Part shown: one piece after another, positions 1 to 64,000 of the stretch
Numbering within the stretch: position 1 is the stretch's first letter
How the letters are laid out: each line of letters opens with the position of its first letter
Source of the DNA: Clostridia bacterium
GTDB taxonomy: Bacteria > Bacillota > Clostridia > Lutisporales > Lutisporaceae
Reading direction: 5' to 3'
Assembly: GCA_017994115.1 (NCBI GenBank)
Contig: JAGOLK010000003.1
Coordinates: forward strand, 1 to 64,000
DNA length: 64,000 nt
Program-made: the position numbers and the translations under genes
Notes under the pieces: generated by a model
Database searches by the model: none
What the model was told of the DNA's origin: nothing
The model's input: only the letters and a program-made list of their open reading frames with translations

Positions 1-38
1 GCCCATTACTGACCCTCCTTAATCCGTCCGCTGATTTA

Positions 39-67
39 TTGCACGTGCGCTTAAGCTATAATATAAT
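39..67 (+). promoter_or_regulatory. Sigma-A-type promoter for the structured RNA
   Basis: TTGCAC at 39-44 and TATAAT at 62-67 are separated by 17 bases, a near-consensus vegetative promoter. Initiation would fall near 74, about 40 bases before the first long helix of the RNA at 114. A second TATAAT at 76-81 could give a closer start. No ORF follows before 489, so the promoter most simply drives the non-coding RNA. Confidence 0.6.
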
Positions 68-113
68 AGGTTTTTTATAATATTATACAATATAAATAGA
101 ATGCTAACATCTG

Positions 114-366
114 AAGTTTGCAGTCATCCTGCAAAGCACTGGCCTTGTATAACAGCGAACACTTATTGGCTTTGGGCAACAGAATCAAGTGAAGATGCGC
201 AGTAAAATCCGTGGGATTTACGTGAGGTAAATCCAGCACATACCAACAGGAGGTTGGGTTTATGTGCGTCAGAATTTTACAAGTATCAAGCTCTGATTCT
301 GTCCAAAGCTAATACCGTGCGAGTCGGTATACAAGGCTATTGCTCCGGGAGTATGACTGCAAACTT
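114..366 (+). ncRNA. Large multi-helix structured RNA, class unassigned
   Basis: The segment folds by eye into a closed multi-branched structure. P1 pairs 114-127 with 353-366 (14 perfect pairs). P2 pairs 141-151 with 328-338. P3 pairs 166-176 with 302-312 and, after a bulge, 180-187 with 294-301. P4 pairs 202-208 with 274-280. Two hairpins sit inside: 214-234 and 236-267. A further hairpin, 313-317 with 325-329, slightly competes with P2. Three G-U wobbles (141/338, 168/310, 176/302) would be A-C mismatches on the other strand, so the plus strand is the RNA. There is no T-run terminator after 366. It is not a T-box, cobalamin, RNase P or tmRNA by their signature motifs. The raiA RNA of Clostridia has roughly comparable size and is one candidate, but I cannot confirm it. 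Confidence 0.75.
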
Positions 367-405
367 ATAGCTATGTCGCATTATTATACCATAATCTAAT
401 GAAGT

Positions 406-434
406 TTGAAAAAAATATTTAATTGGAATATAAT
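406..434 (+). promoter_or_regulatory. Sigma-A-type promoter of the multidomain operon
   Basis: TTGAAA at 406-411 and TATAAT at 429-434 have exactly 17 bases between them; a second overlapping TATAAT lies at 434-439. It lies between the structured RNA and the AAGGAGG site at 477-483, giving a leader of about 50 bases. The operon therefore does not need to be read from the RNA promoter. Confidence 0.65.
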
Positions 435-488
435 ATAATTTAAACTATACTGTAGTTTCCGCAATTTCCAGTGCTTAAGGAGGATTTT

Positions 489-3400
489 ATGAATAAGGAA
501 TATATAATCAGGCTCTACAATGATATATGCAATAGGCTTCTCCAACTGGATTTGCCTTATGATTCGAAGGATACTGTAAAAAAATATATAGAAGACGTCA
601 GCTTTATTGACAATCTTCACAAGATTGTCGGGAACAGGGATTACAGCTGCAATTCAGTTCTGCTGCTGTGTCAAAGCCTTATGAACCAAGTTGCAGAGGA
701 TAATATTCCACAAAACTGGCTTGAATATGTATATCAGTACACCCTGAGCAAATCCTTCCCCCATGCAGTTGAAGCGGAGCTTAAGAATGGATTGGAAGGC
801 TCATGCAGCATATATCTGCAGACTCTCAGAGAGATTTCAGAATTCCAAAAAAACGACACGGATGATACATGGCAGAGCAGATATCCTATACGATTCCTAT
901 CTTCCGAAGAAGAAAACGATTTGGAAAACCCAATTGAATATAAGAAATTCCTTAAGGCCTTCGATGAATTGTATGTATATGAAATGATGAAGCTGAATCA
1001 GGAGGTCTTGGGCTTTAATACCCTTGATCATATTTGCGGGGTGCATTACCTGGCTTTATATATAGGAAGGGAACTGAAAAAAGCCGGAATCCCAATTGAC
1101 CTTGGCAGGGTTTCGGGAGCCGCAGCAGGCCATGATATTGGAAAATACGGATGCAAATCTTCTGAATCCAAGAGGGTGCCGTATCTTCATTATTACTATA
1201 CCGATTTGTGGTTCAGAAATCATGACATTACCTATATAGGCCACATAGCCACAAATCATTCCACCTGGGACCTTGAGCTTGAAAACCTTCCCCTTGAGTC
1301 CTTGGTACTCATATACTCAGACTTCAGAGTAAAACATGATGCAACCGGGAACACAAGAGAAATGCATATCTATCCCCTGCAGGATTCCTTTAAGATTATT
1401 CTGGATAAACTGGATAATCTGGATGCCATAAAGGAGAAGAAGTACAGACGAGTATATTCCAAGCTTACGGACTTTGAGGATTATTTGATAAATCTTGGTA
1501 TAGAAGTTGATATAAATAACATTGTCAAGGGCATAAGAAGGGAATTGGGAATAAAAAACCGTCATTATTCCCTTATGAGCGGGAGCCAGGTGATAAAGAA
1601 TATCAAGTATCTGGCAATCAACCATAACATAAATCTTATGTATCAGCTGAGGGATGAGGCTTCCCTTAACCGCATACTGGAATCAGCCAGAAGTGAAGCC
1701 AACTGGAAAAAGCTTAGGGAGTATATCAGGATTTTTGAGGAATACTCCACTTATCTCACACAGAAACAAAAACTCATTACTATCAGATTCCTTTATGAAC
1801 AACTGGTGCATCCCGAGGATGATATCAGAAGGCAATGTGCAGAGCTGATAGGACTATTGATCGCAAGATTTGACGAAAAATATCGCAAGGATGTGCCCGA
1901 AAATGCCATACTTGACGCTCCCGTAATGACAAGCTTCGAGCTGCTGGACAGATACATGCAGCTTCTGGTCAGTCCTGACCATAAAATAGTACCTCTCCAC
2001 AAAAGTTACCTGGGATACAGCATCAGCATCATAATTTCATCGTTGTTTTCACACTGCAGCAAGAGCCAGATAGAAGGCTTCAGAACTGTTGCTGCCAAGT
2101 ACTATAAGGAAGGTGCCCGCAGGAACTATGAGACAAAGCTGTATCTGCTTGAAGCCATAAGGTATATGCCTGTCTACGGTGACTATGAAGCAGACAGGAT
2201 AATCTGCAGTTATGTCAAAAGGCGGCTTATCGATAAAAGCAACGCCATAAGGCTTTCCGCAATGGAAGTGGCATATAATATCCTTGCCCGTTCCCGGAAC
2301 AATGCCGATACATCCGGGGAGGATACCGCAATCGGCAGCTTGGCGCACACTGTCAAGGAAATGATATCAGGCACTCATAGAAGATCCGGTGTTGTTTCCG
2401 AAAACTATCTGAAACATAAAATCGCATGCTTGCTGGGAATGGAGCCGGCAGTACTGAATAAATTCCATGAGTACTGCCATAAGGACCTTCACAAGCTTTC
2501 AGAAATCTCATTGAGCAATCTTAAAACCGCAACAGAATGGGTAATAAAAAGAATTCAGCTGGACCTGCTTCTTGACAACTCATTAAGGAATCCAAAATCC
2601 GGCGGGTTTTATTCAGCTATGCATTTTTGCAATCTAATGAAGGTCAGTGCCTCCGAGAGTGTCCGAAATCGTGCCGGAGAGGCACTGATACATATAGTTT
2701 CCCACTTGTCCCCGGAGCAGAGGAATGACATTGCTGTGGAAATGCTCCGTGCCCTTGAAATTGAAGGGTACCAGTTTGCAGAATACATTCCGAACTACTT
2801 GGGAAAAATCATCCTATCCCTTGAACCCGTGGAACTTGATGAGGTCCTTGACGATTTCAAGGAGAAGATAAAAAACTCCACCCCCCACTTGGACTCTCTG
2901 ATATTAAAAACCATAGGCATAACAATAGCAAATTACCCATCCTATATCGAAACATTTAAAGAGAAAAGGGAAGTCTATGAAAACAGGCTCATAAGGATGC
3001 TCAGTATCATCATCAACGGACTTGCCCATTACGACGCAGATGTAAAGCAGTCTGCCTTCAGCGTTTTAGGCAAGGAGATCTTCGGTTCAAGTACTCTGAT
3101 GCCGGAAGAAAAGAATGAGATTTTTATCCGTATTGCCAAGAAGCTGCTCACACTGCTTGAGGACGATATCCGGGAAGGGCTGTTGTTTCTTACAAATTCA
3201 GCGGGCTTAATCAATATTTACAGGTTTATTTCCGATTATACTTTCTTTTACAAAGATATCGAAATAGCTGTCCCTGAGAAGGTTGCATTTTTCCCGGGAG
3301 CTTTTGATCCCTTCTCTCTGGGGCATAAGGAGATTGCGAGAGCAATACGTGATATGGGCTTTGAAGTTTACCTGGCCGTGGACGAATTTTCCTGGTCAAA

Positions 3401-5405
3401 GAAAACCCTTCCGAATCTTATCAGGAAAAGTATTATTAATATGTCCGTTGCTGAAGAATTCGACATATACATCTATCCTGAGGATTATCCCACAAATATT
3501 GCGAATCCTTTGGATCTTGAGGTACTGAGGAACAATTTCCCGGCATCTGAGGTTTATATAGTTGCGGGAAGCGATGTAATGATTAATGCCTCGGCATATA
3601 AAAATGAAATAAGCAAAAACTCCGTATTAACATTTTCACATATTATATTTGAAAGGAAGAGTTCCTATAATCAATATGGAAAAGATGCAGGCAAGCTTTC
3701 GGAAACAATCGGCAAAATCGACGGAAAGATAATCCGCCTGTCCCTTCCTCCTCAATATGAGGATATCAGTTCTACCCAGATAAGAAGCAATGTTGATGAA
3801 AACAGAGATATATCAATGCTGGTGGACCCTCTGGCCCAGAAATTCATATATGAAAACGGCTTCTATCAGAGTGAACCCCAGTATAAGTCAATGGTACAGA
3901 CAGAGTCCATCGAAATCGAAGTAGTGGAGAAAGTAAGCAGAGAGCTGTTCAATGAATTATCCTCATCCATGTGTGTCAACAGGGAATCCCTTGCAGACAG
4001 CCTCGGAAAATTTCTCGAGAAGATAGCCTCAAGACTTCTTTTAATCAGAGACGCGGATCATAAAAAGCAGATCCTTGGTTTTTCTGCTTTTCACAGAATC
4101 AGCTCCAGCTTCCTTTACCAGGAATTCGGGAACAGCTCTGTAACTGAATATATAAGAGAAAACTCCACAGGAAAAATAGTGAGCATTGACGGTATATTCA
4201 TATTGAACAACGCCGTTCTTGAAAACATGGAGCAGATTCTTCTGGCGGAAACACTGGCTTACTGTATAGCCCGGGATTATGACTATGCAGTATTCCACAG
4301 CACATTAAGCCCCGTATCCTACGATATGCTTGAAGTCCTTAGGCTGATGGGCTTCAGGGATCTGCCCTGTCCCGGATGCCTGAACGAAGTGCTGGCAGTT
4401 AATATAAGCACCCCTTGCGCCTTGAATCTGGATATAGAGACTACCATCAAGGAACCGTACAGAAGCAGCAGCGCACTCATGGATGTGGTATCAAGGACCA
4501 GGAAAAGAATCCAGGGAACTCTTGCGGAAGTGTATTCCGGAAATCTGATACTACCCTTTGACAGAGCAGTCATGTACAGCACTCTGATCAAGAAAATATG
4601 CGAGGTGAATGAAGTTCCCACAAAGCCTTTGAAGCCAAGGCACCTGGGGCCTGCCATGTGCGTACCCTACGGCAATATGCTCAGCAGAAGTATTATTCCC
4701 AACACAGTAACAAAGGCGCTTCATACAGAAAGGCTATACGGCCCTGATGCCAAGGATTACAAGGTTGGGAATTTCCCATATTATCTTGATCTTGAAATCC
4801 AGATGAAGATGCTGAAATCCTTTAACAGGCCCATTATTCTGGTGGATGACACCCTGCATCACGGCTTCAGGCTGAAAACCCTGGACCCAATGCTGAAAAA
4901 AGAGAATATTGAGGTAAGGAAGATAATTGTCGGCATACTTTCCGGTAAAGGGAAGGAATTAATGGAAATCCAGGGAAATGATACGGATTGTGCATATTTT
5001 ATTCCGCGTCTGAGAGAATGGTATAACGAAAACAATTTCTATCCCTTTATAGGCGGAGATGCTTTATGGAGGGGCATATACCCGAAAAGGAACCTGCTAC
5101 CCTCAATAAACCTGATACTCCCTTATACCTCACCCTCTTTCCTGAACGAGACATCGAAAAAGTCAATATATATGCTTTCGCATACCGCCATGGAAAATGC
5201 GATAGAAATACTGTCAACCCTGGAGGATGAATTCCAGGCCATCAATGAAAGGAGCCTGACACTGTCTTCCATGGGACAGGTATTTATAACACCCAGATGT
5301 CCCGATCACGGACAAAACATGGACTATGACCTTAGCCTGAGCCCATCCTTCTATCTTAAAAACGATTTGGAGCTGTTGGATAGGCTCGAGCGAATCATAT
5401 GCTGA
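489..5405 (+). CDS. Multidomain HD / NadD-like nucleotidyltransferase / PRTase-like protein
   Basis: This is a 1638-residue protein of unknown overall function. An HD-type metal phosphohydrolase domain lies at about 175-290 (H181, H186, HD at 215-216, H257, D278). Helical, HEAT-like repeats follow to about 920. A NadD/cytidylyltransferase-like domain spans about 930-1130, with FPGAFDP...GH at 935-946 and ISSTQIR near 1093. An acetyltransferase-like stretch covers about 1150-1310. A C-terminal type I phosphoribosyltransferase signature (VDDTLHHG) sits near 1452-1459. HD (YqeK) and NadD are neighbouring genes in many Firmicutes, so this may be an NAD- or nucleotide-related enzyme fused onto a scaffold. 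I chose ATG 489 because AAGGAGG (477-483) lies inside the 18-base upstream extension starting at 471. It heads a three-gene operon. Confidence 0.8.
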   Translation: MNKEYIIRLYNDICNRLLQLDLPYDSKDTVKKYIEDVSFIDNLHKIVGNRDYSCNSVLLLCQSLMNQVAEDNIPQNWLEYVYQYTLSKSFPHAVEAELKNGLEGSCSIYLQTLREISEFQKNDTDDTWQSRYPIRFLSSEEENDLENPIEYKKFLKAFDELYVYEMMKLNQEVLGFNTLDHICGVHYLALYIGRELKKAGIPIDLGRVSGAAAGHDIGKYGCKSSESKRVPYLHYYYTDLWFRNHDITYIGHIATNHSTWDLELENLPLESLVLIYSDFRVKHDATGNTREMHIYPLQDSFKIILDKLDNLDAIKEKKYRRVYSKLTDFEDYLINLGIEVDINNIVKGIRRELGIKNRHYSLMSGSQVIKNIKYLAINHNINLMYQLRDEASLNRILESARSEANWKKLREYIRIFEEYSTYLTQKQKLITIRFLYEQLVHPEDDIRRQCAELIGLLIARFDEKYRKDVPENAILDAPVMTSFELLDRYMQLLVSPDHKIVPLHKSYLGYSISIIISSLFSHCSKSQIEGFRTVAAKYYKEGARRNYETKLYLLEAIRYMPVYGDYEADRIICSYVKRRLIDKSNAIRLSAMEVAYNILARSRNNADTSGEDTAIGSLAHTVKEMISGTHRRSGVVSENYLKHKIACLLGMEPAVLNKFHEYCHKDLHKLSEISLSNLKTATEWVIKRIQLDLLLDNSLRNPKSGGFYSAMHFCNLMKVSASESVRNRAGEALIHIVSHLSPEQRNDIAVEMLRALEIEGYQFAEYIPNYLGKIILSLEPVELDEVLDDFKEKIKNSTPHLDSLILKTIGITIANYPSYIETFKEKREVYENRLIRMLSIIINGLAHYDADVKQSAFSVLGKEIFGSSTLMPEEKNEIFIRIAKKLLTLLEDDIREGLLFLTNSAGLINIYRFISDYTFFYKDIEIAVPEKVAFFPGAFDPFSLGHKEIARAIRDMGFEVYLAVDEFSWSKKTLPNLIRKSIINMSVAEEFDIYIYPEDYPTNIANPLDLEVLRNNFPASEVYIVAGSDVMINASAYKNEISKNSVLTFSHIIFERKSSYNQYGKDAGKLSETIGKIDGKIIRLSLPPQYEDISSTQIRSNVDENRDISMLVDPLAQKFIYENGFYQSEPQYKSMVQTESIEIEVVEKVSRELFNELSSSMCVNRESLADSLGKFLEKIASRLLLIRDADHKKQILGFSAFHRISSSFLYQEFGNSSVTEYIRENSTGKIVSIDGIFILNNAVLENMEQILLAETLAYCIARDYDYAVFHSTLSPVSYDMLEVLRLMGFRDLPCPGCLNEVLAVNISTPCALNLDIETTIKEPYRSSSALMDVVSRTRKRIQGTLAEVYSGNLILPFDRAVMYSTLIKKICEVNEVPTKPLKPRHLGPAMCVPYGNMLSRSIIPNTVTKALHTERLYGPDAKDYKVGNFPYYLDLEIQMKMLKSFNRPIILVDDTLHHGFRLKTLDPMLKKENIEVRKIIVGILSGKGKELMEIQGNDTDCAYFIPRLREWYNENNFYPFIGGDALWRGIYPKRNLLPSINLILPYTSPSFLNETSKKSIYMLSHTAMENAIEILSTLEDEFQAINERSLTLSSMGQVFITPRCPDHGQNMDYDLSLSPSFYLKNDLELLDRLERIIC

Positions 5406-5423
5406 AATAACATCGGGGGTAAT

Positions 5424-6671
5424 ATGATGTTTTATTATAAGCTATTCAACAAGACCCTGGTATCCCGGAAAGAATACCGGCAGCTGGAAGAAACCTCAGA
5501 ATCGGAAGCAGCTTCCGGTACCGGGCGTATATTTGTGCTGGACAGCAGCCCTCCCGGAGAATCAAGAAGGAGCTTCTGCGCTTCCCAGCCTGACCTTATT
5601 TATACCTTGAAGGAAGGCCTTGATATGCTTCTTCTTCCCGATTCAGAGGATAATAACCTGCCGGATTGGATAATTAAAGCTGTCCGCGGCAATAATGTAA
5701 CCAGGATCAATACCGAATATCCCAATTGGCAGGATGTGCTGCTTTATGAGCCGCCTGCAAAATGGAGAATAAATGTTGCAGGCCTTGGGGATGTGGGAGG
5801 AACTCTTGTCTCAGGCCTGAGGCTTCTGGGGGTTGGCTCGGTATCACATATAGGAATTTTTGACATAGATCCAAACAAAGTCAGGCGTTGGGAGTATGAG
5901 GCCAATCAGATACTGGACTCCAACTGCGGTAATGCTCATCCTGATGTTGTTTCAATATCGGAAAAACAACTTTTTGACTGTGATATGTTCATATTCTGCA
6001 TAACCGCAGGGGTGCCTCCACTATGTGAAAACCCCGGAGATGTAAGGACGGCACAATATGAAGGAAATTCAAAAATCATCAGGGAATATGCTCAAAGAGC
6101 CCGCAGAAGCTGCTATAAAGGCATATTTGCAGTAGTGTCGGACCCTGTGGATATGTTATGCAAGGCGGCCTTCGACTTCAGCAATACTGATGACTGCGGC
6201 AGGCTTGATTTCAATGGCCTTGCACCTGAGCAAATAAGAGGCTACGGGCTTGGAGTAATGCATGCAAGGGCAGCCTATTTTGCAGGCCTGGACAGGGAAA
6301 CCGCTCACTACATAAGGGAGGGCAGAGCTTTCGGCCCTCACGGCGAAGGCCTGGTAATAGCGGACAGTATAGAAAACTACAATGACCGGTTTTCCCGTTA
6401 TCTTACTGAAAAAACTAAAACAGCAAATCTGGAAGTCCGCAAGCTGGGTTATAAGCCCTATATCGCTCCTGCTCTCTCATCAGGCGCCTTGTCAATACTT
6501 GCAACAATAAGAGGACAGTGGCATTACAGTGCTACCTTCCTGGGAGGAGTATACATGGGAGCAAGAAACAGGCTTAATGCTTCAGGAATAGAGCTTGAGA
6601 GGCTTCCAATTCCGGAGGAGCTTTTTTTAAGATTGAAAAATACATATGAAAGCCTGAGGAAAATGCCATGA
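5424..6671 (+). CDS. Lactate/malate-dehydrogenase-like NAD-binding protein
   Basis: The 415-residue protein has an N-terminal extension of about 115 residues, then a Rossmann motif (AGLGDVGG) followed by an acidic FDID that suggests NAD rather than NADP. The order of LDH/MDH landmarks is kept: TAGVPP...GDVR (substrate-loop arginine region), SDPVD (equivalent of NPVD) and GPHGEG (equivalent of the catalytic-histidine GxHG). The segment aligning with the LDH GTxLDxxR motif reads GLGVMHARA, so the usual catalytic aspartate appears to be lost while the arginine stays. It starts 18 bases after the previous gene behind GGGGG (ATG 5424 or 5427) and overlaps the next gene by ATGA. A changed substrate, or a non-catalytic NAD-binding role, is possible. 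Confidence 0.75.
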   Translation: MMFYYKLFNKTLVSRKEYRQLEETSESEAASGTGRIFVLDSSPPGESRRSFCASQPDLIYTLKEGLDMLLLPDSEDNNLPDWIIKAVRGNNVTRINTEYPNWQDVLLYEPPAKWRINVAGLGDVGGTLVSGLRLLGVGSVSHIGIFDIDPNKVRRWEYEANQILDSNCGNAHPDVVSISEKQLFDCDMFIFCITAGVPPLCENPGDVRTAQYEGNSKIIREYAQRARRSCYKGIFAVVSDPVDMLCKAAFDFSNTDDCGRLDFNGLAPEQIRGYGLGVMHARAAYFAGLDRETAHYIREGRAFGPHGEGLVIADSIENYNDRFSRYLTEKTKTANLEVRKLGYKPYIAPALSSGALSILATIRGQWHYSATFLGGVYMGARNRLNASGIELERLPIPEELFLRLKNTYESLRKMP

Positions 6672-7720
6672 GCGATTATTATGCGATAATTCCCGGAAAT
6701 ATTTCCCTGCAGCTGAAAAGAATGCTGGAAGCCGTATTGATGGGAAAAAATGCTTCATACATAACAGACAAGCACAGCTTGCCTGACCTCAGAGGAGTAA
6801 AGATAATAGTATGCGCTGAAATAAGCCCTGCCGGCTTATGCATACCATTGTATGAAATATTGGAAGAGCTTCAAAGCCGGGGCTGCGATTCCCTGAAGAA
6901 TTCCTCGGCAATACTGCTGCTGCACAGCTCCAATGAGTTATATACAAAGAGCACCGCTTCCTTTATAGTATTCCTGCTGAATCAATTGGGCTGCCGCTTC
7001 CCGGGTCATCCTGCCATAGAAGCCACAGGCAGCCTGTCAAACTTCTCCACCTGGAGAAAAATAAAGGAAGCCTCCCTTGAAGATATCTGCTTGGAGCTAT
7101 GCATTTCGCTGGGAGAAAGATTCGCCGCGTACAATCCCGCAGCTGTTAAAAAACCGAAAATACTTGCGCTTCACTCCAGCCGGAAGGAGACCTCAAATAC
7201 ACTTGCGCTGTGGAATATTGTAAAAAACAGCCTTGAAGGATGCAGAATAAGTGAGCTTCATGTGGAAAACGGAAGTGTAGTTGATTGTAAAGGGTGTTCC
7301 TATAAGACATGCAAGCATTTCAGCATGAACAACAGCTGCTTTTACGGAGGCATAATGATAAAGGAAATACTGCCCGCCATAGAAAAATCAGATGCGGTCA
7401 TATGGCTTTGCCCTAATTACAATGACGCAGTATCCGCAAACCTTTCCGCAGTGATTAACCGTATGTCGGCATTATATGTAAAAACACCTTTTTATAAGAA
7501 GTCATTGTTTTCCATAATCGTATCCGGCAATTCAGGCAGTGATTCGGTAGCCAGGCAGCTGCTGGGGGCACTTTGCATAAACAAAGGCTTCAATCTGCCT
7601 CCATATCATTCGTTCATGGCTACTGCCAACGATCCGGGGACAGTATGCAAAATACCCGGTATAGAAGCCTCCGCAAGGACATATGCGGAAAATATACTAA
7701 AGGAAATCAAAAGGCCCTGA
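6668..7720 (+). CDS. Flavodoxin-fold NADPH-dependent FMN reductase-like protein
   Basis: The 350-residue protein has a C-terminal half (about 165-350) that resembles NAD(P)H-dependent FMN reductases: LALHSSRKETSNTL as the phosphate-binding segment and WLCPNYNDAVSANLSAVINR as the flavin-site segment. A cysteine series CKGCSYKTC...C between them recalls iron-sulfur flavoproteins, which use a compact Cx2Cx2-4C cluster site. The N-terminal 150 residues are not recognised and may be a second degenerate flavodoxin fold. Its start codon overlaps the stop of the dehydrogenase-like gene (ATGA), implying translational coupling; its own stop lies inside the terminator. It is probably a redox partner of the operon. 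Confidence 0.7.
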   Translation: MSDYYAIIPGNISLQLKRMLEAVLMGKNASYITDKHSLPDLRGVKIIVCAEISPAGLCIPLYEILEELQSRGCDSLKNSSAILLLHSSNELYTKSTASFIVFLLNQLGCRFPGHPAIEATGSLSNFSTWRKIKEASLEDICLELCISLGERFAAYNPAAVKKPKILALHSSRKETSNTLALWNIVKNSLEGCRISELHVENGSVVDCKGCSYKTCKHFSMNNSCFYGGIMIKEILPAIEKSDAVIWLCPNYNDAVSANLSAVINRMSALYVKTPFYKKSLFSIIVSGNSGSDSVARQLLGALCINKGFNLPPYHSFMATANDPGTVCKIPGIEASARTYAENILKEIKRP

Positions 7721-7740
7721 ACTAAAATTCAGGGCCTTTT
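7713..7740. terminator. Bidirectional rho-independent terminator
   Basis: Arms GGCCCTGAA (7713-7721) and TTCAGGGCC (7728-7736) enclose a six-base loop. T4 follows on the plus strand and TTTT on the minus strand. It ends the plus-strand operon and also the converging formate dehydrogenase operon, whose last stop is at 7743. Confidence 0.85.
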
Positions 7741-7742
7741 CT

Positions 7743-9662
7743 TTAAAACTCCGGCGGAAGTGTCAGCATTTCCTCGTAATTGAACACCGGTCCGTCAACA
7801 CACATATATTTGTTCCCAACCTTGCAGTGCCCGCATTTCCCGATGCCGCACCTCATATGGGTTTCCAGGGAGGTAAGTATATTTGTGCCCTTCATTCCCA
7901 GCTTTATCAAGTCTTCTGCTACAGCCTTGATCCTTCTGGGTGATGCACATATGATGGAAGCCGTCTTTCCCCATTCCAGCCCCAAACCGGGCAGCAAATC
8001 ATTGATATATCCTACATAAGCATCAACCTTGTCGGTAGGCTTGCTAAGAGCATACAGCACCTTGACCCCGTCAATTTCACTCCATTTTATGAGGTCTTCT
8101 TTATAAACAAGCCCTTCATAGGATGTAGCACTGGCTATTATTGCGAGATTGCCAAAATCCTTTTTATTCTCAATTATCCTTATAATCATTGTGCGAACCG
8201 GAGCTAGCCCTACTCCGCTGCCTACAATCAGTATGTCTTTTCCCTTAAGCTCCTCATAAGGGAAGCCCTTCCCGAAAGGGCCCCTGAGGCCAATCTTGTC
8301 GCCAACCTGCAGCCCATGCATTGCAGTCGTAACACGCCCCGCCTTCTTTACGCAAAAATCAAAATAATTCTTTTGTGAAGGCCCGAAGGGTATTGATATT
8401 GCTATTTCTCCCACCCCGAATATGGTAATCTCAAAAAATTGTCCTGTGAATTTATAGTTTTCATGCAGTGTTTTATCTTCATACTGAACTATGAACCGCT
8501 TGATGTCTCTTGTCTCCTGAATTATATCCTTTATTATCGCTATTTGAGGCTTATAGGCATTTTCACACCTGTGCTCCTGTTCATGAGTGTGTATCTCAAA
8601 TTTCGCTGCAGCATTATTCTTTTTCATCGCTGCGATATCATACTTGTATTCCTGTTTAAGCTTTGAAGCAATTTCAATAATGTCAATAAATGCAGGACAT
8701 ACGTTTATGCATCTTCCGCAGCCGGTGCACCCCTTAAATCCGAATCTTTCCTCTATATATTTCAGCTTGTCGTAAATCCTGTACCTAACCCTGGAAACCT
8801 CGCTTCTTGGGTTATGCCCTCCCGCATTTCTTGTAAATGAATCGCTCTGACAGGAATCCCAATATCTGACCCTGCACTTTTCTCCATAACAGCTGTCTTC
8901 CTCAACAATATTGAAGCAGGTGCAGGTGGGGCATACGCTTGTGCATCCGGTACACCCTATACATTGTTTTGATATTTCTTTCCAAATATCATTGTTAAAG
9001 GTTTCATCCATGACCTTTGCTATATAGCTCAGATCTATCTTGTTCAGGAATTTATCCTCTACGGCACTCTTAAGTATGTTCTTAAGTTCAATTGCTTCTT
9101 CCCCTATACTGTCCGTTATGTTTCCGATTTCAATAAGCTCCTTGCCCTTGTCGGAGCCTGCTTCTACAAGATATTCGTCTCCCAATGGAGTAAGCATCAA
9201 GTCATAGCCTTTCTGAGCAAAAGGGCCCACTCCCGTGGAAGAGCAATAGCAATTATACCCTGGCTCAATGCAATTTACTACAACTATATAGGTCTTTTCT
9301 CTTCTTCCGGCATAATTGTGATCCCTGAATTCTTCAATATAAAACCTGTCCAGGTAAGCTATTCCATATGCATCGCAGGCTCTGACTCCGAACAATATCC
9401 TGGGTTTCAGGCTTCCGGCGTCAAACTCTGTAATCCGTATTCCGGCTTCGCTCTGCTGCCAGTTGTACAGGCTTTCTTTCTGCTCGAAAAGATATTCCTT
9501 AACGGGCATTGCCATATTCAGATAATCCATAGTGAAGTTTTTTTCATCAAAGGGCAGGAGCATTACATCTTCATTCTGATGCCTTGTGGGTGCATATACT
9601 TCAAAGCTGCGTGACCATATATCCAGCAATTTTGTAATATCCTTCTTGTTCAGCATCATCAT
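7743..9662 (-). CDS. Iron-sulfur/FAD/NAD(P) electron-transfer subunit of formate dehydrogenase
   Basis: This 639-residue protein is a fusion. Residues 1-350 resemble anaerobic sulfite reductase subunit A-type proteins with two 4Fe-4S motifs (C234, C237, C240, C244 and C312, C315, C318, C322). Residues about 355-639 resemble the HydG/AsrB/PyrK ferredoxin-NADP reductase group: an FAD region, the nucleotide-binding GSGVGLAPVRT motif, and a C-terminal 2Fe-2S site (CGIGKCGHCKVG...C). The start ATG directly abuts the TAA of fdhF, with GAGGGGG upstream, and two more ATGs follow in frame. It most likely passes electrons between the Sec-dependent dehydrogenase and NAD(P) or ferredoxin. The actual electron carrier cannot be read from sequence. 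Confidence 0.8.
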   Translation of the reverse strand: MMMLNKKDITKLLDIWSRSFEVYAPTRHQNEDVMLLPFDEKNFTMDYLNMAMPVKEYLFEQKESLYNWQQSEAGIRITEFDAGSLKPRILFGVRACDAYGIAYLDRFYIEEFRDHNYAGRREKTYIVVVNCIEPGYNCYCSSTGVGPFAQKGYDLMLTPLGDEYLVEAGSDKGKELIEIGNITDSIGEEAIELKNILKSAVEDKFLNKIDLSYIAKVMDETFNNDIWKEISKQCIGCTGCTSVCPTCTCFNIVEEDSCYGEKCRVRYWDSCQSDSFTRNAGGHNPRSEVSRVRYRIYDKLKYIEERFGFKGCTGCGRCINVCPAFIDIIEIASKLKQEYKYDIAAMKKNNAAAKFEIHTHEQEHRCENAYKPQIAIIKDIIQETRDIKRFIVQYEDKTLHENYKFTGQFFEITIFGVGEIAISIPFGPSQKNYFDFCVKKAGRVTTAMHGLQVGDKIGLRGPFGKGFPYEELKGKDILIVGSGVGLAPVRTMIIRIIENKKDFGNLAIIASATSYEGLVYKEDLIKWSEIDGVKVLYALSKPTDKVDAYVGYINDLLPGLGLEWGKTASIICASPRRIKAVAEDLIKLGMKGTNILTSLETHMRCGIGKCGHCKVGNKYMCVDGPVFNYEEMLTLPPEF

Positions 9663-11699
9663 TTATTTCACCCCCTCTATTCTAACGGCGCAAACCTTAT
9701 ACTCGGGAATCTGCGACACCGGATCAAATTTCCTGTTGGTAAGCTTATTAACAGGAGCTTCCCCAAAATGGAAGGGCATAAAAACAATGCCTGCCTTAAT
9801 TTTTTTTGTTATTATTGCAACTGTTTCAATCCCGCCTCTTCTGGAAACCACCCTTACCTTATTATTATTCTTTATTCCAAGCTTTTCGGCATCCTCCGGA
9901 TTCATTTCAATAAATCCGTGGGGATACTCCCTGTCCAATGCCCAGGATCTTCTGGTCATTGTTCCCGTATGATAGTGATGCTGGATTCTCCCTGTAGTCA
10001 TTATCAAGGGATACTCATCATCAGCCGATTCAGCCGGATCTATATAGTGGTTAACGGTGAATTTTCCTAAACCCCTTGAAAATTTATCCTTATGCAAAAA
10101 TTTGGTGCCCGGATGCTCCGGATTCGGGCAAGGCCACTGTAATCCGCAATTTTCTATCCTGTCATAGCTGATTCCCCCATAGCTTGGAGTCAGGCTCCGG
10201 ATTTCTTCCATTATATCTTCCGGATTATTATAAGCCGCTTTATATCCTAAGGCATTAAACAGTGCGCAGAGTATTTCCCAATCGGGTTTACTGCTTCCTA
10301 CCGGTTCAATGGCCTTTCTGACTCTTTGCACCCTTCGTTCCGTATTTGTAAAGGTTCCGTCCTTTTCCAGAAAACTGGTTCCGGGCAATACCGCATGAGC
10401 GTATCTCGCAGTCTCGGTAAGAAATATATCCTGCACTATCAGCAGTTCAAGATTTTTGAGAGCATCTTCTACATGACTGATATCCGGGTCGGAGAGCATA
10501 GGATTTTCTCCCATGATAAACAAAGCCTTTATCTTGCCGTGAGCTGCCTCCTCCATCATTTCCGATACAGTCAATCCCTTGTCACAGTTAATATTCTTTC
10601 CCCATGCAGCCTTAAACTTCTCCCTGACGCTATCATCCAGCACGGACTGATATCCCGGAAATACATTAGGAAGAGCACCCATGTCGCAAGCACCCTGCAC
10701 ATTATTCTGCCCTCTAAGGGGATTTACTCCGGAGGCTTCCTTTCCAATCTGTCCTGTAATCAATGCAAGATTTGCCAGGGCGGCAACATTTGCTGAGCCG
10801 GTTATATGCTGTGTAATTCCCATAGCATAAACAATAGAAGCATTTTCAGCTTTTGCATACATTCTGGCAAATTCTCTGATCATATCAGCGTCAACACCGG
10901 TAATCAGAGATACCGCATCAGGGGTATAGTTAACGATTGATTCTTTGAATTCTTCATAGCCTTCAGTTCGGTTTCTTATAAAATCATCATTTGCCAAGCC
11001 TTCAGACACTATTACATTAAGCATACCGTTTATAAAGGCAAGATTGCTTCCCGGTTTTAATGGTGCATATGCGGCAGCATGCTCTGCTATAGGAATACGT
11101 CTGGGATCTGCAACAATAAGCTTTGCATTGTTTTTCAACACAGCTTCTCTAATCCTCATTCCAATAAGAGGATGCTGTTCAGTAGTATTCGAACCAATTA
11201 TAAATATTACATCCGCCTTTGACAGCTCTTCTATAGAGTTTGTCATTGCTCCGCTACCGAATGCAGCAGCTAAACTAGCCACCGTAGGACTATGTCACAA
11301 CCGGGCACAGTGGTCTACATTGCTTGTCCTCAATACTGCTCTTGCAAGCTTGACCATAAGATAATTTTCTTCATTTGTACACCTGGCAGAAGATAGAACA
11401 CCAATTGAATCGGGCCCATACTCATATATTATTCTCTTTAACTCCTCCGATACATAAGTTATTGCATCCTCCCATTCCGCCTCCCCGAAGGTTCCGTCTT
11501 TCTTCCTTAATAAAGGCTGTTTCAACCTGTCAGGATGATTAACAAAGCTGTAACCATTCCAGCCTTTAACGCACAGTTTTCCCCGGCTTACGGGATGGTC
11601 AGGCATTGGTGATACTCCAACAATCTCATTGTCACGTACATTCACATAGAAATTGCAACCGCATCCGCAATATCCGCAAGTAGTCAGTACCTTCTTCAT
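9663..11699 (-). CDS. fdhF: Formate dehydrogenase, selenocysteine-containing catalytic subunit
   Basis: The 678-residue molybdenum/tungsten bis-MGD oxidoreductase oxidises formate or reduces CO2. The N-terminus has the 4Fe-4S motif C8-x2-C11-x3-C15...C43. An in-frame TGA at 11295-11297 sits at residue 135 in the context VDHCARL-U-HSPTVASL, exactly where FdhF enzymes carry active-site selenocysteine (or cysteine in Sec-free homologues). The reading frame is continuous across it, and a strong hairpin follows (separate entry). Ordinary callers would split it into 134- and 539-residue pieces; neither is a pseudogene. AAGGGGGAG precedes ATG 11699. The gene is cotranscribed with the electron-transfer subunit; no accessory or selABD genes lie nearby. 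Confidence 0.93.
11264..11297 (-). promoter_or_regulatory. UGA Sec codon and bacterial SECIS hairpin of fdhF
   Basis: TGA is at 11297-11295 on the minus strand. Ten bases later a nine-pair stem (11284-11276 with 11272-11264, including G-U pairs) closes a three-base loop GUU. This matches the published bacterial SECIS pattern: an apical loop about 16-37 bases after UGA with a G in its first two positions. Here the loop begins 20 bases after the UGA. Confidence 0.75.
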
Positions 11700-11767
11700 T
11701 TATCGACTCCCCCTTAAACAGCTTGTAAGCATGTATATATCTCTGATAATTCTGCAACTTAATAAAT

Positions 11768-11796
11768 ATTTTATCTAATTATTCAGTATTTGTCAC
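11768..11796 (-). promoter_or_regulatory. Candidate promoter of the fdhF operon
   Basis: On the minus strand GTGACA (11796-11791) and TAAAAT (11773-11768) are 17 bases apart, about 70 bases upstream of the fdhF start. The -35 differs from consensus in one base and the -10 in one. The rest of the 11700-12100 divergent region is AT-rich and shows no recognisable riboswitch. Confidence 0.45.
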
Positions 11797-11962
11797 TAGT
11801 TTCTGTAAGCACTGCTAAACTTCCCTAAATCAAAATAATATTGAATGATTACTAAAATTTGTGCATTGTTAAAAATTTAGCAGGACTTTTGATTTTTTTA
11901 TAGAAATAATATATTATATAGCTGAATGAATTTTTGTGCTATACTATTTATACAAATTTATA

Positions 11963-11971
11963 TGCTATAAT
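11963..11971 (+). promoter_or_regulatory. gdhA: Extended -10 promoter element upstream of gdhA
   Basis: TGC immediately before TATAAT (11966-11971) forms an extended -10 element; no good -35 is seen at 17 bases. It lies 130 bases before the gdhA start. A second possible promoter has TTGCAT at 11986-11991 but a poor -10. The assignment is tentative. Confidence 0.4.
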
Positions 11972-12100
11972 TAAGGAAGTAAAATTTGCATACAATACCA
12001 GGTAACTATGGTTAAATAACAATCGATTTGATAATCGGCAGTTATGTTTCACATAATTTGCTTATTATATTAATAATAACAATTGGGAGGTTTATTAAAA

Positions 12101-13354
12101 ATGGCACATCAGGACAACTTGAACCCTTTCTTGAATGCTCAGAAGCAGGTAAAAACAGCTTGCGATAAGTTAGGGTTGGATCCAAAAGTTTACGAAATCT
12201 TAAAACAACCAATGAAAGTACTTGAAGTAGCTATCCCTGTTAAAATGGATGATGGCTCAATCAGAGTATTTACCGGATACAGGGCTCAGCATAATGACGC
12301 TGTAGGTCCTACAAAGGGTGGAATCAGATTCCATCAGAACGTAACCAGAGATGAAGTATGTGCTCTGTCAATCTGGATGACTTTCAAATGCAGCGTTACC
12401 GGTATCCCATACGGCGGAGGAAAAGGCGGAGTTATAGTTGATCCTTCAACATTGTCACAGGGCGAGCTTGAAAGACTAAGCAGAGGGTATATTCAGGCAA
12501 TATATAAATTAATAGGTGCCCAGGTTGACGTTCCTGCACCGGACGTAAATACCAACGGACAGATTATGGCATGGATGGTTGACGAATATAATAAGCTGGT
12601 CGGCCGCAGCGAATTAGGGGTTATTACAGGAAAACCCGTTGAATTCGGTGGTTCATTAGGCAGAAACGCTGCTACAGGCTTTGGTGTTGCTGTTGTAGCA
12701 AGAGAAGCTGCTAAAAAAGTAGGCATTGACTTCAAAGGCGCATCAATTGCCGTACAGGGCTTAGGCAATGTCGGAAGCCATACTGCATTGAATCTTCAGA
12801 AGCTTGGCGGAAAAATTGTTGCTGTTTGCGAATGGAACGGGTCCATATATGACGAAAACGGCCTCGATATCAACGCTTTGGTAGCTTACATGAAACAAAA
12901 CAAGAAGATCGTCGGCTTCCCGGGATCAAAAGAAATAACAAAGGCAGAGTTCTTTGCATTACCGGTCGACATTCTTGTTCCTGCCGCTCTGGAAAATCAG
13001 ATTACAGCAGAAGTTGCAGAGACAATAAAGGCAAAACTCGTCTGTGAAGCTGCAAACGGACCTACAACTCCTGACGGGGATGAAGTTATCAATAAGAAGG
13101 GACTTCTTCTGACACCTGACATACTGACTAATGCAGGCGGAGTTACAGTATCATACTTTGAATGGGTACAGAACCTGTATGGCTACTACTGGACAGAAAA
13201 AGAAGTTGAAGAAAAAGAAGAAAGGGCTATGGTTGAAGCATTCAATTCAATTTATGCAATAAAAGAAGAATACAATGTTTCAATGAGAGAAGCAGCTTAC
13301 ATGTTCTCAATCAAGAAGGTTGCAGCTGCTATGAAGGTTAGAGGCTGGCTGTAA
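12101..13354 (+). CDS. gdhA: Glutamate dehydrogenase
   Basis: The 417-residue protein matches the Glu/Leu/Phe/Val dehydrogenase family at its usual length, converting 2-oxoglutarate and ammonia to glutamate. GPTKGGIRFHQ and PYGGGKGG carry the substrate and catalytic lysines. GLGNVGSH is the Rossmann motif, followed by an acidic CEWN that favours NAD. CEAANGPTTPDGD and NAGGVTVSYFEWVQN are C-terminal family signatures. GGGAGG at 12085-12090 selects ATG 12101 over the upstream TTG at 12083, which overlaps the ribosome site. It is monocistronic, with its own terminator. Confidence 0.95.
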   Translation: MAHQDNLNPFLNAQKQVKTACDKLGLDPKVYEILKQPMKVLEVAIPVKMDDGSIRVFTGYRAQHNDAVGPTKGGIRFHQNVTRDEVCALSIWMTFKCSVTGIPYGGGKGGVIVDPSTLSQGELERLSRGYIQAIYKLIGAQVDVPAPDVNTNGQIMAWMVDEYNKLVGRSELGVITGKPVEFGGSLGRNAATGFGVAVVAREAAKKVGIDFKGASIAVQGLGNVGSHTALNLQKLGGKIVAVCEWNGSIYDENGLDINALVAYMKQNKKIVGFPGSKEITKAEFFALPVDILVPAALENQITAEVAETIKAKLVCEAANGPTTPDGDEVINKKGLLLTPDILTNAGGVTVSYFEWVQNLYGYYWTEKEVEEKEERAMVEAFNSIYAIKEEYNVSMREAAYMFSIKKVAAAMKVRGWL

Positions 13355-13365
13355 GAAAACAACCG

Positions 13366-13395
13366 GAGGCCTGTGAATTGTCACAGGCCTCTTTT
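13366..13395 (+). terminator. Terminator of gdhA
   Basis: A perfect 11-pair stem, GAGGCCTGTGA (13366-13376) with TCACAGGCCTC (13381-13391), four-base loop, followed by TTTT. It begins 11 bases after the gdhA stop. Confidence 0.9.
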
Positions 13396-13401
13396 GCCGG
13401 T

Positions 13402-13458
13402 CTATTGTCAACCTTATTAATTTTTCGGTTGACAATAGGCATTATCAGTGTGTACAAT
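13402..13458 (+). promoter_or_regulatory. BirA operator overlapping the bioY promoter
   Basis: A perfect 12-base inverted repeat, CTATTGTCAACC (13402-13413) and GGTTGACAATAG (13427-13438), is separated by 13 bases. This is the form of the Firmicute biotin-repressor site (TGTnAACC...GGTTnACA). The right half contains the -35 TTGACA (13429-13434), with TACAAT at 13453-13458 after 18 bases. BirA-biotinyl-AMP binding would therefore block RNA polymerase directly. Confidence 0.88.
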
Positions 13459-13499
13459 GGTATATATAGCATATTCATATTATTTCTTGGAGGATATAT

Positions 13500-14033
13500 A
13501 TGCAAAGAAAACTGACAGTAAAAGACTTGAGTTACGTATCGTTATTCGCCACACTGATTTCTGTTTCCGGATACATTATCATACCTCTTCCTTTTTCCGC
13601 AGTCCCCGTAACTGCCCAAACACTGGCGGTAATGCTTGCGGGAAGCCTGCTTCCTGTCGGGCAGTCTGTTTTAAGCCTCCTGGTTTTTATTCTTATGGGT
13701 GCAGCAGGCCTTCCCGTATTCTCAGGGGGCAGTGCCGGCTTGGGCGCTATTTTGGGCAAGACCGGAGGCTACCTGATAGGCTTTATTGTCGGAGCCGCCC
13801 TGATATCAGTCCTAAAGGGAAAGAAGCCGGGTTTTGTACGGCTTGCGGCGGCAAATGTATTGGGTGGGATTGTTGTGGTGTATGCCTTTGGAGTATTATG
13901 GCTGAATTATGTCACAGGCATAGGAATTTCTCAAGCGGTCATATTCGGCGCACTGCCCTTCATTCCCGGAGATATTTTGAAAGTAATAATTGCATCCGTG
14001 CTTTCCTTAAGGCTTTCCAGGCATATGAAATGA
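13500..14033 (+). CDS. bioY: Biotin transporter BioY (substrate-binding S component)
   Basis: The 177-residue, highly hydrophobic protein has about six membrane segments and BioY family landmarks: an N-terminal PLPFSAVPVTAQTLAVMLAG segment, LLVFILMGAAGLPVFSGGSAG, and the GYLIGFIVGA segment. BioY binds biotin and either works alone or joins an ECF energy module, none of which is encoded here. GGAGG at 13490-13494 precedes ATG 13500. The BirA operator upstream independently supports the biotin role. The gene ends five bases before the converging DUF192 gene. Confidence 0.95.
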   Translation: MQRKLTVKDLSYVSLFATLISVSGYIIIPLPFSAVPVTAQTLAVMLAGSLLPVGQSVLSLLVFILMGAAGLPVFSGGSAGLGAILGKTGGYLIGFIVGAALISVLKGKKPGFVRLAAANVLGGIVVVYAFGVLWLNYVTGIGISQAVIFGALPFIPGDILKVIIASVLSLRLSRHMK

Positions 14034-14038
14034 AGGTG

Positions 14039-14377
14039 TCAGCTTAGGATAAGAATATCTCCTGTTGAGATATTTTTATCCTTAACCGTACCTTCCGGCA
14101 GTTCCAGAGTCATATACGCTTTCTTTATAAAACCGCTGCTGCGCCACGGTTTTACTTTTTCCTTTATAAATATTACCCTGTGGTTCAGGTCCATGAAAAC
14201 AACATCTATGGCAAACCTCATAAAGCAAGTGTGTATGGAATTGCACCCCAGTATCAGAAGCCCTTCGTTTTTGCTTATCCGGCTTTTGAACATGAGCCCC
14301 ATGAGGCGCTCCTTAAAGCTTCTTGCTATTTTAATTTCATCAACTACAATTATTTTTTTTGTTTCATTGTACAGCAT
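14039..14377 (-). CDS. DUF192 family protein
   Basis: The 112-residue protein is a full-length DUF192 domain: RSFKERLMGLMFK at the start, then LLILGCNSIHTCFMRFAIDVVFMD (the conserved H-T-FMR-IDV-F core) and a C-terminal ELPEGTV..ISTGD segment. Unlike many family members it has no signal peptide or lipobox. It begins 13 bases after tadC on the same strand and so is the last gene of the pilus operon. The molecular function of the family is unknown; the position suggests a link to secretion or pilus assembly, but this is inference. Confidence 0.85.
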   Translation of the reverse strand: MLYNETKKIIVVDEIKIARSFKERLMGLMFKSRISKNEGLLILGCNSIHTCFMRFAIDVVFMDLNHRVIFIKEKVKPWRSSGFIKKAYMTLELPEGTVKDKNISTGDILILS

Positions 14378-14390
14378 AAGTGCCTCCCTT

Positions 14391-15302
14391 CTATCCGAAG
14401 GCTTCCATGATTTTTATGATAACAGGCCCCAGAATCACTATGAATATAGTGGGCATTATGAATATTATCATGGGAAACAGCATCTTTACCGGTGCCTTCA
14501 TAGCATTCTCTTTTGTCCTCTCCATCCTTTTCTGTCTTACCTGGGAGGATTGTATTCTGAGAACATTTCCTATGCTTACGCCCAATTGATCAGCTTGAAT
14601 AATGGAGCTAACAAAAGTAACAAGGCTTGGCACCGGCACCCTTTCAACAAGAGATTTGAAAGCTTCTTTTTTTGATACCCCCACTTTCATTTCCTTCAAC
14701 ACTATTGAGAATTCTTCCGCAAGCACTCCGGACATTTTTTCTACCAGCTTTGCAACCGCCCCGTCAAAGCTAAGACCCGCCTCTATGGATACTGTAAGAA
14801 GGTCCAGTACATCGGGAAGGCCTCTTTCTATTTCCTTCTGGCGTTCACTTATTTTGTGCCTGAGATAAAATTTGGGAATTATATTTATAATCACAAGAAG
14901 TATGCATACCAGGACAAGTATCTTCAACAGGGGTATATCCTTGGAAATCATCATAATCACAGCTGCCCCTGCCGAGACAAGGATTGAGAATATCTGAAGA
15001 AGTACAACTCCTCCTACGGTTATTCCCTTTGGATTCCCCGCTTCCTTTATCATTCTCTCCAAATAATTATAATAGTGTTTGGGTGCAATCCTGCCCAAAA
15101 ATCTGTTGCCCTTTTCCATAACCGGCTTTATTACCCGGTCTGCAAAGGAACCTTCAAGAATATTCTCTGATTTTTCGTCTATATATACATACTCCTTAAT
15201 CCTTTTCTGCATATGCAGCTTATCTCTGAAAACAATCCTTAAAAGCATTACCATTGTGAAACATACGGTTGAAAACGTACTTATCATAATCGCCCCAAGC
15301 AT
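14391..15302 (-). CDS. tadC: Type II secretion F-domain protein TadC
   Basis: The 303-residue membrane protein has an N-terminal segment, a pair of central membrane helices and a C-terminal pair, plus the T2SSF domain (about 155-285: LPDVLDLLTVSIEAGLSFDGA and VPSLVTFVSSIIQADQLG). TadC pairs with TadB as the inner-membrane platform for Flp pilus assembly. GAGGTG precedes ATG 15302, two bases from the end of tadB, so the pair is coupled. Confidence 0.9.
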   Translation of the reverse strand: MLGAIMISTFSTVCFTMVMLLRIVFRDKLHMQKRIKEYVYIDEKSENILEGSFADRVIKPVMEKGNRFLGRIAPKHYYNYLERMIKEAGNPKGITVGGVVLLQIFSILVSAGAAVIMMISKDIPLLKILVLVCILLVIINIIPKFYLRHKISERQKEIERGLPDVLDLLTVSIEAGLSFDGAVAKLVEKMSGVLAEEFSIVLKEMKVGVSKKEAFKSLVERVPVPSLVTFVSSIIQADQLGVSIGNVLRIQSSQVRQKRMERTKENAMKAPVKMLFPMIIFIMPTIFIVILGPVIIKIMEAFG

Positions 15303-15304
15303 TG

Positions 15305-16270
15305 CTACACCTCAATTCTTACAATTTTCCTTATAAGGTATATGCCCAAGCCCTGCATCACAACGGCCGTTCCCAGCATGGCGAGGCCAAGGGGGTGCTT
15401 GAATAACAGTGAAATATGGGACGGATTAATAAAGTACAATATAATTCCAAGAACGATAGGCATCAGTGATATAATAATTCCGGAGATTCTCCCCTGGGCT
15501 GTCAGCACCTTTATTTCTCCTTTTATTTTTATCCTTGAGCGTATTGTATCCGATATATTATCCAATATTTCCGACAGGTTGCCCCCTATTTGCCTCTGTA
15601 TAAGCACCGCCATAATAATTAGTTCCAGGTCCTGGCTTTGGACTCTTTTGCTCAGGCTTTCCATAGCCTTTTCTGTATTGGTTCCCAAGTTGATTTCCTT
15701 CAAAATCCTTTGAAATTCAAGGGATATTGGAGGAGGAAGCTCCCTGGAAGCCGTATCTATTGCCTGAAGAAAGCTGTATCCAGACTTCAGGGTATTGGAG
15801 ATAAGGGCTAATGTATCCGGCAGCTGCTGGTCTATCTTATGTATAATGCTTCTTCTTTTTGAATTCACATAAATTCCGGGCACGCGGGCTGCCAGCAAAG
15901 CAAAAACGGCTGAACCTGCAAGGTTTTCCGTAAATACAAAAAAGACAAGAGCAGATACAAGGAATATTATAACATTTATTGACATGTATTCCTCCGGCTT
16001 TACCGGCAGATGCGCCTGAACAAGCCTGGCTTCAATCCTCTCCCTATACTTGATTCCAAACTTGCTCTTTCTCAGAGTTTTGCTGAAAACAAGCAAGCTT
16101 TCCCGCCAGGGCAGCCCTCTTTCTTTTTCAGGTTTTTCCCTGTTTTTCTCGGGGTTAAGATATTGCTTCATTCTTACGGCTACGCTTTTCTTTCCCGAGA
16201 AATATTTATACAGCAAGTATATGACAAGGGTCATATTTATAAAGAGCATAAGCAGTAAAAGCTCCGGCAT
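15305..16270 (-). CDS. tadB: Type II secretion F-domain protein TadB
   Basis: The protein of 321 residues carries a T2SSF domain (LPDTLALISNTLKSGYSF, QDLELIIMAVLIQRQIGGNLSEIL) and membrane segments at both ends. It is the platform partner of TadC. An earlier in-frame ATG at 16291 overlaps the tadA stop as ATGA. ATG 16270 is preferred because AGAGGG lies seven bases before it and the hydrophobic N-terminus then begins at residue 2. Confidence 0.9.
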   Translation of the reverse strand: MPELLLLMLFINMTLVIYLLYKYFSGKKSVAVRMKQYLNPEKNREKPEKERGLPWRESLLVFSKTLRKSKFGIKYRERIEARLVQAHLPVKPEEYMSINVIIFLVSALVFFVFTENLAGSAVFALLAARVPGIYVNSKRRSIIHKIDQQLPDTLALISNTLKSGYSFLQAIDTASRELPPPISLEFQRILKEINLGTNTEKAMESLSKRVQSQDLELIIMAVLIQRQIGGNLSEILDNISDTIRSRIKIKGEIKVLTAQGRISGIIISLMPIVLGIILYFINPSHISLLFKHPLGLAMLGTAVVMQGLGIYLIRKIVRIEV

Positions 16271-16287
16271 AATGAATCCCTCTTTTC

Positions 16288-17607
16288 TCATACCTGATTG
16301 AACAGGTTGTTTGGCAAGGATACCCTTGTATTTGCAAGCTTCTCCATGAATTTGGGCCTTATACCGGTTGCGGTAAAGGTACCCTTTTCATTCAGCACAA
16401 ATATGTCCTGAAGTATTATGGTATCCCCCTCCATTCCTTGAACTTCCGTAATGTGGGTTATCTTCCTGCTTCCATCCTTCAGCCTTGCCTGATGTATTAC
16501 CATATCAATTGCTGAAGCTATTTGTTCCCTTATAGCCCTTACCGGCAAATCCATACCCGCCATCAGCACCATTGTCTCAAGACGTGAAAGCATATCCCTG
16601 GGAGAATTGGAGTGACCTGTGGTAAGTGAACCATCATGGCCTGTATTCATTGCCTGCAGCATATCCAAGGCTTCTCCCCCTCTGACTTCGCCTATTACTA
16701 TCCTGTCAGGCCTCATCCTCAGTGAATTCTTTACCAGATCCCTGATACTGATGGCTCCCTTTCCCTCAATATTTGCAGGCCTGCTCTCAAGCCTGACCAC
16801 ATGTTCCTGCTCCAGCTGCAGCTCTGCTGCATCCTCTATGGTTACTATCCTCTCATCATGAGGTATGAAGGAGGAAAGTACATTCAGGGTTGTAGTTTTT
16901 CCGCTCCCGGTACCCCCTGAAACTATAATATTAAGCCTTGCCTTGATACAAGCTTCAATAAACAGCGCCATATCCGAGGTCATTGTACCGTAGGAAATCA
17001 GATTGCCCACATTTAGAGGATTCTTTGCAAACTTTCTTATGGTTATTGTCGGCCCGTTCAGAGCCAAAGGCGGGATTATGGCATTTACCCTGGAGCCGTC
17101 AGGAAGGCGCGCATCCACCATGGGAGAGCTTTCGTCTATCCTTCTTCCCAAGGGTGACACTATTTTTTCTATTATCCTCATCACGTGCTGATTGTCTTCA
17201 AAGCATGTATCCACCAACTCAAGGCGCCCTTTTTTCTCCACATAGACCTGGTTAGGCCCGTTGACCATTATTTCCGAAACTTCCTCATCCAGAAGATGCC
17301 TGCTGATGGGTCCGAAGCCTATGGACTCGTCAATAATATACCTTATCATTGTCTGGCGCTCGGTACGGGAAAGATGCAGTTCTTTTTCCTTCAGAGTTTC
17401 CTCCACAATATCGGCTATTTCCGCATTGAACCTCTGCTCTTCACCCTCCTGCCCCAGCATGCTTGTGTCAATTCTTTCGATAATCTTTTTATGGATTATC
17501 CCTTTTACATCACTTAAGGGATCCTCTTTTTTTGTTTCCTTGATTGATTGTCTTCCTTCCGACAGTACCTCGGTTTTCTCCTGCTCCATTCTTTTAAGCA
17601 AACCCAT
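16288..17607 (-). CDS. tadA: Pilus assembly ATPase TadA/CpaF
   Basis: The 439-residue hexameric secretion ATPase powers Flp pilus assembly. Landmarks are Walker A GGTGSGKTTTLN, the Asp box after IVTIEDAAEL, Walker B RPDRIVIGEVRGGEAL and the His-box region MNTGHDGSLTTGHSN. The N-terminal 100 residues are the usual CpaF helical region. GAGGTG precedes ATG 17607. The gene lies between tadZ and tadB in the expected order. Confidence 0.95.
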   Translation of the reverse strand: MGLLKRMEQEKTEVLSEGRQSIKETKKEDPLSDVKGIIHKKIIERIDTSMLGQEGEEQRFNAEIADIVEETLKEKELHLSRTERQTMIRYIIDESIGFGPISRHLLDEEVSEIMVNGPNQVYVEKKGRLELVDTCFEDNQHVMRIIEKIVSPLGRRIDESSPMVDARLPDGSRVNAIIPPLALNGPTITIRKFAKNPLNVGNLISYGTMTSDMALFIEACIKARLNIIVSGGTGSGKTTTLNVLSSFIPHDERIVTIEDAAELQLEQEHVVRLESRPANIEGKGAISIRDLVKNSLRMRPDRIVIGEVRGGEALDMLQAMNTGHDGSLTTGHSNSPRDMLSRLETMVLMAGMDLPVRAIREQIASAIDMVIHQARLKDGSRKITHITEVQGMEGDTIILQDIFVLNEKGTFTATGIRPKFMEKLANTRVSLPNNLFNQV

Positions 17608-17667
17608 AAGATCACCTCATTTAAAAGCATTTACGCCCTTCTAACCTCTCGTATCTCATATCTATTC

Positions 17668-18861
17668 CTAAAAAGCCGCTGCAAAAAGCTTCTTTTTAGC
17701 CTTTTCCTCACCGGATGCAATACTTTGAGCAAGCTTGTATATCTTTTTTGACACCGGTGACGACCTTCTGTGAGATATAAGGGGATGGCCCTTGTTGACC
17801 GATATCGTAACAGAGGCCTGATCATCAGGAATCATCGACCATATTTCCACCCCAAGGGCCTCTTCAAAATCATTATGGCTTATGCCGAAGCGTTCATTGG
17901 ATTTGTTAATAACAACCTTTACCTTCTCTTTGGGATAATTCAGGGATTTCATTACCTCCAGGCCATTTTTCGTATTCTTTATCGACGGAAGGTCCAGGGC
18001 TGATAAATAAATTATTGTGTCCGACATGTCCAGGGCGGTTATGACATTATCGCTGAAGCCGTGGGAGGTATCGATTATTATATAATCATACCTTCCCTTA
18101 AGGAATTCGATAATGTTCCTGATATGTTCCGGGGTTACATATTCTGCATTTTCAGGGCGGACAGGAGCTGCCAGAATCTTTATCCCCGAATAATGGGTGA
18201 GAAGATACTCCTCCAGTAAGCCGGGATCCTGCTGGATATTTGAATAATCCTTTATGAGGTCCGTCATGGAGTTCTTGACGTAAAGATTCAGGCATATTGC
18301 CACATCCCCAAACTGCAGGTCAAAATCCAGCAGTGCTATCTTTTTTCCTGTAATAATTGACAGTGCTACCGCCAGATTGGTTGCTACGGTAGTCTTCCCT
18401 ACCCCGCCCTTTGTAGAAAATACGCTCAGTATTCTGGAATCTATCTTGATCGCCGATGTACCTTGGCTTTTCTGCCTCCTGCTCATATCCAGGTTATATA
18501 CATGCCTGATGGCTTTGACCAGTTCGTTCACCCCGAAGGGCTTCACTACATAATCCCTGGCTCCTGCCAGCATCGCCCTTCTCAAATATTCCCCTTCACC
18601 CTGTATGGACATAATTATTATTGATGCTTCCGCACCCTCTTCATTAATTATTTGTGTAGCTTTAATCCCATCCAGCAAAGGCATGTTGATGTCCATCAGC
18701 ACAATATCAGGCTTCTTGCTTCTTACAACCTCTATTGCTTCCTCTCCGTTTTCAGCCTCGCCAACGATTTCAATATCCTTTTCAAAGCTGATAATAGACG
18801 CAATATTGTCCCTGGTCTGTTCGGAATCATCAACAATTACAACTTTTATCCTGTTTGCCAT
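17668..18861 (-). CDS. tadZ: TadZ/CpaE-type receiver plus MinD-like ATPase
   Basis: The 397-residue protein has a complete response-regulator receiver at 1-120 (VDDSE acidic pocket, phosphorylatable aspartate in IVLMDINMP, K in VVKPFG) fused to a MinD/ParA-like ATPase (STKGGVGKTTVATNLA near 150, LLDFDLQFGD). TadZ/CpaE proteins place the pilus machine at a site in the cell; many have a degenerate receiver, whereas this one keeps the aspartate and lysine. Its ATG overlaps the cpaB stop (TAATG). Confidence 0.9.
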   Translation of the reverse strand: MANRIKVVIVDDSEQTRDNIASIISFEKDIEIVGEAENGEEAIEVVRSKKPDIVLMDINMPLLDGIKATQIINEEGAEASIIIMSIQGEGEYLRRAMLAGARDYVVKPFGVNELVKAIRHVYNLDMSRRQKSQGTSAIKIDSRILSVFSTKGGVGKTTVATNLAVALSIITGKKIALLDFDLQFGDVAICLNLYVKNSMTDLIKDYSNIQQDPGLLEEYLLTHYSGIKILAAPVRPENAEYVTPEHIRNIIEFLKGRYDYIIIDTSHGFSDNVITALDMSDTIIYLSALDLPSIKNTKNGLEVMKSLNYPKEKVKVVINKSNERFGISHNDFEEALGVEIWSMIPDDQASVTISVNKGHPLISHRRSSPVSKKIYKLAQSIASGEEKAKKKLFAAAF

Positions 18862-19598
18862 TAATTCACCCTCCCTTTGGGCAATACCATATCATCCTTG
18901 ATAACACCATTGGCCTGAATAGTGCTGTTATCCGCTGCCGGCTTCAAAGCAAGTCTCAAAACACCGCTTTCATCAGCAAGAACAAGCCTCTCTGCCTCAC
19001 CCGGAGTCACAGCCAGAGTCACACTGGCAGGAAGATCCTTGTCTTTTTCCTTAAGGACCTGCATATTCTGTCCTACCCCCAATACCTGAATATTCTGCAG
19101 TATGATCTTTGTATATTTGGGATAATATATCTTGCTTCCGCCTATCTCAACATTTGCTTCATCAAAGGTTGCAATAACATCCACATAATCTCCCGGTATC
19201 AAAAAATCCCCTACCTCGGTAACCTCATTCACTCCTATTGTTACGGCACGTTTTCCGGCAGGTATTATAAAGGCCATATTGGTCTTTTCATCATTATAAA
19301 GCCTGTCCGGAAGTATCAGCTCATCTTTAATAATTCTTTCTTTTGTCAGCCTTCCCACTATCTTGCTCTTGTCGGATATACCCGCTGCAATTTTTGTACC
19401 CTTCGGAACCTGCACCTTCACAATCATTTTATCTTCGACTACCGTCCTGGCAGGAATTTCAACGCTTGCCGCATATATTTCAGTATATTCGATTTCTGAA
19501 TCGCTGCTCAGCCCTGAAATATAGAAATACAGCAGCAGGCATGTAACAAAGGCCATTATAATTGCCAATGCAAGTATTTTTTTATTCAAACCTTCCAT
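18861..19598 (-). CDS. cpaB: Flp pilus assembly protein CpaB/RcpC
   Basis: The 245-residue protein has one N-terminal membrane helix (about 8-28) and a periplasm-type SAF/RcpC region: AASVEIPARTVVEDKMIVKV, AGKRAVTIGVNEVTEVGDFLIPGDYVDVI and SVTLAVTPGEAERLVLA. In diderms CpaB works with the secretin; here no secretin gene is present, as expected for a monoderm, so it probably spans the wall. It is translationally coupled to tadZ. Confidence 0.88.
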   Translation of the reverse strand: MEGLNKKILALAIIMAFVTCLLLYFYISGLSSDSEIEYTEIYAASVEIPARTVVEDKMIVKVQVPKGTKIAAGISDKSKIVGRLTKERIIKDELILPDRLYNDEKTNMAFIIPAGKRAVTIGVNEVTEVGDFLIPGDYVDVIATFDEANVEIGGSKIYYPKYTKIILQNIQVLGVGQNMQVLKEKDKDLPASVTLAVTPGEAERLVLADESGVLRLALKPAADNSTIQANGVIKDDMVLPKGRVN

Positions 19599-19622
19599 TA
19601 TATAATCCCCCTCTGTCAGGCA

Positions 19623-20546
19623 CTACTCCACCAGCTTTGTGCCGAATAACCCGTATCCTTCGCCGTTCTCGTCAACCTCTCCCTCACCGACTCGTTTTAT
19701 GAACCTTCCTGTTATCTCGGTGTGCCCCCCTCTTATCACCACATCATCCAAAAAGAATGCTGCAAAGCCTACAATAGTAACCGTACTCCTTCCATGTACA
19801 TCCAGGGAATCAACGACAGGAACCACTAAAAGCCTGGGACAGTTTGCCTCAAGCTGTGAAAGGTCCTCACCATGCTCATTGGGGTCGGAATCAAGTATTG
19901 CCTGTATGCCATCCTGGGTAGGCCCCGCCATATTTCCCGGTTCAGTCTCAACTTCATCACCTATTCTGAGCGGCGGATTGGCGTTATATCCATTAATAAG
20001 ATTATTTCTATATCTGCATGCTCCGTTTCCCCCGAGGGCCAAAGCTCCATAGTTACCGCTGTGCCCTCCCCCGGCTCCTTCCTTCAGGGTGTAAGTCTCT
20101 CCATATTCAAACTCCTGCTGCTCTACGGCAAAAGGGTGAATACCTTTAGTTGACACTATAGAACCCGCCGCTGCCGCGGCTCTAACCCCAACATCCGCAG
20201 TATACCTGTTAAAGATCCTTGCAAAGTAAAGAGGAACAGTCTTATCGGTTGTCACAGTCACCCTTTTTCTGTCTTCGGATATATCAATATTCAATTCCTC
20301 AGGAGGGACACCGTTCAGGCTGGAATACCTATGTGCCTCCTCCAGCATTTTCTCTTCTCCCTCTTCATAGACCGAAACAGCGGCTAAAGCCACAGAATCA
20401 ACAACATTCTGCAGCCTGCCCTTTTCAAAATAAAGCAGCCCGGCATCTGCGGTCAGGGTCATCAGGCCTATGACAACAATGACCATAAACAGGAGAATTA
20501 TTGAACTGTTTCCTCTTTTATTACTGAGATAATATCTTAAATTCAT
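19623..20546 (-). CDS. tadG: TadG-like pilus assembly protein
   Basis: The 307-residue protein starts with a short basic stretch and a prepilin-like membrane helix (GNSSIILLFMVIVVIGLMTLTADAG split over residues 11-36), then LQNVVDSVALAAV, the usual TadG/pseudopilin start. The external part (about 60-307) is rich in glycine and acidic residues and has no recognised domain. Its place between tadE and cpaB supports the call. AGAGGTGAG precedes the ATG. Confidence 0.75.
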   Translation of the reverse strand: MNLRYYLSNKRGNSSIILLFMVIVVIGLMTLTADAGLLYFEKGRLQNVVDSVALAAVSVYEEGEEKMLEEAHRYSSLNGVPPEELNIDISEDRKRVTVTTDKTVPLYFARIFNRYTADVGVRAAAAAGSIVSTKGIHPFAVEQQEFEYGETYTLKEGAGGGHSGNYGALALGGNGACRYRNNLINGYNANPPLRIGDEVETEPGNMAGPTQDGIQAILDSDPNEHGEDLSQLEANCPRLLVVPVVDSLDVHGRSTVTIVGFAAFFLDDVVIRGGHTEITGRFIKRVGEGEVDENGEGYGLFGTKLVE

Positions 20547-20562
20547 ATTGATCTCACCTCTT

Positions 20563-20946
20563 TTACTCTACCCTCATGTAAGTAACAGCTTCCATTTCAA
20601 AAGGATTTGAGACAATACTGCTGATAACGGGAGCATAAATTTGCAGCCTGTACTTTACACATACCCTTACATCCTCTCCCGTTATACGGTCATCCTCCTC
20701 GGGGTCCAAGATAATTTGCAGCTCGCTTTCATTCAATATACTGACCTTGTCTTCTATATTTGCCTGTATCTCAGCGTCTGTCCTTCCTATGGCCGCCAGC
20801 CTTGCCCCCTCCCTTGACGCATGGGTTATAAGAAGGTAGGAGCCAAATATCCTGGAAAACTCAAACATACCCAGAAAAAGCAGTATGATAATAGGCAATA
20901 TCAGAGCCATCTCCACCATTGATTGGCCTTTTTTATCAAGCTTCAT
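20563..20946 (-). CDS. tadE: TadE-like pseudopilin
   Basis: The 127-residue protein opens with KKGQSMVEMALILPIIILLFLG, a basic/glycine cleavage context, a glutamate at +5 and a hydrophobic helix typical of TadE pseudopilins processed by a TadV/CpaA prepilin peptidase. FEFSRIF and THASREGARLAA are TadE family features. No prepilin peptidase gene lies in this window. Confidence 0.88.
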   Translation of the reverse strand: MKLDKKGQSMVEMALILPIIILLFLGMFEFSRIFGSYLLITHASREGARLAAIGRTDAEIQANIEDKVSILNESELQIILDPEEDDRITGEDVRVCVKYRLQIYAPVISSIVSNPFEMEAVTYMRVE

Positions 20947-21057
20947 GACCTGCCTCCTTTCATAAATCGCAAATTATAGAAAGATTGACCCCGCCCGGTA
21001 AAAGGCAGGGTCTGTGATCTCTGCTGTCATTTCTTGCTAAAATACTTTATTTAGAGT

Positions 21058-21246
21058 CTATGGAGTAAGTGCTTCTGTTATTTGATCGAATTGAAGTCCT
21101 ATTTCGTCACCCATTAACCCCAGGGCACCCATGACTACTATTGCAACCAGGCCGATAATTAATGCATACTCCACCATACCCTGTCCTTTTTTGTCCTTAA
21201 GTGTTTCTTTTATGTCATACCAGAAATTGTAAAGCCTCATCAACAT
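21058..21246 (-). CDS. flp: Flp-type (type IVb) major pilin
   Basis: The 62-residue prepilin has a short leader with KDKKGQGMVEYALIIGLV: G/x cleavage, glutamate at +5 followed by tyrosine, and a helix of about 22 hydrophobic residues, the defining Flp signature. It is first in the pilus operon with a strong AAGGAGG site, suited to a major subunit. A TATAAT lies at 21297-21302 on the minus strand without a clear -35. Confidence 0.93.
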   Translation of the reverse strand: MLMRLYNFWYDIKETLKDKKGQGMVEYALIIGLVAIVVMGALGLMGDEIGLQFDQITEALTP

Positions 21247-21361
21247 TTGAACGACCTCCTTTACATGAATTTTTCTGTGTCTTTATTCTACTCATAATTA
21301 TAACCTGACGCCATCCGACATATTATTCATTTTTCACTGCGGCACAATTGCCCACGGTATG

Positions 21362-21435
21362 AGTACTATTGCTTATGCTGAATATTTATACAAGTACTAT
21401 TAATAAATAAAAGTACTATGAGATTTCATAGTACT
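21362..21435. repeat. Three AGTACTAT direct repeats plus one inverted copy upstream of flp
   Basis: AGTACTAT occurs at 21362-21369, 21393-21400 and 21412-21419, and inverted as ATAGTACT at 21428-21435; the last pair forms the terminator stem. The copies lie 120-190 bases upstream of the pilin start and beyond its likely -10. They may be regulator sites or decayed copies of the terminator. Nothing else was recognised in 21247-21525. Confidence 0.5.
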
Positions 21436-21439
21436 TTTT
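21410..21439 (-). terminator. Terminator downstream of the DUF2935 gene
   Basis: Arms AAAGTACTATGA (21410-21421) and TCATAGTACTTT (21426-21437) form a 12-pair stem with a four-base loop, flanked by T on both strands. It lies about 90 bases past the DUF2935 stop and separates that gene from the pilus promoter. Confidence 0.75.
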
Positions 21440-21525
21440 GACGATATCATTATAGGCAATATGTCCATTGAATAGGCTATCAGTCTTAGATAGTCCCATT
21501 TCGCACAAGGCACGCAGAAATGATT

Positions 21526-22452
21526 CTAAAGCTTCTCCTTAAAGGCTTTCAGCAGCCTAAGGTAATGATTTGCTTCTCTCAGAACATGATCTGCCAGCAA
21601 CGGGGGTATCACCGACTTGATTCTGCACTTCAATATCCCCTCGGTGCCCTGTTCCTTGAAGTTCCTAAGTCCTATAACATCCTTAATGCTCTCCCCCGTA
21701 ACCTCCAGAAGAAGCTCCGGATTATCGGCGGCTTTTTCAGTCTTTTCCAGCAGACGGTCAAATTCCTTGGCAAAAGTATCGGCAGCATCGAACAGCTTCT
21801 CCTCTTCAGGATCCAGGTATCCCCTGATGAACTTGCTGTGCTCTCCCATGATATGATTCCAGTTGATCTCCTGTTGAATTATTTCCTTTACGCTGTCGAT
21901 ACCATCTCTCTTCTCCAGCTTTTCAAGCAGCATTATATAATACTCCGCCTCTTCTATTACATGCTCCAGCATTGTAGGATAGGTGTAGCTGAATGCCCTG
22001 CACTCCGATACATTCTTCAGGAGCTTTTTCTTAAAGGCAACGGCAGCTTTGGTCATTGCCATTGCTTTTCTGTTAAGTACCGATATCTCTTTTTGAAGCC
22101 CTTCAATGCTTCTGCCCTTACTTGAACCTCTCAGTTCAAGCTCTCTTCTTGTAAGATCAGTATTTATCGGAATGCCTGTCAAGAACTGAGTTGCCCTTTC
22201 CGCATCCAGAGTATAGTCAGTAACCAGCTCATCCGAGGCAAGCACTTCATGGCTTACAGCCCTGTCCGCCAAGTCAATGGCCTCAGACAGCAGCTGCTCG
22301 GTACTGTTCTTCATAAACACCAATTGGCTCGCAACCCCCCGGTCCCTTGGAGGCAGTGAAGCCGCTGCAAAAATCTCATGTTCCTTTACTATTCTTAAAA
22401 AAAACAGATTCGTTTCCAGTGAATGTCTGATATATTCCTTGTCTGATAACAC
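21526..22452 (-). CDS. DUF2935 domain protein
   Basis: The 308-residue, all-helical protein belongs to the DUF2935 family of Firmicutes. It has two similar four-helix segments, each starting with a HSLETNLFFLRIVKEHEIFA / INWNHIMGEHSKFIRGYLD-type helix with E-x2-H motifs that could bind metal. I chose the GTG at 22452 (product begins MLSDKEYIRHSL) because AGAGGGG is five bases before it and family members start this way; an upstream ATG at 22503 lacks a ribosome site. Function unknown. It sits after the sensor-kinase gene on the same strand. Confidence 0.8.
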   Translation of the reverse strand: MLSDKEYIRHSLETNLFFLRIVKEHEIFAAASLPPRDRGVASQLVFMKNSTEQLLSEAIDLADRAVSHEVLASDELVTDYTLDAERATQFLTGIPINTDLTRRELELRGSSKGRSIEGLQKEISVLNRKAMAMTKAAVAFKKKLLKNVSECRAFSYTYPTMLEHVIEEAEYYIMLLEKLEKRDGIDSVKEIIQQEINWNHIMGEHSKFIRGYLDPEEEKLFDAADTFAKEFDRLLEKTEKAADNPELLLEVTGESIKDVIGLRNFKEQGTEGILKCRIKSVIPPLLADHVLREANHYLRLLKAFKEKL

Positions 22453-22527
22453 AATATCCCCTCTTTTCATTGCTATGGCCCTGCATTGCAGTATCATTAC
22501 CATAGTATTCCGGAGAGGATATATGTG

Positions 22528-24621
22528 TTACTTGTGTATAGGCAGCTTGATTGTAAAAACGCTTCCGACTCCCTTGGTGCTTCTTACCAGAAGCTCCCCG
22601 CCGTGTTTGTTCGTAATAATATCATAAGAAATACTTAAACCTAATCCGACACCTTGCCCTACCGACTTGGTTGTATAAAACGGATCAAAGATTTTATGCA
22701 TGTTCTCTTCAGCAATTCCTTCTCCATTATCTTCAATACAGCAGTAAACGAATTTATCATCATAGCCGGTGGATATCTTAATCTTTCCCATTTCCCCTGA
22801 ATCTTTGGATTTTATTGCATGAACTGCATTAACAATAAGATTCAAGAGTACTTGATTAATCTGACCTCCGTTTGCGTGAATCATAGGAATATCTCCCAGG
22901 TCCTTTTCCACAACCGCATAGTACCTGATTTCATTCTGAGCCACAGTCAAAGTATTGTTTATCCCTTCGTTCAAATCACATTCATCAAATTCGTTCTGCT
23001 GATCGACCCGTGAAAATAATCTTAAACCCATTATGATTTTGGCTATTCTCTCTAGCCCTTCGCTGGTATCCCTAAACAAATCTTCCATATCTTCCGTAAT
23101 GAAATGTATCTTTTCCGCCTTCTCAACTTCAATAATATTCATTAACTTGGATTCAACATTCTGATTACCTGAATTCAGCTCTTCGTTCCTTAATTCCTTA
23201 TATGCATCCAAGATTCTTTTGTATTTCCTTACATAATTCTTCAGTGTATCAAAATTACTCATTACAAAACCCAAAGGATTGTTTATTTCATGAGCCACCC
23301 CAGCCGCCAATTGGCCTATTCCTGCCATCTTCTCCTGCTGTATCAGCTGGTTTTGAGTCATTGTAAGCTCTTCAAGTATTTCCTGAAGCTCCTGATTGCT
23401 GTTTCTTAATTCCTCCTGCAGCTGCTTAAGCTCTGTAATATCATCAATGATTACTAATGTATGGGGTTCACCTTCTATTATTACAGGCACAGAATTAAAC
23501 CTCAGCCATGAAGAACCCATATATTGAATCTCCGTATTAATTATTGCCTTCTTTAAACTGCATGCTTTTTTTATTATTGCATTAAGCCCGCATTTTTGGC
23601 ATTCCTCTTTATCACTGCAGTTATTGCTGCAGTCGCATCCATAAGGGCAGCTAAAAATTTCTCCGATCTTTTTATAAGTAATTTGTGTAAAGGGATCCTT
23701 TCCTGCAATATCATAAATTGCATCATTCACTTTTTTCACTGCTGCATTCTGATCCAAGAGCATCATACCGACAGGTGCGGCATTAAACATGGCGGCAAGA
23801 TTCTCCTGCTCGCGAATAATTTCATCCTCCGCCCGTTTTATCAATGTGATGTCTCTAAATACCAAAATAGCTCCGGTAAATCCTTTATTCCCCATCAATA
23901 TCGGAGCACAGTTTGCAGATACATATCTTTCGGTACAATCCCTTGAAACCAATATTGCATTGCTTTTGAGCCCGGTGGGTGTGCCCTCCCTTATTACTTT
24001 GTCAAAAATATTCTCCATCGGTATTCTGCTTGTTTTGTCTATTATATGAAAAACCTTATTAATGGAATTCCCCAAAGCCTCATGCTGGCTCCAGCCCGTA
24101 TATGACTGGGCTACTTTATTGAGCATGATTATTATGCCTTCCTTATCGGTAATAATTACACCGTCACCAATACTGTCAAGGGTTAAATTGAGACGTTTAT
24201 TTTCTGCATAGTATTTCTCCATCATTTTCTTACGGCTATTGCATACTGCTGCTTCTTTAAGTACGCGGCATACCGACAAATGCAAACGGGCAAAATCGTT
24301 TTTAATGATATAATCGCTGCATCCTTTCTCTATTGCTTCCAGCATATCTTTTTCTTCCCTGCAGTCTGATAATATTATAATCGGAAGTTCATATCCAATC
24401 TCTGAAAGCAATGGCATAACATCCAAAAAACTCAATTGGCCAACAGCATAATCACTGATAATCAAATGCCATTTCCGCATTCCCATTTCATTGCACAATT
24501 CCGCATAATCGGCAACTCTCACTGAAAATATGTAAAAGCCCCATCTCTTTATTTCTTCTTTGATTTCTCTCGTATATTCCTCAGAGTCTGAAATAAACAA
24601 GACATTGATTGGTTGATCCAC
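22528..24621 (-). CDS. PAS-domain sensor histidine kinase with receiver-like N-terminus
   Basis: This cytoplasmic kinase of about 697 residues has no membrane segment. Its order is a receiver-like domain (1-125, ISDYAV in place of the usual aspartate segment), two PAS domains (about 150-280 and 285-410), HisKA with the phosphorylated histidine near 444 (GVAHEINNPLGF) and a HATPase domain (540-690: NLIVNAVHA, DNGEG, GVGLGLSIS). The second PAS contains a cysteine cluster (CPYGCDCSNNC...C..C), possibly a redox or metal site. GTG 24621 is preferred, with GAAGGA six bases upstream; an in-frame ATG at 24708 would overlap the previous gene by 44 bases. It is paralogous to the kinase at 27366-29780. 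Confidence 0.85.
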   Translation of the reverse strand: MDQPINVLFISDSEEYTREIKEEIKRWGFYIFSVRVADYAELCNEMGMRKWHLIISDYAVGQLSFLDVMPLLSEIGYELPIIILSDCREEKDMLEAIEKGCSDYIIKNDFARLHLSVCRVLKEAAVCNSRKKMMEKYYAENKRLNLTLDSIGDGVIITDKEGIIIMLNKVAQSYTGWSQHEALGNSINKVFHIIDKTSRIPMENIFDKVIREGTPTGLKSNAILVSRDCTERYVSANCAPILMGNKGFTGAILVFRDITLIKRAEDEIIREQENLAAMFNAAPVGMMLLDQNAAVKKVNDAIYDIAGKDPFTQITYKKIGEIFSCPYGCDCSNNCSDKEECQKCGLNAIIKKACSLKKAIINTEIQYMGSSWLRFNSVPVIIEGEPHTLVIIDDITELKQLQEELRNSNQELQEILEELTMTQNQLIQQEKMAGIGQLAAGVAHEINNPLGFVMSNFDTLKNYVRKYKRILDAYKELRNEELNSGNQNVESKLMNIIEVEKAEKIHFITEDMEDLFRDTSEGLERIAKIIMGLRLFSRVDQQNEFDECDLNEGINNTLTVAQNEIRYYAVVEKDLGDIPMIHANGGQINQVLLNLIVNAVHAIKSKDSGEMGKIKISTGYDDKFVYCCIEDNGEGIAEENMHKIFDPFYTTKSVGQGVGLGLSISYDIITNKHGGELLVRSTKGVGSVFTIKLPIHK

Positions 24622-24664
24622 TGTATATCCTTCTTCCTCAACGGTTTTCCGTTCAAAATATTTA

Positions 24665-25702
24665 TTAAGCCTTAGCCGGTATTCTAAACTCGAAATCCAT
24701 ACCTTCATTTTGCTTCCGGGTAACCATATTGCAGCCTATGCTCCTGCTGACCATATCTATAAATGATATCAATAATTTAATTGTAATGCTGTTCATAAAA
24801 TCGGATTGAAGGCACTTGTCAATTTTGAGAGTAGTCACAAATATAATCAAAGTATCATCTTTAACGTCTATAGATAAATCCAATCCTTTTTCCTCAACAT
24901 ATGGGTGCAGTTTTTCAAGCAGGGTCGATATAATATAATATATCAGAGTGTAATTCCCTCTTAGTCTGGCGGAAACATCAAGCTTATTATTAATATTCAC
25001 CCAGCTCTGCAGTTCCTTCTCAGTCAGCCACTTATTCAAATCAGATTCCAGCTTGTCCGTTTGAAAGTCTGTGGTACTGGTCGGAAACACCTTCAAATAC
25101 TCATGATACAGATTCTCAATAAACCGGATTGAATCTGATTTCTCCGAAATGTCACTGCTGCCAGCCTGCTCTTTGACTGTACCGATTACATACTTGCTGA
25201 TTTCTTTTAGATTTTCCAAATCATTTTTATTCTGTAAAAATTTTTCATCTGTTGATTTCAAAATATTCGCATACATGACATTTCTTTTTTCCAAGGCTTC
25301 TTTCTGCTTTTTATTCTCCTGCAAAAAATTATAGTATTCTACGGCCTGCCTTATAATAATTTTGAATTCTTCTTCCATATCCCAGGGTTTTGTTATGAAC
25401 TTGAATATATCTACCTGGTTTATTGTGGCCAAAACCTGCTGCAGCTGAGTGTATCCTGTTAATACTATCTTTACAGTATCAGGGTACTTCTCTTTTATTG
25501 TTTTTAATAATTTTAAGCCATCCATTTCGGGCATTCTCATATCTGATACAATAACGCTTATTTCGTTCTCTTCCATAATTGCCAATGCCTTCTGTCCGCC
25601 AGTGGCAAAAAAGGATTTGTATTCTTCGTCTATCAGACCTCTTCTAAGGGAACTGAGCACATTAATATCATCATCAACAAATAATACTGAATTCTTTTTC
25701 AT
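24665..25702 (-). CDS. Response regulator with coiled coil and unassigned C-terminal domain
   Basis: The 345-residue protein has a receiver at 1-120 (LFVDDD, aspartate in VIVSDMRMPEMDG, T in LTGYT, K in TKPWD). A helical coiled-coil linker (about 125-170, rich in N, K, Q, E) follows. The C-terminal domain (about 215-345) is not recognised, with weak resemblance to a GHKL-type fold but no nucleotide motifs. The receiver subtype (SDMRMPEMDGLxLL, KPWD) matches RpfG/HD-GYP partners. It lies directly upstream of the first kinase in an apparent operon. Confidence 0.8.
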   Translation of the reverse strand: MKKNSVLFVDDDINVLSSLRRGLIDEEYKSFFATGGQKALAIMEENEISVIVSDMRMPEMDGLKLLKTIKEKYPDTVKIVLTGYTQLQQVLATINQVDIFKFITKPWDMEEEFKIIIRQAVEYYNFLQENKKQKEALEKRNVMYANILKSTDEKFLQNKNDLENLKEISKYVIGTVKEQAGSSDISEKSDSIRFIENLYHEYLKVFPTSTTDFQTDKLESDLNKWLTEKELQSWVNINNKLDVSARLRGNYTLIYYIISTLLEKLHPYVEEKGLDLSIDVKDDTLIIFVTTLKIDKCLQSDFMNSITIKLLISFIDMVSRSIGCNMVTRKQNEGMDFEFRIPAKA

Positions 25703-25792
25703 TATTCTCCCCCCGAAATACTACTAATTTTATTATACTACATCAATTGAATTCTTCTACCATATATTCATATGAAACTTCTCCGACAGCCC

Positions 25793-26158
25793 TTAGGACT
25801 TCAGAGCCTGCTCTATAGTACTTATCAAGGCTTTATTATCCCACGGCTTAAAAAGGTAAAGCATTGCCAGGTCATTCTCCAAAGCGCTTACTATCAGCTT
25901 TTCTTCCGCATACCCGCTTAAAATCAATCTGATTGTAGAAGGATATTTCTGTTTTACTCTCTGGAGCAGCTCATAACCGTCCATAGCCGGCATCCTCATA
26001 TCCGCAACGATCAGGTCGACTTTCACTTCTTCAAGTATTTTTAACGCTTCTTCTCCGCTGCTGACTGCATATATGGTATAATCAGTGTCAAGAAATAATC
26101 TTTTGATTGCCATCAAAATCTGCTTTTCATCATCTACAAACAACAAAGTCTTACTCAT
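25793..26158 (-). CDS. Single-domain response regulator
   Basis: The 121-residue protein is a receiver alone: LFVDDEKQ pocket, phosphorylatable aspartate in LIVADMRMPAMDG, LSGYAEE switch and FKPWDN lysine. It has no output domain. It overlaps the end of the HD-GYP regulator by eight bases, so the two are coupled. It probably acts as a diffusible phosphate relay between the kinases here. Confidence 0.88.
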   Translation of the reverse strand: MSKTLLFVDDEKQILMAIKRLFLDTDYTIYAVSSGEEALKILEEVKVDLIVADMRMPAMDGYELLQRVKQKYPSTIRLILSGYAEEKLIVSALENDLAMLYLFKPWDNKALISTIEQALKS

Positions 26159-27176
26159 TCCTTAGGCCTCCCAGAAAGACATCAACAATGTGAGGATCGT
26201 ACAATTTGTTTTTTCCCATTCGTAAAATATTGCAGGCTACTTCCCCGCTCAATTTACTTCTGTAAACTCTGTCACAGGTAAGTGCGTCATAGGCATCCGC
26301 TACTGAAATGATTCTGGCCTCAAGCCTTATTTCAGAACCTGTCATGCCATTTGGATACCCTCCGCCATCCACATGCTCATGATGTTGGGAAATAATCTCG
26401 GAAACTTCTTTCAGGCTGCCGATCTCCTTGATTATTTCAGCTCCGATAATAGGATGGCGTTTTATTTCATTGTATTCATCCTCATTCAATCTGTCCGGTT
26501 TATCCAGTATATTGTCTTTTATGCCGACTTTTCCTATATCATGAAAATAAGAGGCATACTCTATGTTCTGTTTTTGCTGCTCATTTAAATCCAAAATATC
26601 GGCTATTTTCAGAGCATATCCGGCTACCCTCTCGGAATGATTGAATAAACTTATGTCTTTTGCCTTTATTACATTCGCCAGAGCATTCATTGACTGTCTG
26701 TTAAACACTGCTAGCTGCGTTTTCATCCTTTCAATCAAATTTGACCAATTATTACTATAACTTACCGCTGCATTCAGCATTTTCTCCTTCTTATCCTGCT
26801 CACAGCGGTATTCTACCGCTCTTTTTATTATTGATCTGATGTCTTCATTATCCCAAGGCTTTGATATATAATAAAAAACATCACCTTCATTGATTAAGGA
26901 AATAGCAACTCCAATATCCGAATAACCCGTCATTAAAATCCTTACTGTGCCCGGTGAGATTGTTTTTGAATATTTCAGCAGCTCCAGGCCTGTAATGTCA
27001 GGCATTCTCTGATCCGAAACCATAACATCAATTTTATTGCCCTGCAGGATTTTAATGGCTTCTTCAGGTGAATCCGTACTAAGTATGCAATAAGATTCAC
27101 AATTCAAAATCCGCGTCAATGCTGCTATAATACTCATTTCATCATCTACAATAAGTATTTTGTACCTGTCGTTCAT
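26151..27176 (-). CDS. HD-GYP response regulator, probable c-di-GMP phosphodiesterase
   Basis: The protein of 341 residues has a receiver at 1-120 (LIVDDE, VMVSDQRMPD, SKPWD) and an HD-GYP domain (about 155-340) with the complete signature: H in FNHSERVAGY, FHDIGKVGI, HP in KRHPIIGAEI, HHEHVDGGGYPNG, and the ISVADAYDALTCDR segment. These residues support hydrolysis of c-di-GMP. ATG 27176 is chosen because an earlier ATG at 27194 lies on the GGGGGGA ribosome site. A c-di-GMP-I riboswitch and terminator precede the gene, so its substrate probably controls its expression. Confidence 0.92.
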   Translation of the reverse strand: MNDRYKILIVDDEMSIIAALTRILNCESYCILSTDSPEEAIKILQGNKIDVMVSDQRMPDITGLELLKYSKTISPGTVRILMTGYSDIGVAISLINEGDVFYYISKPWDNEDIRSIIKRAVEYRCEQDKKEKMLNAAVSYSNNWSNLIERMKTQLAVFNRQSMNALANVIKAKDISLFNHSERVAGYALKIADILDLNEQQKQNIEYASYFHDIGKVGIKDNILDKPDRLNEDEYNEIKRHPIIGAEIIKEIGSLKEVSEIISQHHEHVDGGGYPNGMTGSEIRLEARIISVADAYDALTCDRVYRSKLSGEVACNILRMGKNKLYDPHIVDVFLGGLRNE

Positions 27177-27220
27177 TCCTGTAAATCCCCCCATCTATAA
27201 TCGCTATATATAAATATAAA

Positions 27221-27246
27221 AGACATCCGCAATACTTCGGATGTCT
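27221..27246 (-). terminator. Terminator / expression platform before the HD-GYP gene
   Basis: Arms AGACATCCG (27221-27229) and CGGATGTCT (27238-27246) form a nine-pair stem with an eight-base loop. On the minus strand it is followed by TTTTATATTTATA. It sits between the riboswitch aptamer and the ribosome site, where a ligand-controlled terminator is expected. Confidence 0.8.
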
Positions 27247-27253
27247 CAATTTC

Positions 27254-27345
27254 CATCCCGGCAGCCTGGCAATCATAGGAATTATATCCGTTAGATCCAT
27301 AGCTTTGCGGCCTTCCCTTTCGGTAAGTGTGCTATTTTCAAGGAC
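27254..27345 (-). ncRNA. Cyclic di-GMP-I (GEMM-I) riboswitch
   Basis: Read on the minus strand, the segment holds the GEMM-I landmarks in order: GCACA, CUUACC-GAAA-GGGAAG (the stem with GNRA tetraloop), CCGCAAAGCUAUGGAUCUAA (the tetraloop-receptor and joining segment), then AUGAUUGCCAGGCUGCCG closing the second helix. GCAAAGC and GCCAGG.UGCCG are the strongly conserved pieces. The terminator at 27221-27246 follows at once and the HD-GYP gene starts 70 bases further on. It lies 20 bases past the stop of the second kinase, so it can act inside an operon. Confidence 0.88.
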
Positions 27346-27365
27346 TTATTCGGTTTTAAACCGGA

Positions 27366-29780
27366 TTATTCAGAATTAATGCTGCATGGAAATTTCAACG
27401 TAAACTTTGTCCCAATACCTTCAGTACTTTCAACCTCAATATCTCCATTATGCTTGTTCTTAATAATATCATATGATATACTCAGTCCTAAGCCTGTCCC
27501 TTCGCCTACAGGCTTAGTTGTAAAGAAGGGATTGAAGATTTGATTGATAATATCCTTAGGAATGCCCGGGCCGTTGTCGATAATTTCACAAACTATGCAG
27601 TTATCTTTCTTATAAGTATTAATTGCAATAATCCCCTTCTTCTCCTTTTGGCTGGTCTTTATCGCATAGCTGGCATTCAAAATGATATTCAGAAGTACTT
27701 GATTTATTTGACTGGGTATACCGTACAACAACGGTATATCTCCAAGATTTTTATCAATCCTTATATGGTACTTTATCTCATTGGACGCTACCAATAAAGT
27801 ATTCTCTATCGTAAGATTCAAATCAAATTCCTCATATTCCGCCTCTTGTTCCGTCCTGGAGAAAACTCTCAATCCTTTGACTATTTTATTGATTCGCTCT
27901 AATCCTTCAACGGATTCTTCCAATAAATCAAATATGTCTTGATTCAGATAATTGATTTTATAATTCTTTTCAAGTTCATCAATATATTGTATCTGTGCTG
28001 CCAAATCTGCAGCACTGCCGTTTCTGATGCTTTCTTTCAGCTGATTGCCGGCTTTTACTATTTCGCTGTATCTTCTGACATACTTTGTGAGAGTGTTGAA
28101 ATTACTTATTATGAATCCCAGGGGATTATTGATCTCATGAGCCACCCCAGCCGCCAATTGGCCGATTCCTGCCATTTTTTCCTGTTGTATCAAGGACTTT
28201 TGTGTAGACTCCAATTTCTTGACCAATTCGCTTAACTTATTATTCTTATCTTCCAAGGCCTGCTCCATAATCTTTCTTTCTGTAATGTCCTCCTGAACAG
28301 CCAGAAAATTTATTATATTACCTTCTTTATCCTTTATAGGTGATATGGATACCAATGCCCAATAAAATTCTCCGTTTTTCTTTTTGTTCAGGAATTCTCC
28401 GTGCCATTCTTCTCCCAAGCTGATAGTATGCCACATTTTTCTGTAAATTTCATCAGACTGTATACCGGATTTAAGTATTCTGGGATTCTTGCCCATTATT
28501 TCATTTTGAGCATAGCCGGTAAGCTTTTCAAACTTCGCATTAACATATTGTATCTTTCCTTCGGGATCCGTTACAATAACAGCACTTGAGCTTTGTTCAA
28601 CAGCTTGATGCAGTAACTGTACTTCTTTCTCCACTTCTTTTTTGTGTGTTACATCACGGAATACAAGTACTGCCCCAAGAATATTGCCATCACTGTCCCT
28701 TATTGGTGCGCCGCTGTCATCAATATGCTTTTCTATCCCATTTTTTGATATAAACACAGTATTCTCTTCAAGCTCTATAATTCTGCCTGTATTAAGCACC
28801 TTCCTCACAGGATCCTCGCAGCATTCACCGGTAATTCCGTTTACTATATTAAAAATCTCATATGAGGGCCTGCCGACTGCTTCCTTCATTGTCCATCCGG
28901 TAATCTCTTCAGCAATTTTGTTCATTAATGTAATCTTGCCTTCTTTATCTGTTGTAAGCAGGCCATCTCCAATTGAATGCACCGTTACCTTAAAAAGTTC
29001 CTTCTCCTTATGCAGTGCTCTTTCTGCATTTTTAATTTCTGTTATGTCTCTCCTGGCACCTACAATTTGTATTACCCTTTCATCCTCTATGATCGGAGAA
29101 AGAACCGTATGCCAAGCTCTTTCAGTTGAGTCAAAATTCAATGTTTCTTCATAAGACACTACGGACTTTTCCTTCAGGCAAAGCCTGTAGTCGGCTTCAA
29201 GCAAGGCTCCGGTCTTCTCCCCAAATGCTTCCCTTGGGGAACGTCCAATTATCATATCCGCAGTAAGGCCGGTAACTTTCTCATGAGCCTTGCTTAACGA
29301 GCGGTATGAAAAGTTTCCCGCGATGTCAACATCTATCAGCATCATGGGATCTTGTGTGGTATTAAAAATCGTTTCATATTCTTTATTCAGTATGTTTAAT
29401 TTATCCCTTAGCATTTTGGCTTCATGGATATCATAGCAGGAACCCATATAACCGGCAAAGGTCCCATCCTCTTCATAAACAGGGCTTCCGCAGTCAAGAA
29501 TCCACCGGTATTCACCGCTGTTATGCATAAGACGGTATTCCATCTCAAAAGGCTCTTGCCTGCTGAAGGACTGCATATACTTGTTAAAGCACATATCCAG
29601 GTCATCCGGATGCACACCTTTAGCCCATCCGTCTCCCATCTCCCGGTCAATGCTTCGCCCGGTGAACTTCAACCAGCTCCTGTTGAAAAAGTTGCACTTC
29701 CCATCAATTCCGGAGCGCCATATGGGATTTGGAAACTGATCTAACATCTTCAGATACTTTTCGGTATTTTTATTAGCCAT
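27366..29780 (-). CDS. Multi-PAS sensor histidine kinase
   Basis: The 804-residue soluble kinase has four PAS/PAC units (about 8-130, 135-255, 260-385, 390-510; each ends with a PAC-type GxxxxFRDVTxxK-like or QEDITERK motif), a coiled coil, HisKA with its histidine near 548 (GVAHEINNPLGF) and a HATPase domain (NIILNASYA, DNGPGIP, GTGLGLSIS). The catalytic half is closely similar to the kinase at 22528-24621, indicating a duplication. No membrane helix or signal peptide is present. AGGAG precedes ATG 29780. Confidence 0.9.
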   Translation of the reverse strand: MANKNTEKYLKMLDQFPNPIWRSGIDGKCNFFNRSWLKFTGRSIDREMGDGWAKGVHPDDLDMCFNKYMQSFSRQEPFEMEYRLMHNSGEYRWILDCGSPVYEEDGTFAGYMGSCYDIHEAKMLRDKLNILNKEYETIFNTTQDPMMLIDVDIAGNFSYRSLSKAHEKVTGLTADMIIGRSPREAFGEKTGALLEADYRLCLKEKSVVSYEETLNFDSTERAWHTVLSPIIEDERVIQIVGARRDITEIKNAERALHKEKELFKVTVHSIGDGLLTTDKEGKITLMNKIAEEITGWTMKEAVGRPSYEIFNIVNGITGECCEDPVRKVLNTGRIIELEENTVFISKNGIEKHIDDSGAPIRDSDGNILGAVLVFRDVTHKKEVEKEVQLLHQAVEQSSSAVIVTDPEGKIQYVNAKFEKLTGYAQNEIMGKNPRILKSGIQSDEIYRKMWHTISLGEEWHGEFLNKKKNGEFYWALVSISPIKDKEGNIINFLAVQEDITERKIMEQALEDKNNKLSELVKKLESTQKSLIQQEKMAGIGQLAAGVAHEINNPLGFIISNFNTLTKYVRRYSEIVKAGNQLKESIRNGSAADLAAQIQYIDELEKNYKINYLNQDIFDLLEESVEGLERINKIVKGLRVFSRTEQEAEYEEFDLNLTIENTLLVASNEIKYHIRIDKNLGDIPLLYGIPSQINQVLLNIILNASYAIKTSQKEKKGIIAINTYKKDNCIVCEIIDNGPGIPKDIINQIFNPFFTTKPVGEGTGLGLSISYDIIKNKHNGDIEVESTEGIGTKFTLKFPCSINSE

Positions 29781-29854
29781 AATTTATACTCCTAATCAGC
29801 ATTGTATAATTGATTTATTAGTACTGTGAAAATAACTTCCAACTTGCTATAAAT

Positions 29855-30433
29855 CTAAAATCGCAATAACAGTGATTCAAGCGCAGATTCAACTCTTACT
29901 TTCAACGGAAAACTATAGTCGCTTATCCTCCATTTTAACGTAATTGCCCTTAGAATACCCAAAACGATATCTGAAAGATCTTCTCCCGGAAGGTCACTGC
30001 ATATGCTCCCTTCCCTTTGGCCTTTTTCAATTAGACGAGTCAAAAAACCTGAGCGCAGCATGAATATTTCTCTTACTCTTTTAACAACCAAACTTTCTCC
30101 CAATAACGTTTCATAGGAATCCATTATACAAGCCATGACCGGCTCACTCTCAAATAATTCGGCAAAGGATCTAATAAAAAACATTATTCCTTCCTTGGGT
30201 GTCATACTGCTGTTTATTATGGTATTCATTATTTTAGAATCATGCCTGGAATAGTAGTCAAGAACTGCCAGGAGAATCTCTTCTTTGTTCTTAAAGTGCT
30301 TATACAATGCTCCCTCGACTATACCCTGACTTTTAGCCAGCTCGCGCAAAGACAATCCGTTGATGCCCAATCGGTCAATTATTTCCAGTGCACTGACTAT
30401 AATGCTGTGCTTCCTGGTCAGATAGGGCTTCAT
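29855..30433 (-). CDS. TetR/AcrR family transcriptional regulator
   Basis: The protein of 192 residues has an N-terminal TetR helix-turn-helix (about 10-55: IIVSALEIIDRLGINGLSLRELAKSQGIVEGALYKHFKNKEEIL) and a variable helical ligand domain. AAGGAG eight bases before ATG 30433 fixes the start; the longer ORF from 30493 has no ribosome site and would cover the promoter. The divergent palindrome at 30449-30466 suggests autorepression. The ligand is unknown. Confidence 0.88.
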   Translation of the reverse strand: MKPYLTRKHSIIVSALEIIDRLGINGLSLRELAKSQGIVEGALYKHFKNKEEILLAVLDYYSRHDSKIMNTIINSSMTPKEGIMFFIRSFAELFESEPVMACIMDSYETLLGESLVVKRVREIFMLRSGFLTRLIEKGQREGSICSDLPGEDLSDIVLGILRAITLKWRISDYSFPLKVRVESALESLLLRF

Positions 30434-30448
30434 ATTATCAACTCCTTT

Positions 30449-30503
30449 GGTGGGTAATTGACCACCTACTAAAAAATATACGATACACGGCATATTTTGT
30501 CAA
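30449..30503 (-). promoter_or_regulatory. Promoter and candidate TetR operator
   Basis: On the minus strand TTGACA (30503-30498) and TATATT (30480-30475) are 17 bases apart. Just downstream, 30449-30466 is an imperfect palindrome with GGTGG/CCACC ends and a matching AATT centre (14 of 18 positions symmetric), covering the start region. A repressor bound there would block its own gene. Confidence 0.55.
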
Positions 30504-30549
30504 TATTCTATGTTTTTTCCGTTTTTTCGATTTTTTTCGACAATAAGAA

Positions 30550-30583
30550 ACACTCTGCATAGGGAATATGGACTGCAGAGTGT
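30550..30583 (-). terminator. Terminator of the response regulator gene at 30605
   Basis: Arms ACACTCTGCA (30550-30559) and TGCAGAGTGT (30574-30583), ten perfect pairs. On the minus strand the stem is followed by TTCTTATTG. It lies 22 bases after the regulator stop and insulates the TetR promoter. Confidence 0.75.
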
Positions 30584-30604
30584 CTTAATATTTAAATAAT
30601 ATGC

Positions 30605-30988
30605 TTAAAGACTTTCAAGATATTCTATTATTTTTTCAGCTTTGATAGGTTTCATGAAATACTTGTCGATTCCATGCTTTTTCAGTTTAAGAATAAGCTC
30701 TTCGTCGTTTAATGCTGAGGTTATTACAATCTTCACTCTTTCTGAAGCCTTAATATTATTTTTGTCTTCAAAACCTCTGATTACAGAAAGAACATCTTCA
30801 CCATCAAGCAATGGCAGCATAAGATCAAGGCTAATCAAGTCATAGGGAAGGCCTTCCTCGTGAGCCAGCAAAAAGGCATCAACAGCTTCTATGCCATTAC
30901 TGGCAATATCACATTTACCATATTCGGAAAGAATCTTCAGAAGATAAATACTGCTGTATTTATCATCATCCACAATAAGTATTTTCAT
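30605..30988 (-). CDS. Single-domain response regulator
   Basis: The 127-residue receiver has LIVDDD, the phosphorylatable aspartate in LISLDLMLPLLDG, VITSAL and MKPIKAEK. It has no output domain. ATG 30988 is chosen because AGAGG lies eight bases upstream; the GTG at 30997 lies too close. It resembles receivers paired with hybrid kinases rather than the KPWD type found at 24.7-27.2 kb, so it may serve another partner. Confidence 0.85.
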   Translation of the reverse strand: MKILIVDDDKYSSIYLLKILSEYGKCDIASNGIEAVDAFLLAHEEGLPYDLISLDLMLPLLDGEDVLSVIRGFEDKNNIKASERVKIVITSALNDEELILKLKKHGIDKYFMKPIKAEKIIEYLESL

Positions 30989-31120
30989 ACCATTCACCTC
31001 TTATAATATAACATTTCCATTTCTACGGGTTTTGGTATAAAATCATTCATACTCGATTTAATAACAACTCTTATCTTAAAGGTTCTCTCTCAATGGTCAT
31101 CTTTCCTGCTTCAATTTCAG

Positions 31121-31161
31121 AAAAAAACAGAGGCAGATATATGTCTTTGACATCTGTCTCT
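31121..31161 (-). terminator. Terminator of the nrdR-nrdD-nrdG operon
   Basis: Arms 31129-31138 and 31152-31161 form ten pairs (one G-U), with further pairing toward the loop. On the minus strand seven T residues follow. It begins 13 bases past the nrdG stop. Confidence 0.85.
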
Positions 31162-31173
31162 GATAAACGCTAT

Positions 31174-31671
31174 TTAATGATTTTCAAGTACTACTTTCTG
31201 CTGCCTTAAACTGCTTTTTACATCAATTATTCTCTGATTCCCTGAGCCTCTGTAAGGAAGTCCCAAATCTTTCAGCTCTTCCACATAAGGTCCGTCAATA
31301 AGGGTGTCAATGAGCCCAAGAAGCCTGATCCGGCTCTCATACTTGCTTTCCGTAAGCTCTTCATATGTAAAGCCCGTATAGCATATAATATTTATATTGT
31401 CTTCCCCAAGCTTTTCTGCAATATCAATGAAGGCCTCCGCCTGAAGGAAGGGCTCTCCTCCTGAGAAGGTAACTCCGTCTATGTATCTGCTTTGCCTGAT
31501 ATCTTCAATAATGAAGTCCGTGTCTACCACATAGCCTCCGTCCATTGCGTGAGTGTCGGGGTTGTGACAGCCTTTGCAGCAATGCTCACAGCCTTGGGAA
31601 AATATCACGTATCTGAATCCGGGGCCGTCCACTACGCTTTCCTTTACGATACCGGCCACTCTCAATTCCAT
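31174..31671 (-). CDS. nrdG: Anaerobic ribonucleotide reductase activating protein
   Basis: The 165-residue radical SAM enzyme uses a 4Fe-4S cluster bound by C27/C31/C34-type spacing (CEHCCKGC, CxxxCxxC) and S-adenosylmethionine to make the glycyl radical on NrdD. FSGGEPFLQ is the SAM-contact GGE motif. AGGAGG precedes ATG 31671, and the gene begins 11 bases after nrdD, as expected for partners. Confidence 0.95.
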   Translation of the reverse strand: MELRVAGIVKESVVDGPGFRYVIFSQGCEHCCKGCHNPDTHAMDGGYVVDTDFIIEDIRQSRYIDGVTFSGGEPFLQAEAFIDIAEKLGEDNINIICYTGFTYEELTESKYESRIRLLGLIDTLIDGPYVEELKDLGLPYRGSGNQRIIDVKSSLRQQKVVLENH

Positions 31672-31682
31672 AATGAAACCTC

Positions 31683-33704
31683 CTAATATGAATGCTTCAC
31701 TCTATCCGCCAATTCTGCCTGTTTGGCATCGTTGAACCTGTCAATAGTGGACAAGTAGCCTGTAATCCTCCTGATTCTTCTTATATCTTCGCTTCCGCAC
31801 CTTATACAGCTGCTGTCTATTATTCCTGATACGCCGCAGCTTCTGCACTCATCTATTGGGAAGTTGATCCCCGCATAGCCAATATCACACTTTGCCATGT
31901 GCTTTATAATCTTTTCAACGGCCTGGAGATTGTCCTTTGGTGAAGAAGGCATCTCTACGTATGAAATATGCCCTGCCGCACACAGCTTATGGAAGGGGGC
32001 TTCTTTTTCAATCTTTTCAAATGCGCTTATCTGGTAATTGACCGGGATATGGAAGGAATTGGTATAATATGCCTTGTCGGTAACTCCCTTTATCACTCCG
32101 AATTCTTTCCTGTCCTTCTCAATAAACCTTCCGCTGGTTCCTTCCGCAGGGGTAGCATAAGCTACAAAATTCAGGTTATACTCGTTGGAATAGTTGTCTG
32201 CGGCTTTTTTAATGCCTTCCACTATCTGATAGCCCAGCTTCCATGTCTCTTCGTCCTCCCCGTGGTGATAGCCCGTAAGCACTGTAAGCGCTTCGGCAAG
32301 TCCAATAAAACCTATTGCCAGAGTACCGTTCTTTATTGCTTCTCTTATTTCATCCTGCTCCTTCAGGTTCTCGGAACCCATATAAAGCTTTTGTCCCATC
32401 AGAAAGGGCAAATCCTTTACCTTGAGAGACGCGATAACATTGAATCTGTGAATAAGCTGCCTGCTGCACAAATCCAGAATGTTATTCAATTCAGCAAAGA
32501 AGGTATCAACGTCCCTTGTTCTCAAAGCCAGCTTGGGCAGGTTTATTGTAACCGGCGCTATATTTCCTCTTCTTGCTGATTTTTCAACTCCGTGCCTGTT
32601 TGCAATAACTCTTGAACGGCAGCCCATGTAACTGACCTCATCTCCGAAACGCATGTTAAAGCTGGCATCCATAAAGCTGAAGGTAGGATTCATCCTTCTG
32701 GATGCAACCTTCATGGCAAACTGAAACAGGTCATAATTAGGATCTCCGGCATTCATATTTACCCCTTCCTTCAATCTGAATACCAGATTGGGGAATATGG
32801 GGCTTTCACCTTTTCCCAAGCCTTTTTCAAAGGCAGTTAAAATCGCACTGGTTACCTTCCTTCCTTCAGGGGTGGTATCTGTGCCAAGATTTACGCTGCT
32901 GAAGGGTACCTGGGCTCCCGCCCTGCTGTGCATCGTATTAAGGTTGTATATCAAGCCTTCCATAGCCTGAAATATCTCATCCTCATCAGTATTGGGGCAT
33001 TGGTTCCTTATTACCTCTCCCATGCTTTTGTCAAAATGAGGGAAGCTCTGTCCTCCGAACATGTCATTCTGATTGCTTTGAAGTATTATTGCAGCCTGTG
33101 CAGCTGCAGAGCCTATCCTTTTTGGAGGCCTGATAAATCCGTATCCGGTATTGAAACCGTCTGTCAAAAGCTTTGTCAGATCTATCTGAAGGCAGTTCAG
33201 AGTCTTGCCATAGTAATCCAAATCATGTATGTGAATATCACCTGAAATATGCGCCTTGCTCATTTCTTCAGGTATAACGTTGTTAAGATAATAATGCTTG
33301 CTGGCTGCCGATGCAATCTGCAGCATCTTTGCGGACGGCGAGTTTCCGACATTGGCATTGTCCCTGCTGGTTTCTATCAGTATATCCTTAACTACGTCCA
33401 TCAACTCGCTTTTTGTCTCTCTGATCCTGGTTCTCTTGGATCTGTATAATATGTACGCTTTGGCAGTCTTGGCATGCCCTGTCTCAATCAGAACCTTTTC
33501 CACAGCGTCCTGTACTGTTTCTACATCAGGAATCTCATCCTTAATGTGCTTATAAAGATAGGATATTACTCTTTCTGTAAGATTCTCTGCGGTCTCGTAG
33601 TCTTCTCCCCCTACTTGCCGCGCTGCCTTGAATATTGCACCTGTAATCTTCTCCCTGGTAAAGTCTACCACCCTACCATCTCTTTTGCGTATCTTCGTGA
33701 ACAT
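31683..33704 (-). CDS. nrdD: Anaerobic (class III) ribonucleoside-triphosphate reductase
   Basis: The 673-residue enzyme makes deoxyribonucleotides without oxygen. The N-terminal ATP-cone (about 1-90, KRDGRVVDFTREKI) senses ATP/dATP. The catalytic barrel follows (NLNTMHSRAGAQVPFSSVNLGTDT). Near the C-terminus a four-cysteine zinc site (CRSCG...CIRCG) precedes the glycyl-radical motif RITGYLS. It lies between nrdR and nrdG, so its repressor and activase share the transcript. Confidence 0.96.
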   Translation of the reverse strand: MFTKIRKRDGRVVDFTREKITGAIFKAARQVGGEDYETAENLTERVISYLYKHIKDEIPDVETVQDAVEKVLIETGHAKTAKAYILYRSKRTRIRETKSELMDVVKDILIETSRDNANVGNSPSAKMLQIASAASKHYYLNNVIPEEMSKAHISGDIHIHDLDYYGKTLNCLQIDLTKLLTDGFNTGYGFIRPPKRIGSAAAQAAIILQSNQNDMFGGQSFPHFDKSMGEVIRNQCPNTDEDEIFQAMEGLIYNLNTMHSRAGAQVPFSSVNLGTDTTPEGRKVTSAILTAFEKGLGKGESPIFPNLVFRLKEGVNMNAGDPNYDLFQFAMKVASRRMNPTFSFMDASFNMRFGDEVSYMGCRSRVIANRHGVEKSARRGNIAPVTINLPKLALRTRDVDTFFAELNNILDLCSRQLIHRFNVIASLKVKDLPFLMGQKLYMGSENLKEQDEIREAIKNGTLAIGFIGLAEALTVLTGYHHGEDEETWKLGYQIVEGIKKAADNYSNEYNLNFVAYATPAEGTSGRFIEKDRKEFGVIKGVTDKAYYTNSFHIPVNYQISAFEKIEKEAPFHKLCAAGHISYVEMPSSPKDNLQAVEKIIKHMAKCDIGYAGINFPIDECRSCGVSGIIDSSCIRCGSEDIRRIRRITGYLSTIDRFNDAKQAELADRVKHSY

Positions 33705-33715
33705 TCATCTACCCC

Positions 33716-34171
33716 CTATCTCTCGTCTATTAATTTATTCAGTTCCTCCAAAAAAATATTTATATCCTTGAATTGTCTGTATACCGATGCAAACCGAACA
33801 TAAGCAACATCATCTATCTGCTTGAGTTTGCTCATAACCATTTCTCCGATTTTTTTGCTTTCTATCTCTTTATCCATTGAATTGTAAAGCTCTTTTTCGA
33901 TTTCATCTGCCATCCCTTCAATAGTGGAAACTGAAATAGGCCGCTTCTCGCAGGCTCTTAAAATTCCATTCATCATCTTGCTTCTTTGGTAGGCTTCTCT
34001 GCTTCCGTCTTTCTTTACAATAATCAAAGGCATTTCTTCTATTTTTTCATAGGTTGTAAATCTCTTGGAGCATTTTTCGCATTCACGCCTTCTTCTTATT
34101 GCCGCTTCCTCAACAGTAGGCCTTGAATCCACCACCTTGCTTTCACTGTAGCCGCAATAAGGGCACTTCAC
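33716..34171 (-). CDS. nrdR: Transcriptional repressor NrdR
   Basis: The 151-residue regulator has an N-terminal zinc ribbon (CPYCG at 3-7 and [12 protein letters not shown]) and an ATP-cone (about 48-138) that senses ATP and dATP. NrdR represses ribonucleotide reductase genes through tandem boxes, which are found upstream at 34317-34359. It is the first gene of the operon, so it regulates itself. The protein has the usual family length. Confidence 0.95.
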
Positions 34172-34316
34172 ACGGCTTCCTCCCTTCTAGTGCCTCGTGA
34201 GACACTGAATTAATATCATGATTATTGTATTAATAATCATTAGTATATGGAAAATCCTGTCGCAATAACAGAGCTTGCAATACTATTTGCATGAGTCTCA
34301 ATTCCTATTTTTGCAC

Positions 34317-34359
34317 CAATATATTGTACCGTATATTATTATATTATACATGATATAGT
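34317..34359 (-). promoter_or_regulatory. Tandem NrdR boxes with overlapping promoter
   Basis: On the minus strand ACTATATCATG (34359-34349) and ACAATATATTG (34327-34317) match the NrdR-box core ACwATATATwG in 9/11 and 11/11 positions. Their starts are 32 bases apart, about three helical turns, the spacing typical of paired NrdR boxes. TATAAT elements lie between them (34338-34343, 34343-34348). The rest of 34172-34473 is AT-rich and shows nothing else. Confidence 0.7.
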
Positions 34360-34444
34360 AAAATCATCCTTCCCATTTTTCCAAATTTATAAAGTAATAT
34401 ATGTTATCTCCATAATCCTTTTTATATCTCTTCTTGTCATAAAA

Positions 34445-34474
34445 ATGAAAAAAATGGAGACTTCCCATGTCTCC
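34445..34474 (-). terminator. Terminator of ylmC
   Basis: GGAGAC (34456-34461) pairs with GTCTCC (34469-34474); on the minus strand seven T residues follow almost at once. The stem overlaps the first base of the stop codon. Confidence 0.75.
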
Positions 34475-34704
34475 TAACCATCTATAAGAATCACATCAGC
34501 GCCGATTTTTTTAATATTTTCCCAACTGACCACTATATCGCTCTCTTTGCTGAACAACCCCAGTATTTTTCCCGTTCCGGGAACTACCAGTGCATCTATC
34601 TTTCCCTTCTCCATGTCAATTTCCACATCATATACAACTCCGAGCCTTCTGCCGTCATTTATGTTTATTACGTCCTTCTGCTTGAGTTCCGATATCTTGA
34701 CCAT
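34474..34704 (-). CDS. ylmC: YlmC/YmxH family PRC-barrel protein
   Basis: The 76-residue protein is one PRC-barrel domain: KISELKQKDVININDGRRLGVVYDVEID, then GKIDALVVPG and DIVVSWENIKKIGADVILID. This family is conserved in spore formers, usually beside sigG as here, but its role is not established. It has its own terminator and lies 120 bases after sigG. Confidence 0.9.
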   Translation of the reverse strand: MVKISELKQKDVININDGRRLGVVYDVEIDMEKGKIDALVVPGTGKILGLFSKESDIVVSWENIKKIGADVILIDG

Positions 34705-34765
34705 TCACATCCCTCCCATCATACTTGTTTGCTTATGCTAGTATATAAAGCGGAAACAAAAAATA

Positions 34766-34807
34766 GAACAAAAACCTCAATTGAACCAAAGCATTCAATT
34801 GAGGTTT
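34766..34807 (-). terminator. Terminator of sigG
   Basis: A perfect 14-pair stem, 34772-34785 with 34794-34807, eight-base loop. On the minus strand it is followed by TTGTTCTATTTTTTG. It lies 18 bases past the sigG stop. Confidence 0.85.
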
Positions 34808-34824
34808 CTATGAATAGTATCACA

Positions 34825-35595
34825 TCATATGTGTTTTCTCATATGTCCAAGGGCTGTCTTTTCCAGCCGCGAGACCTGGGCCTGGGAGATTCCTATTTCT
34901 TCCGCAACTTCCATTTGTGTTCTTCCCTCAAAAAACCTCAGGTTAAGTATAAGCTTTTCCCTGTCGTTGAGCTTTTTCATCGCTTCCTTTAGAGCAATGC
35001 TTTCCAGCCAATTATCGTCGGTGTTCCTGTCATCCGATACCTGGTCCATTACATATATTGCATCACCGCTGTCGTGATAAATCGGTTCAAAAAGAGATAC
35101 CGGGTCTTGAATTGCATCCAGTGCGAATACCACTTCTTCTACCGGAAGCTTAAGCTCATTTGCAATTTCCGATACGGTAGGTTCCTTTGAATTTTTGCCG
35201 ATAAGCATATCTCTTACCTGAAGAGCTTTATAGGCAATATCTCTCAAGGATCTGCTGACTCTGATGGAGTTATTGTCCCTCAGGTATCTTCTTATTTCTC
35301 CAATTATCATGGGTACTGCATAAGTAGAAAATTTGACGTTCTGACCCAGGTCAAAGTTGTCTATTGCTTTAATAAGACCTATACAGCCTACCTGGAAAAG
35401 GTCATCAACATATTCCCCTCTGTTGTTAAATCTTTGAATGACGCTTAATACAAGCCTTAGATTTCCTTTTATGAATTCTTCCCTTGAGGATTGGTCCCCC
35501 TGCTGCATTTTTTTCAGCAGTTCAACCATTTTATCATTAGAGAGAACGGGCAGTTTTGAAGTATTTACACCGCAGATTTCTACTTTGTTAAGCAT
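34825..35595 (-). CDS. sigG: RNA polymerase sporulation sigma factor SigG
   Basis: The 256-residue late forespore sigma factor begins MLNKVEICGVNTSKLPVL, nearly the same as other SigG proteins, which fixes the start at 35595 rather than the ORF edge at 35643. Region 2 (GNLRLVLSVIQRF...DLFQVGCIGLIKAIDNFD), region 3 and region 4.2 (MEVAEEIGISQAQVSRLEK) are intact. It lies directly after sigE, the classic Firmicute order, and has its own forespore-type promoter. Confidence 0.95.
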   Translation of the reverse strand: MLNKVEICGVNTSKLPVLSNDKMVELLKKMQQGDQSSREEFIKGNLRLVLSVIQRFNNRGEYVDDLFQVGCIGLIKAIDNFDLGQNVKFSTYAVPMIIGEIRRYLRDNNSIRVSRSLRDIAYKALQVRDMLIGKNSKEPTVSEIANELKLPVEEVVFALDAIQDPVSLFEPIYHDSGDAIYVMDQVSDDRNTDDNWLESIALKEAMKKLNDREKLILNLRFFEGRTQMEVAEEIGISQAQVSRLEKTALGHMRKHI

Positions 35596-35631
35596 AGCAC
35601 AAGCACACCCTTTTCTTAATGTTGACATATT

Positions 35632-35662
35632 AATTATTACCATAGGCCAACTTTATTATTCA
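35632..35662 (-). promoter_or_regulatory. SigF/SigG-type promoter of sigG
   Basis: On the minus strand TGAATA (35662-35657) and GGTAATAATT (35641-35632) are 15 bases apart. The -10 matches the SigF pattern GGnnAnAhTr except for its last base, and the -35 is the TGAATA form typical of forespore promoters. sigG is known to be switched on by SigF, which fits. Confidence 0.6.
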
Positions 35663-35690
35663 CGGCGTGGCTTGTACCAATTTATTCATT

Positions 35691-36425
35691 TTACACCATT
35701 CTGCTTATCTCCTTCTTAAGCCGCTTTATTATCCTCTTCTCCAGCCTTGATATGTATGACTGCGATATCCCAAGCATATCCGCAACCTCCTTCTGGGTTT
35801 TCTCCACCCCGTCATTAAGGCCGAACCTTAATTCCATTATCCTCTTCTCTCTTTCGGACAGCTTTCTCAGGGCAATTTCAAGAAGCTGCTTGTCAATCTC
35901 ATCTTCAAGATATCTATAGATTATATCATTATCCGTGCCAAGTATATCTGAAAGCAGCAGCTCATTTCCATCCCAGTCAATATTCAGAGGTTCGTCAAAG
36001 GATATTTCGGTTTTTGTCCTGTTGTTTCTGCGAAGATACATAAGTATCTCATTTTCTATACAGCGGGAGGCATAAGTTGCAAGCTTTATTTTCTTGTCAG
36101 GATCAAAAGTGTTTACAGCCTTAATCAGCCCTATTGTTCCGATGGATACCAAATCCTCAACTCCGACTCCGGTATTCTCAAACTTTCTTGCAATATATAC
36201 CACAAGCCTGAGATTCCTTTCTATAAGAACGGCCTTGACTACTTCTTCATCACCCTTGAGGCGCGATAAAAGAAAGTTTTCTTCTTCGTTTTCCAGCGGG
36301 GGCGGCAGAGCTTCGCTTCCGCCTATATAATGAACCCAAGTTTCTTTATATACTTCAAAAAACTGTATGATTCTGATTATCAGCATACGTTTTATCAAGC
36401 TCAATCTTCCGGCTGTCTTTTTCAT
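35691..36425 (-). CDS. sigE: RNA polymerase sporulation sigma factor SigE (pro-form)
   Basis: The 244-residue early mother-cell sigma factor keeps an N-terminal pro-sequence (about residues 1-30, basic and hydrophobic: [17 protein letters not shown]) that SpoIIGA removes. Core regions are [39 protein letters not shown] (split) and region 4 [21 protein letters not shown]. It follows spoIIGA, its activating protease, by 46 bases. Confidence 0.96.
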
Positions 36426-36471
36426 ATCTTAACCTCCATTTTGTATTGATCTGCAAATCCTTGGGCGCATC

Positions 36472-37377
36472 TCATCTATCCTTCAGCATCTCGGGATGTA
36501 TCAGGGCGCCGTATTCCCCATCTCCGGAGAGATTTCTCCTGTATATGGCAACTATTATATCGGATTGTATTCTTCTGTCCTTGTCGAATATTATTACCTC
36601 GTCAGGCTTGAAGCCCACGAGCATACCGTTCTCTCTGCCCAGTGACCTGAAGGGTATTAATCTGAATCTTGAAGCCCACTTGGAAATGGTCATTATTTCC
36701 GCTATTGTATTTAAATCATTTTCCCCCTCTTGTTCAAAAATCCTCTGCACATCATCAGGCAGCAATTCTCTTATTGTATCGTATTCCGTTATCATAACAG
36801 GGGTATTCGTTAACGGATCCTTCAGAGAGTTTCCCGTATCTACAAGAGCATCCATGCATAGCTGCTTCCCGTCAAATCGCATCTGCACCTTGAGAATTAT
36901 TTTTTCTCTTTTTATCCTGTGATGTATGTAGTCCCAGCTGTACCTGATAATAAAATATGCAGCGGCAACAGCCGCAATAAGTATTTTTACGGGAAAATCC
37001 CTGATGAAAGAAATCCCGTTGCTGGTCAGGTTCAGGCCGTTTATGAAGTAGAATAAACCAAAGGCGGCCCCTCCGAATATAAAGGAAACAATATAGAAAA
37101 TACCCGTCAGCTTCAGCAAAAGGTGAAAATATGCCGGAGTGTATGCAACTATCACAATAAGCAGTGAAAAAAGTATTTTCATGTAAAAGGTGAAAAGATA
37201 CCCGTATCGGGGGAAATACGAAAGTACTGCATAAACCGCTCCCAGCAAAGAAGCAATCAGAAGCTTCACCTTTGAATGCCTGTATCTGGCAAGCCGTGCC
37301 GTACTCCACAAAATCAAATAATTCATTATTAAGTTTTCCAGCAATATGATATCCGCATAAACATAAGTTTCCAACTT
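36472..37377 (-). CDS. spoIIGA: Sporulation sigma-E factor processing peptidase SpoIIGA
   Basis: The protein of about 301 residues has five N-terminal membrane helices (about 5-150; starts with TYVYADIILLENLIMNYLILW) and a cytoplasmic aspartic-protease-like domain with the catalytic DTGN (ALVDTGNSLKDPLT). It cleaves pro-SigE in the mother cell. The start is uncertain: ATG 37395 has no ribosome site, ATG 37377 is very near AAGGGA, and TTG 37371 has better spacing. All give the same core protein. Confidence 0.93.
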   Translation of the reverse strand, partial: KLETYVYADIILLENLIMNYLILWSTARLARYRHSKVKLLIASLLGAVYAVLSYFPRYGYLFTFYMKILFSLLIVIVAYTPAYFHLLLKLTGIFYIVSFIFGGAAFGLFYFINGLNLTSNGISFIRDFPVKILIAAVAAAYFIIRYSWDYIHHRIKREKIILKVQMRFDGKQLCMDALVDTGNSLKDPLTNTPVMITEYDTIRELLPDDVQRIFEQEGENDLNTIAEIMTISKWASRFRLIPFRSLGRENGMLVGFKPDEVIIFDKDRRIQSDIIVAIYRRNLSGDGEYGALIHPEMLKDR

Positions 37378-37415
37378 CATTCCCTTGTCTTTCATATGTT
37401 GTATCGCTTATGATA

Positions 37416-37490
37416 ATTATATAAAAAACACCATGAAATACCTGTCATTTTTAGTAGTCGAAATAAATTATATTATCATATTTATCGACA
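37416..37490 (-). promoter_or_regulatory. Spo0A-activated spoIIG-type promoter
   Basis: On the minus strand ATGACA (37448-37443) and TATAAT (37421-37416) are separated by 21 bases, too long for an ordinary promoter but close to the unusual 22-base spacing of the Bacillus subtilis spoIIG promoter, which needs Spo0A. Two 0A-box-like sites lie upstream: AGTCGAA at 37456-37462 (plus orientation) and TGTCGAT at 37490-37484 (minus orientation), each 6/7 to TGTCGAA. Confidence 0.55.
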
Positions 37491-37543
37491 GCAGCCTTCA
37501 ATGGGCATTGAGTCAATTACAACTAATATATATATTCCAAAGG

Positions 37544-37578
37544 CAATAAAAAAAGAACCAAAACAAATTGGTTCTTTT
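37544..37578 (-). terminator. Terminator of ftsZ
   Basis: AAAAGAACCAA (37551-37561) pairs with TTGGTTCTTTT (37568-37578). On the minus strand the stem leads into a run of seven T. It lies 16 bases after the ftsZ stop and separates the dcw cluster from spoIIGA. Confidence 0.85.
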
Positions 37579-37594
37579 GTATCCCGTGCCTGAT

Positions 37595-38680
37595 TTATTT
37601 ATATCTGTTCCTCAAGAAAGTCGGTATATCAATATCTTCATTACCGTAGTTGGATGTTTTCTGCCCGTCCCCTTTTCCCTCCGGGAGGCCCGCAACTTCG
37701 ATTCTTCTGTCAAAAATCTTTCCGTCACCTTCTTCAAAGCCCGTTGCAATAACGGTAATCCTGATTTCATCCTGCATGCTCTCATCGATTACAGCACCGA
37801 AAATAATATTTGCATCCGGATCTGCCGACTGGAACACAAGATCCGCAGCCTCATTGACTTCAAATATTCCAAGGTCTGCTCCGCCGGTAATATTGAGAAG
37901 CACACTTTTTGCCCCTTCAATGCAGGTTTCCAAAAGCGGGCTGTGTATTGCCTGTTTCACTGCCTCGGAACTTCTGTTTTCCCCGTTGGCTTTTCCTATT
38001 CCCATATGGGCATAGCCCTTGTTGAGCATAATGGTCTTTACATCTGCGAAGTCAAGATTTACAAGGCCGGGGACGGCAATAAGGTCTGAAATACCCTGAA
38101 CACCCTGCCTCAAAACATCATCCGCTATCCTGAAGGCCTCCATTATAGACGCTTTCTTATCCACAATCTGAAGCAGCCTGTCATTGGGGATTGTAACAAG
38201 AGTATCAACCTTCTCCTTCAACTCCGTCAGGCCTTTTTCGGCTTGCATTTTCCTTACTTTGCCTTCAAAACCGAAAGGCCTTGTGACTACCCCTACAGTA
38301 AGTATTCCCAGTTCTCTGGCAATCTGGGCAACCAAAGGCGCAGCTCCTGTGCCGGTGCCGCCACCCATACCTGCAGTAACAAATACCATGTCTGCCCCCT
38401 CGAGAACTTTCTTTATATCATCATAACTTTCTTCGGCTGCTCTCTTGCCGATATCCGGATTTGCTCCGGCACCCAGCCCCTTTGTAAGTTTCTCACCGAT
38501 TTGTATTTTATTTGGAGCCAGCGACATATGTAAAGCCTGTTTATCCGTATTTATGGCATAGAATTCTACTCCCTTTAAGCCTGCATTAATCATTCTATTT
38601 ACTGCATTGTTTCCGGCTCCGCCAACCCCAACAACCTTAATCTGCGCAATAGAATTAATATCAACATCAAATTCAAGCAC
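37595..38680 (-). CDS. ftsZ: Cell division protein FtsZ
   Basis: The 361-residue tubulin-like GTPase forms the division ring. [11 protein letters not shown] near residue 20, the tubulin signature [10 protein letters not shown] near 107 and the catalytic T7-loop segment ([22 protein letters not shown]) are intact. The C-terminal peptide is [13 protein letters not shown], the conserved partner-binding tail. The start is GTG 38680 with GGGAGGG six bases upstream. It is the last gene of the cluster, before a terminator; ftsA is not next to it. Confidence 0.97.
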
Positions 38681-38704
38681 AATATACCCTCCCTATCTAC
38701 AACT

Positions 38705-38732
38705 ATTATATATGCGAAAAATTGTATACCAA
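38705..38732 (-). promoter_or_regulatory. Candidate ftsZ promoter
   Basis: On the minus strand TTGGTA (38732-38727) and TATAAT (38710-38705) are 16 bases apart, 25 bases before the GTG start. The 117-base gap after sbp, unlike the tight joins upstream, fits an extra promoter for ftsZ. Confidence 0.45.
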
Positions 38733-38797
38733 ATTGATTCATCTTAATAAGTTCAACATATCTCTTGATTTTCCTTTATTTTTTTTAACTTTTATGG

Positions 38798-39139
38798 TTA
38801 TTTTTTTTTGTGCCCCATAAGTACATATCTTCTAATTATTGCAAAATTCTGGAACAGCCTGACTCCAAAGGCAAATATCGCCGCGTAGTATATGGGCACT
38901 CCAAGCTGGTCCCCTATATATGTAAGTATGGCAGCCAATACTGCATTGCCGAAAAATCCGGACATAAATATCTCAATATTAAAGGTCTTTTCTATACTGG
39001 ATCTTATTCCCCCGAACACCGAATCCAAAGCCGCAAGAATTGCTACCGACATGTAGCTTGAATATTGAATCGGTATGGTAATCGGCGAAAGTATTCCAAT
39101 GACAATTCCCACCAAAAGTCCAATAATTGGTATAATCAT
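38798..39139 (-). CDS. sbp: Small basic protein (DUF1290 family)
   Basis: The 113-residue membrane protein has three or four helices and a basic end (RRYVLMGHKKK). It matches the small basic protein encoded next to DUF881 genes in Firmicute division clusters: PIIGLLVGIVIGILSP, ILAALDSVFGGIRSS and the GFFGNAVLAAILTYIGDQLG segment. Function unknown, probably linked to division. Its ATG overlaps the stop of the DUF881 gene (TAATG). Confidence 0.9.
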   Translation of the reverse strand: MIIPIIGLLVGIVIGILSPITIPIQYSSYMSVAILAALDSVFGGIRSSIEKTFNIEIFMSGFFGNAVLAAILTYIGDQLGVPIYYAAIFAFGVRLFQNFAIIRRYVLMGHKKK

Positions 39140-39867
39140 TATGCTTCACCGCCTTCAGCTTTTCTTTGATACTTCATCTTACCCAGGTTATTACAGCCAT
39201 TTATGACAAGCTTCTCTACTTTTTGAATCTCCACCTGTATACCGGTATATTCCATGTAAAGCTCTATATAACTATCCGGAGCCAGGGCAGAGGCTTCAAG
39301 GGCCTTTGGATCACCTATTGCCCTTATGATAAAAGGAGCTGCATGCCTTTTACCGTCAATATTTATCGTAGGGCCTCCGCATCTTATGTTGGTAGTGGCG
39401 GTAACTCTTTCCCCATTTATTGATATTGCTTCCGCTCCTGCCACTCTAAGCTCATTGACTATTTCAAGGATATCTATATCGTGTACCAGGTACCATGCAA
39501 TGTCTTCCCCCTCAGCAAGCTCCTGCTGGCTGTCATTCAGGGTCATTATGATACCCGGCCCCTGAACGGCATATAAGTCTGCATAATTCCTGGCCTTTTC
39601 CAGCTCATTCTGCATGGTTCCAAAGGCACTTCCCGTTTCTTCCACGCTTGTTTTATACTCAACCAATCTCATTGCCTGTTCGCTGATGGACTCCATAAGC
39701 AGCTTGTTTTCCATTTCCACATTGCTGATCTCATTCTGCAAATCCAAGAGCTTTGGTATTGTAATGATGCCTTGATAAGTAATATTGGATTTTAACTGAA
39801 CTGTAACAATAAAGCCAATAATCGCCGCCAGTATGAACAAATAATATATATATGCCTTTCTATTCAT
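39139..39867 (-). CDS. DUF881 family protein (second copy)
   Basis: The 242-residue protein has one N-terminal membrane helix (AYIYYLFILAAIIGFIVTV), a coiled coil (about 40-95) and the external DUF881 domain (GPGIIMTLNDS, LRVAGAEAISINGERV, IRAIGDPKALE). ATG 39867 gives a start two bases after the previous gene; the longer ORF from 39915 would overlap it by 47 bases. It is homologous to its upstream neighbour (B. subtilis ylxX/ylxW position). Confidence 0.87.
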   Translation of the reverse strand: MNRKAYIYYLFILAAIIGFIVTVQLKSNITYQGIITIPKLLDLQNEISNVEMENKLLMESISEQAMRLVEYKTSVEETGSAFGTMQNELEKARNYADLYAVQGPGIIMTLNDSQQELAEGEDIAWYLVHDIDILEIVNELRVAGAEAISINGERVTATTNIRCGGPTINIDGKRHAAPFIIRAIGDPKALEASALAPDSYIELYMEYTGIQVEIQKVEKLVINGCNNLGKMKYQRKAEGGEA

Positions 39868-39868
39868 A

Positions 39869-40588
39869 TTATCGGGCTTCTCCCTCTTTAACAACTTTTG
39901 CATATTTCCTCTCAATAACTCCGTTGTATTTCGAAATCTTAATCAGCTGCTCCTGCGTTATTGTCACTGCTACCCCGCTATTCTCAAGCTTTTCTGCGAT
40001 CCCTTCCCTCAGCCTCAATGCCGCTTCCAGGGTCTTTGGGTCCCCAATGGCTTTAAACACAAAGGGAGGGGCAAAGGAAACAGTGTTGATATTAATGTGT
40101 ATTCCGCCTATCTGACGTATTTCCGAAGTGGATATGATTCTTTGCTCATTTATGGAAACTGCTTCGGCACCGGCAGCATTAAGCTCATTTAGAAGCTCCA
40201 GAAGCATTGAATATGAAATCAGGGGATAATTCACCTTTTCGCTGAATTTCAAATCATCTACGACAACGGTAATCCCCGGGCCTTCAACATCCTCTATGCC
40301 TGCCAATATCCTTGCCTGATCCAGCTCATCCTTCAGTATCTTTGCATACGCACTGCCTTGAGATGCAGTATCTTCAAACTCCTTGATCTTTGATTCATAA
40401 TCGTTCTTAACATTCTGCAGCTTGACATTTTCTTCTCTGACTTTTTTAAGCTGTGCTGCCAGTTCCCTTGCCCTATATTCAGACACAGGGCCGACTCCCT
40501 GCTTTACAGTCCTGAACTGGATAGAAACCATGATACCCAGCACCAGACATACAATTGCCACTGCAATTTGATACTTAATATTTTTCAT
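39869..40588 (-). CDS. DUF881 family protein (first copy)
   Basis: The 239-residue protein has an N-terminal helix (YQIAVAIVCLVLGIMVSIQF), a coiled coil (about 45-95) and a DUF881 domain with GPGITVVVDD, LNAAGAEAVSINEQRI and FKAIGDPKTLEAAL. It is a tandem paralogue of the next gene. Family function is not established; constant position between divIB and sbp suggests a role at the division site. GGAGGACCGGAGA precedes the ATG. Confidence 0.9.
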   Translation of the reverse strand: MKNIKYQIAVAIVCLVLGIMVSIQFRTVKQGVGPVSEYRARELAAQLKKVREENVKLQNVKNDYESKIKEFEDTASQGSAYAKILKDELDQARILAGIEDVEGPGITVVVDDLKFSEKVNYPLISYSMLLELLNELNAAGAEAVSINEQRIISTSEIRQIGGIHININTVSFAPPFVFKAIGDPKTLEAALRLREGIAEKLENSGVAVTITQEQLIKISKYNGVIERKYAKVVKEGEAR

Positions 40589-40616
40589 TCTCCGGTCCTC
40601 CTATTATCCCCACAAT

Positions 40617-41333
40617 TCATTGCTCCGGTTTAAAAACAGGATTGCCATTATGGCTCATCTCTATAGTTCCTTTAAGATTCTGCTTCATTACATCTTCAAT
40701 TACCGACCTGGCAAAATTAATCTTGTAGTCCATATCATCGGCTGAACCCAGATTTGCTTTTATGCCTTCCTTGATTATCAGCCTGATATTTGATAAGTCC
40801 GAGATATCAATTTCTGAAACCAGATTCAGCATTCCGGCATTCTTTATCACCTTGATAAGCTGAGTAGTCGTTAAAAACTGTTCTTCATCTTTTACATTCA
40901 GAAATTCTCCGACCTTGAAGGTCTCAAACTGCAATCCCTTAACCAGCGGTAAATCGGTACGCTTTATTGCAGGGTTGATTTCCAGTATCATGCCTTCCTC
41001 GTCGATGTTGAGATAAGATCCTACATAAGGTACATAAGCCATAATATCTCTTTCTATTATATCAATAACAACCTTATCTGGAAGAACTCTATTAATCTTA
41101 ATCATTTTGACGTAAGAATTCTGAAAAATACTCTTCATTGAGTTTCTCTTATTTATTCTGAATATATTCTCACCGTAATATATTGATGAAAGCTTTATTA
41201 TTTCTTCTCTTGTTACGTTATTATTCCCATTTACAACCAGATACTTTATCTGAAAAAAGCTGGAAGACAGAAAAAACGCGGTAAATATGCAGATTATGAA
41301 TAATAAAACCACATATTTGAATCTTCCCCTCAT
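40617..41333 (-). CDS. ftsQ: Cell division protein FtsQ/DivIB
   Basis: The 238-residue bitopic protein has one helix (about 7-27: YVVLLFIICIFTAFFLSSSFF) followed by a POTRA domain (IKYLVVNGNNNVTREEIIKLSSIYYGENIF split) and the FtsQ beta domain. It links FtsL/DivIC to the septal synthase. AGGAG precedes ATG 41333. It follows murA with a 99-base gap. Confidence 0.92.
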   Translation of the reverse strand: MRGRFKYVVLLFIICIFTAFFLSSSFFQIKYLVVNGNNNVTREEIIKLSSIYYGENIFRINKRNSMKSIFQNSYVKMIKINRVLPDKVVIDIIERDIMAYVPYVGSYLNIDEEGMILEINPAIKRTDLPLVKGLQFETFKVGEFLNVKDEEQFLTTTQLIKVIKNAGMLNLVSEIDISDLSNIRLIIKEGIKANLGSADDMDYKINFARSVIEDVMKQNLKGTIEMSHNGNPVFKPEQ

Positions 41334-41432
41334 GTTTTCACTCCTAAAATTACAATATGTGCTTGTCCCAAGAAAACTTAAAAATTAACACTGCATGCAT
41401 TTACGGATGCATACAGGTTAATATTGAAAATG

Positions 41433-42686
41433 CTATACTCTGTGTATGTCAGCACCTAATTTTGCCAGTTTATTTTCTAGTTTATCATATCCTCTGTCTA
41501 TATGCAATTTAACATTGTCCACTACAGTAGTCCCTTCTGCTGCAAGCCCCGCAAGCACCAATGCGGCTCCGCCCCTCAAATCGCCGGCTTTAACCTCGGT
41601 GCCGGTAAGCTTTTTTACCCCCCTTACAACGGCAGTCCTTCCGTCCACCTTTATATTTGCTCCCATTTTCATAAGCTCTTCAACATGCTTGTATCTGCTT
41701 TCAAATACCGTCTCAATGAATATGCTTGTGCCCTTTGCTATTGTCATTACGGCCATCATCTGAGCCTGCATATCCGTTGCAAATCCCGGGTATGGAAGAG
41801 TCTTTATCACCTCAACCGCCTTTGGTTTTTTGCTGCACGTTATTTGAATGCTGTTCTGATACTCGGTAATACTGCATCCGCTTTCCGAAAGCTTTGACGA
41901 TACCAATTTCAAATGATCAATTATTACGTCATTTAAAACAATATTTCCACCCGTTATGGCGGCAGCTGCCATAAGTGTTCCTGCAACTATCCTGTCAGGT
42001 ATGACGGTATGTTCCACGTCGTGAAATTCCTTTACCCCCTCAATCTTCACAGTACTGGTTCCCGCTCCTGATATCCTGGCTCCCATTCCGTTGAGAAAAT
42101 TTTGCAGGTCAACAATCTCCGGCTCCTTGGCAGCATTCTGTATTATAGTTACCCCTTCGGCTGTTGTAGCCGCAAGCATTATGTTTTCAGTGGCGCCTAC
42201 ACTTGGGTAATCCAGGTTTATCTCCACACCTTTAAGCCTGTCGCACTCACAGTTAATATATCCGTGAGCTTCCGTGATTTTAGTGCCCATTCTCCTTAGG
42301 CCCGACAAATGAATATCAATGGGGCGCGGCCCTATTTCGCAGCCTCCGGGGTAACTGATTTTTACATGCCCGTGACGTGCAAGCATTGCTCCCATTAGAA
42401 TAATTGAGGATCTCATTTCCCGTACCGGTTTTTCCGGTATAATAGTATTCAACTGGCTATTGGATTTTACGACTAATGTATTGTTCTCAAAAAAACACCT
42501 GCAGCCTATTGTCCGAAGAAGTCCGATCAGCAAATCAACGTCCTTAAGCTCCGGAACATTATGGATAACCGATTCTTTCCCACTTATTATGGTAGCGGCA
42601 AGTACGGGCAAAATAGAGTTCTTGGATCCGTCGACCCTTACATCTCCTTCAAGTCTGCGCCCGCCGATTATCACGTATTTATCCAT
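41433..42686 (-). CDS. murA: UDP-N-acetylglucosamine 1-carboxyvinyltransferase MurA
   Basis: The 417-residue enzyme adds enolpyruvate to UDP-GlcNAc, the first committed step of peptidoglycan synthesis. GSKNSILPVLAA binds substrate at the N-terminus, and YPGGCEIGPRPIDIHL carries the catalytic cysteine attacked by fosfomycin. MQAQMMAVMTIAKG is a further family motif. ATG 42686 (MDKYVIIGGRRL) is chosen with GGGGGTG upstream; ORF edge at 42713 lacks a ribosome site. murA replaces the murB found here in Bacillus. Confidence 0.95.
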   Translation of the reverse strand: MDKYVIIGGRRLEGDVRVDGSKNSILPVLAATIISGKESVIHNVPELKDVDLLIGLLRTIGCRCFFENNTLVVKSNSQLNTIIPEKPVREMRSSIILMGAMLARHGHVKISYPGGCEIGPRPIDIHLSGLRRMGTKITEAHGYINCECDRLKGVEINLDYPSVGATENIMLAATTAEGVTIIQNAAKEPEIVDLQNFLNGMGARISGAGTSTVKIEGVKEFHDVEHTVIPDRIVAGTLMAAAAITGGNIVLNDVIIDHLKLVSSKLSESGCSITEYQNSIQITCSKKPKAVEVIKTLPYPGFATDMQAQMMAVMTIAKGTSIFIETVFESRYKHVEELMKMGANIKVDGRTAVVRGVKKLTGTEVKAGDLRGGAALVLAGLAAEGTTVVDNVKLHIDRGYDKLENKLAKLGADIHRV

Positions 42687-42803
42687 CAACGATTTACACC
42701 CCCGGGAAGCCATTATTCTTCAATCATATTAATATATTATGCTTCACTTCCCAAGGTGTTACTGCAATTGCAACGGGCCAGGCAGTATCAAGCCTTGCAA
42801 ATG

Positions 42804-43922
42804 CTAGGCTTTCTTATTTTGAACAAGCCTTTCGGCAGCTTTTGCTATTGAATAAGCCGCATCAGTTCTGCCCAGTTTCTTGCTTTTTGCTGCCATTTGA
42901 CTTACTTTTTCCGGCTTGTTCAACATGCCTGCAATCTCATTATACAGTATATCAGCCTCCAAGTCCCTGTCCTGAATAACAATTGCAGCCCCGTTCTTCT
43001 CCAGTGCCCTTGCATTATACTCCTGATGATTGCCGGCAGCATAAGGATAAGGTATCAGTATTGAGGGTTTGCCCAAAGCAGTTATCTCCGACAGGGTGCT
43101 GGCTCCGCACCTGCTTATTATTATATCGCTTGCGGCCAGGGCATAGGGCATATTGTAAACGTAGGGCATTACCCTGAGATATCCTATATCCAGAGGGATG
43201 TTTTCATTATCGTATTTTTTAAGTATGTCATCATATTGAGTCTCTCCGGTCATATGCAGCATTTGAAAGCTTTTCGACTCAACGCACTTTTTGGCAAGCA
43301 GCATCACGCTTTCATTCAGTTTCCTGGCTCCCCTGCTTCCCCCGACAACAAGAACTACCGGCAGTTCCCGGCTAAAACCAAATTCCTTAAGGCCTTCCTC
43401 TTTGCTTACACTCAGTATGGTGCTCCTTATCGGGTTCCCGGTTACAATCACCTTGTCCTTCCTGGGAAAGTACTCTTTAGCTTCCGGAAAATTGACTGCA
43501 ATAATGTCAACAAGCCTTGCCAGAATCTTATTGGTGATTCCCGGGAAGGCGTTTTGTTCATGTATCAGGGTCGGTATACCCATAAGTGCGGCAGCAAGCA
43601 GCACCGAACCGCTTACATATCCCCCGGTGCCAATTACTATATCCGGCCTGAAATCCTTTATTATCTTAGATACCTTAAAAAGGCCGGTGAAGGATTCCGC
43701 CACCGCTGTGACATTCCCAAAGCTGAATTTCCGCAGGAAGCCTCTTACCTTTATTTTTACCAGCTTAAAGCCTTCCTTGGGAACAATGCTGCTTTCCAAT
43801 CCCCTATCGGTTCCTATGAACAGTATTTCAGAATCAGTATACAGATTTTTAATTTCTTTGGCGATGGAAACTGCAGGATATATATGTCCCCCCGTACCAC
43901 CCCCGGAAAGTATGGCTCTCAT
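42804..43922 (-). CDS. murG: N-acetylglucosaminyltransferase MurG
   Basis: The 372-residue GT-B enzyme adds GlcNAc to lipid I to make lipid II. GGGTGGHIYPA is the first glycine-rich loop, HEQNAFPGITNK follows and GGSRGARKLNE plus SRCGASTLSEITALGKPSILIPYPYA (split) form the UDP-sugar site. ATG 43922 is chosen because AGGAG lies nine bases before it; TTG 43931 overlaps the site. It starts six bases past ftsW. Confidence 0.96.
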   Translation of the reverse strand: MRAILSGGGTGGHIYPAVSIAKEIKNLYTDSEILFIGTDRGLESSIVPKEGFKLVKIKVRGFLRKFSFGNVTAVAESFTGLFKVSKIIKDFRPDIVIGTGGYVSGSVLLAAALMGIPTLIHEQNAFPGITNKILARLVDIIAVNFPEAKEYFPRKDKVIVTGNPIRSTILSVSKEEGLKEFGFSRELPVVLVVGGSRGARKLNESVMLLAKKCVESKSFQMLHMTGETQYDDILKKYDNENIPLDIGYLRVMPYVYNMPYALAASDIIISRCGASTLSEITALGKPSILIPYPYAAGNHQEYNARALEKNGAAIVIQDRDLEADILYNEIAGMLNKPEKVSQMAAKSKKLGRTDAAYSIAKAAERLVQNKKA

Positions 43923-43927
43923 TGGAT

Positions 43928-45040
43928 TCAACTCCTGCCTGTTTTGACTGTTTTTGAGATATTCAATAAAATTCCCATGTTCACCATAACAAACAGCAGC
44001 GACGATCCTCCCGAACTGATAAAGGGAAGCGAAATCCCCGTAGTAGGTATGGATACTGTCGCCACAGCTATGTTAAGAGTAGCCTGTATTGCTATCATAC
44101 ATGTAATTCCGGTGGCAAGCAGGCAACCGAAGGTATCGGGACAGGCCAAAGCTATCCTCAAACCCCTCCATATAAGCATGAGAAACAATATCACTATTGT
44201 TGCGGTTCCTATGAATCCCAGTTCCTCCCCGATAATTGCAAATATGAAGTCATTTTGCGGCTCCGGTATGTAAAAAAACTTCTGACGGCTGTTTCCAAGC
44301 CCCAATCCGAATATTCCCCCCGAGCCGAGGGCATAAAGGGACTGTATTGCCTGATAACCTTTATTCAGCGGATCAGCCCAGGGATTCATATAAGAGGTGA
44401 CCCGCGCCAGCATATAAGGCTTTTTCATAATTATATAGCCTACTGCCGGCAGGACTGGTATCAGCCAGCCTATCAGGTAAATGATTTTCGTCCCTGCTGC
44501 AAAAAGCATTGCAAAGGTTATCATCAAAATGCTTCCCGCCATACTCAAGTTTGGTTCAAGTATTATCAGCACAAAATATATGGCCGCCAAAATCACGTAT
44601 GGCAGGACTCCATGCTTGAAGCTCCTGATTTTCTCCTTCTTATTGCTTATGCTTTTTGCCATGAAAATAATCAGTGCAAACTTTGCAAACTCAGAGGGCT
44701 GCATCGTCTGTGACCCGATCTTTATCCACCTGGTGGCTTCATTGGCGGTGTATCCGATTCCGGGTATGAATACTGCGATTAAGAGGGCTATGCTCAATAG
44801 CACCAGCGGGCCGGCAAATCTCCCCAGAATCCTGTAATCAAACCTGCTCATAAACATCATAGCCAGGATGCCTAATATGGCAAAAAAACCTTGAGACTTC
44901 AGATAGTGGTACCTGTCGTTATACTTCATAAAGGAGGAAATTGAACTGGCGGAAAAAACCATAGCCACACCTATAGCCAATAATATCAATACCGTTATCA
45001 GTAGTGTAAAGTCAATATTGTTCTTACTCCTTGCAGGCAT
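43928..45040 (-). CDS. ftsW: Septal/spore peptidoglycan glycosyltransferase FtsW/SpoVE
   Basis: The 370-residue SEDS polymerase has about ten membrane helices. Signatures are MVFSASSISS, RWIKIGSQTMQPSEFAKFA, the catalytic-region aspartate in EPNLS/NPWADP surroundings and GISLPFISSGGSSLL. It polymerises lipid II with the neighbouring PBP. The position between murD and murG is that of spoVE in Bacillus; sequence alone does not separate FtsW from SpoVE. ATG 45040 follows GGAGGG. Confidence 0.94.
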   Translation of the reverse strand: MPARSKNNIDFTLLITVLILLAIGVAMVFSASSISSFMKYNDRYHYLKSQGFFAILGILAMMFMSRFDYRILGRFAGPLVLLSIALLIAVFIPGIGYTANEATRWIKIGSQTMQPSEFAKFALIIFMAKSISNKKEKIRSFKHGVLPYVILAAIYFVLIILEPNLSMAGSILMITFAMLFAAGTKIIYLIGWLIPVLPAVGYIIMKKPYMLARVTSYMNPWADPLNKGYQAIQSLYALGSGGIFGLGLGNSRQKFFYIPEPQNDFIFAIIGEELGFIGTATIVILFLMLIWRGLRIALACPDTFGCLLATGITCMIAIQATLNIAVATVSIPTTGISLPFISSGGSSLLFVMVNMGILLNISKTVKTGRS

Positions 45041-45220
45041 CAAAAGCCCTCCCCAAAATATAGTCTATAGGCTTCGGGACTGCCTTCGAAGCCCTTAGTG
45101 ACGGATAACACGGGATACACGGCTGTTTCACTGAACTCACGGAGGATTTATATATTTTCCCGCCGTGCTTTTGGTGGATTTCAGTGTTTTCAGCGTTACT
45201 GGTGACCTCGAAGCCCTGCC

Positions 45221-46618
45221 CTAATTCTCGCGTCTCGCGTCTCGCGTCTCGCGTCTCGTGTCTAGTGTCCGAAGTTCCCTTACATATTCCTTAAAGAGCC
45301 TGCCTCTTTCCTCATAATTGCTGAACATATCCCAACTGGCGCAGGCCGGCGAAAGCAGCACGCAGTCGCCCGGTTCAGCAAGTGAATGGCATTTCATCAC
45401 AGCCTCCCTCAGGTCCCTGGCTTTATGCGTATTCATAAACCCATGCCTATGGGCTGTTTCCTCCAGCTTATCGGCAGTTTTTCCTATCAGCACCATATGC
45501 CTGACCACATCCCCAAAGGCCTCGATGAAGTCATCATATTCGCTTCCTTTGTCATAGCCCCCTGCTATTATTATTGTAGGCCGCTTCATTGCCTCAACGG
45601 CCTTGATGGAAGCATCTGTGTTGGTACCTTTTGAATCATTATAATAAATTACTCCGTCAAGTTCCTCAACATATTCTATCCTGTGTTCAACACCCCTGAA
45701 GCTTTCCAGGGTATCGGCAATTACTGAAGGGGCCACCCCCGCGCAATATGCCATGAGAGCTGCAGCTAAAGCGTTTTCCAAATTGTGGTTTCCGGGTATA
45801 TAGATTTTATCCTTGTGTATTATTGTTTCTTTATTATCCGCCTTGATTACTATATAATCTTTTTCCATATATACCCCCTGGGGCACCTCTTTCTTTCTGC
45901 TGAAAAAAAACACCTTGCTTTTTGGCCTGTCTGCCAGCTTGGAAGTCTCCGGGTCATCCAGATTCAGTATGGTATAATCCTTTTCATCCTGGTTTGCAAA
46001 AACCCTGCATTTGGCATCTATATAGTTTTCCATGTTTTTATGCCTATCCAAATGGTCGGGTGTAATATTCAATATTGCAGAAATATTCGGCTTAAAGGCA
46101 ATCGTGGATTCCAACTGGAAGCTGCTTACCTCCAGCACAAAAATATCCGGCCTCCTAGCTTTATCCACCTCATTTATCATAGCAGAACCGATATTGCCGG
46201 CAACATAGGTCTTCCTCCCGCTTGCCCGCATTATTTCCCCAAGAAGGGACGTAGTAGTAGTCTTGCCATTTGTTCCGGTTATTGCAGCAATGGGTGTGTT
46301 TGTCAGGCGGAAGGACAGCTCAATCTCACTTATGACTTCTTTGCCCATAGCCTTTGCCCTCTGCACCGGCGGAATATCCAAAGGAACACCGGGGCTTATA
46401 ACAACAAAATCGCAATCCTCAGCCAGCCTTGCCGGATGTCCCCCGGCCACCAGCTTTATGGGCAGTTCCTGGATTTCCGAGATTACCTCTTTAAGCTCCT
46501 CAACCTTTTTGAAATCATTTAATACAATATCCGCACCCAACCGGCTCAACTGTTTAACAACAGGTACTCCCGTAACCGCAGCCCCTATAACCAGAACCTT
46601 TTTCCCCTTTATCTGCAT
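45221..46618 (-). CDS. murD: UDP-N-acetylmuramoylalanine-D-glutamate ligase MurD
   Basis: The 465-residue ATP-dependent ligase adds D-glutamate. GTNGKTTTTSLLGEI is the ATP loop, LNITPDHLDRH and YNDSKGTNTDASIKA are Mur-ligase signatures, and LSPACASWDMFSNYEERG marks the C-terminal domain. After the normal domain end (KEYVRELRT) there is a tail LDTRRETRDARREN encoded by seven-base repeats, not part of the family. GGAGG precedes ATG 46618. Confidence 0.95.
   Translation of the reverse strand: MQIKGKKVLVIGAAVTGVPVVKQLSRLGADIVLNDFKKVEELKEVISEIQELPIKLVAGGHPARLAEDCDFVVISPGVPLDIPPVQRAKAMGKEVISEIELSFRLTNTPIAAITGTNGKTTTTSLLGEIMRASGRKTYVAGNIGSAMINEVDKARRPDIFVLEVSSFQLESTIAFKPNISAILNITPDHLDRHKNMENYIDAKCRVFANQDEKDYTILNLDDPETSKLADRPKSKVFFFSRKKEVPQGVYMEKDYIVIKADNKETIIHKDKIYIPGNHNLENALAAALMAYCAGVAPSVIADTLESFRGVEHRIEYVEELDGVIYYNDSKGTNTDASIKAVEAMKRPTIIIAGGYDKGSEYDDFIEAFGDVVRHMVLIGKTADKLEETAHRHGFMNTHKARDLREAVMKCHSLAEPGDCVLLSPACASWDMFSNYEERGRLFKEYVRELRTLDTRRETRDARREN
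45226..45267. repeat. Seven-base tandem repeat in the 3' end of murD
   Basis: TCTCGCG is repeated four times exactly (45226-45253) and twice with changes (TCTCGTG, TCTAGTG). The 42 bases encode the C-terminal tail of MurD. Because the unit is not a multiple of three, gain or loss of one copy would change the reading frame of the tail. The adjacent spacer 45041-45220 has no gene and no clear signal. Confidence 0.8.
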
Positions 46619-46714
46619 AAGTATTTTCCTCCGCGATACTTTTTACTCGTAACCCTTCCCCAGAGCCTTACCCTAACCCTCGCAACCCCGTAGCCCCGAA
46701 ACCTCGAAACCTGA

Positions 46715-47692
46715 TTAAGATAATCCCAATATTCCTATCAAGCTTAATATTATTGAAGATATAATGAAAACCGCTACTATTTTCGATTCCGCCCAGCCGC
46801 TTAGTTCAAAATGATGGTGCAGGGGCGCCATTTTAAAGAACCTTTTCCCTCCGGTCATCTTGAAATAAGCCACCTGTATTATTACCGACAGCCCTTCCAG
46901 AACATAAATCGCACCTATTATGAGAATGAATAAGGGAAGCCTGGTTATGACAGCAAGAGAAGCTATAGCTCCTCCCAAGGCTAATGAACCTGTATCTCCC
47001 ATAAATACCTGTGCAGGATGAGAATTAAATCTTAGAAATCCAAGCAGTGCACCTATCATAGCCCCCGAAAACACCAGCAGTCCGGTATTTTTTGAAGTCA
47101 GTGCTATTACCGAGAAAAATCCAAGCACCACAACTGTGGTTCCCCCTGCCAGGCCGTCCAGGCCATCTGTAAGGTTTACGCAATTTACCGTAGATATCAG
47201 TACAAAGACTGTAAATGGTATATACAATATTCCCATATCAATAAGCTTTCCCGTAAAAGGTACCAGTACCTCTGTTCCAACCTGTGATATCCCCGAAGCA
47301 ACAACAGCCATAAAAACAGAAACCAGAAGCTGCAGTATTATCTTCTGATAAGCCTTCAGGCCCAGGGATCTTCTGTTTTTTATCTTAAGAAAATCATCAA
47401 TAAACCCGATTATACCAAAAAGCATAGTGGTAATAAGCACCAAAAGCATATCCTTATCCTTGGAGAAAGCCAGTGACACAATTACTGCAGGTACTGCAAT
47501 TATTATACCTCCCATTGCAGGGGTTCCCGTCTTTTTCAAATGGCTCTGAGGCCCGTCATCCCTGACAATCTGCCCGAACTTCATTCTCGTAAGCACAGGT
47601 ATGAATACCGGCCCTGCAACCAATGCCAGTACAAAAGCAGAGATTATGCTTATGATATATATATCATATTCACCGGATACCAAATTGTACAT
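46715..47692 (-). CDS. mraY: Phospho-N-acetylmuramoyl-pentapeptide transferase MraY
   Basis: The 325-residue, ten-helix enzyme makes lipid I from UDP-MurNAc-pentapeptide and undecaprenyl phosphate. Catalytic aspartates lie in GFIDDFLKI and NLTDGLDGLAGG, with MGDTGSLALGG and the HHHFELSGW histidine motif. GAGGGGA lies nine bases before ATG 47692, inside the end of murF. Confidence 0.96.
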   Translation of the reverse strand: MYNLVSGEYDIYIISIISAFVLALVAGPVFIPVLTRMKFGQIVRDDGPQSHLKKTGTPAMGGIIIAVPAVIVSLAFSKDKDMLLVLITTMLFGIIGFIDDFLKIKNRRSLGLKAYQKIILQLLVSVFMAVVASGISQVGTEVLVPFTGKLIDMGILYIPFTVFVLISTVNCVNLTDGLDGLAGGTTVVVLGFFSVIALTSKNTGLLVFSGAMIGALLGFLRFNSHPAQVFMGDTGSLALGGAIASLAVITRLPLFILIIGAIYVLEGLSVIIQVAYFKMTGGKRFFKMAPLHHHFELSGWAESKIVAVFIISSIILSLIGILGLS

Positions 47693-47698
47693 TAAAGC

Positions 47699-49072
47699 TT
47701 ATCCCCTCTCGCGTAAATAGTCAACTATGTATTCCATTTTCATTCCCCTGGAGCCTTTTACAAGGACGGTATCTCCCGGCCTTATTATATAATCAAGGGA
47801 TGCGGCAGCAGCTTTTATGTCTGAAAAGGCATATACAATGCAGTTCATTCCCGAGGCCGCTGCCCCTCTTTTAATATCTTCGGAGAATTCTCCCACAGCT
47901 ATTATGGCATCTGCTCCGGAGGAAGCGGCATAGGCTCCTGTTTTGCAGTGTTCCTCAGAAGAAAGATTACCCAGCTCAAGCATGTCCCCCAGTATGCATA
48001 TGCCCCTGCCTTTCGACTTCATTGTGCGCAATACGTCAATTGCCGCTTTCATGGATTCCGGATTTGCATTATACACATCATTAATGAGCTTTACCCCGCT
48101 GCCGAGAACTATGATTTCCATACGCATTTCCGACGGTTTGAAGCTATCCAATCCCTTTTGTATTTCCTCTGCCTTCATGCCAAAAAGCCTTGCAACGGCA
48201 ATGGCGGACAAGGCATTATATACATTATGTATTCCCGGAAGCAAGACTCTAAAATTCGACTGTCCATCCAAATCCACTGAGAATTCTATTCCAGCTTCAC
48301 CCTTTTCCTCTATCCCATAGGCGAATAAATCATTGCCTTTTTTCAGGCCATACTTAATAACCCTGAACTTATCCGAACAGAAGTCACGGAGCATGTCGTT
48401 ATCTCCGTTAATAACAGCTGTGCTGTCACTATTAAAATATGAAAACATCTCCAGCTTTGCTCTCAGTATGTTCTCCCTTGAACCTAACTTCTCGATATGG
48501 GTAAGGCCTACATTGGAAATTACTCCAATACCGGGCCTTGCGATATCCGACAGCAGGCTGATTTCTCCGAGGCTGCTCATTCCCATCTCCAGAACCGCAA
48601 TCTGATGGCTGTATTGAAGCTTGAGAAGCGTCAGGGGCAAACCGATGGCATTGTTTAAATTTCCTTCCGTCTTTAATACATTGAATCTTTGGGTCAGCAC
48701 CGATGCTATCATGTCCTTGGTTGTCGTTTTCCCTGAGCTGCCGGTTATTGCCACAATTGGTATATTGAACTTGCTTCTGTAGTAAGCTGCAATGTCCTGC
48801 AGAGCTTTCAGAGTGTCTTCCACCAGTATGTACGGTATTTTGCATCTCTCCGGCAGCCTTTGGGTTACTGCCAATACCGCGCCCTTTTCAATGGCCATGT
48901 CGATAAAATCGTGGCCGTCAAAGTTCTCACCCTTAAGCGCAATAAACATATCCCCGGGATTTATTTTTCTGCTGTCAATGCTTACACCCGAGATCTCAGA
49001 TTCTTCTTCAAAATTCATGAGTACTCCATGTGCAGCTCTTGCTATTTCCCCCATACTTAAGGCTTCCATCAT
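47699..49072 (-). CDS. murF: UDP-N-acetylmuramoyl-tripeptide-D-Ala-D-Ala ligase MurF
   Basis: The 457-residue ligase adds D-Ala-D-Ala. GSSGKTTTKDMIASVL is the ATP loop, EMGMSSLGEI, NVGLTHIEKLGSRENI and INDVYNANPESMKAA are MurF signatures. Its ATG overlaps the murE stop (ATGA), showing coupling. It sits between murE and mraY, the common order. Confidence 0.95.
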   Translation of the reverse strand: MMEALSMGEIARAAHGVLMNFEEESEISGVSIDSRKINPGDMFIALKGENFDGHDFIDMAIEKGAVLAVTQRLPERCKIPYILVEDTLKALQDIAAYYRSKFNIPIVAITGSSGKTTTKDMIASVLTQRFNVLKTEGNLNNAIGLPLTLLKLQYSHQIAVLEMGMSSLGEISLLSDIARPGIGVISNVGLTHIEKLGSRENILRAKLEMFSYFNSDSTAVINGDNDMLRDFCSDKFRVIKYGLKKGNDLFAYGIEEKGEAGIEFSVDLDGQSNFRVLLPGIHNVYNALSAIAVARLFGMKAEEIQKGLDSFKPSEMRMEIIVLGSGVKLINDVYNANPESMKAAIDVLRTMKSKGRGICILGDMLELGNLSSEEHCKTGAYAASSGADAIIAVGEFSEDIKRGAAASGMNCIVYAFSDIKAAAASLDYIIRPGDTVLVKGSRGMKMEYIVDYLRERG

Positions 49073-50526
49073 ACTTCCTCCCTCAGAAGCTCCTCTACAA
49101 TATCTCTCTCATCAAAGGGAATAGTCCTGTCTCTCAATATCTGATAAGTCTCATGCCCCTTTCCTGCCAGCAAAACTATATCGTCGGGTTTCGCCGTGGC
49201 AAGAGCAAATTTTATTGCATCTCTTCTGTTTTCTATACAAATATAGTCACAACCTGTGGATTTTATTCCAGCTTCTATCTGCATGATTATATCCATGGGC
49301 TCTTCCGTTCTTGGATTATCCGAAGTAATTATGCAGTAATCCGACATCCTTCCGGCGATATTTCCCATTATGGGCCTCTTCTCCTTGTCCCTGTCTCCGC
49401 CGCAGCCGAACAGGGTTATTATTCTGCCCCTGGCATACTCTTTCACTGAAGCCAGGATGTTCTGAAGCCCGTCGGGAGTGTGGGCATAATCAATAATTAC
49501 CGTATAAGGCGTATTTGTCTTTATAATCTCCGACCTGCCCGGAACATTATCGACTTTGCTCAGCCCTTCCCGGATTACGTCCCTGTCCAGCCCCTCCGCA
49601 TATGCTGCCGAGGCTGCAGCCAAGGCATTGTATACGCTGAACTTTCCGGGTATATTGATGCTCAGTTCTGCCTCATATTCGGGAGTAATAACAGTAAAAC
49701 CCACTCCTTTTGAAGTAATGTCAATATTTTTTGCCATTATGTCCGCCGCATTGTCAATACCGTAGGTAATCAGCTTTGTCCCATGGTTCTTCAGCTCGTC
49801 GGCTATTATTTTTCCATGCTCATCATCAATATTTATTATACTTGTACCGCTTACCATATAAAAAAGCTTTTTCTTTGCATTTCCGTAATTTTCAATGGTT
49901 TTATGAAAATCCAAATGATCCTGGGTCAGATTTGTGAATACTCCTATTCTGAAATTGCAGCCTTCCACCCTTCCAAGCTCCAATGAATGGGAGGATACCT
50001 CCATTACAGCATAATCGACATCGCTGTCCGCCATCTCCCTGAAAAGGCACTGGAGATCCAAGGCTTCAGGCGTAGTCCTTGAAGAAATATATATCTTATC
50101 GCCGATCTGGGTTGAAATTGTACCCAGAAGCCCAATTTTTTGCTTGTTTGCTTCCATTATTGATTTTATCAGATACGTGGTGGTGGTTTTTCCGTTGGTT
50201 CCCGTTATACCTATCAGCTTAAGCTTTTGTGAGGGATTTCCGTAGAAATTGGATGCAAGCATCGGCATAACAGCCCTTGAGTTTTCCACCTTTACCACCG
50301 CCGCTCCCGGAACTTCGACGTCCTTCTCCACAATAAAAGCGGCAGCCCCCTTCTGCAGCGCATCATTTATATAACTGTGCCCGTCATACTTATAGCCGCT
50401 GACACAGATAAACAGGTCACCCTTCTTTGCCTTTCTGGAATCATATATTATTCCGTTTATTTCTATATTCAAATCCCCTTTGAAAGATACAGTATCAACA
50501 CCTGTTAACAATTCCTCCAGCTTCAT
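49069..50526 (-). CDS. murE: UDP-N-acetylmuramoyl-tripeptide synthetase MurE
   Basis: The 485-residue ligase adds the third stem-peptide residue. GTNGKTTTTYLIKSI is the ATP loop, FTNLTQDHLDFHKT and IDYAHTPDGLQN are ligase motifs. TSDNPRTEEP is the DNPR motif that marks meso-diaminopimelate specificity, so the wall is probably DAP-type. GGAGG precedes ATG 50526. Confidence 0.95.
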   Translation of the reverse strand: MKLEELLTGVDTVSFKGDLNIEINGIIYDSRKAKKGDLFICVSGYKYDGHSYINDALQKGAAAFIVEKDVEVPGAAVVKVENSRAVMPMLASNFYGNPSQKLKLIGITGTNGKTTTTYLIKSIMEANKQKIGLLGTISTQIGDKIYISSRTTPEALDLQCLFREMADSDVDYAVMEVSSHSLELGRVEGCNFRIGVFTNLTQDHLDFHKTIENYGNAKKKLFYMVSGTSIINIDDEHGKIIADELKNHGTKLITYGIDNAADIMAKNIDITSKGVGFTVITPEYEAELSINIPGKFSVYNALAAASAAYAEGLDRDVIREGLSKVDNVPGRSEIIKTNTPYTVIIDYAHTPDGLQNILASVKEYARGRIITLFGCGGDRDKEKRPIMGNIAGRMSDYCIITSDNPRTEEPMDIIMQIEAGIKSTGCDYICIENRRDAIKFALATAKPDDIVLLAGKGHETYQILRDRTIPFDERDIVEELLREEV

Positions 50527-50632
50527 ATTTATCCTCCTTCATATACAGCTATTGTTGACATGTTTTGGCATCTATATGCTGAATGCGTAATCATCAGTTG
50601 TAAATCACTTTATTATTATCCATCACATTTTA

Positions 50633-50677
50633 CAAAAAGGCAACCAAAATTAAAGGGTTTCTTTAATTTCGTTGCCT
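50633..50677 (-). terminator. Terminator between the PBP gene and murE
   Basis: A long stem, 50638-50655 with 50661-50677 (AGGCAAC/GTTGCCT outside, AAATTAAAG/CTTTAATTT inside, small mismatch), is followed on the minus strand by TTTTT. It lies 45 bases after the PBP stop. It splits the dcw cluster into at least two transcripts. Confidence 0.8.
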
Positions 50678-50722
50678 GGCAATAAAACCTCAGATATATG
50701 CTTAATACATAATGCTATTACT

Positions 50723-52696
50723 TCATTGTACGGGTTTAGCATTCAAAATTACAATAGACCCTTCATTCATATCTGCTCCGGGCTTCGGAGTCTGATCAAC
50801 TATTGTTGATTCCATGTTATGCTCAAATTCTGCTTCCACACTGTATTTGAGCTTGCTCTTTTCAAGTTCCTTTATGGCATTCTTAAGGGCCATGTTTCTT
50901 ACTTCCGGCACCTTTACAAGGGGTCTCTGCATAAGCTCCTTTTCTTCTGCAGTATATTGGGGTTTGACATCCATGTATCTCAGAGTGTCATATATTATGC
51001 TCCTGGCTACAGGTGCTGCAATTACACCGCCATAGTACTGCCCTGCTCCGGGCTCGTCTATGACCACCAGCACGGAAACTTTTGGGTCGTTGGCAGGAGC
51101 AAAACCGCAGAAGGAGGAAACGAATTTGCCTGGTACATATCTTCCCCCTTCGGCCTTTTGGGCTGTACCGGTCTTCCCTGCTACCTTGTAACCCGGAATA
51201 TAAGAGGATGCTGTAGGTGCTATGGCAAATTCCAGGATCTGCCTCATTGTCGCCGAGGTTTCCCTGGATATTACCTGTCTGACTGCCCGAGGCTGGAATT
51301 CATGGACTGTCTTTTCTTCACCGTCAATGACTTTTTTTGCAATTCTGGGCTCCATAAGCATACCGTCGTTGGCAACCGCAGAGAAGGCGGTTATCAATTG
51401 AATAGGTGTAACAGATATACCCTGGCCAAAGGAATTATTTGCAAGCTCAACCGGGCCAACCCCGCCCAATTCCCTTACAATACCTCTTGCCTCTCCAGGA
51501 AGCTTGATATTTGTGACCGAACCAAAGCCAAAGGCTTTTATGTATTTATAAAGCTTTTCCTTTCCCAGTCTTTGCCCTACCTCTACAAATACCGGATTGC
51601 AGGAATTCTTGACAGCCTCCGCAAAGCTCTGGTTTCCGTGAGGCTTATAACTCCTCCAGCATTTCATCTTCTCCCCTGCCACCGTTATATGACCTATGCA
51701 GTTGAAATGATCCTCCGGTTTGACCACGTTTTCTTCCAATCCTGCGGAAGAGGTTATCACCTTGAAGGTGGAACCGGGTTCATAGGAATCAGAAATAGCA
51801 GGATTTCTCCATATCCTATAGAGTACATCCAGCTGCTCTTTCTCGCTCATGGTGCTCCATTTATCCGCAAGGTCCTCCGGAACCTTCCGGGGATCATTGT
51901 TATCAAAATCGGGTTTGGAAGTCATAGCAAGAATGTCCCCTGTCTTAGGATCCATCACTATTGCCGTAACCCGCTTCGCCTTATTCTCAATAAGTGCGTT
52001 CTCAACAACCTTCTCAGCGAAATGCTGTATTACTTCATCAATTGTAAGCACAAGATTCAGGCCGTCCTGAGGCTCGTAGTACTTGGTGTCGCTTCCCGGA
52101 AGCATCTCTCCATGAGCATCTGTCATTACAATATTCCTTCCGGGAAATCCGTTCAGATACTTTTCATATGTAAGCTCTACCCCATCCTGTCCCTGGTTGT
52201 CAGGGTTGGTAAAGCCCAATACATAGGAAGCGAAATTGCTTTGAGGGTAAAATCTCTTACTGTCGTCATTGAATACAATTCCCTGCAGTTCCTTTTCCCT
52301 TAAAAGCTTAACCTTTTCGGCGTCCACCTTTTTCTTGATGAGTACCGTGTCCTTATTGGCAGTTACCTTTTGTGCCAAAGAAGCCTTATCCATCTCCAGA
52401 ATTTCCGACAGGGCATTTGTGACCGCATCTTTATCCTTGACCATGGCAGGCCTTACATATATTTCATATGCTGTTGCGCTGACAGCCAGCTTTTTGAAAT
52501 TTCTATCGTATATTATTCCCCTTTTGGACCTTATCGGGATATCCCTTGTCCACTGCTCAACCGCTTTCTGCTGGTATTCGGCACTGTTTACTATCTGTAT
52601 AAAAGCCAGTCTTCCCAGGAGTGCTGCGTATGCGACAAAAAAAGCAAAGAAGATAATTACAATTCTTCTTTTTATAGTCACTTTAATGCTGGACAA
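50723..52696 (-). CDS. Class B penicillin-binding protein with PASTA domain (FtsI/SpoVD type)
   Basis: The 657-residue transpeptidase has one N-terminal helix, a dimerisation domain (RGIIYDRNFKKLAVS), and a transpeptidase domain with SxxK in EPGSTFKVI, SxN in KNSCN and KTG in VAGKTGTAQK. One PASTA domain ends the protein (about 590-657, VPEVRNMALKNAI). It cross-links septal or spore wall with FtsW. Only one such gene is present, whereas Bacillus has pbpB and spoVD here, so it may serve both. Confidence 0.93.
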   Translation of the reverse strand: MSSIKVTIKRRIVIIFFAFFVAYAALLGRLAFIQIVNSAEYQQKAVEQWTRDIPIRSKRGIIYDRNFKKLAVSATAYEIYVRPAMVKDKDAVTNALSEILEMDKASLAQKVTANKDTVLIKKKVDAEKVKLLREKELQGIVFNDDSKRFYPQSNFASYVLGFTNPDNQGQDGVELTYEKYLNGFPGRNIVMTDAHGEMLPGSDTKYYEPQDGLNLVLTIDEVIQHFAEKVVENALIENKAKRVTAIVMDPKTGDILAMTSKPDFDNNDPRKVPEDLADKWSTMSEKEQLDVLYRIWRNPAISDSYEPGSTFKVITSSAGLEENVVKPEDHFNCIGHITVAGEKMKCWRSYKPHGNQSFAEAVKNSCNPVFVEVGQRLGKEKLYKYIKAFGFGSVTNIKLPGEARGIVRELGGVGPVELANNSFGQGISVTPIQLITAFSAVANDGMLMEPRIAKKVIDGEEKTVHEFQPRAVRQVISRETSATMRQILEFAIAPTASSYIPGYKVAGKTGTAQKAEGGRYVPGKFVSSFCGFAPANDPKVSVLVVIDEPGAGQYYGGVIAAPVARSIIYDTLRYMDVKPQYTAEEKELMQRPLVKVPEVRNMALKNAIKELEKSKLKYSVEAEFEHNMESTIVDQTPKPGADMNEGSIVILNAKPVQ

Positions 52697-52728
52697 ATTA
52701 ATACACCACCTTCAGAAACAACCTTAAG

Positions 52729-53226
52729 CTAATCTAACACTTTGAGGATATTATTTATCACAGCTTTGGTATATGCTATGTATTTATTCTCCTGTAAATC
52801 GTCAATGTTGTAGAAGTCACGAGCCTCATTATCGGAAGGCTGTGCCGGCATCTCAACATTTACATAAGCAATCTGGTTCTGAATATCAGGATACTGCATC
52901 CCCAGCTCTTCAATTGCCTTCTTTTCAAGAGTCTCAAGGCTAATTGACTTCATAAGCTGCACATTTAAATCAGTATTTTCCTTAACCAGAGCACTGTATT
53001 CCTTTTCCAGGTTTTTAATATTGTAGTTTATCTCCGCCATATAAGCATAGCGTGATATTATAAAAATGCTCAGTCCAAAAACAAACAATATACTCATCAG
53101 ATGAGTCTTGTGTTTTTCTTTCTTATTAACCTTCTTACGGGGGCTTGCGGCTACTTCTCTGACTTGCTCCATTTCAAGCTGCTCATATCTGCTGTAATCA
53201 TATGCCGTATTGTCTGCTCTTAACAT
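52729..53226 (-). CDS. ftsL: Cell division protein FtsL-like
   Basis: The 165-residue protein has a basic cytoplasmic stretch (RKKVNKKEKHK), one membrane helix (about 42-62) and an external coiled coil (NIKNLEKEYSALVKENTDLN), the FtsL/DivIC plan. Sequence is not conserved in this family, so the assignment rests on topology and on its place between rsmH and the PBP gene. Confidence 0.82.
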   Translation of the reverse strand: MLRADNTAYDYSRYEQLEMEQVREVAASPRKKVNKKEKHKTHLMSILFVFGLSIFIISRYAYMAEINYNIKNLEKEYSALVKENTDLNVQLMKSISLETLEKKAIEELGMQYPDIQNQIAYVNVEMPAQPSDNEARDFYNIDDLQENKYIAYTKAVINNILKVLD

Positions 53227-53238
53227 TATTATTCCCCC

Positions 53239-61559: not shown

Positions 61560-61596
61560 TTTTTCACCCCTTAATATTATATGTAATTATTAATAT

Positions 61597-61625
61597 ATTA
61601 TATACCTATACGGGGTATATGTTAT
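61597..61625 (-). promoter_or_regulatory. Promoter with CsoR/CstR-like operator
   Basis: On the minus strand ATAACA (61625-61620) and TATAAT (61602-61597) are 17 bases apart. The spacer is filled by the inverted repeat ATATACC (61600-61606) / GGTATAT (61614-61620), read on the plus strand as ATACCTATACGGGGTAT. This resembles ATACCCC...GGGGTAT operators of the CsoR/CstR copper- and persulfide-sensing repressors. The regulator gene is not in the window. Confidence 0.5.
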
Positions 61626-61651
61626 CTTAGTATTATTATATTATTACTTCC

Positions 61652-62515
61652 TTATACTGTCAATATTATTTTTTCGAGATATCGCACCGCACTCAGTGCT
61701 GCCACATTTCCTTCTCCCACGGCTTTCGCAATCTGGTAAGGCTTTCCGGTACAATCCCCGCAGGCAAAGACGCCCTTAATGCTTGCGGCCATATCCCTAT
61801 CCACCTTAATAGAGCCCTCATGAAGCTCCAATCCCTCTATAAGCTGGTTTACAGGAATTACATCCCTTACGATGAATACCGCATCCACCTTAAGTTCCCT
61901 TTTATCGGTAGTCAGTTTATTGACTTTATTTCCGTCCCCTTGAATTCCCATAACCTTTTCCTTAAGCAGTTTAATACTGTCCTTAAGCTTTGGCTCCGTA
62001 TTATAGGCAGGTATATAGAATACCTCGGAACAGATTTCAGAAAGAAAATTGGCTTCCTCTTCCCCTTCTTCATTCTCTGAAATTATAGCTATTGACTTGT
62101 TCCTGTATAACGGGCCGTCGCAGGTTGCGCAATAACCTACCCCTTTTCCCAGGTATTCCTTCTCTCCCTCAAGGTACTTTGCTTTTTCACGTCCTGTGGC
62201 AATAATGACTGACCGCGCCTCGTAGAATTCATTTCCGGCATTTATCGAGAAGTAATCCCCCATGTCAAGTATGTTATATGCTTTTTCCTTCTTTATTTCC
62301 ACTCCCATTGAAATTGCATGGTCCCGGAAGCTCTTAACAAGCTCTGCTCCGTTTATGCCTTTGAGGCCGGGATAGTTGTCTATCTGAGGCGCTTTCATAA
62401 GGCCTGTGACATTTTCACTGCCTCCAAGAAATACAAGACTCTTGTTTCTTATTTTAAGGTTCAATGCGGCGGAAAGGCCGGCAGGCCCGCCTCCGATAAC
62501 AGCGACATCCATCAT
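61652..62515 (-). CDS. Thioredoxin-reductase-like FAD flavoprotein
   Basis: The 287-residue protein has the FAD motif VIGGGPAGLSAALNL, the redox-active CATC (GYCATCDGPLYRNKS) and the C-terminal GVFACGDC segment of thioredoxin reductases. The NADPH-binding site is altered: where the family has GGGxSA and HRR, this reads ISENEEGEEEA and lacks the arginines. This recalls ferredoxin-linked, pyridine-nucleotide-independent thioredoxin reductases described in Clostridium. The next gene downstream is the predicted DUF1858 selenoprotein, a possible substrate. ATG 62515 or 62512. Confidence 0.88.
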   Translation of the reverse strand: MMDVAVIGGGPAGLSAALNLKIRNKSLVFLGGSENVTGLMKAPQIDNYPGLKGINGAELVKSFRDHAISMGVEIKKEKAYNILDMGDYFSINAGNEFYEARSVIIATGREKAKYLEGEKEYLGKGVGYCATCDGPLYRNKSIAIISENEEGEEEANFLSEICSEVFYIPAYNTEPKLKDSIKLLKEKVMGIQGDGNKVNKLTTDKRELKVDAVFIVRDVIPVNQLIEGLELHEGSIKVDRDMAASIKGVFACGDCTGKPYQIAKAVGEGNVAALSAVRYLEKIILTV

Positions 62516-62532
62516 TTTTCATCATTCCTTCT

Positions 62533-63498
62533 TTAGAAATTTATTGGGCTTTTCCCATTTGTAATAAGTATAATTTCCATAATCATCATTCCGATGAATA
62601 TCAAAAGAGATATTAATAAAGGCCAGGACAGCCTTATGTTTCCCATATTACTTATGAAGCTTTCATCAGGCCTTGGGGGGGCCGTTTCCGGATGCCTGTC
62701 CTTTATCGCCTTCAGGCAGATTGCCAGAATTGTACCCGCAAAGGGCAGCACCAGCCCGAAAATAATTGAAGCACCTATTAGGGATTGTGTGGTTATACCC
62801 CCCTGGAGCTGTTCAATATCCATGTTCTCATAAAAGGGTAGGTTCATTATTACATAGCCCCAGGTAACCGAAACCGCATTGTTGATGAAATGTCCCAGCA
62901 TTCCCGCATAAATGGAATTCGTCTTGTATACCACAAAACCAAGTATTATACCCAGAAAAAACGGTGCCGCCATGTTCTGAATATTCAGGTGCAATATTGA
63001 AAAAAGCAGTGCCGTAAAAACTATATCCGGCCACATTCCCAACTTTTCATAGGACCTCAATATAAAGCCCCTGAACAATATCTCTTCGCAAATGCCTGCG
63101 GAACCTGCAATAACAAAAAGAAGCACTAAATACTCTCTTGGGCTTTTCGCAAAAGGTATATCCGGTGCAATAAGTTCCCCCATCAGGCTTATAAGAATTT
63201 CTGCAATCAGGTTAATGAAAACAGCCACAAAATATGCGGAAACGGCGGCAACAATTACAAGAATTGCGTCAGTGAGGCTCAAGCTGTTGAACCTCAGCTC
63301 TTTTTTCACCGAGGCACCGTTTATTTTCACAAATATGATTGCAGGCAGGGCAATCAAAAGAAATTCGGTTATAAGAATTCCATAATGAAAATCCCTCTGC
63401 TGTACAATATACCCCACTGTCACAAACAGAACCATTACTATCATATATAAAAGATTGCCCTTGAAAATAGACAACCTGCCTGAATCTTGCGGCTCCAA
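62533..63498 (-). CDS. CPBP family intramembrane metalloprotease
   Basis: The 321-residue protein has about eight membrane helices and the CPBP (CAAX protease and bacteriocin-processing) motifs: GICEEILFRGFIL (EExxxR), a second motif VFTALLFSILHLN (FxxxH) and MLGHFINNAV (HxxxN). Such proteases cut membrane peptides; the substrate is unknown. The start is TTG 63498 with AGGAGG seven bases upstream. It ends 17 bases before the thioredoxin-reductase-like gene, so they are probably cotranscribed. Confidence 0.9.
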   Translation of the reverse strand: MEPQDSGRLSIFKGNLLYMIVMVLFVTVGYIVQQRDFHYGILITEFLLIALPAIIFVKINGASVKKELRFNSLSLTDAILVIVAAVSAYFVAVFINLIAEILISLMGELIAPDIPFAKSPREYLVLLFVIAGSAGICEEILFRGFILRSYEKLGMWPDIVFTALLFSILHLNIQNMAAPFFLGIILGFVVYKTNSIYAGMLGHFINNAVSVTWGYVIMNLPFYENMDIEQLQGGITTQSLIGASIIFGLVLPFAGTILAICLKAIKDRHPETAPPRPDESFISNMGNIRLSWPLLISLLIFIGMMIMEIILITNGKSPINF

Positions 63499-63523
63499 TC
63501 TTAATCCTCCTGTAATCTCATGG

Positions 63524-64000
63524 CTATGGCTTATATATCATACTCTCATTCCTTGTCAGAGGTTCTTCCACCACCATGTGCTCTATGCTCATAGGGCCTC
63601 CGTCAACTGTAGGCATTATCCTTTTGATATTATCAAATTCCGTCAATGTGTTGACTATGGAGTTAATGGTCATGCTTTCTCCTGCTGCTCCTCCCCAGTG
63701 ATTTGTATGCATTTCCTCTGAAAAATCAACCTTCAGAAGATCTCCTTCCACCTCGGTATATTCAACCGCAACCCCTTCCGGTATTGTCCTGTACAGGTTT
63801 TCGGTATTGGGCCCCTTAATGAGTTCCTCGAGGACTATCCGGAAAAATTCGGCATCACTTGTGTCCTTATTTACAAAAACGGTTCTTTTCTCCGGAACCA
63901 CATACATAGCCTGAGAGTCGGCAAAATATAGAGTAATCTCTTTTTCAGTCATATCTCCGACGTTGAAATCGATGAACTCCATGAATCCGTAAGGCTCTCC
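63524..64000 (-). CDS. GerMN domain protein (partial, N-terminus outside window)
   Basis: The visible part is one GerMN domain: ITLYFADSQAMYVVPEKRTV, then VLEELIKGPNTENLYRTIPEG, LKVDFSEEMHTNHWGGAAGESMTINSIVNTLTEF and IMPTVDGGPMSIEHM. GerMN proteins are often lipoproteins linked to spore germination or cell-wall work. The frame stays open from the ATG at 63982 to the window edge (GEPYGF before it), and no signal peptide is seen, so the real start lies beyond 64000. Confidence 0.85.
   Translation of the reverse strand, partial: GEPYGFMEFIDFNVGDMTEKEITLYFADSQAMYVVPEKRTVFVNKDTSDAEFFRIVLEELIKGPNTENLYRTIPEGVAVEYTEVEGDLLKVDFSEEMHTNHWGGAAGESMTINSIVNTLTEFDNIKRIMPTVDGGPMSIEHMVVEEPLTRNESMIYKP

Follow-up and report, generated by a model that had tools for sequence, protein, structure and literature searches.

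We found that a gene encoding a 1638-residue protein and two oxidoreductase genes form a conserved three-gene unit in anaerobic Clostridia, obligate across the genomes sampled. The giant protein joins an HD domain, a helical solenoid, a NadD-type nucleotidylyltransferase, a GNAT-like domain and a type I phosphoribosyltransferase (PRTase)-like domain, and it probably carries three active nucleotide-handling sites, as judged from its sequence. The parts belong to known superfamilies, and we found no named counterpart of the assembly or of the three-gene module. Neither the fusion nor the operon was described in the literature searched.

The operon was studied in a window of 64,000 nucleotides, the whole stretch of DNA analysed, which makes up the first 64 kb of a contig of 72.8 kb from an incomplete assembly of 1.97 Mb. 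The giant gene (489-5405, + strand) is the first of the operon and a single open frame of 1638 codons for amino acids, from the ATG at 489 to the stop at 5405. A strong Shine-Dalgarno sequence, AAGGAGGA, was read directly at 477-484 (+ strand), four bases 5' of this ATG, and for this reason we take ATG 489 as the likely start. The GTG at 471 was rejected because it has no Shine-Dalgarno sequence of its own. A sigma-70-like promoter (TTGAAA-17-TATAAT, 406-434, + strand) lies ahead of the operon; it was found by a consensus scan with 11 of 12 matches, a call that by itself is no evidence of function. No riboswitch was matched by Rfam upstream of the operon (window 1-490), and the Rfam matches in five related loci sit elsewhere, not ahead of the operon.

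Just 5' of the operon promoter we identified a near-palindromic element of 256 bp (115-370), which folds into a single long hairpin (-112 kcal/mol; z of -9.9 against shuffled sequences). Elsewhere, the 2-Mb assembly contains 15 or more additional copies of nearly full length, with 92-96% identity. The element was not found in the related loci searched, including L021 and L036, and has no Rfam match; it resembles either a MITE or a repeated structured RNA. Further along the window, a c-di-GMP-I riboswitch (27257-27343, - strand) lies directly 5' of a response regulator gene (26151-27194, - strand) with an HD_5 (HD-GYP-type) output domain. Since the riboswitch precedes this regulator, c-di-GMP may itself control what is likely a c-di-GMP hydrolase.

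The second gene of the operon (5424-6671, + strand) starts 18 bases past the stop codon of the giant gene and encodes a dehydrogenase of the LDH/MDH superfamily with 415 amino acids (Ldh_1_N, E 1e-9; L-LDH in the PDB, E 5e-10). This LDH-like protein has an NAD-binding domain and an N-terminal extension of about 110 residues. H306, R208 and R282 are invariant; we take H306 to be the catalytic His and the two others to be the substrate-binding Arg residues, by motif equivalence beyond residue 253. On the same kind of equivalence, the catalytic Asp position is presumably Met and the Asn of NPVD is presumably Asp, so the reaction of this protein may differ from simple 2-hydroxyacid oxidation. The third gene (6668-7720, + strand), whose start overlaps the stop of the LDH-like gene by four bases, encodes an FMN_red-family flavoprotein of 350 amino acids (E 1e-18). 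Four cysteines, C207, C210, C215 and C224, are invariant (C-x2-C-x4-C-x8-C), and the partner is probably an Fe-S flavoprotein. A terminator-like 14-bp hairpin (7709-7740, consensus scan) lies between the operon and the convergent next gene.

To follow the module across the class, we examined related loci by tblastn. The LDH-like gene was found on the same strand less than 1 kb downstream of the giant gene at 66 of the 73 loci with room for it, and the flavoprotein gene lies near the giant gene on the same strand at 62 of 73. The genes flanking the three-gene module otherwise vary. Profiles for the LDH-like protein, for the flavoprotein and for the C-terminal module of the giant protein were compared with 293 genomes of the class. 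All three matched an identical set of 23 genomes, and none was discordant. These 23 genomes span nine families. The sample also includes four further members of the window's own family, none of which has any of the three genes. The chance of identical genome sets would be 1e-34 if the genomes were independent, a value that is nominal given their shared ancestry. The evolutionary distances of the three proteins correlate at 0.76-0.85 over the 54 loci that hold all three. The two partner genes are what matters most for any explanation of the giant protein, and they went unremarked in the original prediction.

Nitrogen-related genes were seen near some copies. Three glutamate synthase genes lie between the giant and the LDH-like genes at L112 9588-13233 (genome G042) and L024 16751-20154; this trio, confined to one lineage, consists of amidotransferase, ferredoxin-Glu_synthase and GXGXG genes and adjoins an ammonium-transporter-like gene. 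A glutamate dehydrogenase gene adjoins the module at L021, L022, L036, L038, L059 and L060. Serine dehydratase genes were recognised, by reading, 5' of the module in seven Tissierella-type loci.

Across Clostridia, 75 further full-length homologues keep the domain order of the giant protein throughout. Together with the open frame, this bears out the original prediction that the 1638-residue fusion is real. Homologues of full or nearly full length comprise 14 aligned ones from sampled genomes and 80 loci in named genomes, whose carriers include Clostridium, Alkaliphilus, Sedimentibacter, Tissierella, Lutispora, Anaerotignum and Anaerovorax. In the sample of 293 genomes, all matches of the C-terminal module are in frames of about 1570-1690 amino acids, except one frame of 882 amino acids, and apart from this exception no stand-alone relatives of the module were found. 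One copy is on a 2.6-Mb Acetoanaerobium record filed as a plasmid, with no genes annotated at the match. A phage origin was rejected because the giant protein has no match in phages, and a defence origin because the three window proteins have no PADLOC match.

The AlphaFold models have a mean pLDDT of 90.2 (residues 1-930) and 90.4 (residues 926-1638). Searches of the giant protein with Pfam and NCBIfam gave no family model above cut-off except the general CTP_transf_like. Mean identity between homologues is 0.57 for the HD domain, 0.57 for the NadD-type domain, 0.53 for the PRTase-like domain, 0.39 for the solenoid and 0.29 for the GNAT-like domain. Because of this per-domain conservation, we take the HD, NadD-type and PRTase-like domains as the functional sites.

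The HD domain covers residues 140-340 (906-1508, + strand). The Pfam HD model PF01966 matches 60 of 68 homologous domains (best E 4e-7), and the window copy alone scores E 0.0033, below the curated cut-off. H181, H215, D216, H234, H257 and D278 are invariant in 80/80 sequences. These residues form the six-ligand dinuclear set H..HD..H..H..D, the YqeK-type ligand motif. According to a review, the presence of this extended set is diagnostic of a dinuclear site; YqeK, an Ap4A hydrolase that splits dinucleoside polyphosphates, is an example (PMC8177086). In a search of the whole genome, the YqeK model (TIGR00488) did not match the giant gene; it found the real YqeK on contig C3 and, weakly, a match on C105. 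A profile comparison of the HD domain with the YqeK of its own genome by hhalign also failed, and the best PDB profile matches, 1xx7 and 4mcw, are both HD proteins but not significant. The domain shares HDxGK with HD-GYP proteins and differs from them in having neither the GYP motif nor the adjacent HH pair; neither the motif nor the extra adjacent His was found in the region, which reads NHSTWDLELENL.

Residues 370-925 (1596-3263, + strand) form a HEAT/ARM-type helical solenoid in the AlphaFold model (pLDDT 90), with structure matches of the PP2A-A/importin/SF3b-like kind. It is followed by the NadD-type domain, residues 926-1130 (3264-3878, + strand), with the motifs PGxFDPF(S/T)xxH946, GSD1029 and SST(x)IR1099. 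The general model CTP_transf_like matches this domain above cut-off (E 8e-7). We found that it has the NadD fold, with M. tuberculosis NadD (4rpi) as the best match (VIA-align Z 19.6, rmsd 2.4 over 187 residues) and phosphopantetheine adenylyltransferase lower, at Z about 14.5. An hhalign comparison with ten canonical NadDs of related genomes gave E 9e-19 and paired GGTFDPIHxGH with PGxFDPFSxxH, GADxxxxxxWY with GSDVxxNASAY, and ISSTxIR with ISSTQIR. The Rossmann nucleotidyltransferase fold on which the original prediction had staked its reading of residues 930-1130 is thus present.

The fold and the GxFDP..H, G(A/S)D and ISSTxIR motifs are common to NadD and the giant protein's domain, and other features differ. 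H946, the second His of HxGH, is present in 80/80 sequences and SST..R in 77-78/80, whereas the first His is Ser or Thr. The Trp of NadD stacks on the nicotinate ring; at the aligned position, 1036, 77/80 sequences have Ala, Ser or Cys. The NPPHK loop of NadD is replaced by a conserved DEFSWSK loop, and the domain scores below the curated equivalog cut-offs (34.9 bits against 150, and 28.8 against 112). An ordinary nadD and yqeK lie side by side in the same genome (C3:22135-23348). This separate pair indicates that the giant protein is an extra, specialised enzyme rather than a housekeeping copy, and a housekeeping NadD or NadD-YqeK was rejected on this ground. The likeness to the yqeK-nadD pair that had been noted at the outset therefore stands for the fold and the metal-ligand set, but it does not extend to YqeK itself, given the unmatched YqeK model and hhalign profile and the separate pair.

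The GNAT-like domain, residues 1134-1335 (3888-4493, + strand), is the least certain assignment in the giant protein. The strand-helix order predicted in the AlphaFold model fits GNAT, weak GNAT Pfam matches occur in 5/67 members only, and 3% of the columns are conserved. The acetyl-CoA pyrophosphate loop (Q/R)xxGx(G/A) was not seen in this domain. The domain is probably structural, and because it is barely conserved, an acetyltransferase step is unlikely.

We assign residues 1336-1530 (4494-5078, + strand) as type I PRTase-like on moderate evidence. Pribosyltran is by far the most frequent Pfam match of this part (43/68 members, best E 1e-3), and the domain is modelled at high confidence by AlphaFold with a secondary structure that fits a PRTase. 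The two best PDB profile matches at the VDD motif are type I PRTase-fold enzymes, at insignificant scores (E 0.39 and 0.5). VDD 1452-1454, G1459, R1461 and PNTxTKxxH 1404-1412 are invariant or nearly so in the 80 sequences, and D1454 is N or T in 8/80. The motif ILVDD(L)LHKGYR keeps the acidic pair and the Gly, and the Thr residues of the phosphate loop are replaced: the 5'-phosphate loop is H-(K/H)-G-x-R, compared with (S/T)-x-G-x-T in the PRPP motif. Of the four-domain set originally proposed, the HD and NadD-like domains are thus confirmed, the PRTase-like domain has moderate evidence, and the acetyltransferase-like domain is the least secure.

Four giant copies have neither redox partner alongside and lie next to a gene of the APH/fructosamine-kinase family instead. 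The APH-family kinase occurs in 6 genomes of the class sample, all within the 23 that hold the module (nominal chance 1e-7), and it sometimes sits away from the module. By reading, the kinase gene lies inside a pyrimidine biosynthesis operon, between pyrD and pyrE and abutting pyrE, at L137 7847-8773 (G042:C18), and a glutamate dehydrogenase gene adjoins it in G537. The kinase-linked copies in G008, G009 and G013 have decayed NadD motifs, one with a deletion, and each of these genomes also holds another, intact giant gene. The decayed copies have NadD identities to operon-type copies of 0.39-0.53, compared with 0.57 for the operon type, with HD and PRTase-like values about unchanged; all three keep the six HD ligands and the conserved PRTase-like residues. 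The fourth kinase-linked copy (L032) has intact NadD motifs. From this natural pattern, the HD and PRTase-like sites seem able to work as a pair in the absence of NadD. A DUF362 gene (L109 2830-3750) adjoins the NadD-decayed copy in G008.

Taken together, we tentatively favour a reading, at less than even confidence, in which the giant protein both synthesises and hydrolyses an NAD-like dinucleotide, a compound modified or used by the two redox partners. The PRTase-like domain would form or open an N-glycosidic ribose-5-phosphate bond, giving an NMN-like mononucleotide, and the NadD-type domain would join this to AMP from ATP to yield the dinucleotide. The dinuclear HD domain would cut the phosphoanhydride of the product or of a faulty version, and the LDH-family protein and the Fe-S flavoprotein would oxidise, reduce or use the base. 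The HEAT solenoid may hold the active sites, and perhaps the partners too, together. A published NadD-YqeK fusion gives a precedent for the cleavage of NadD products by an HD domain in the same polypeptide (PMC9426524). We infer every reaction, the order of the steps and the base from an observed architecture, set of conserved residues, operon and co-occurrence.

Plain nicotinate is probably not the base, since Ala, Ser or Cys takes the place of the base-stacking Trp and the phosphate loop of the PRTase-like domain is altered. Because the genome has ordinary nadD and yqeK genes elsewhere, it is plausible that the giant protein provides a second dinucleotide activity of a specialised kind. PRPP chemistry is uncertain, owing to the altered loop and the N or T at position 1454 in a tenth of the sequences, and the NadD step is not always needed, since three kinase-linked copies have lost its motifs. 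The Ser or Thr in place of the first His of HxGH argues against the dinucleotide model. The proposal that the protein could make, test and destroy a modified nucleotide fits the near-invariant HD, NadD-like and PRTase-like residues as far as making and destroying are concerned, and 'testing' has no support of its own.

NAPRT was found in 11 of the 23 module-positive genomes (E<1e-100), compared with roughly three quarters of the rest, a difference that includes clade effects; the window's family often has no NAPRT even where the module is absent. Its presence in these 11 genomes indicates that the module contributes something other than simple NAD salvage, and we rejected, for the same reason, a simple substitution of the module for nicotinate phosphoribosyltransferase.

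A more specific version, which we regard as doubtful, is that the module, with the APH-family kinase in some species, makes and recycles a dinucleotide cofactor, of an NAD-like or pyridinium type, that is as yet undescribed. The PRTase-like and NadD-like domains would build this cofactor and the HD domain would remove it, and the module's own dedicated LDH-family dehydrogenase and Fe-S flavoprotein would be its users. A precedent for such a cofactor is the nickel-pincer nucleotide (Lar) pathway, in which a nucleotide cofactor derived from nicotinic acid serves a 2-hydroxyacid enzyme (PMC9283937); the Lar enzymes are of other families than those of the module. Homologues of LarB, LarC and LarE were not recognised in the neighbourhood of the module.

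It is unlikely, though worth weighing, that the giant protein is a writer and eraser of a protein modification. GlnD, as is generally known, follows the same logic, with a nucleotidyltransferase and an HD hydrolase in a single polypeptide. The uridylyl group that one domain of GlnD places on PII is cleaved off by its HD domain; the nucleotidyltransferase fold of GlnD differs from the NadD type, and its ACT domains are absent from the giant protein. By analogy, the NadD-type or PRTase-like domain would add a nucleotide or ribosyl group and the HD domain would take it off. The target, with equally low probability, would be a partner protein bound to the solenoid, such as the LDH-like protein or the flavoprotein. 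In favour are two opposing activities that share a chain with a solenoid of the protein-binding type, the obligate one-to-one partner genes, the glutamate dehydrogenase beside some copies and the glutamate synthase genes inside the module in one lineage. However, NadD-type transferases are generally known to act on small molecules, and glutamate-gene neighbours occur in a minority of loci.

We give similarly little credence to a sensor, in which the HD phosphohydrolase is the sole catalyst and is regulated by the NadD and PRTase-like domains through their binding of NAD(H)-type ligands and PRPP. Its HD substrate, an equally improbable detail, could be a nucleotide second messenger or a dinucleoside polyphosphate. 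No copy, not even a NadD-decayed one, departs from the full HD ligand set, and the PRTase-like phosphate loop is non-canonical, as a sensor would allow. In operon-linked copies, however, the conservation of the NadD domain equals that of the HD domain, and mere binding would need neither SSTxIR nor the second His of HxGH.

Slightly less probable still is quality control of the NAD pool, with NadD making NaAD or NAD and the HD domain destroying faulty analogues, as reported for the fused NadD-YqeK of a minimal mycoplasma (PRK07152, NF005519; JCVISYN3A_0380). Both proteins carry a NadD-type transferase and a dinuclear HD domain, the same two catalytic types, on one chain, and the HD domain of the mycoplasma fusion has been shown to cleave the products of its own NadD (PMC9426524). 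The NadD-YqeK fusion model is also the best NCBIfam match of the giant protein (E 6e-9, residues 931-1157), at 35 bits against a cut-off of 315. However, the mycoplasma fusion has the opposite domain order and no HEAT, GNAT-like or PRTase-like parts or redox partners, all present with the giant protein, whose HD domain differs from YqeK by profile. The genome also has a canonical nadD-yqeK pair apart from the giant gene, the NadD-type domain lacks the base-stacking Trp, the YqeK model leaves the HD domain unmatched, and quality control would account neither for the PRTase-like domain nor for the two obligate redox partners.

That these are unrelated housekeeping genes, neighbours by chance whose domains have independent roles, is very improbable: each protein does have its own known superfamily, but this is already contradicted by the exact co-occurrence in 23/293 genomes from nine families, by the joint absence within the window's family, and by genes that overlap or nearly abut while their flanks vary.

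The exact co-occurrence of the three genes provides a ready set for genetic and biochemical tests, including natural copies that lack only the NadD motifs. A protein modification, if true, would represent a new regulatory writer and eraser. The dedicated dinucleotide that we tentatively favour, if true, would be a new branch of NAD-type cofactor metabolism.
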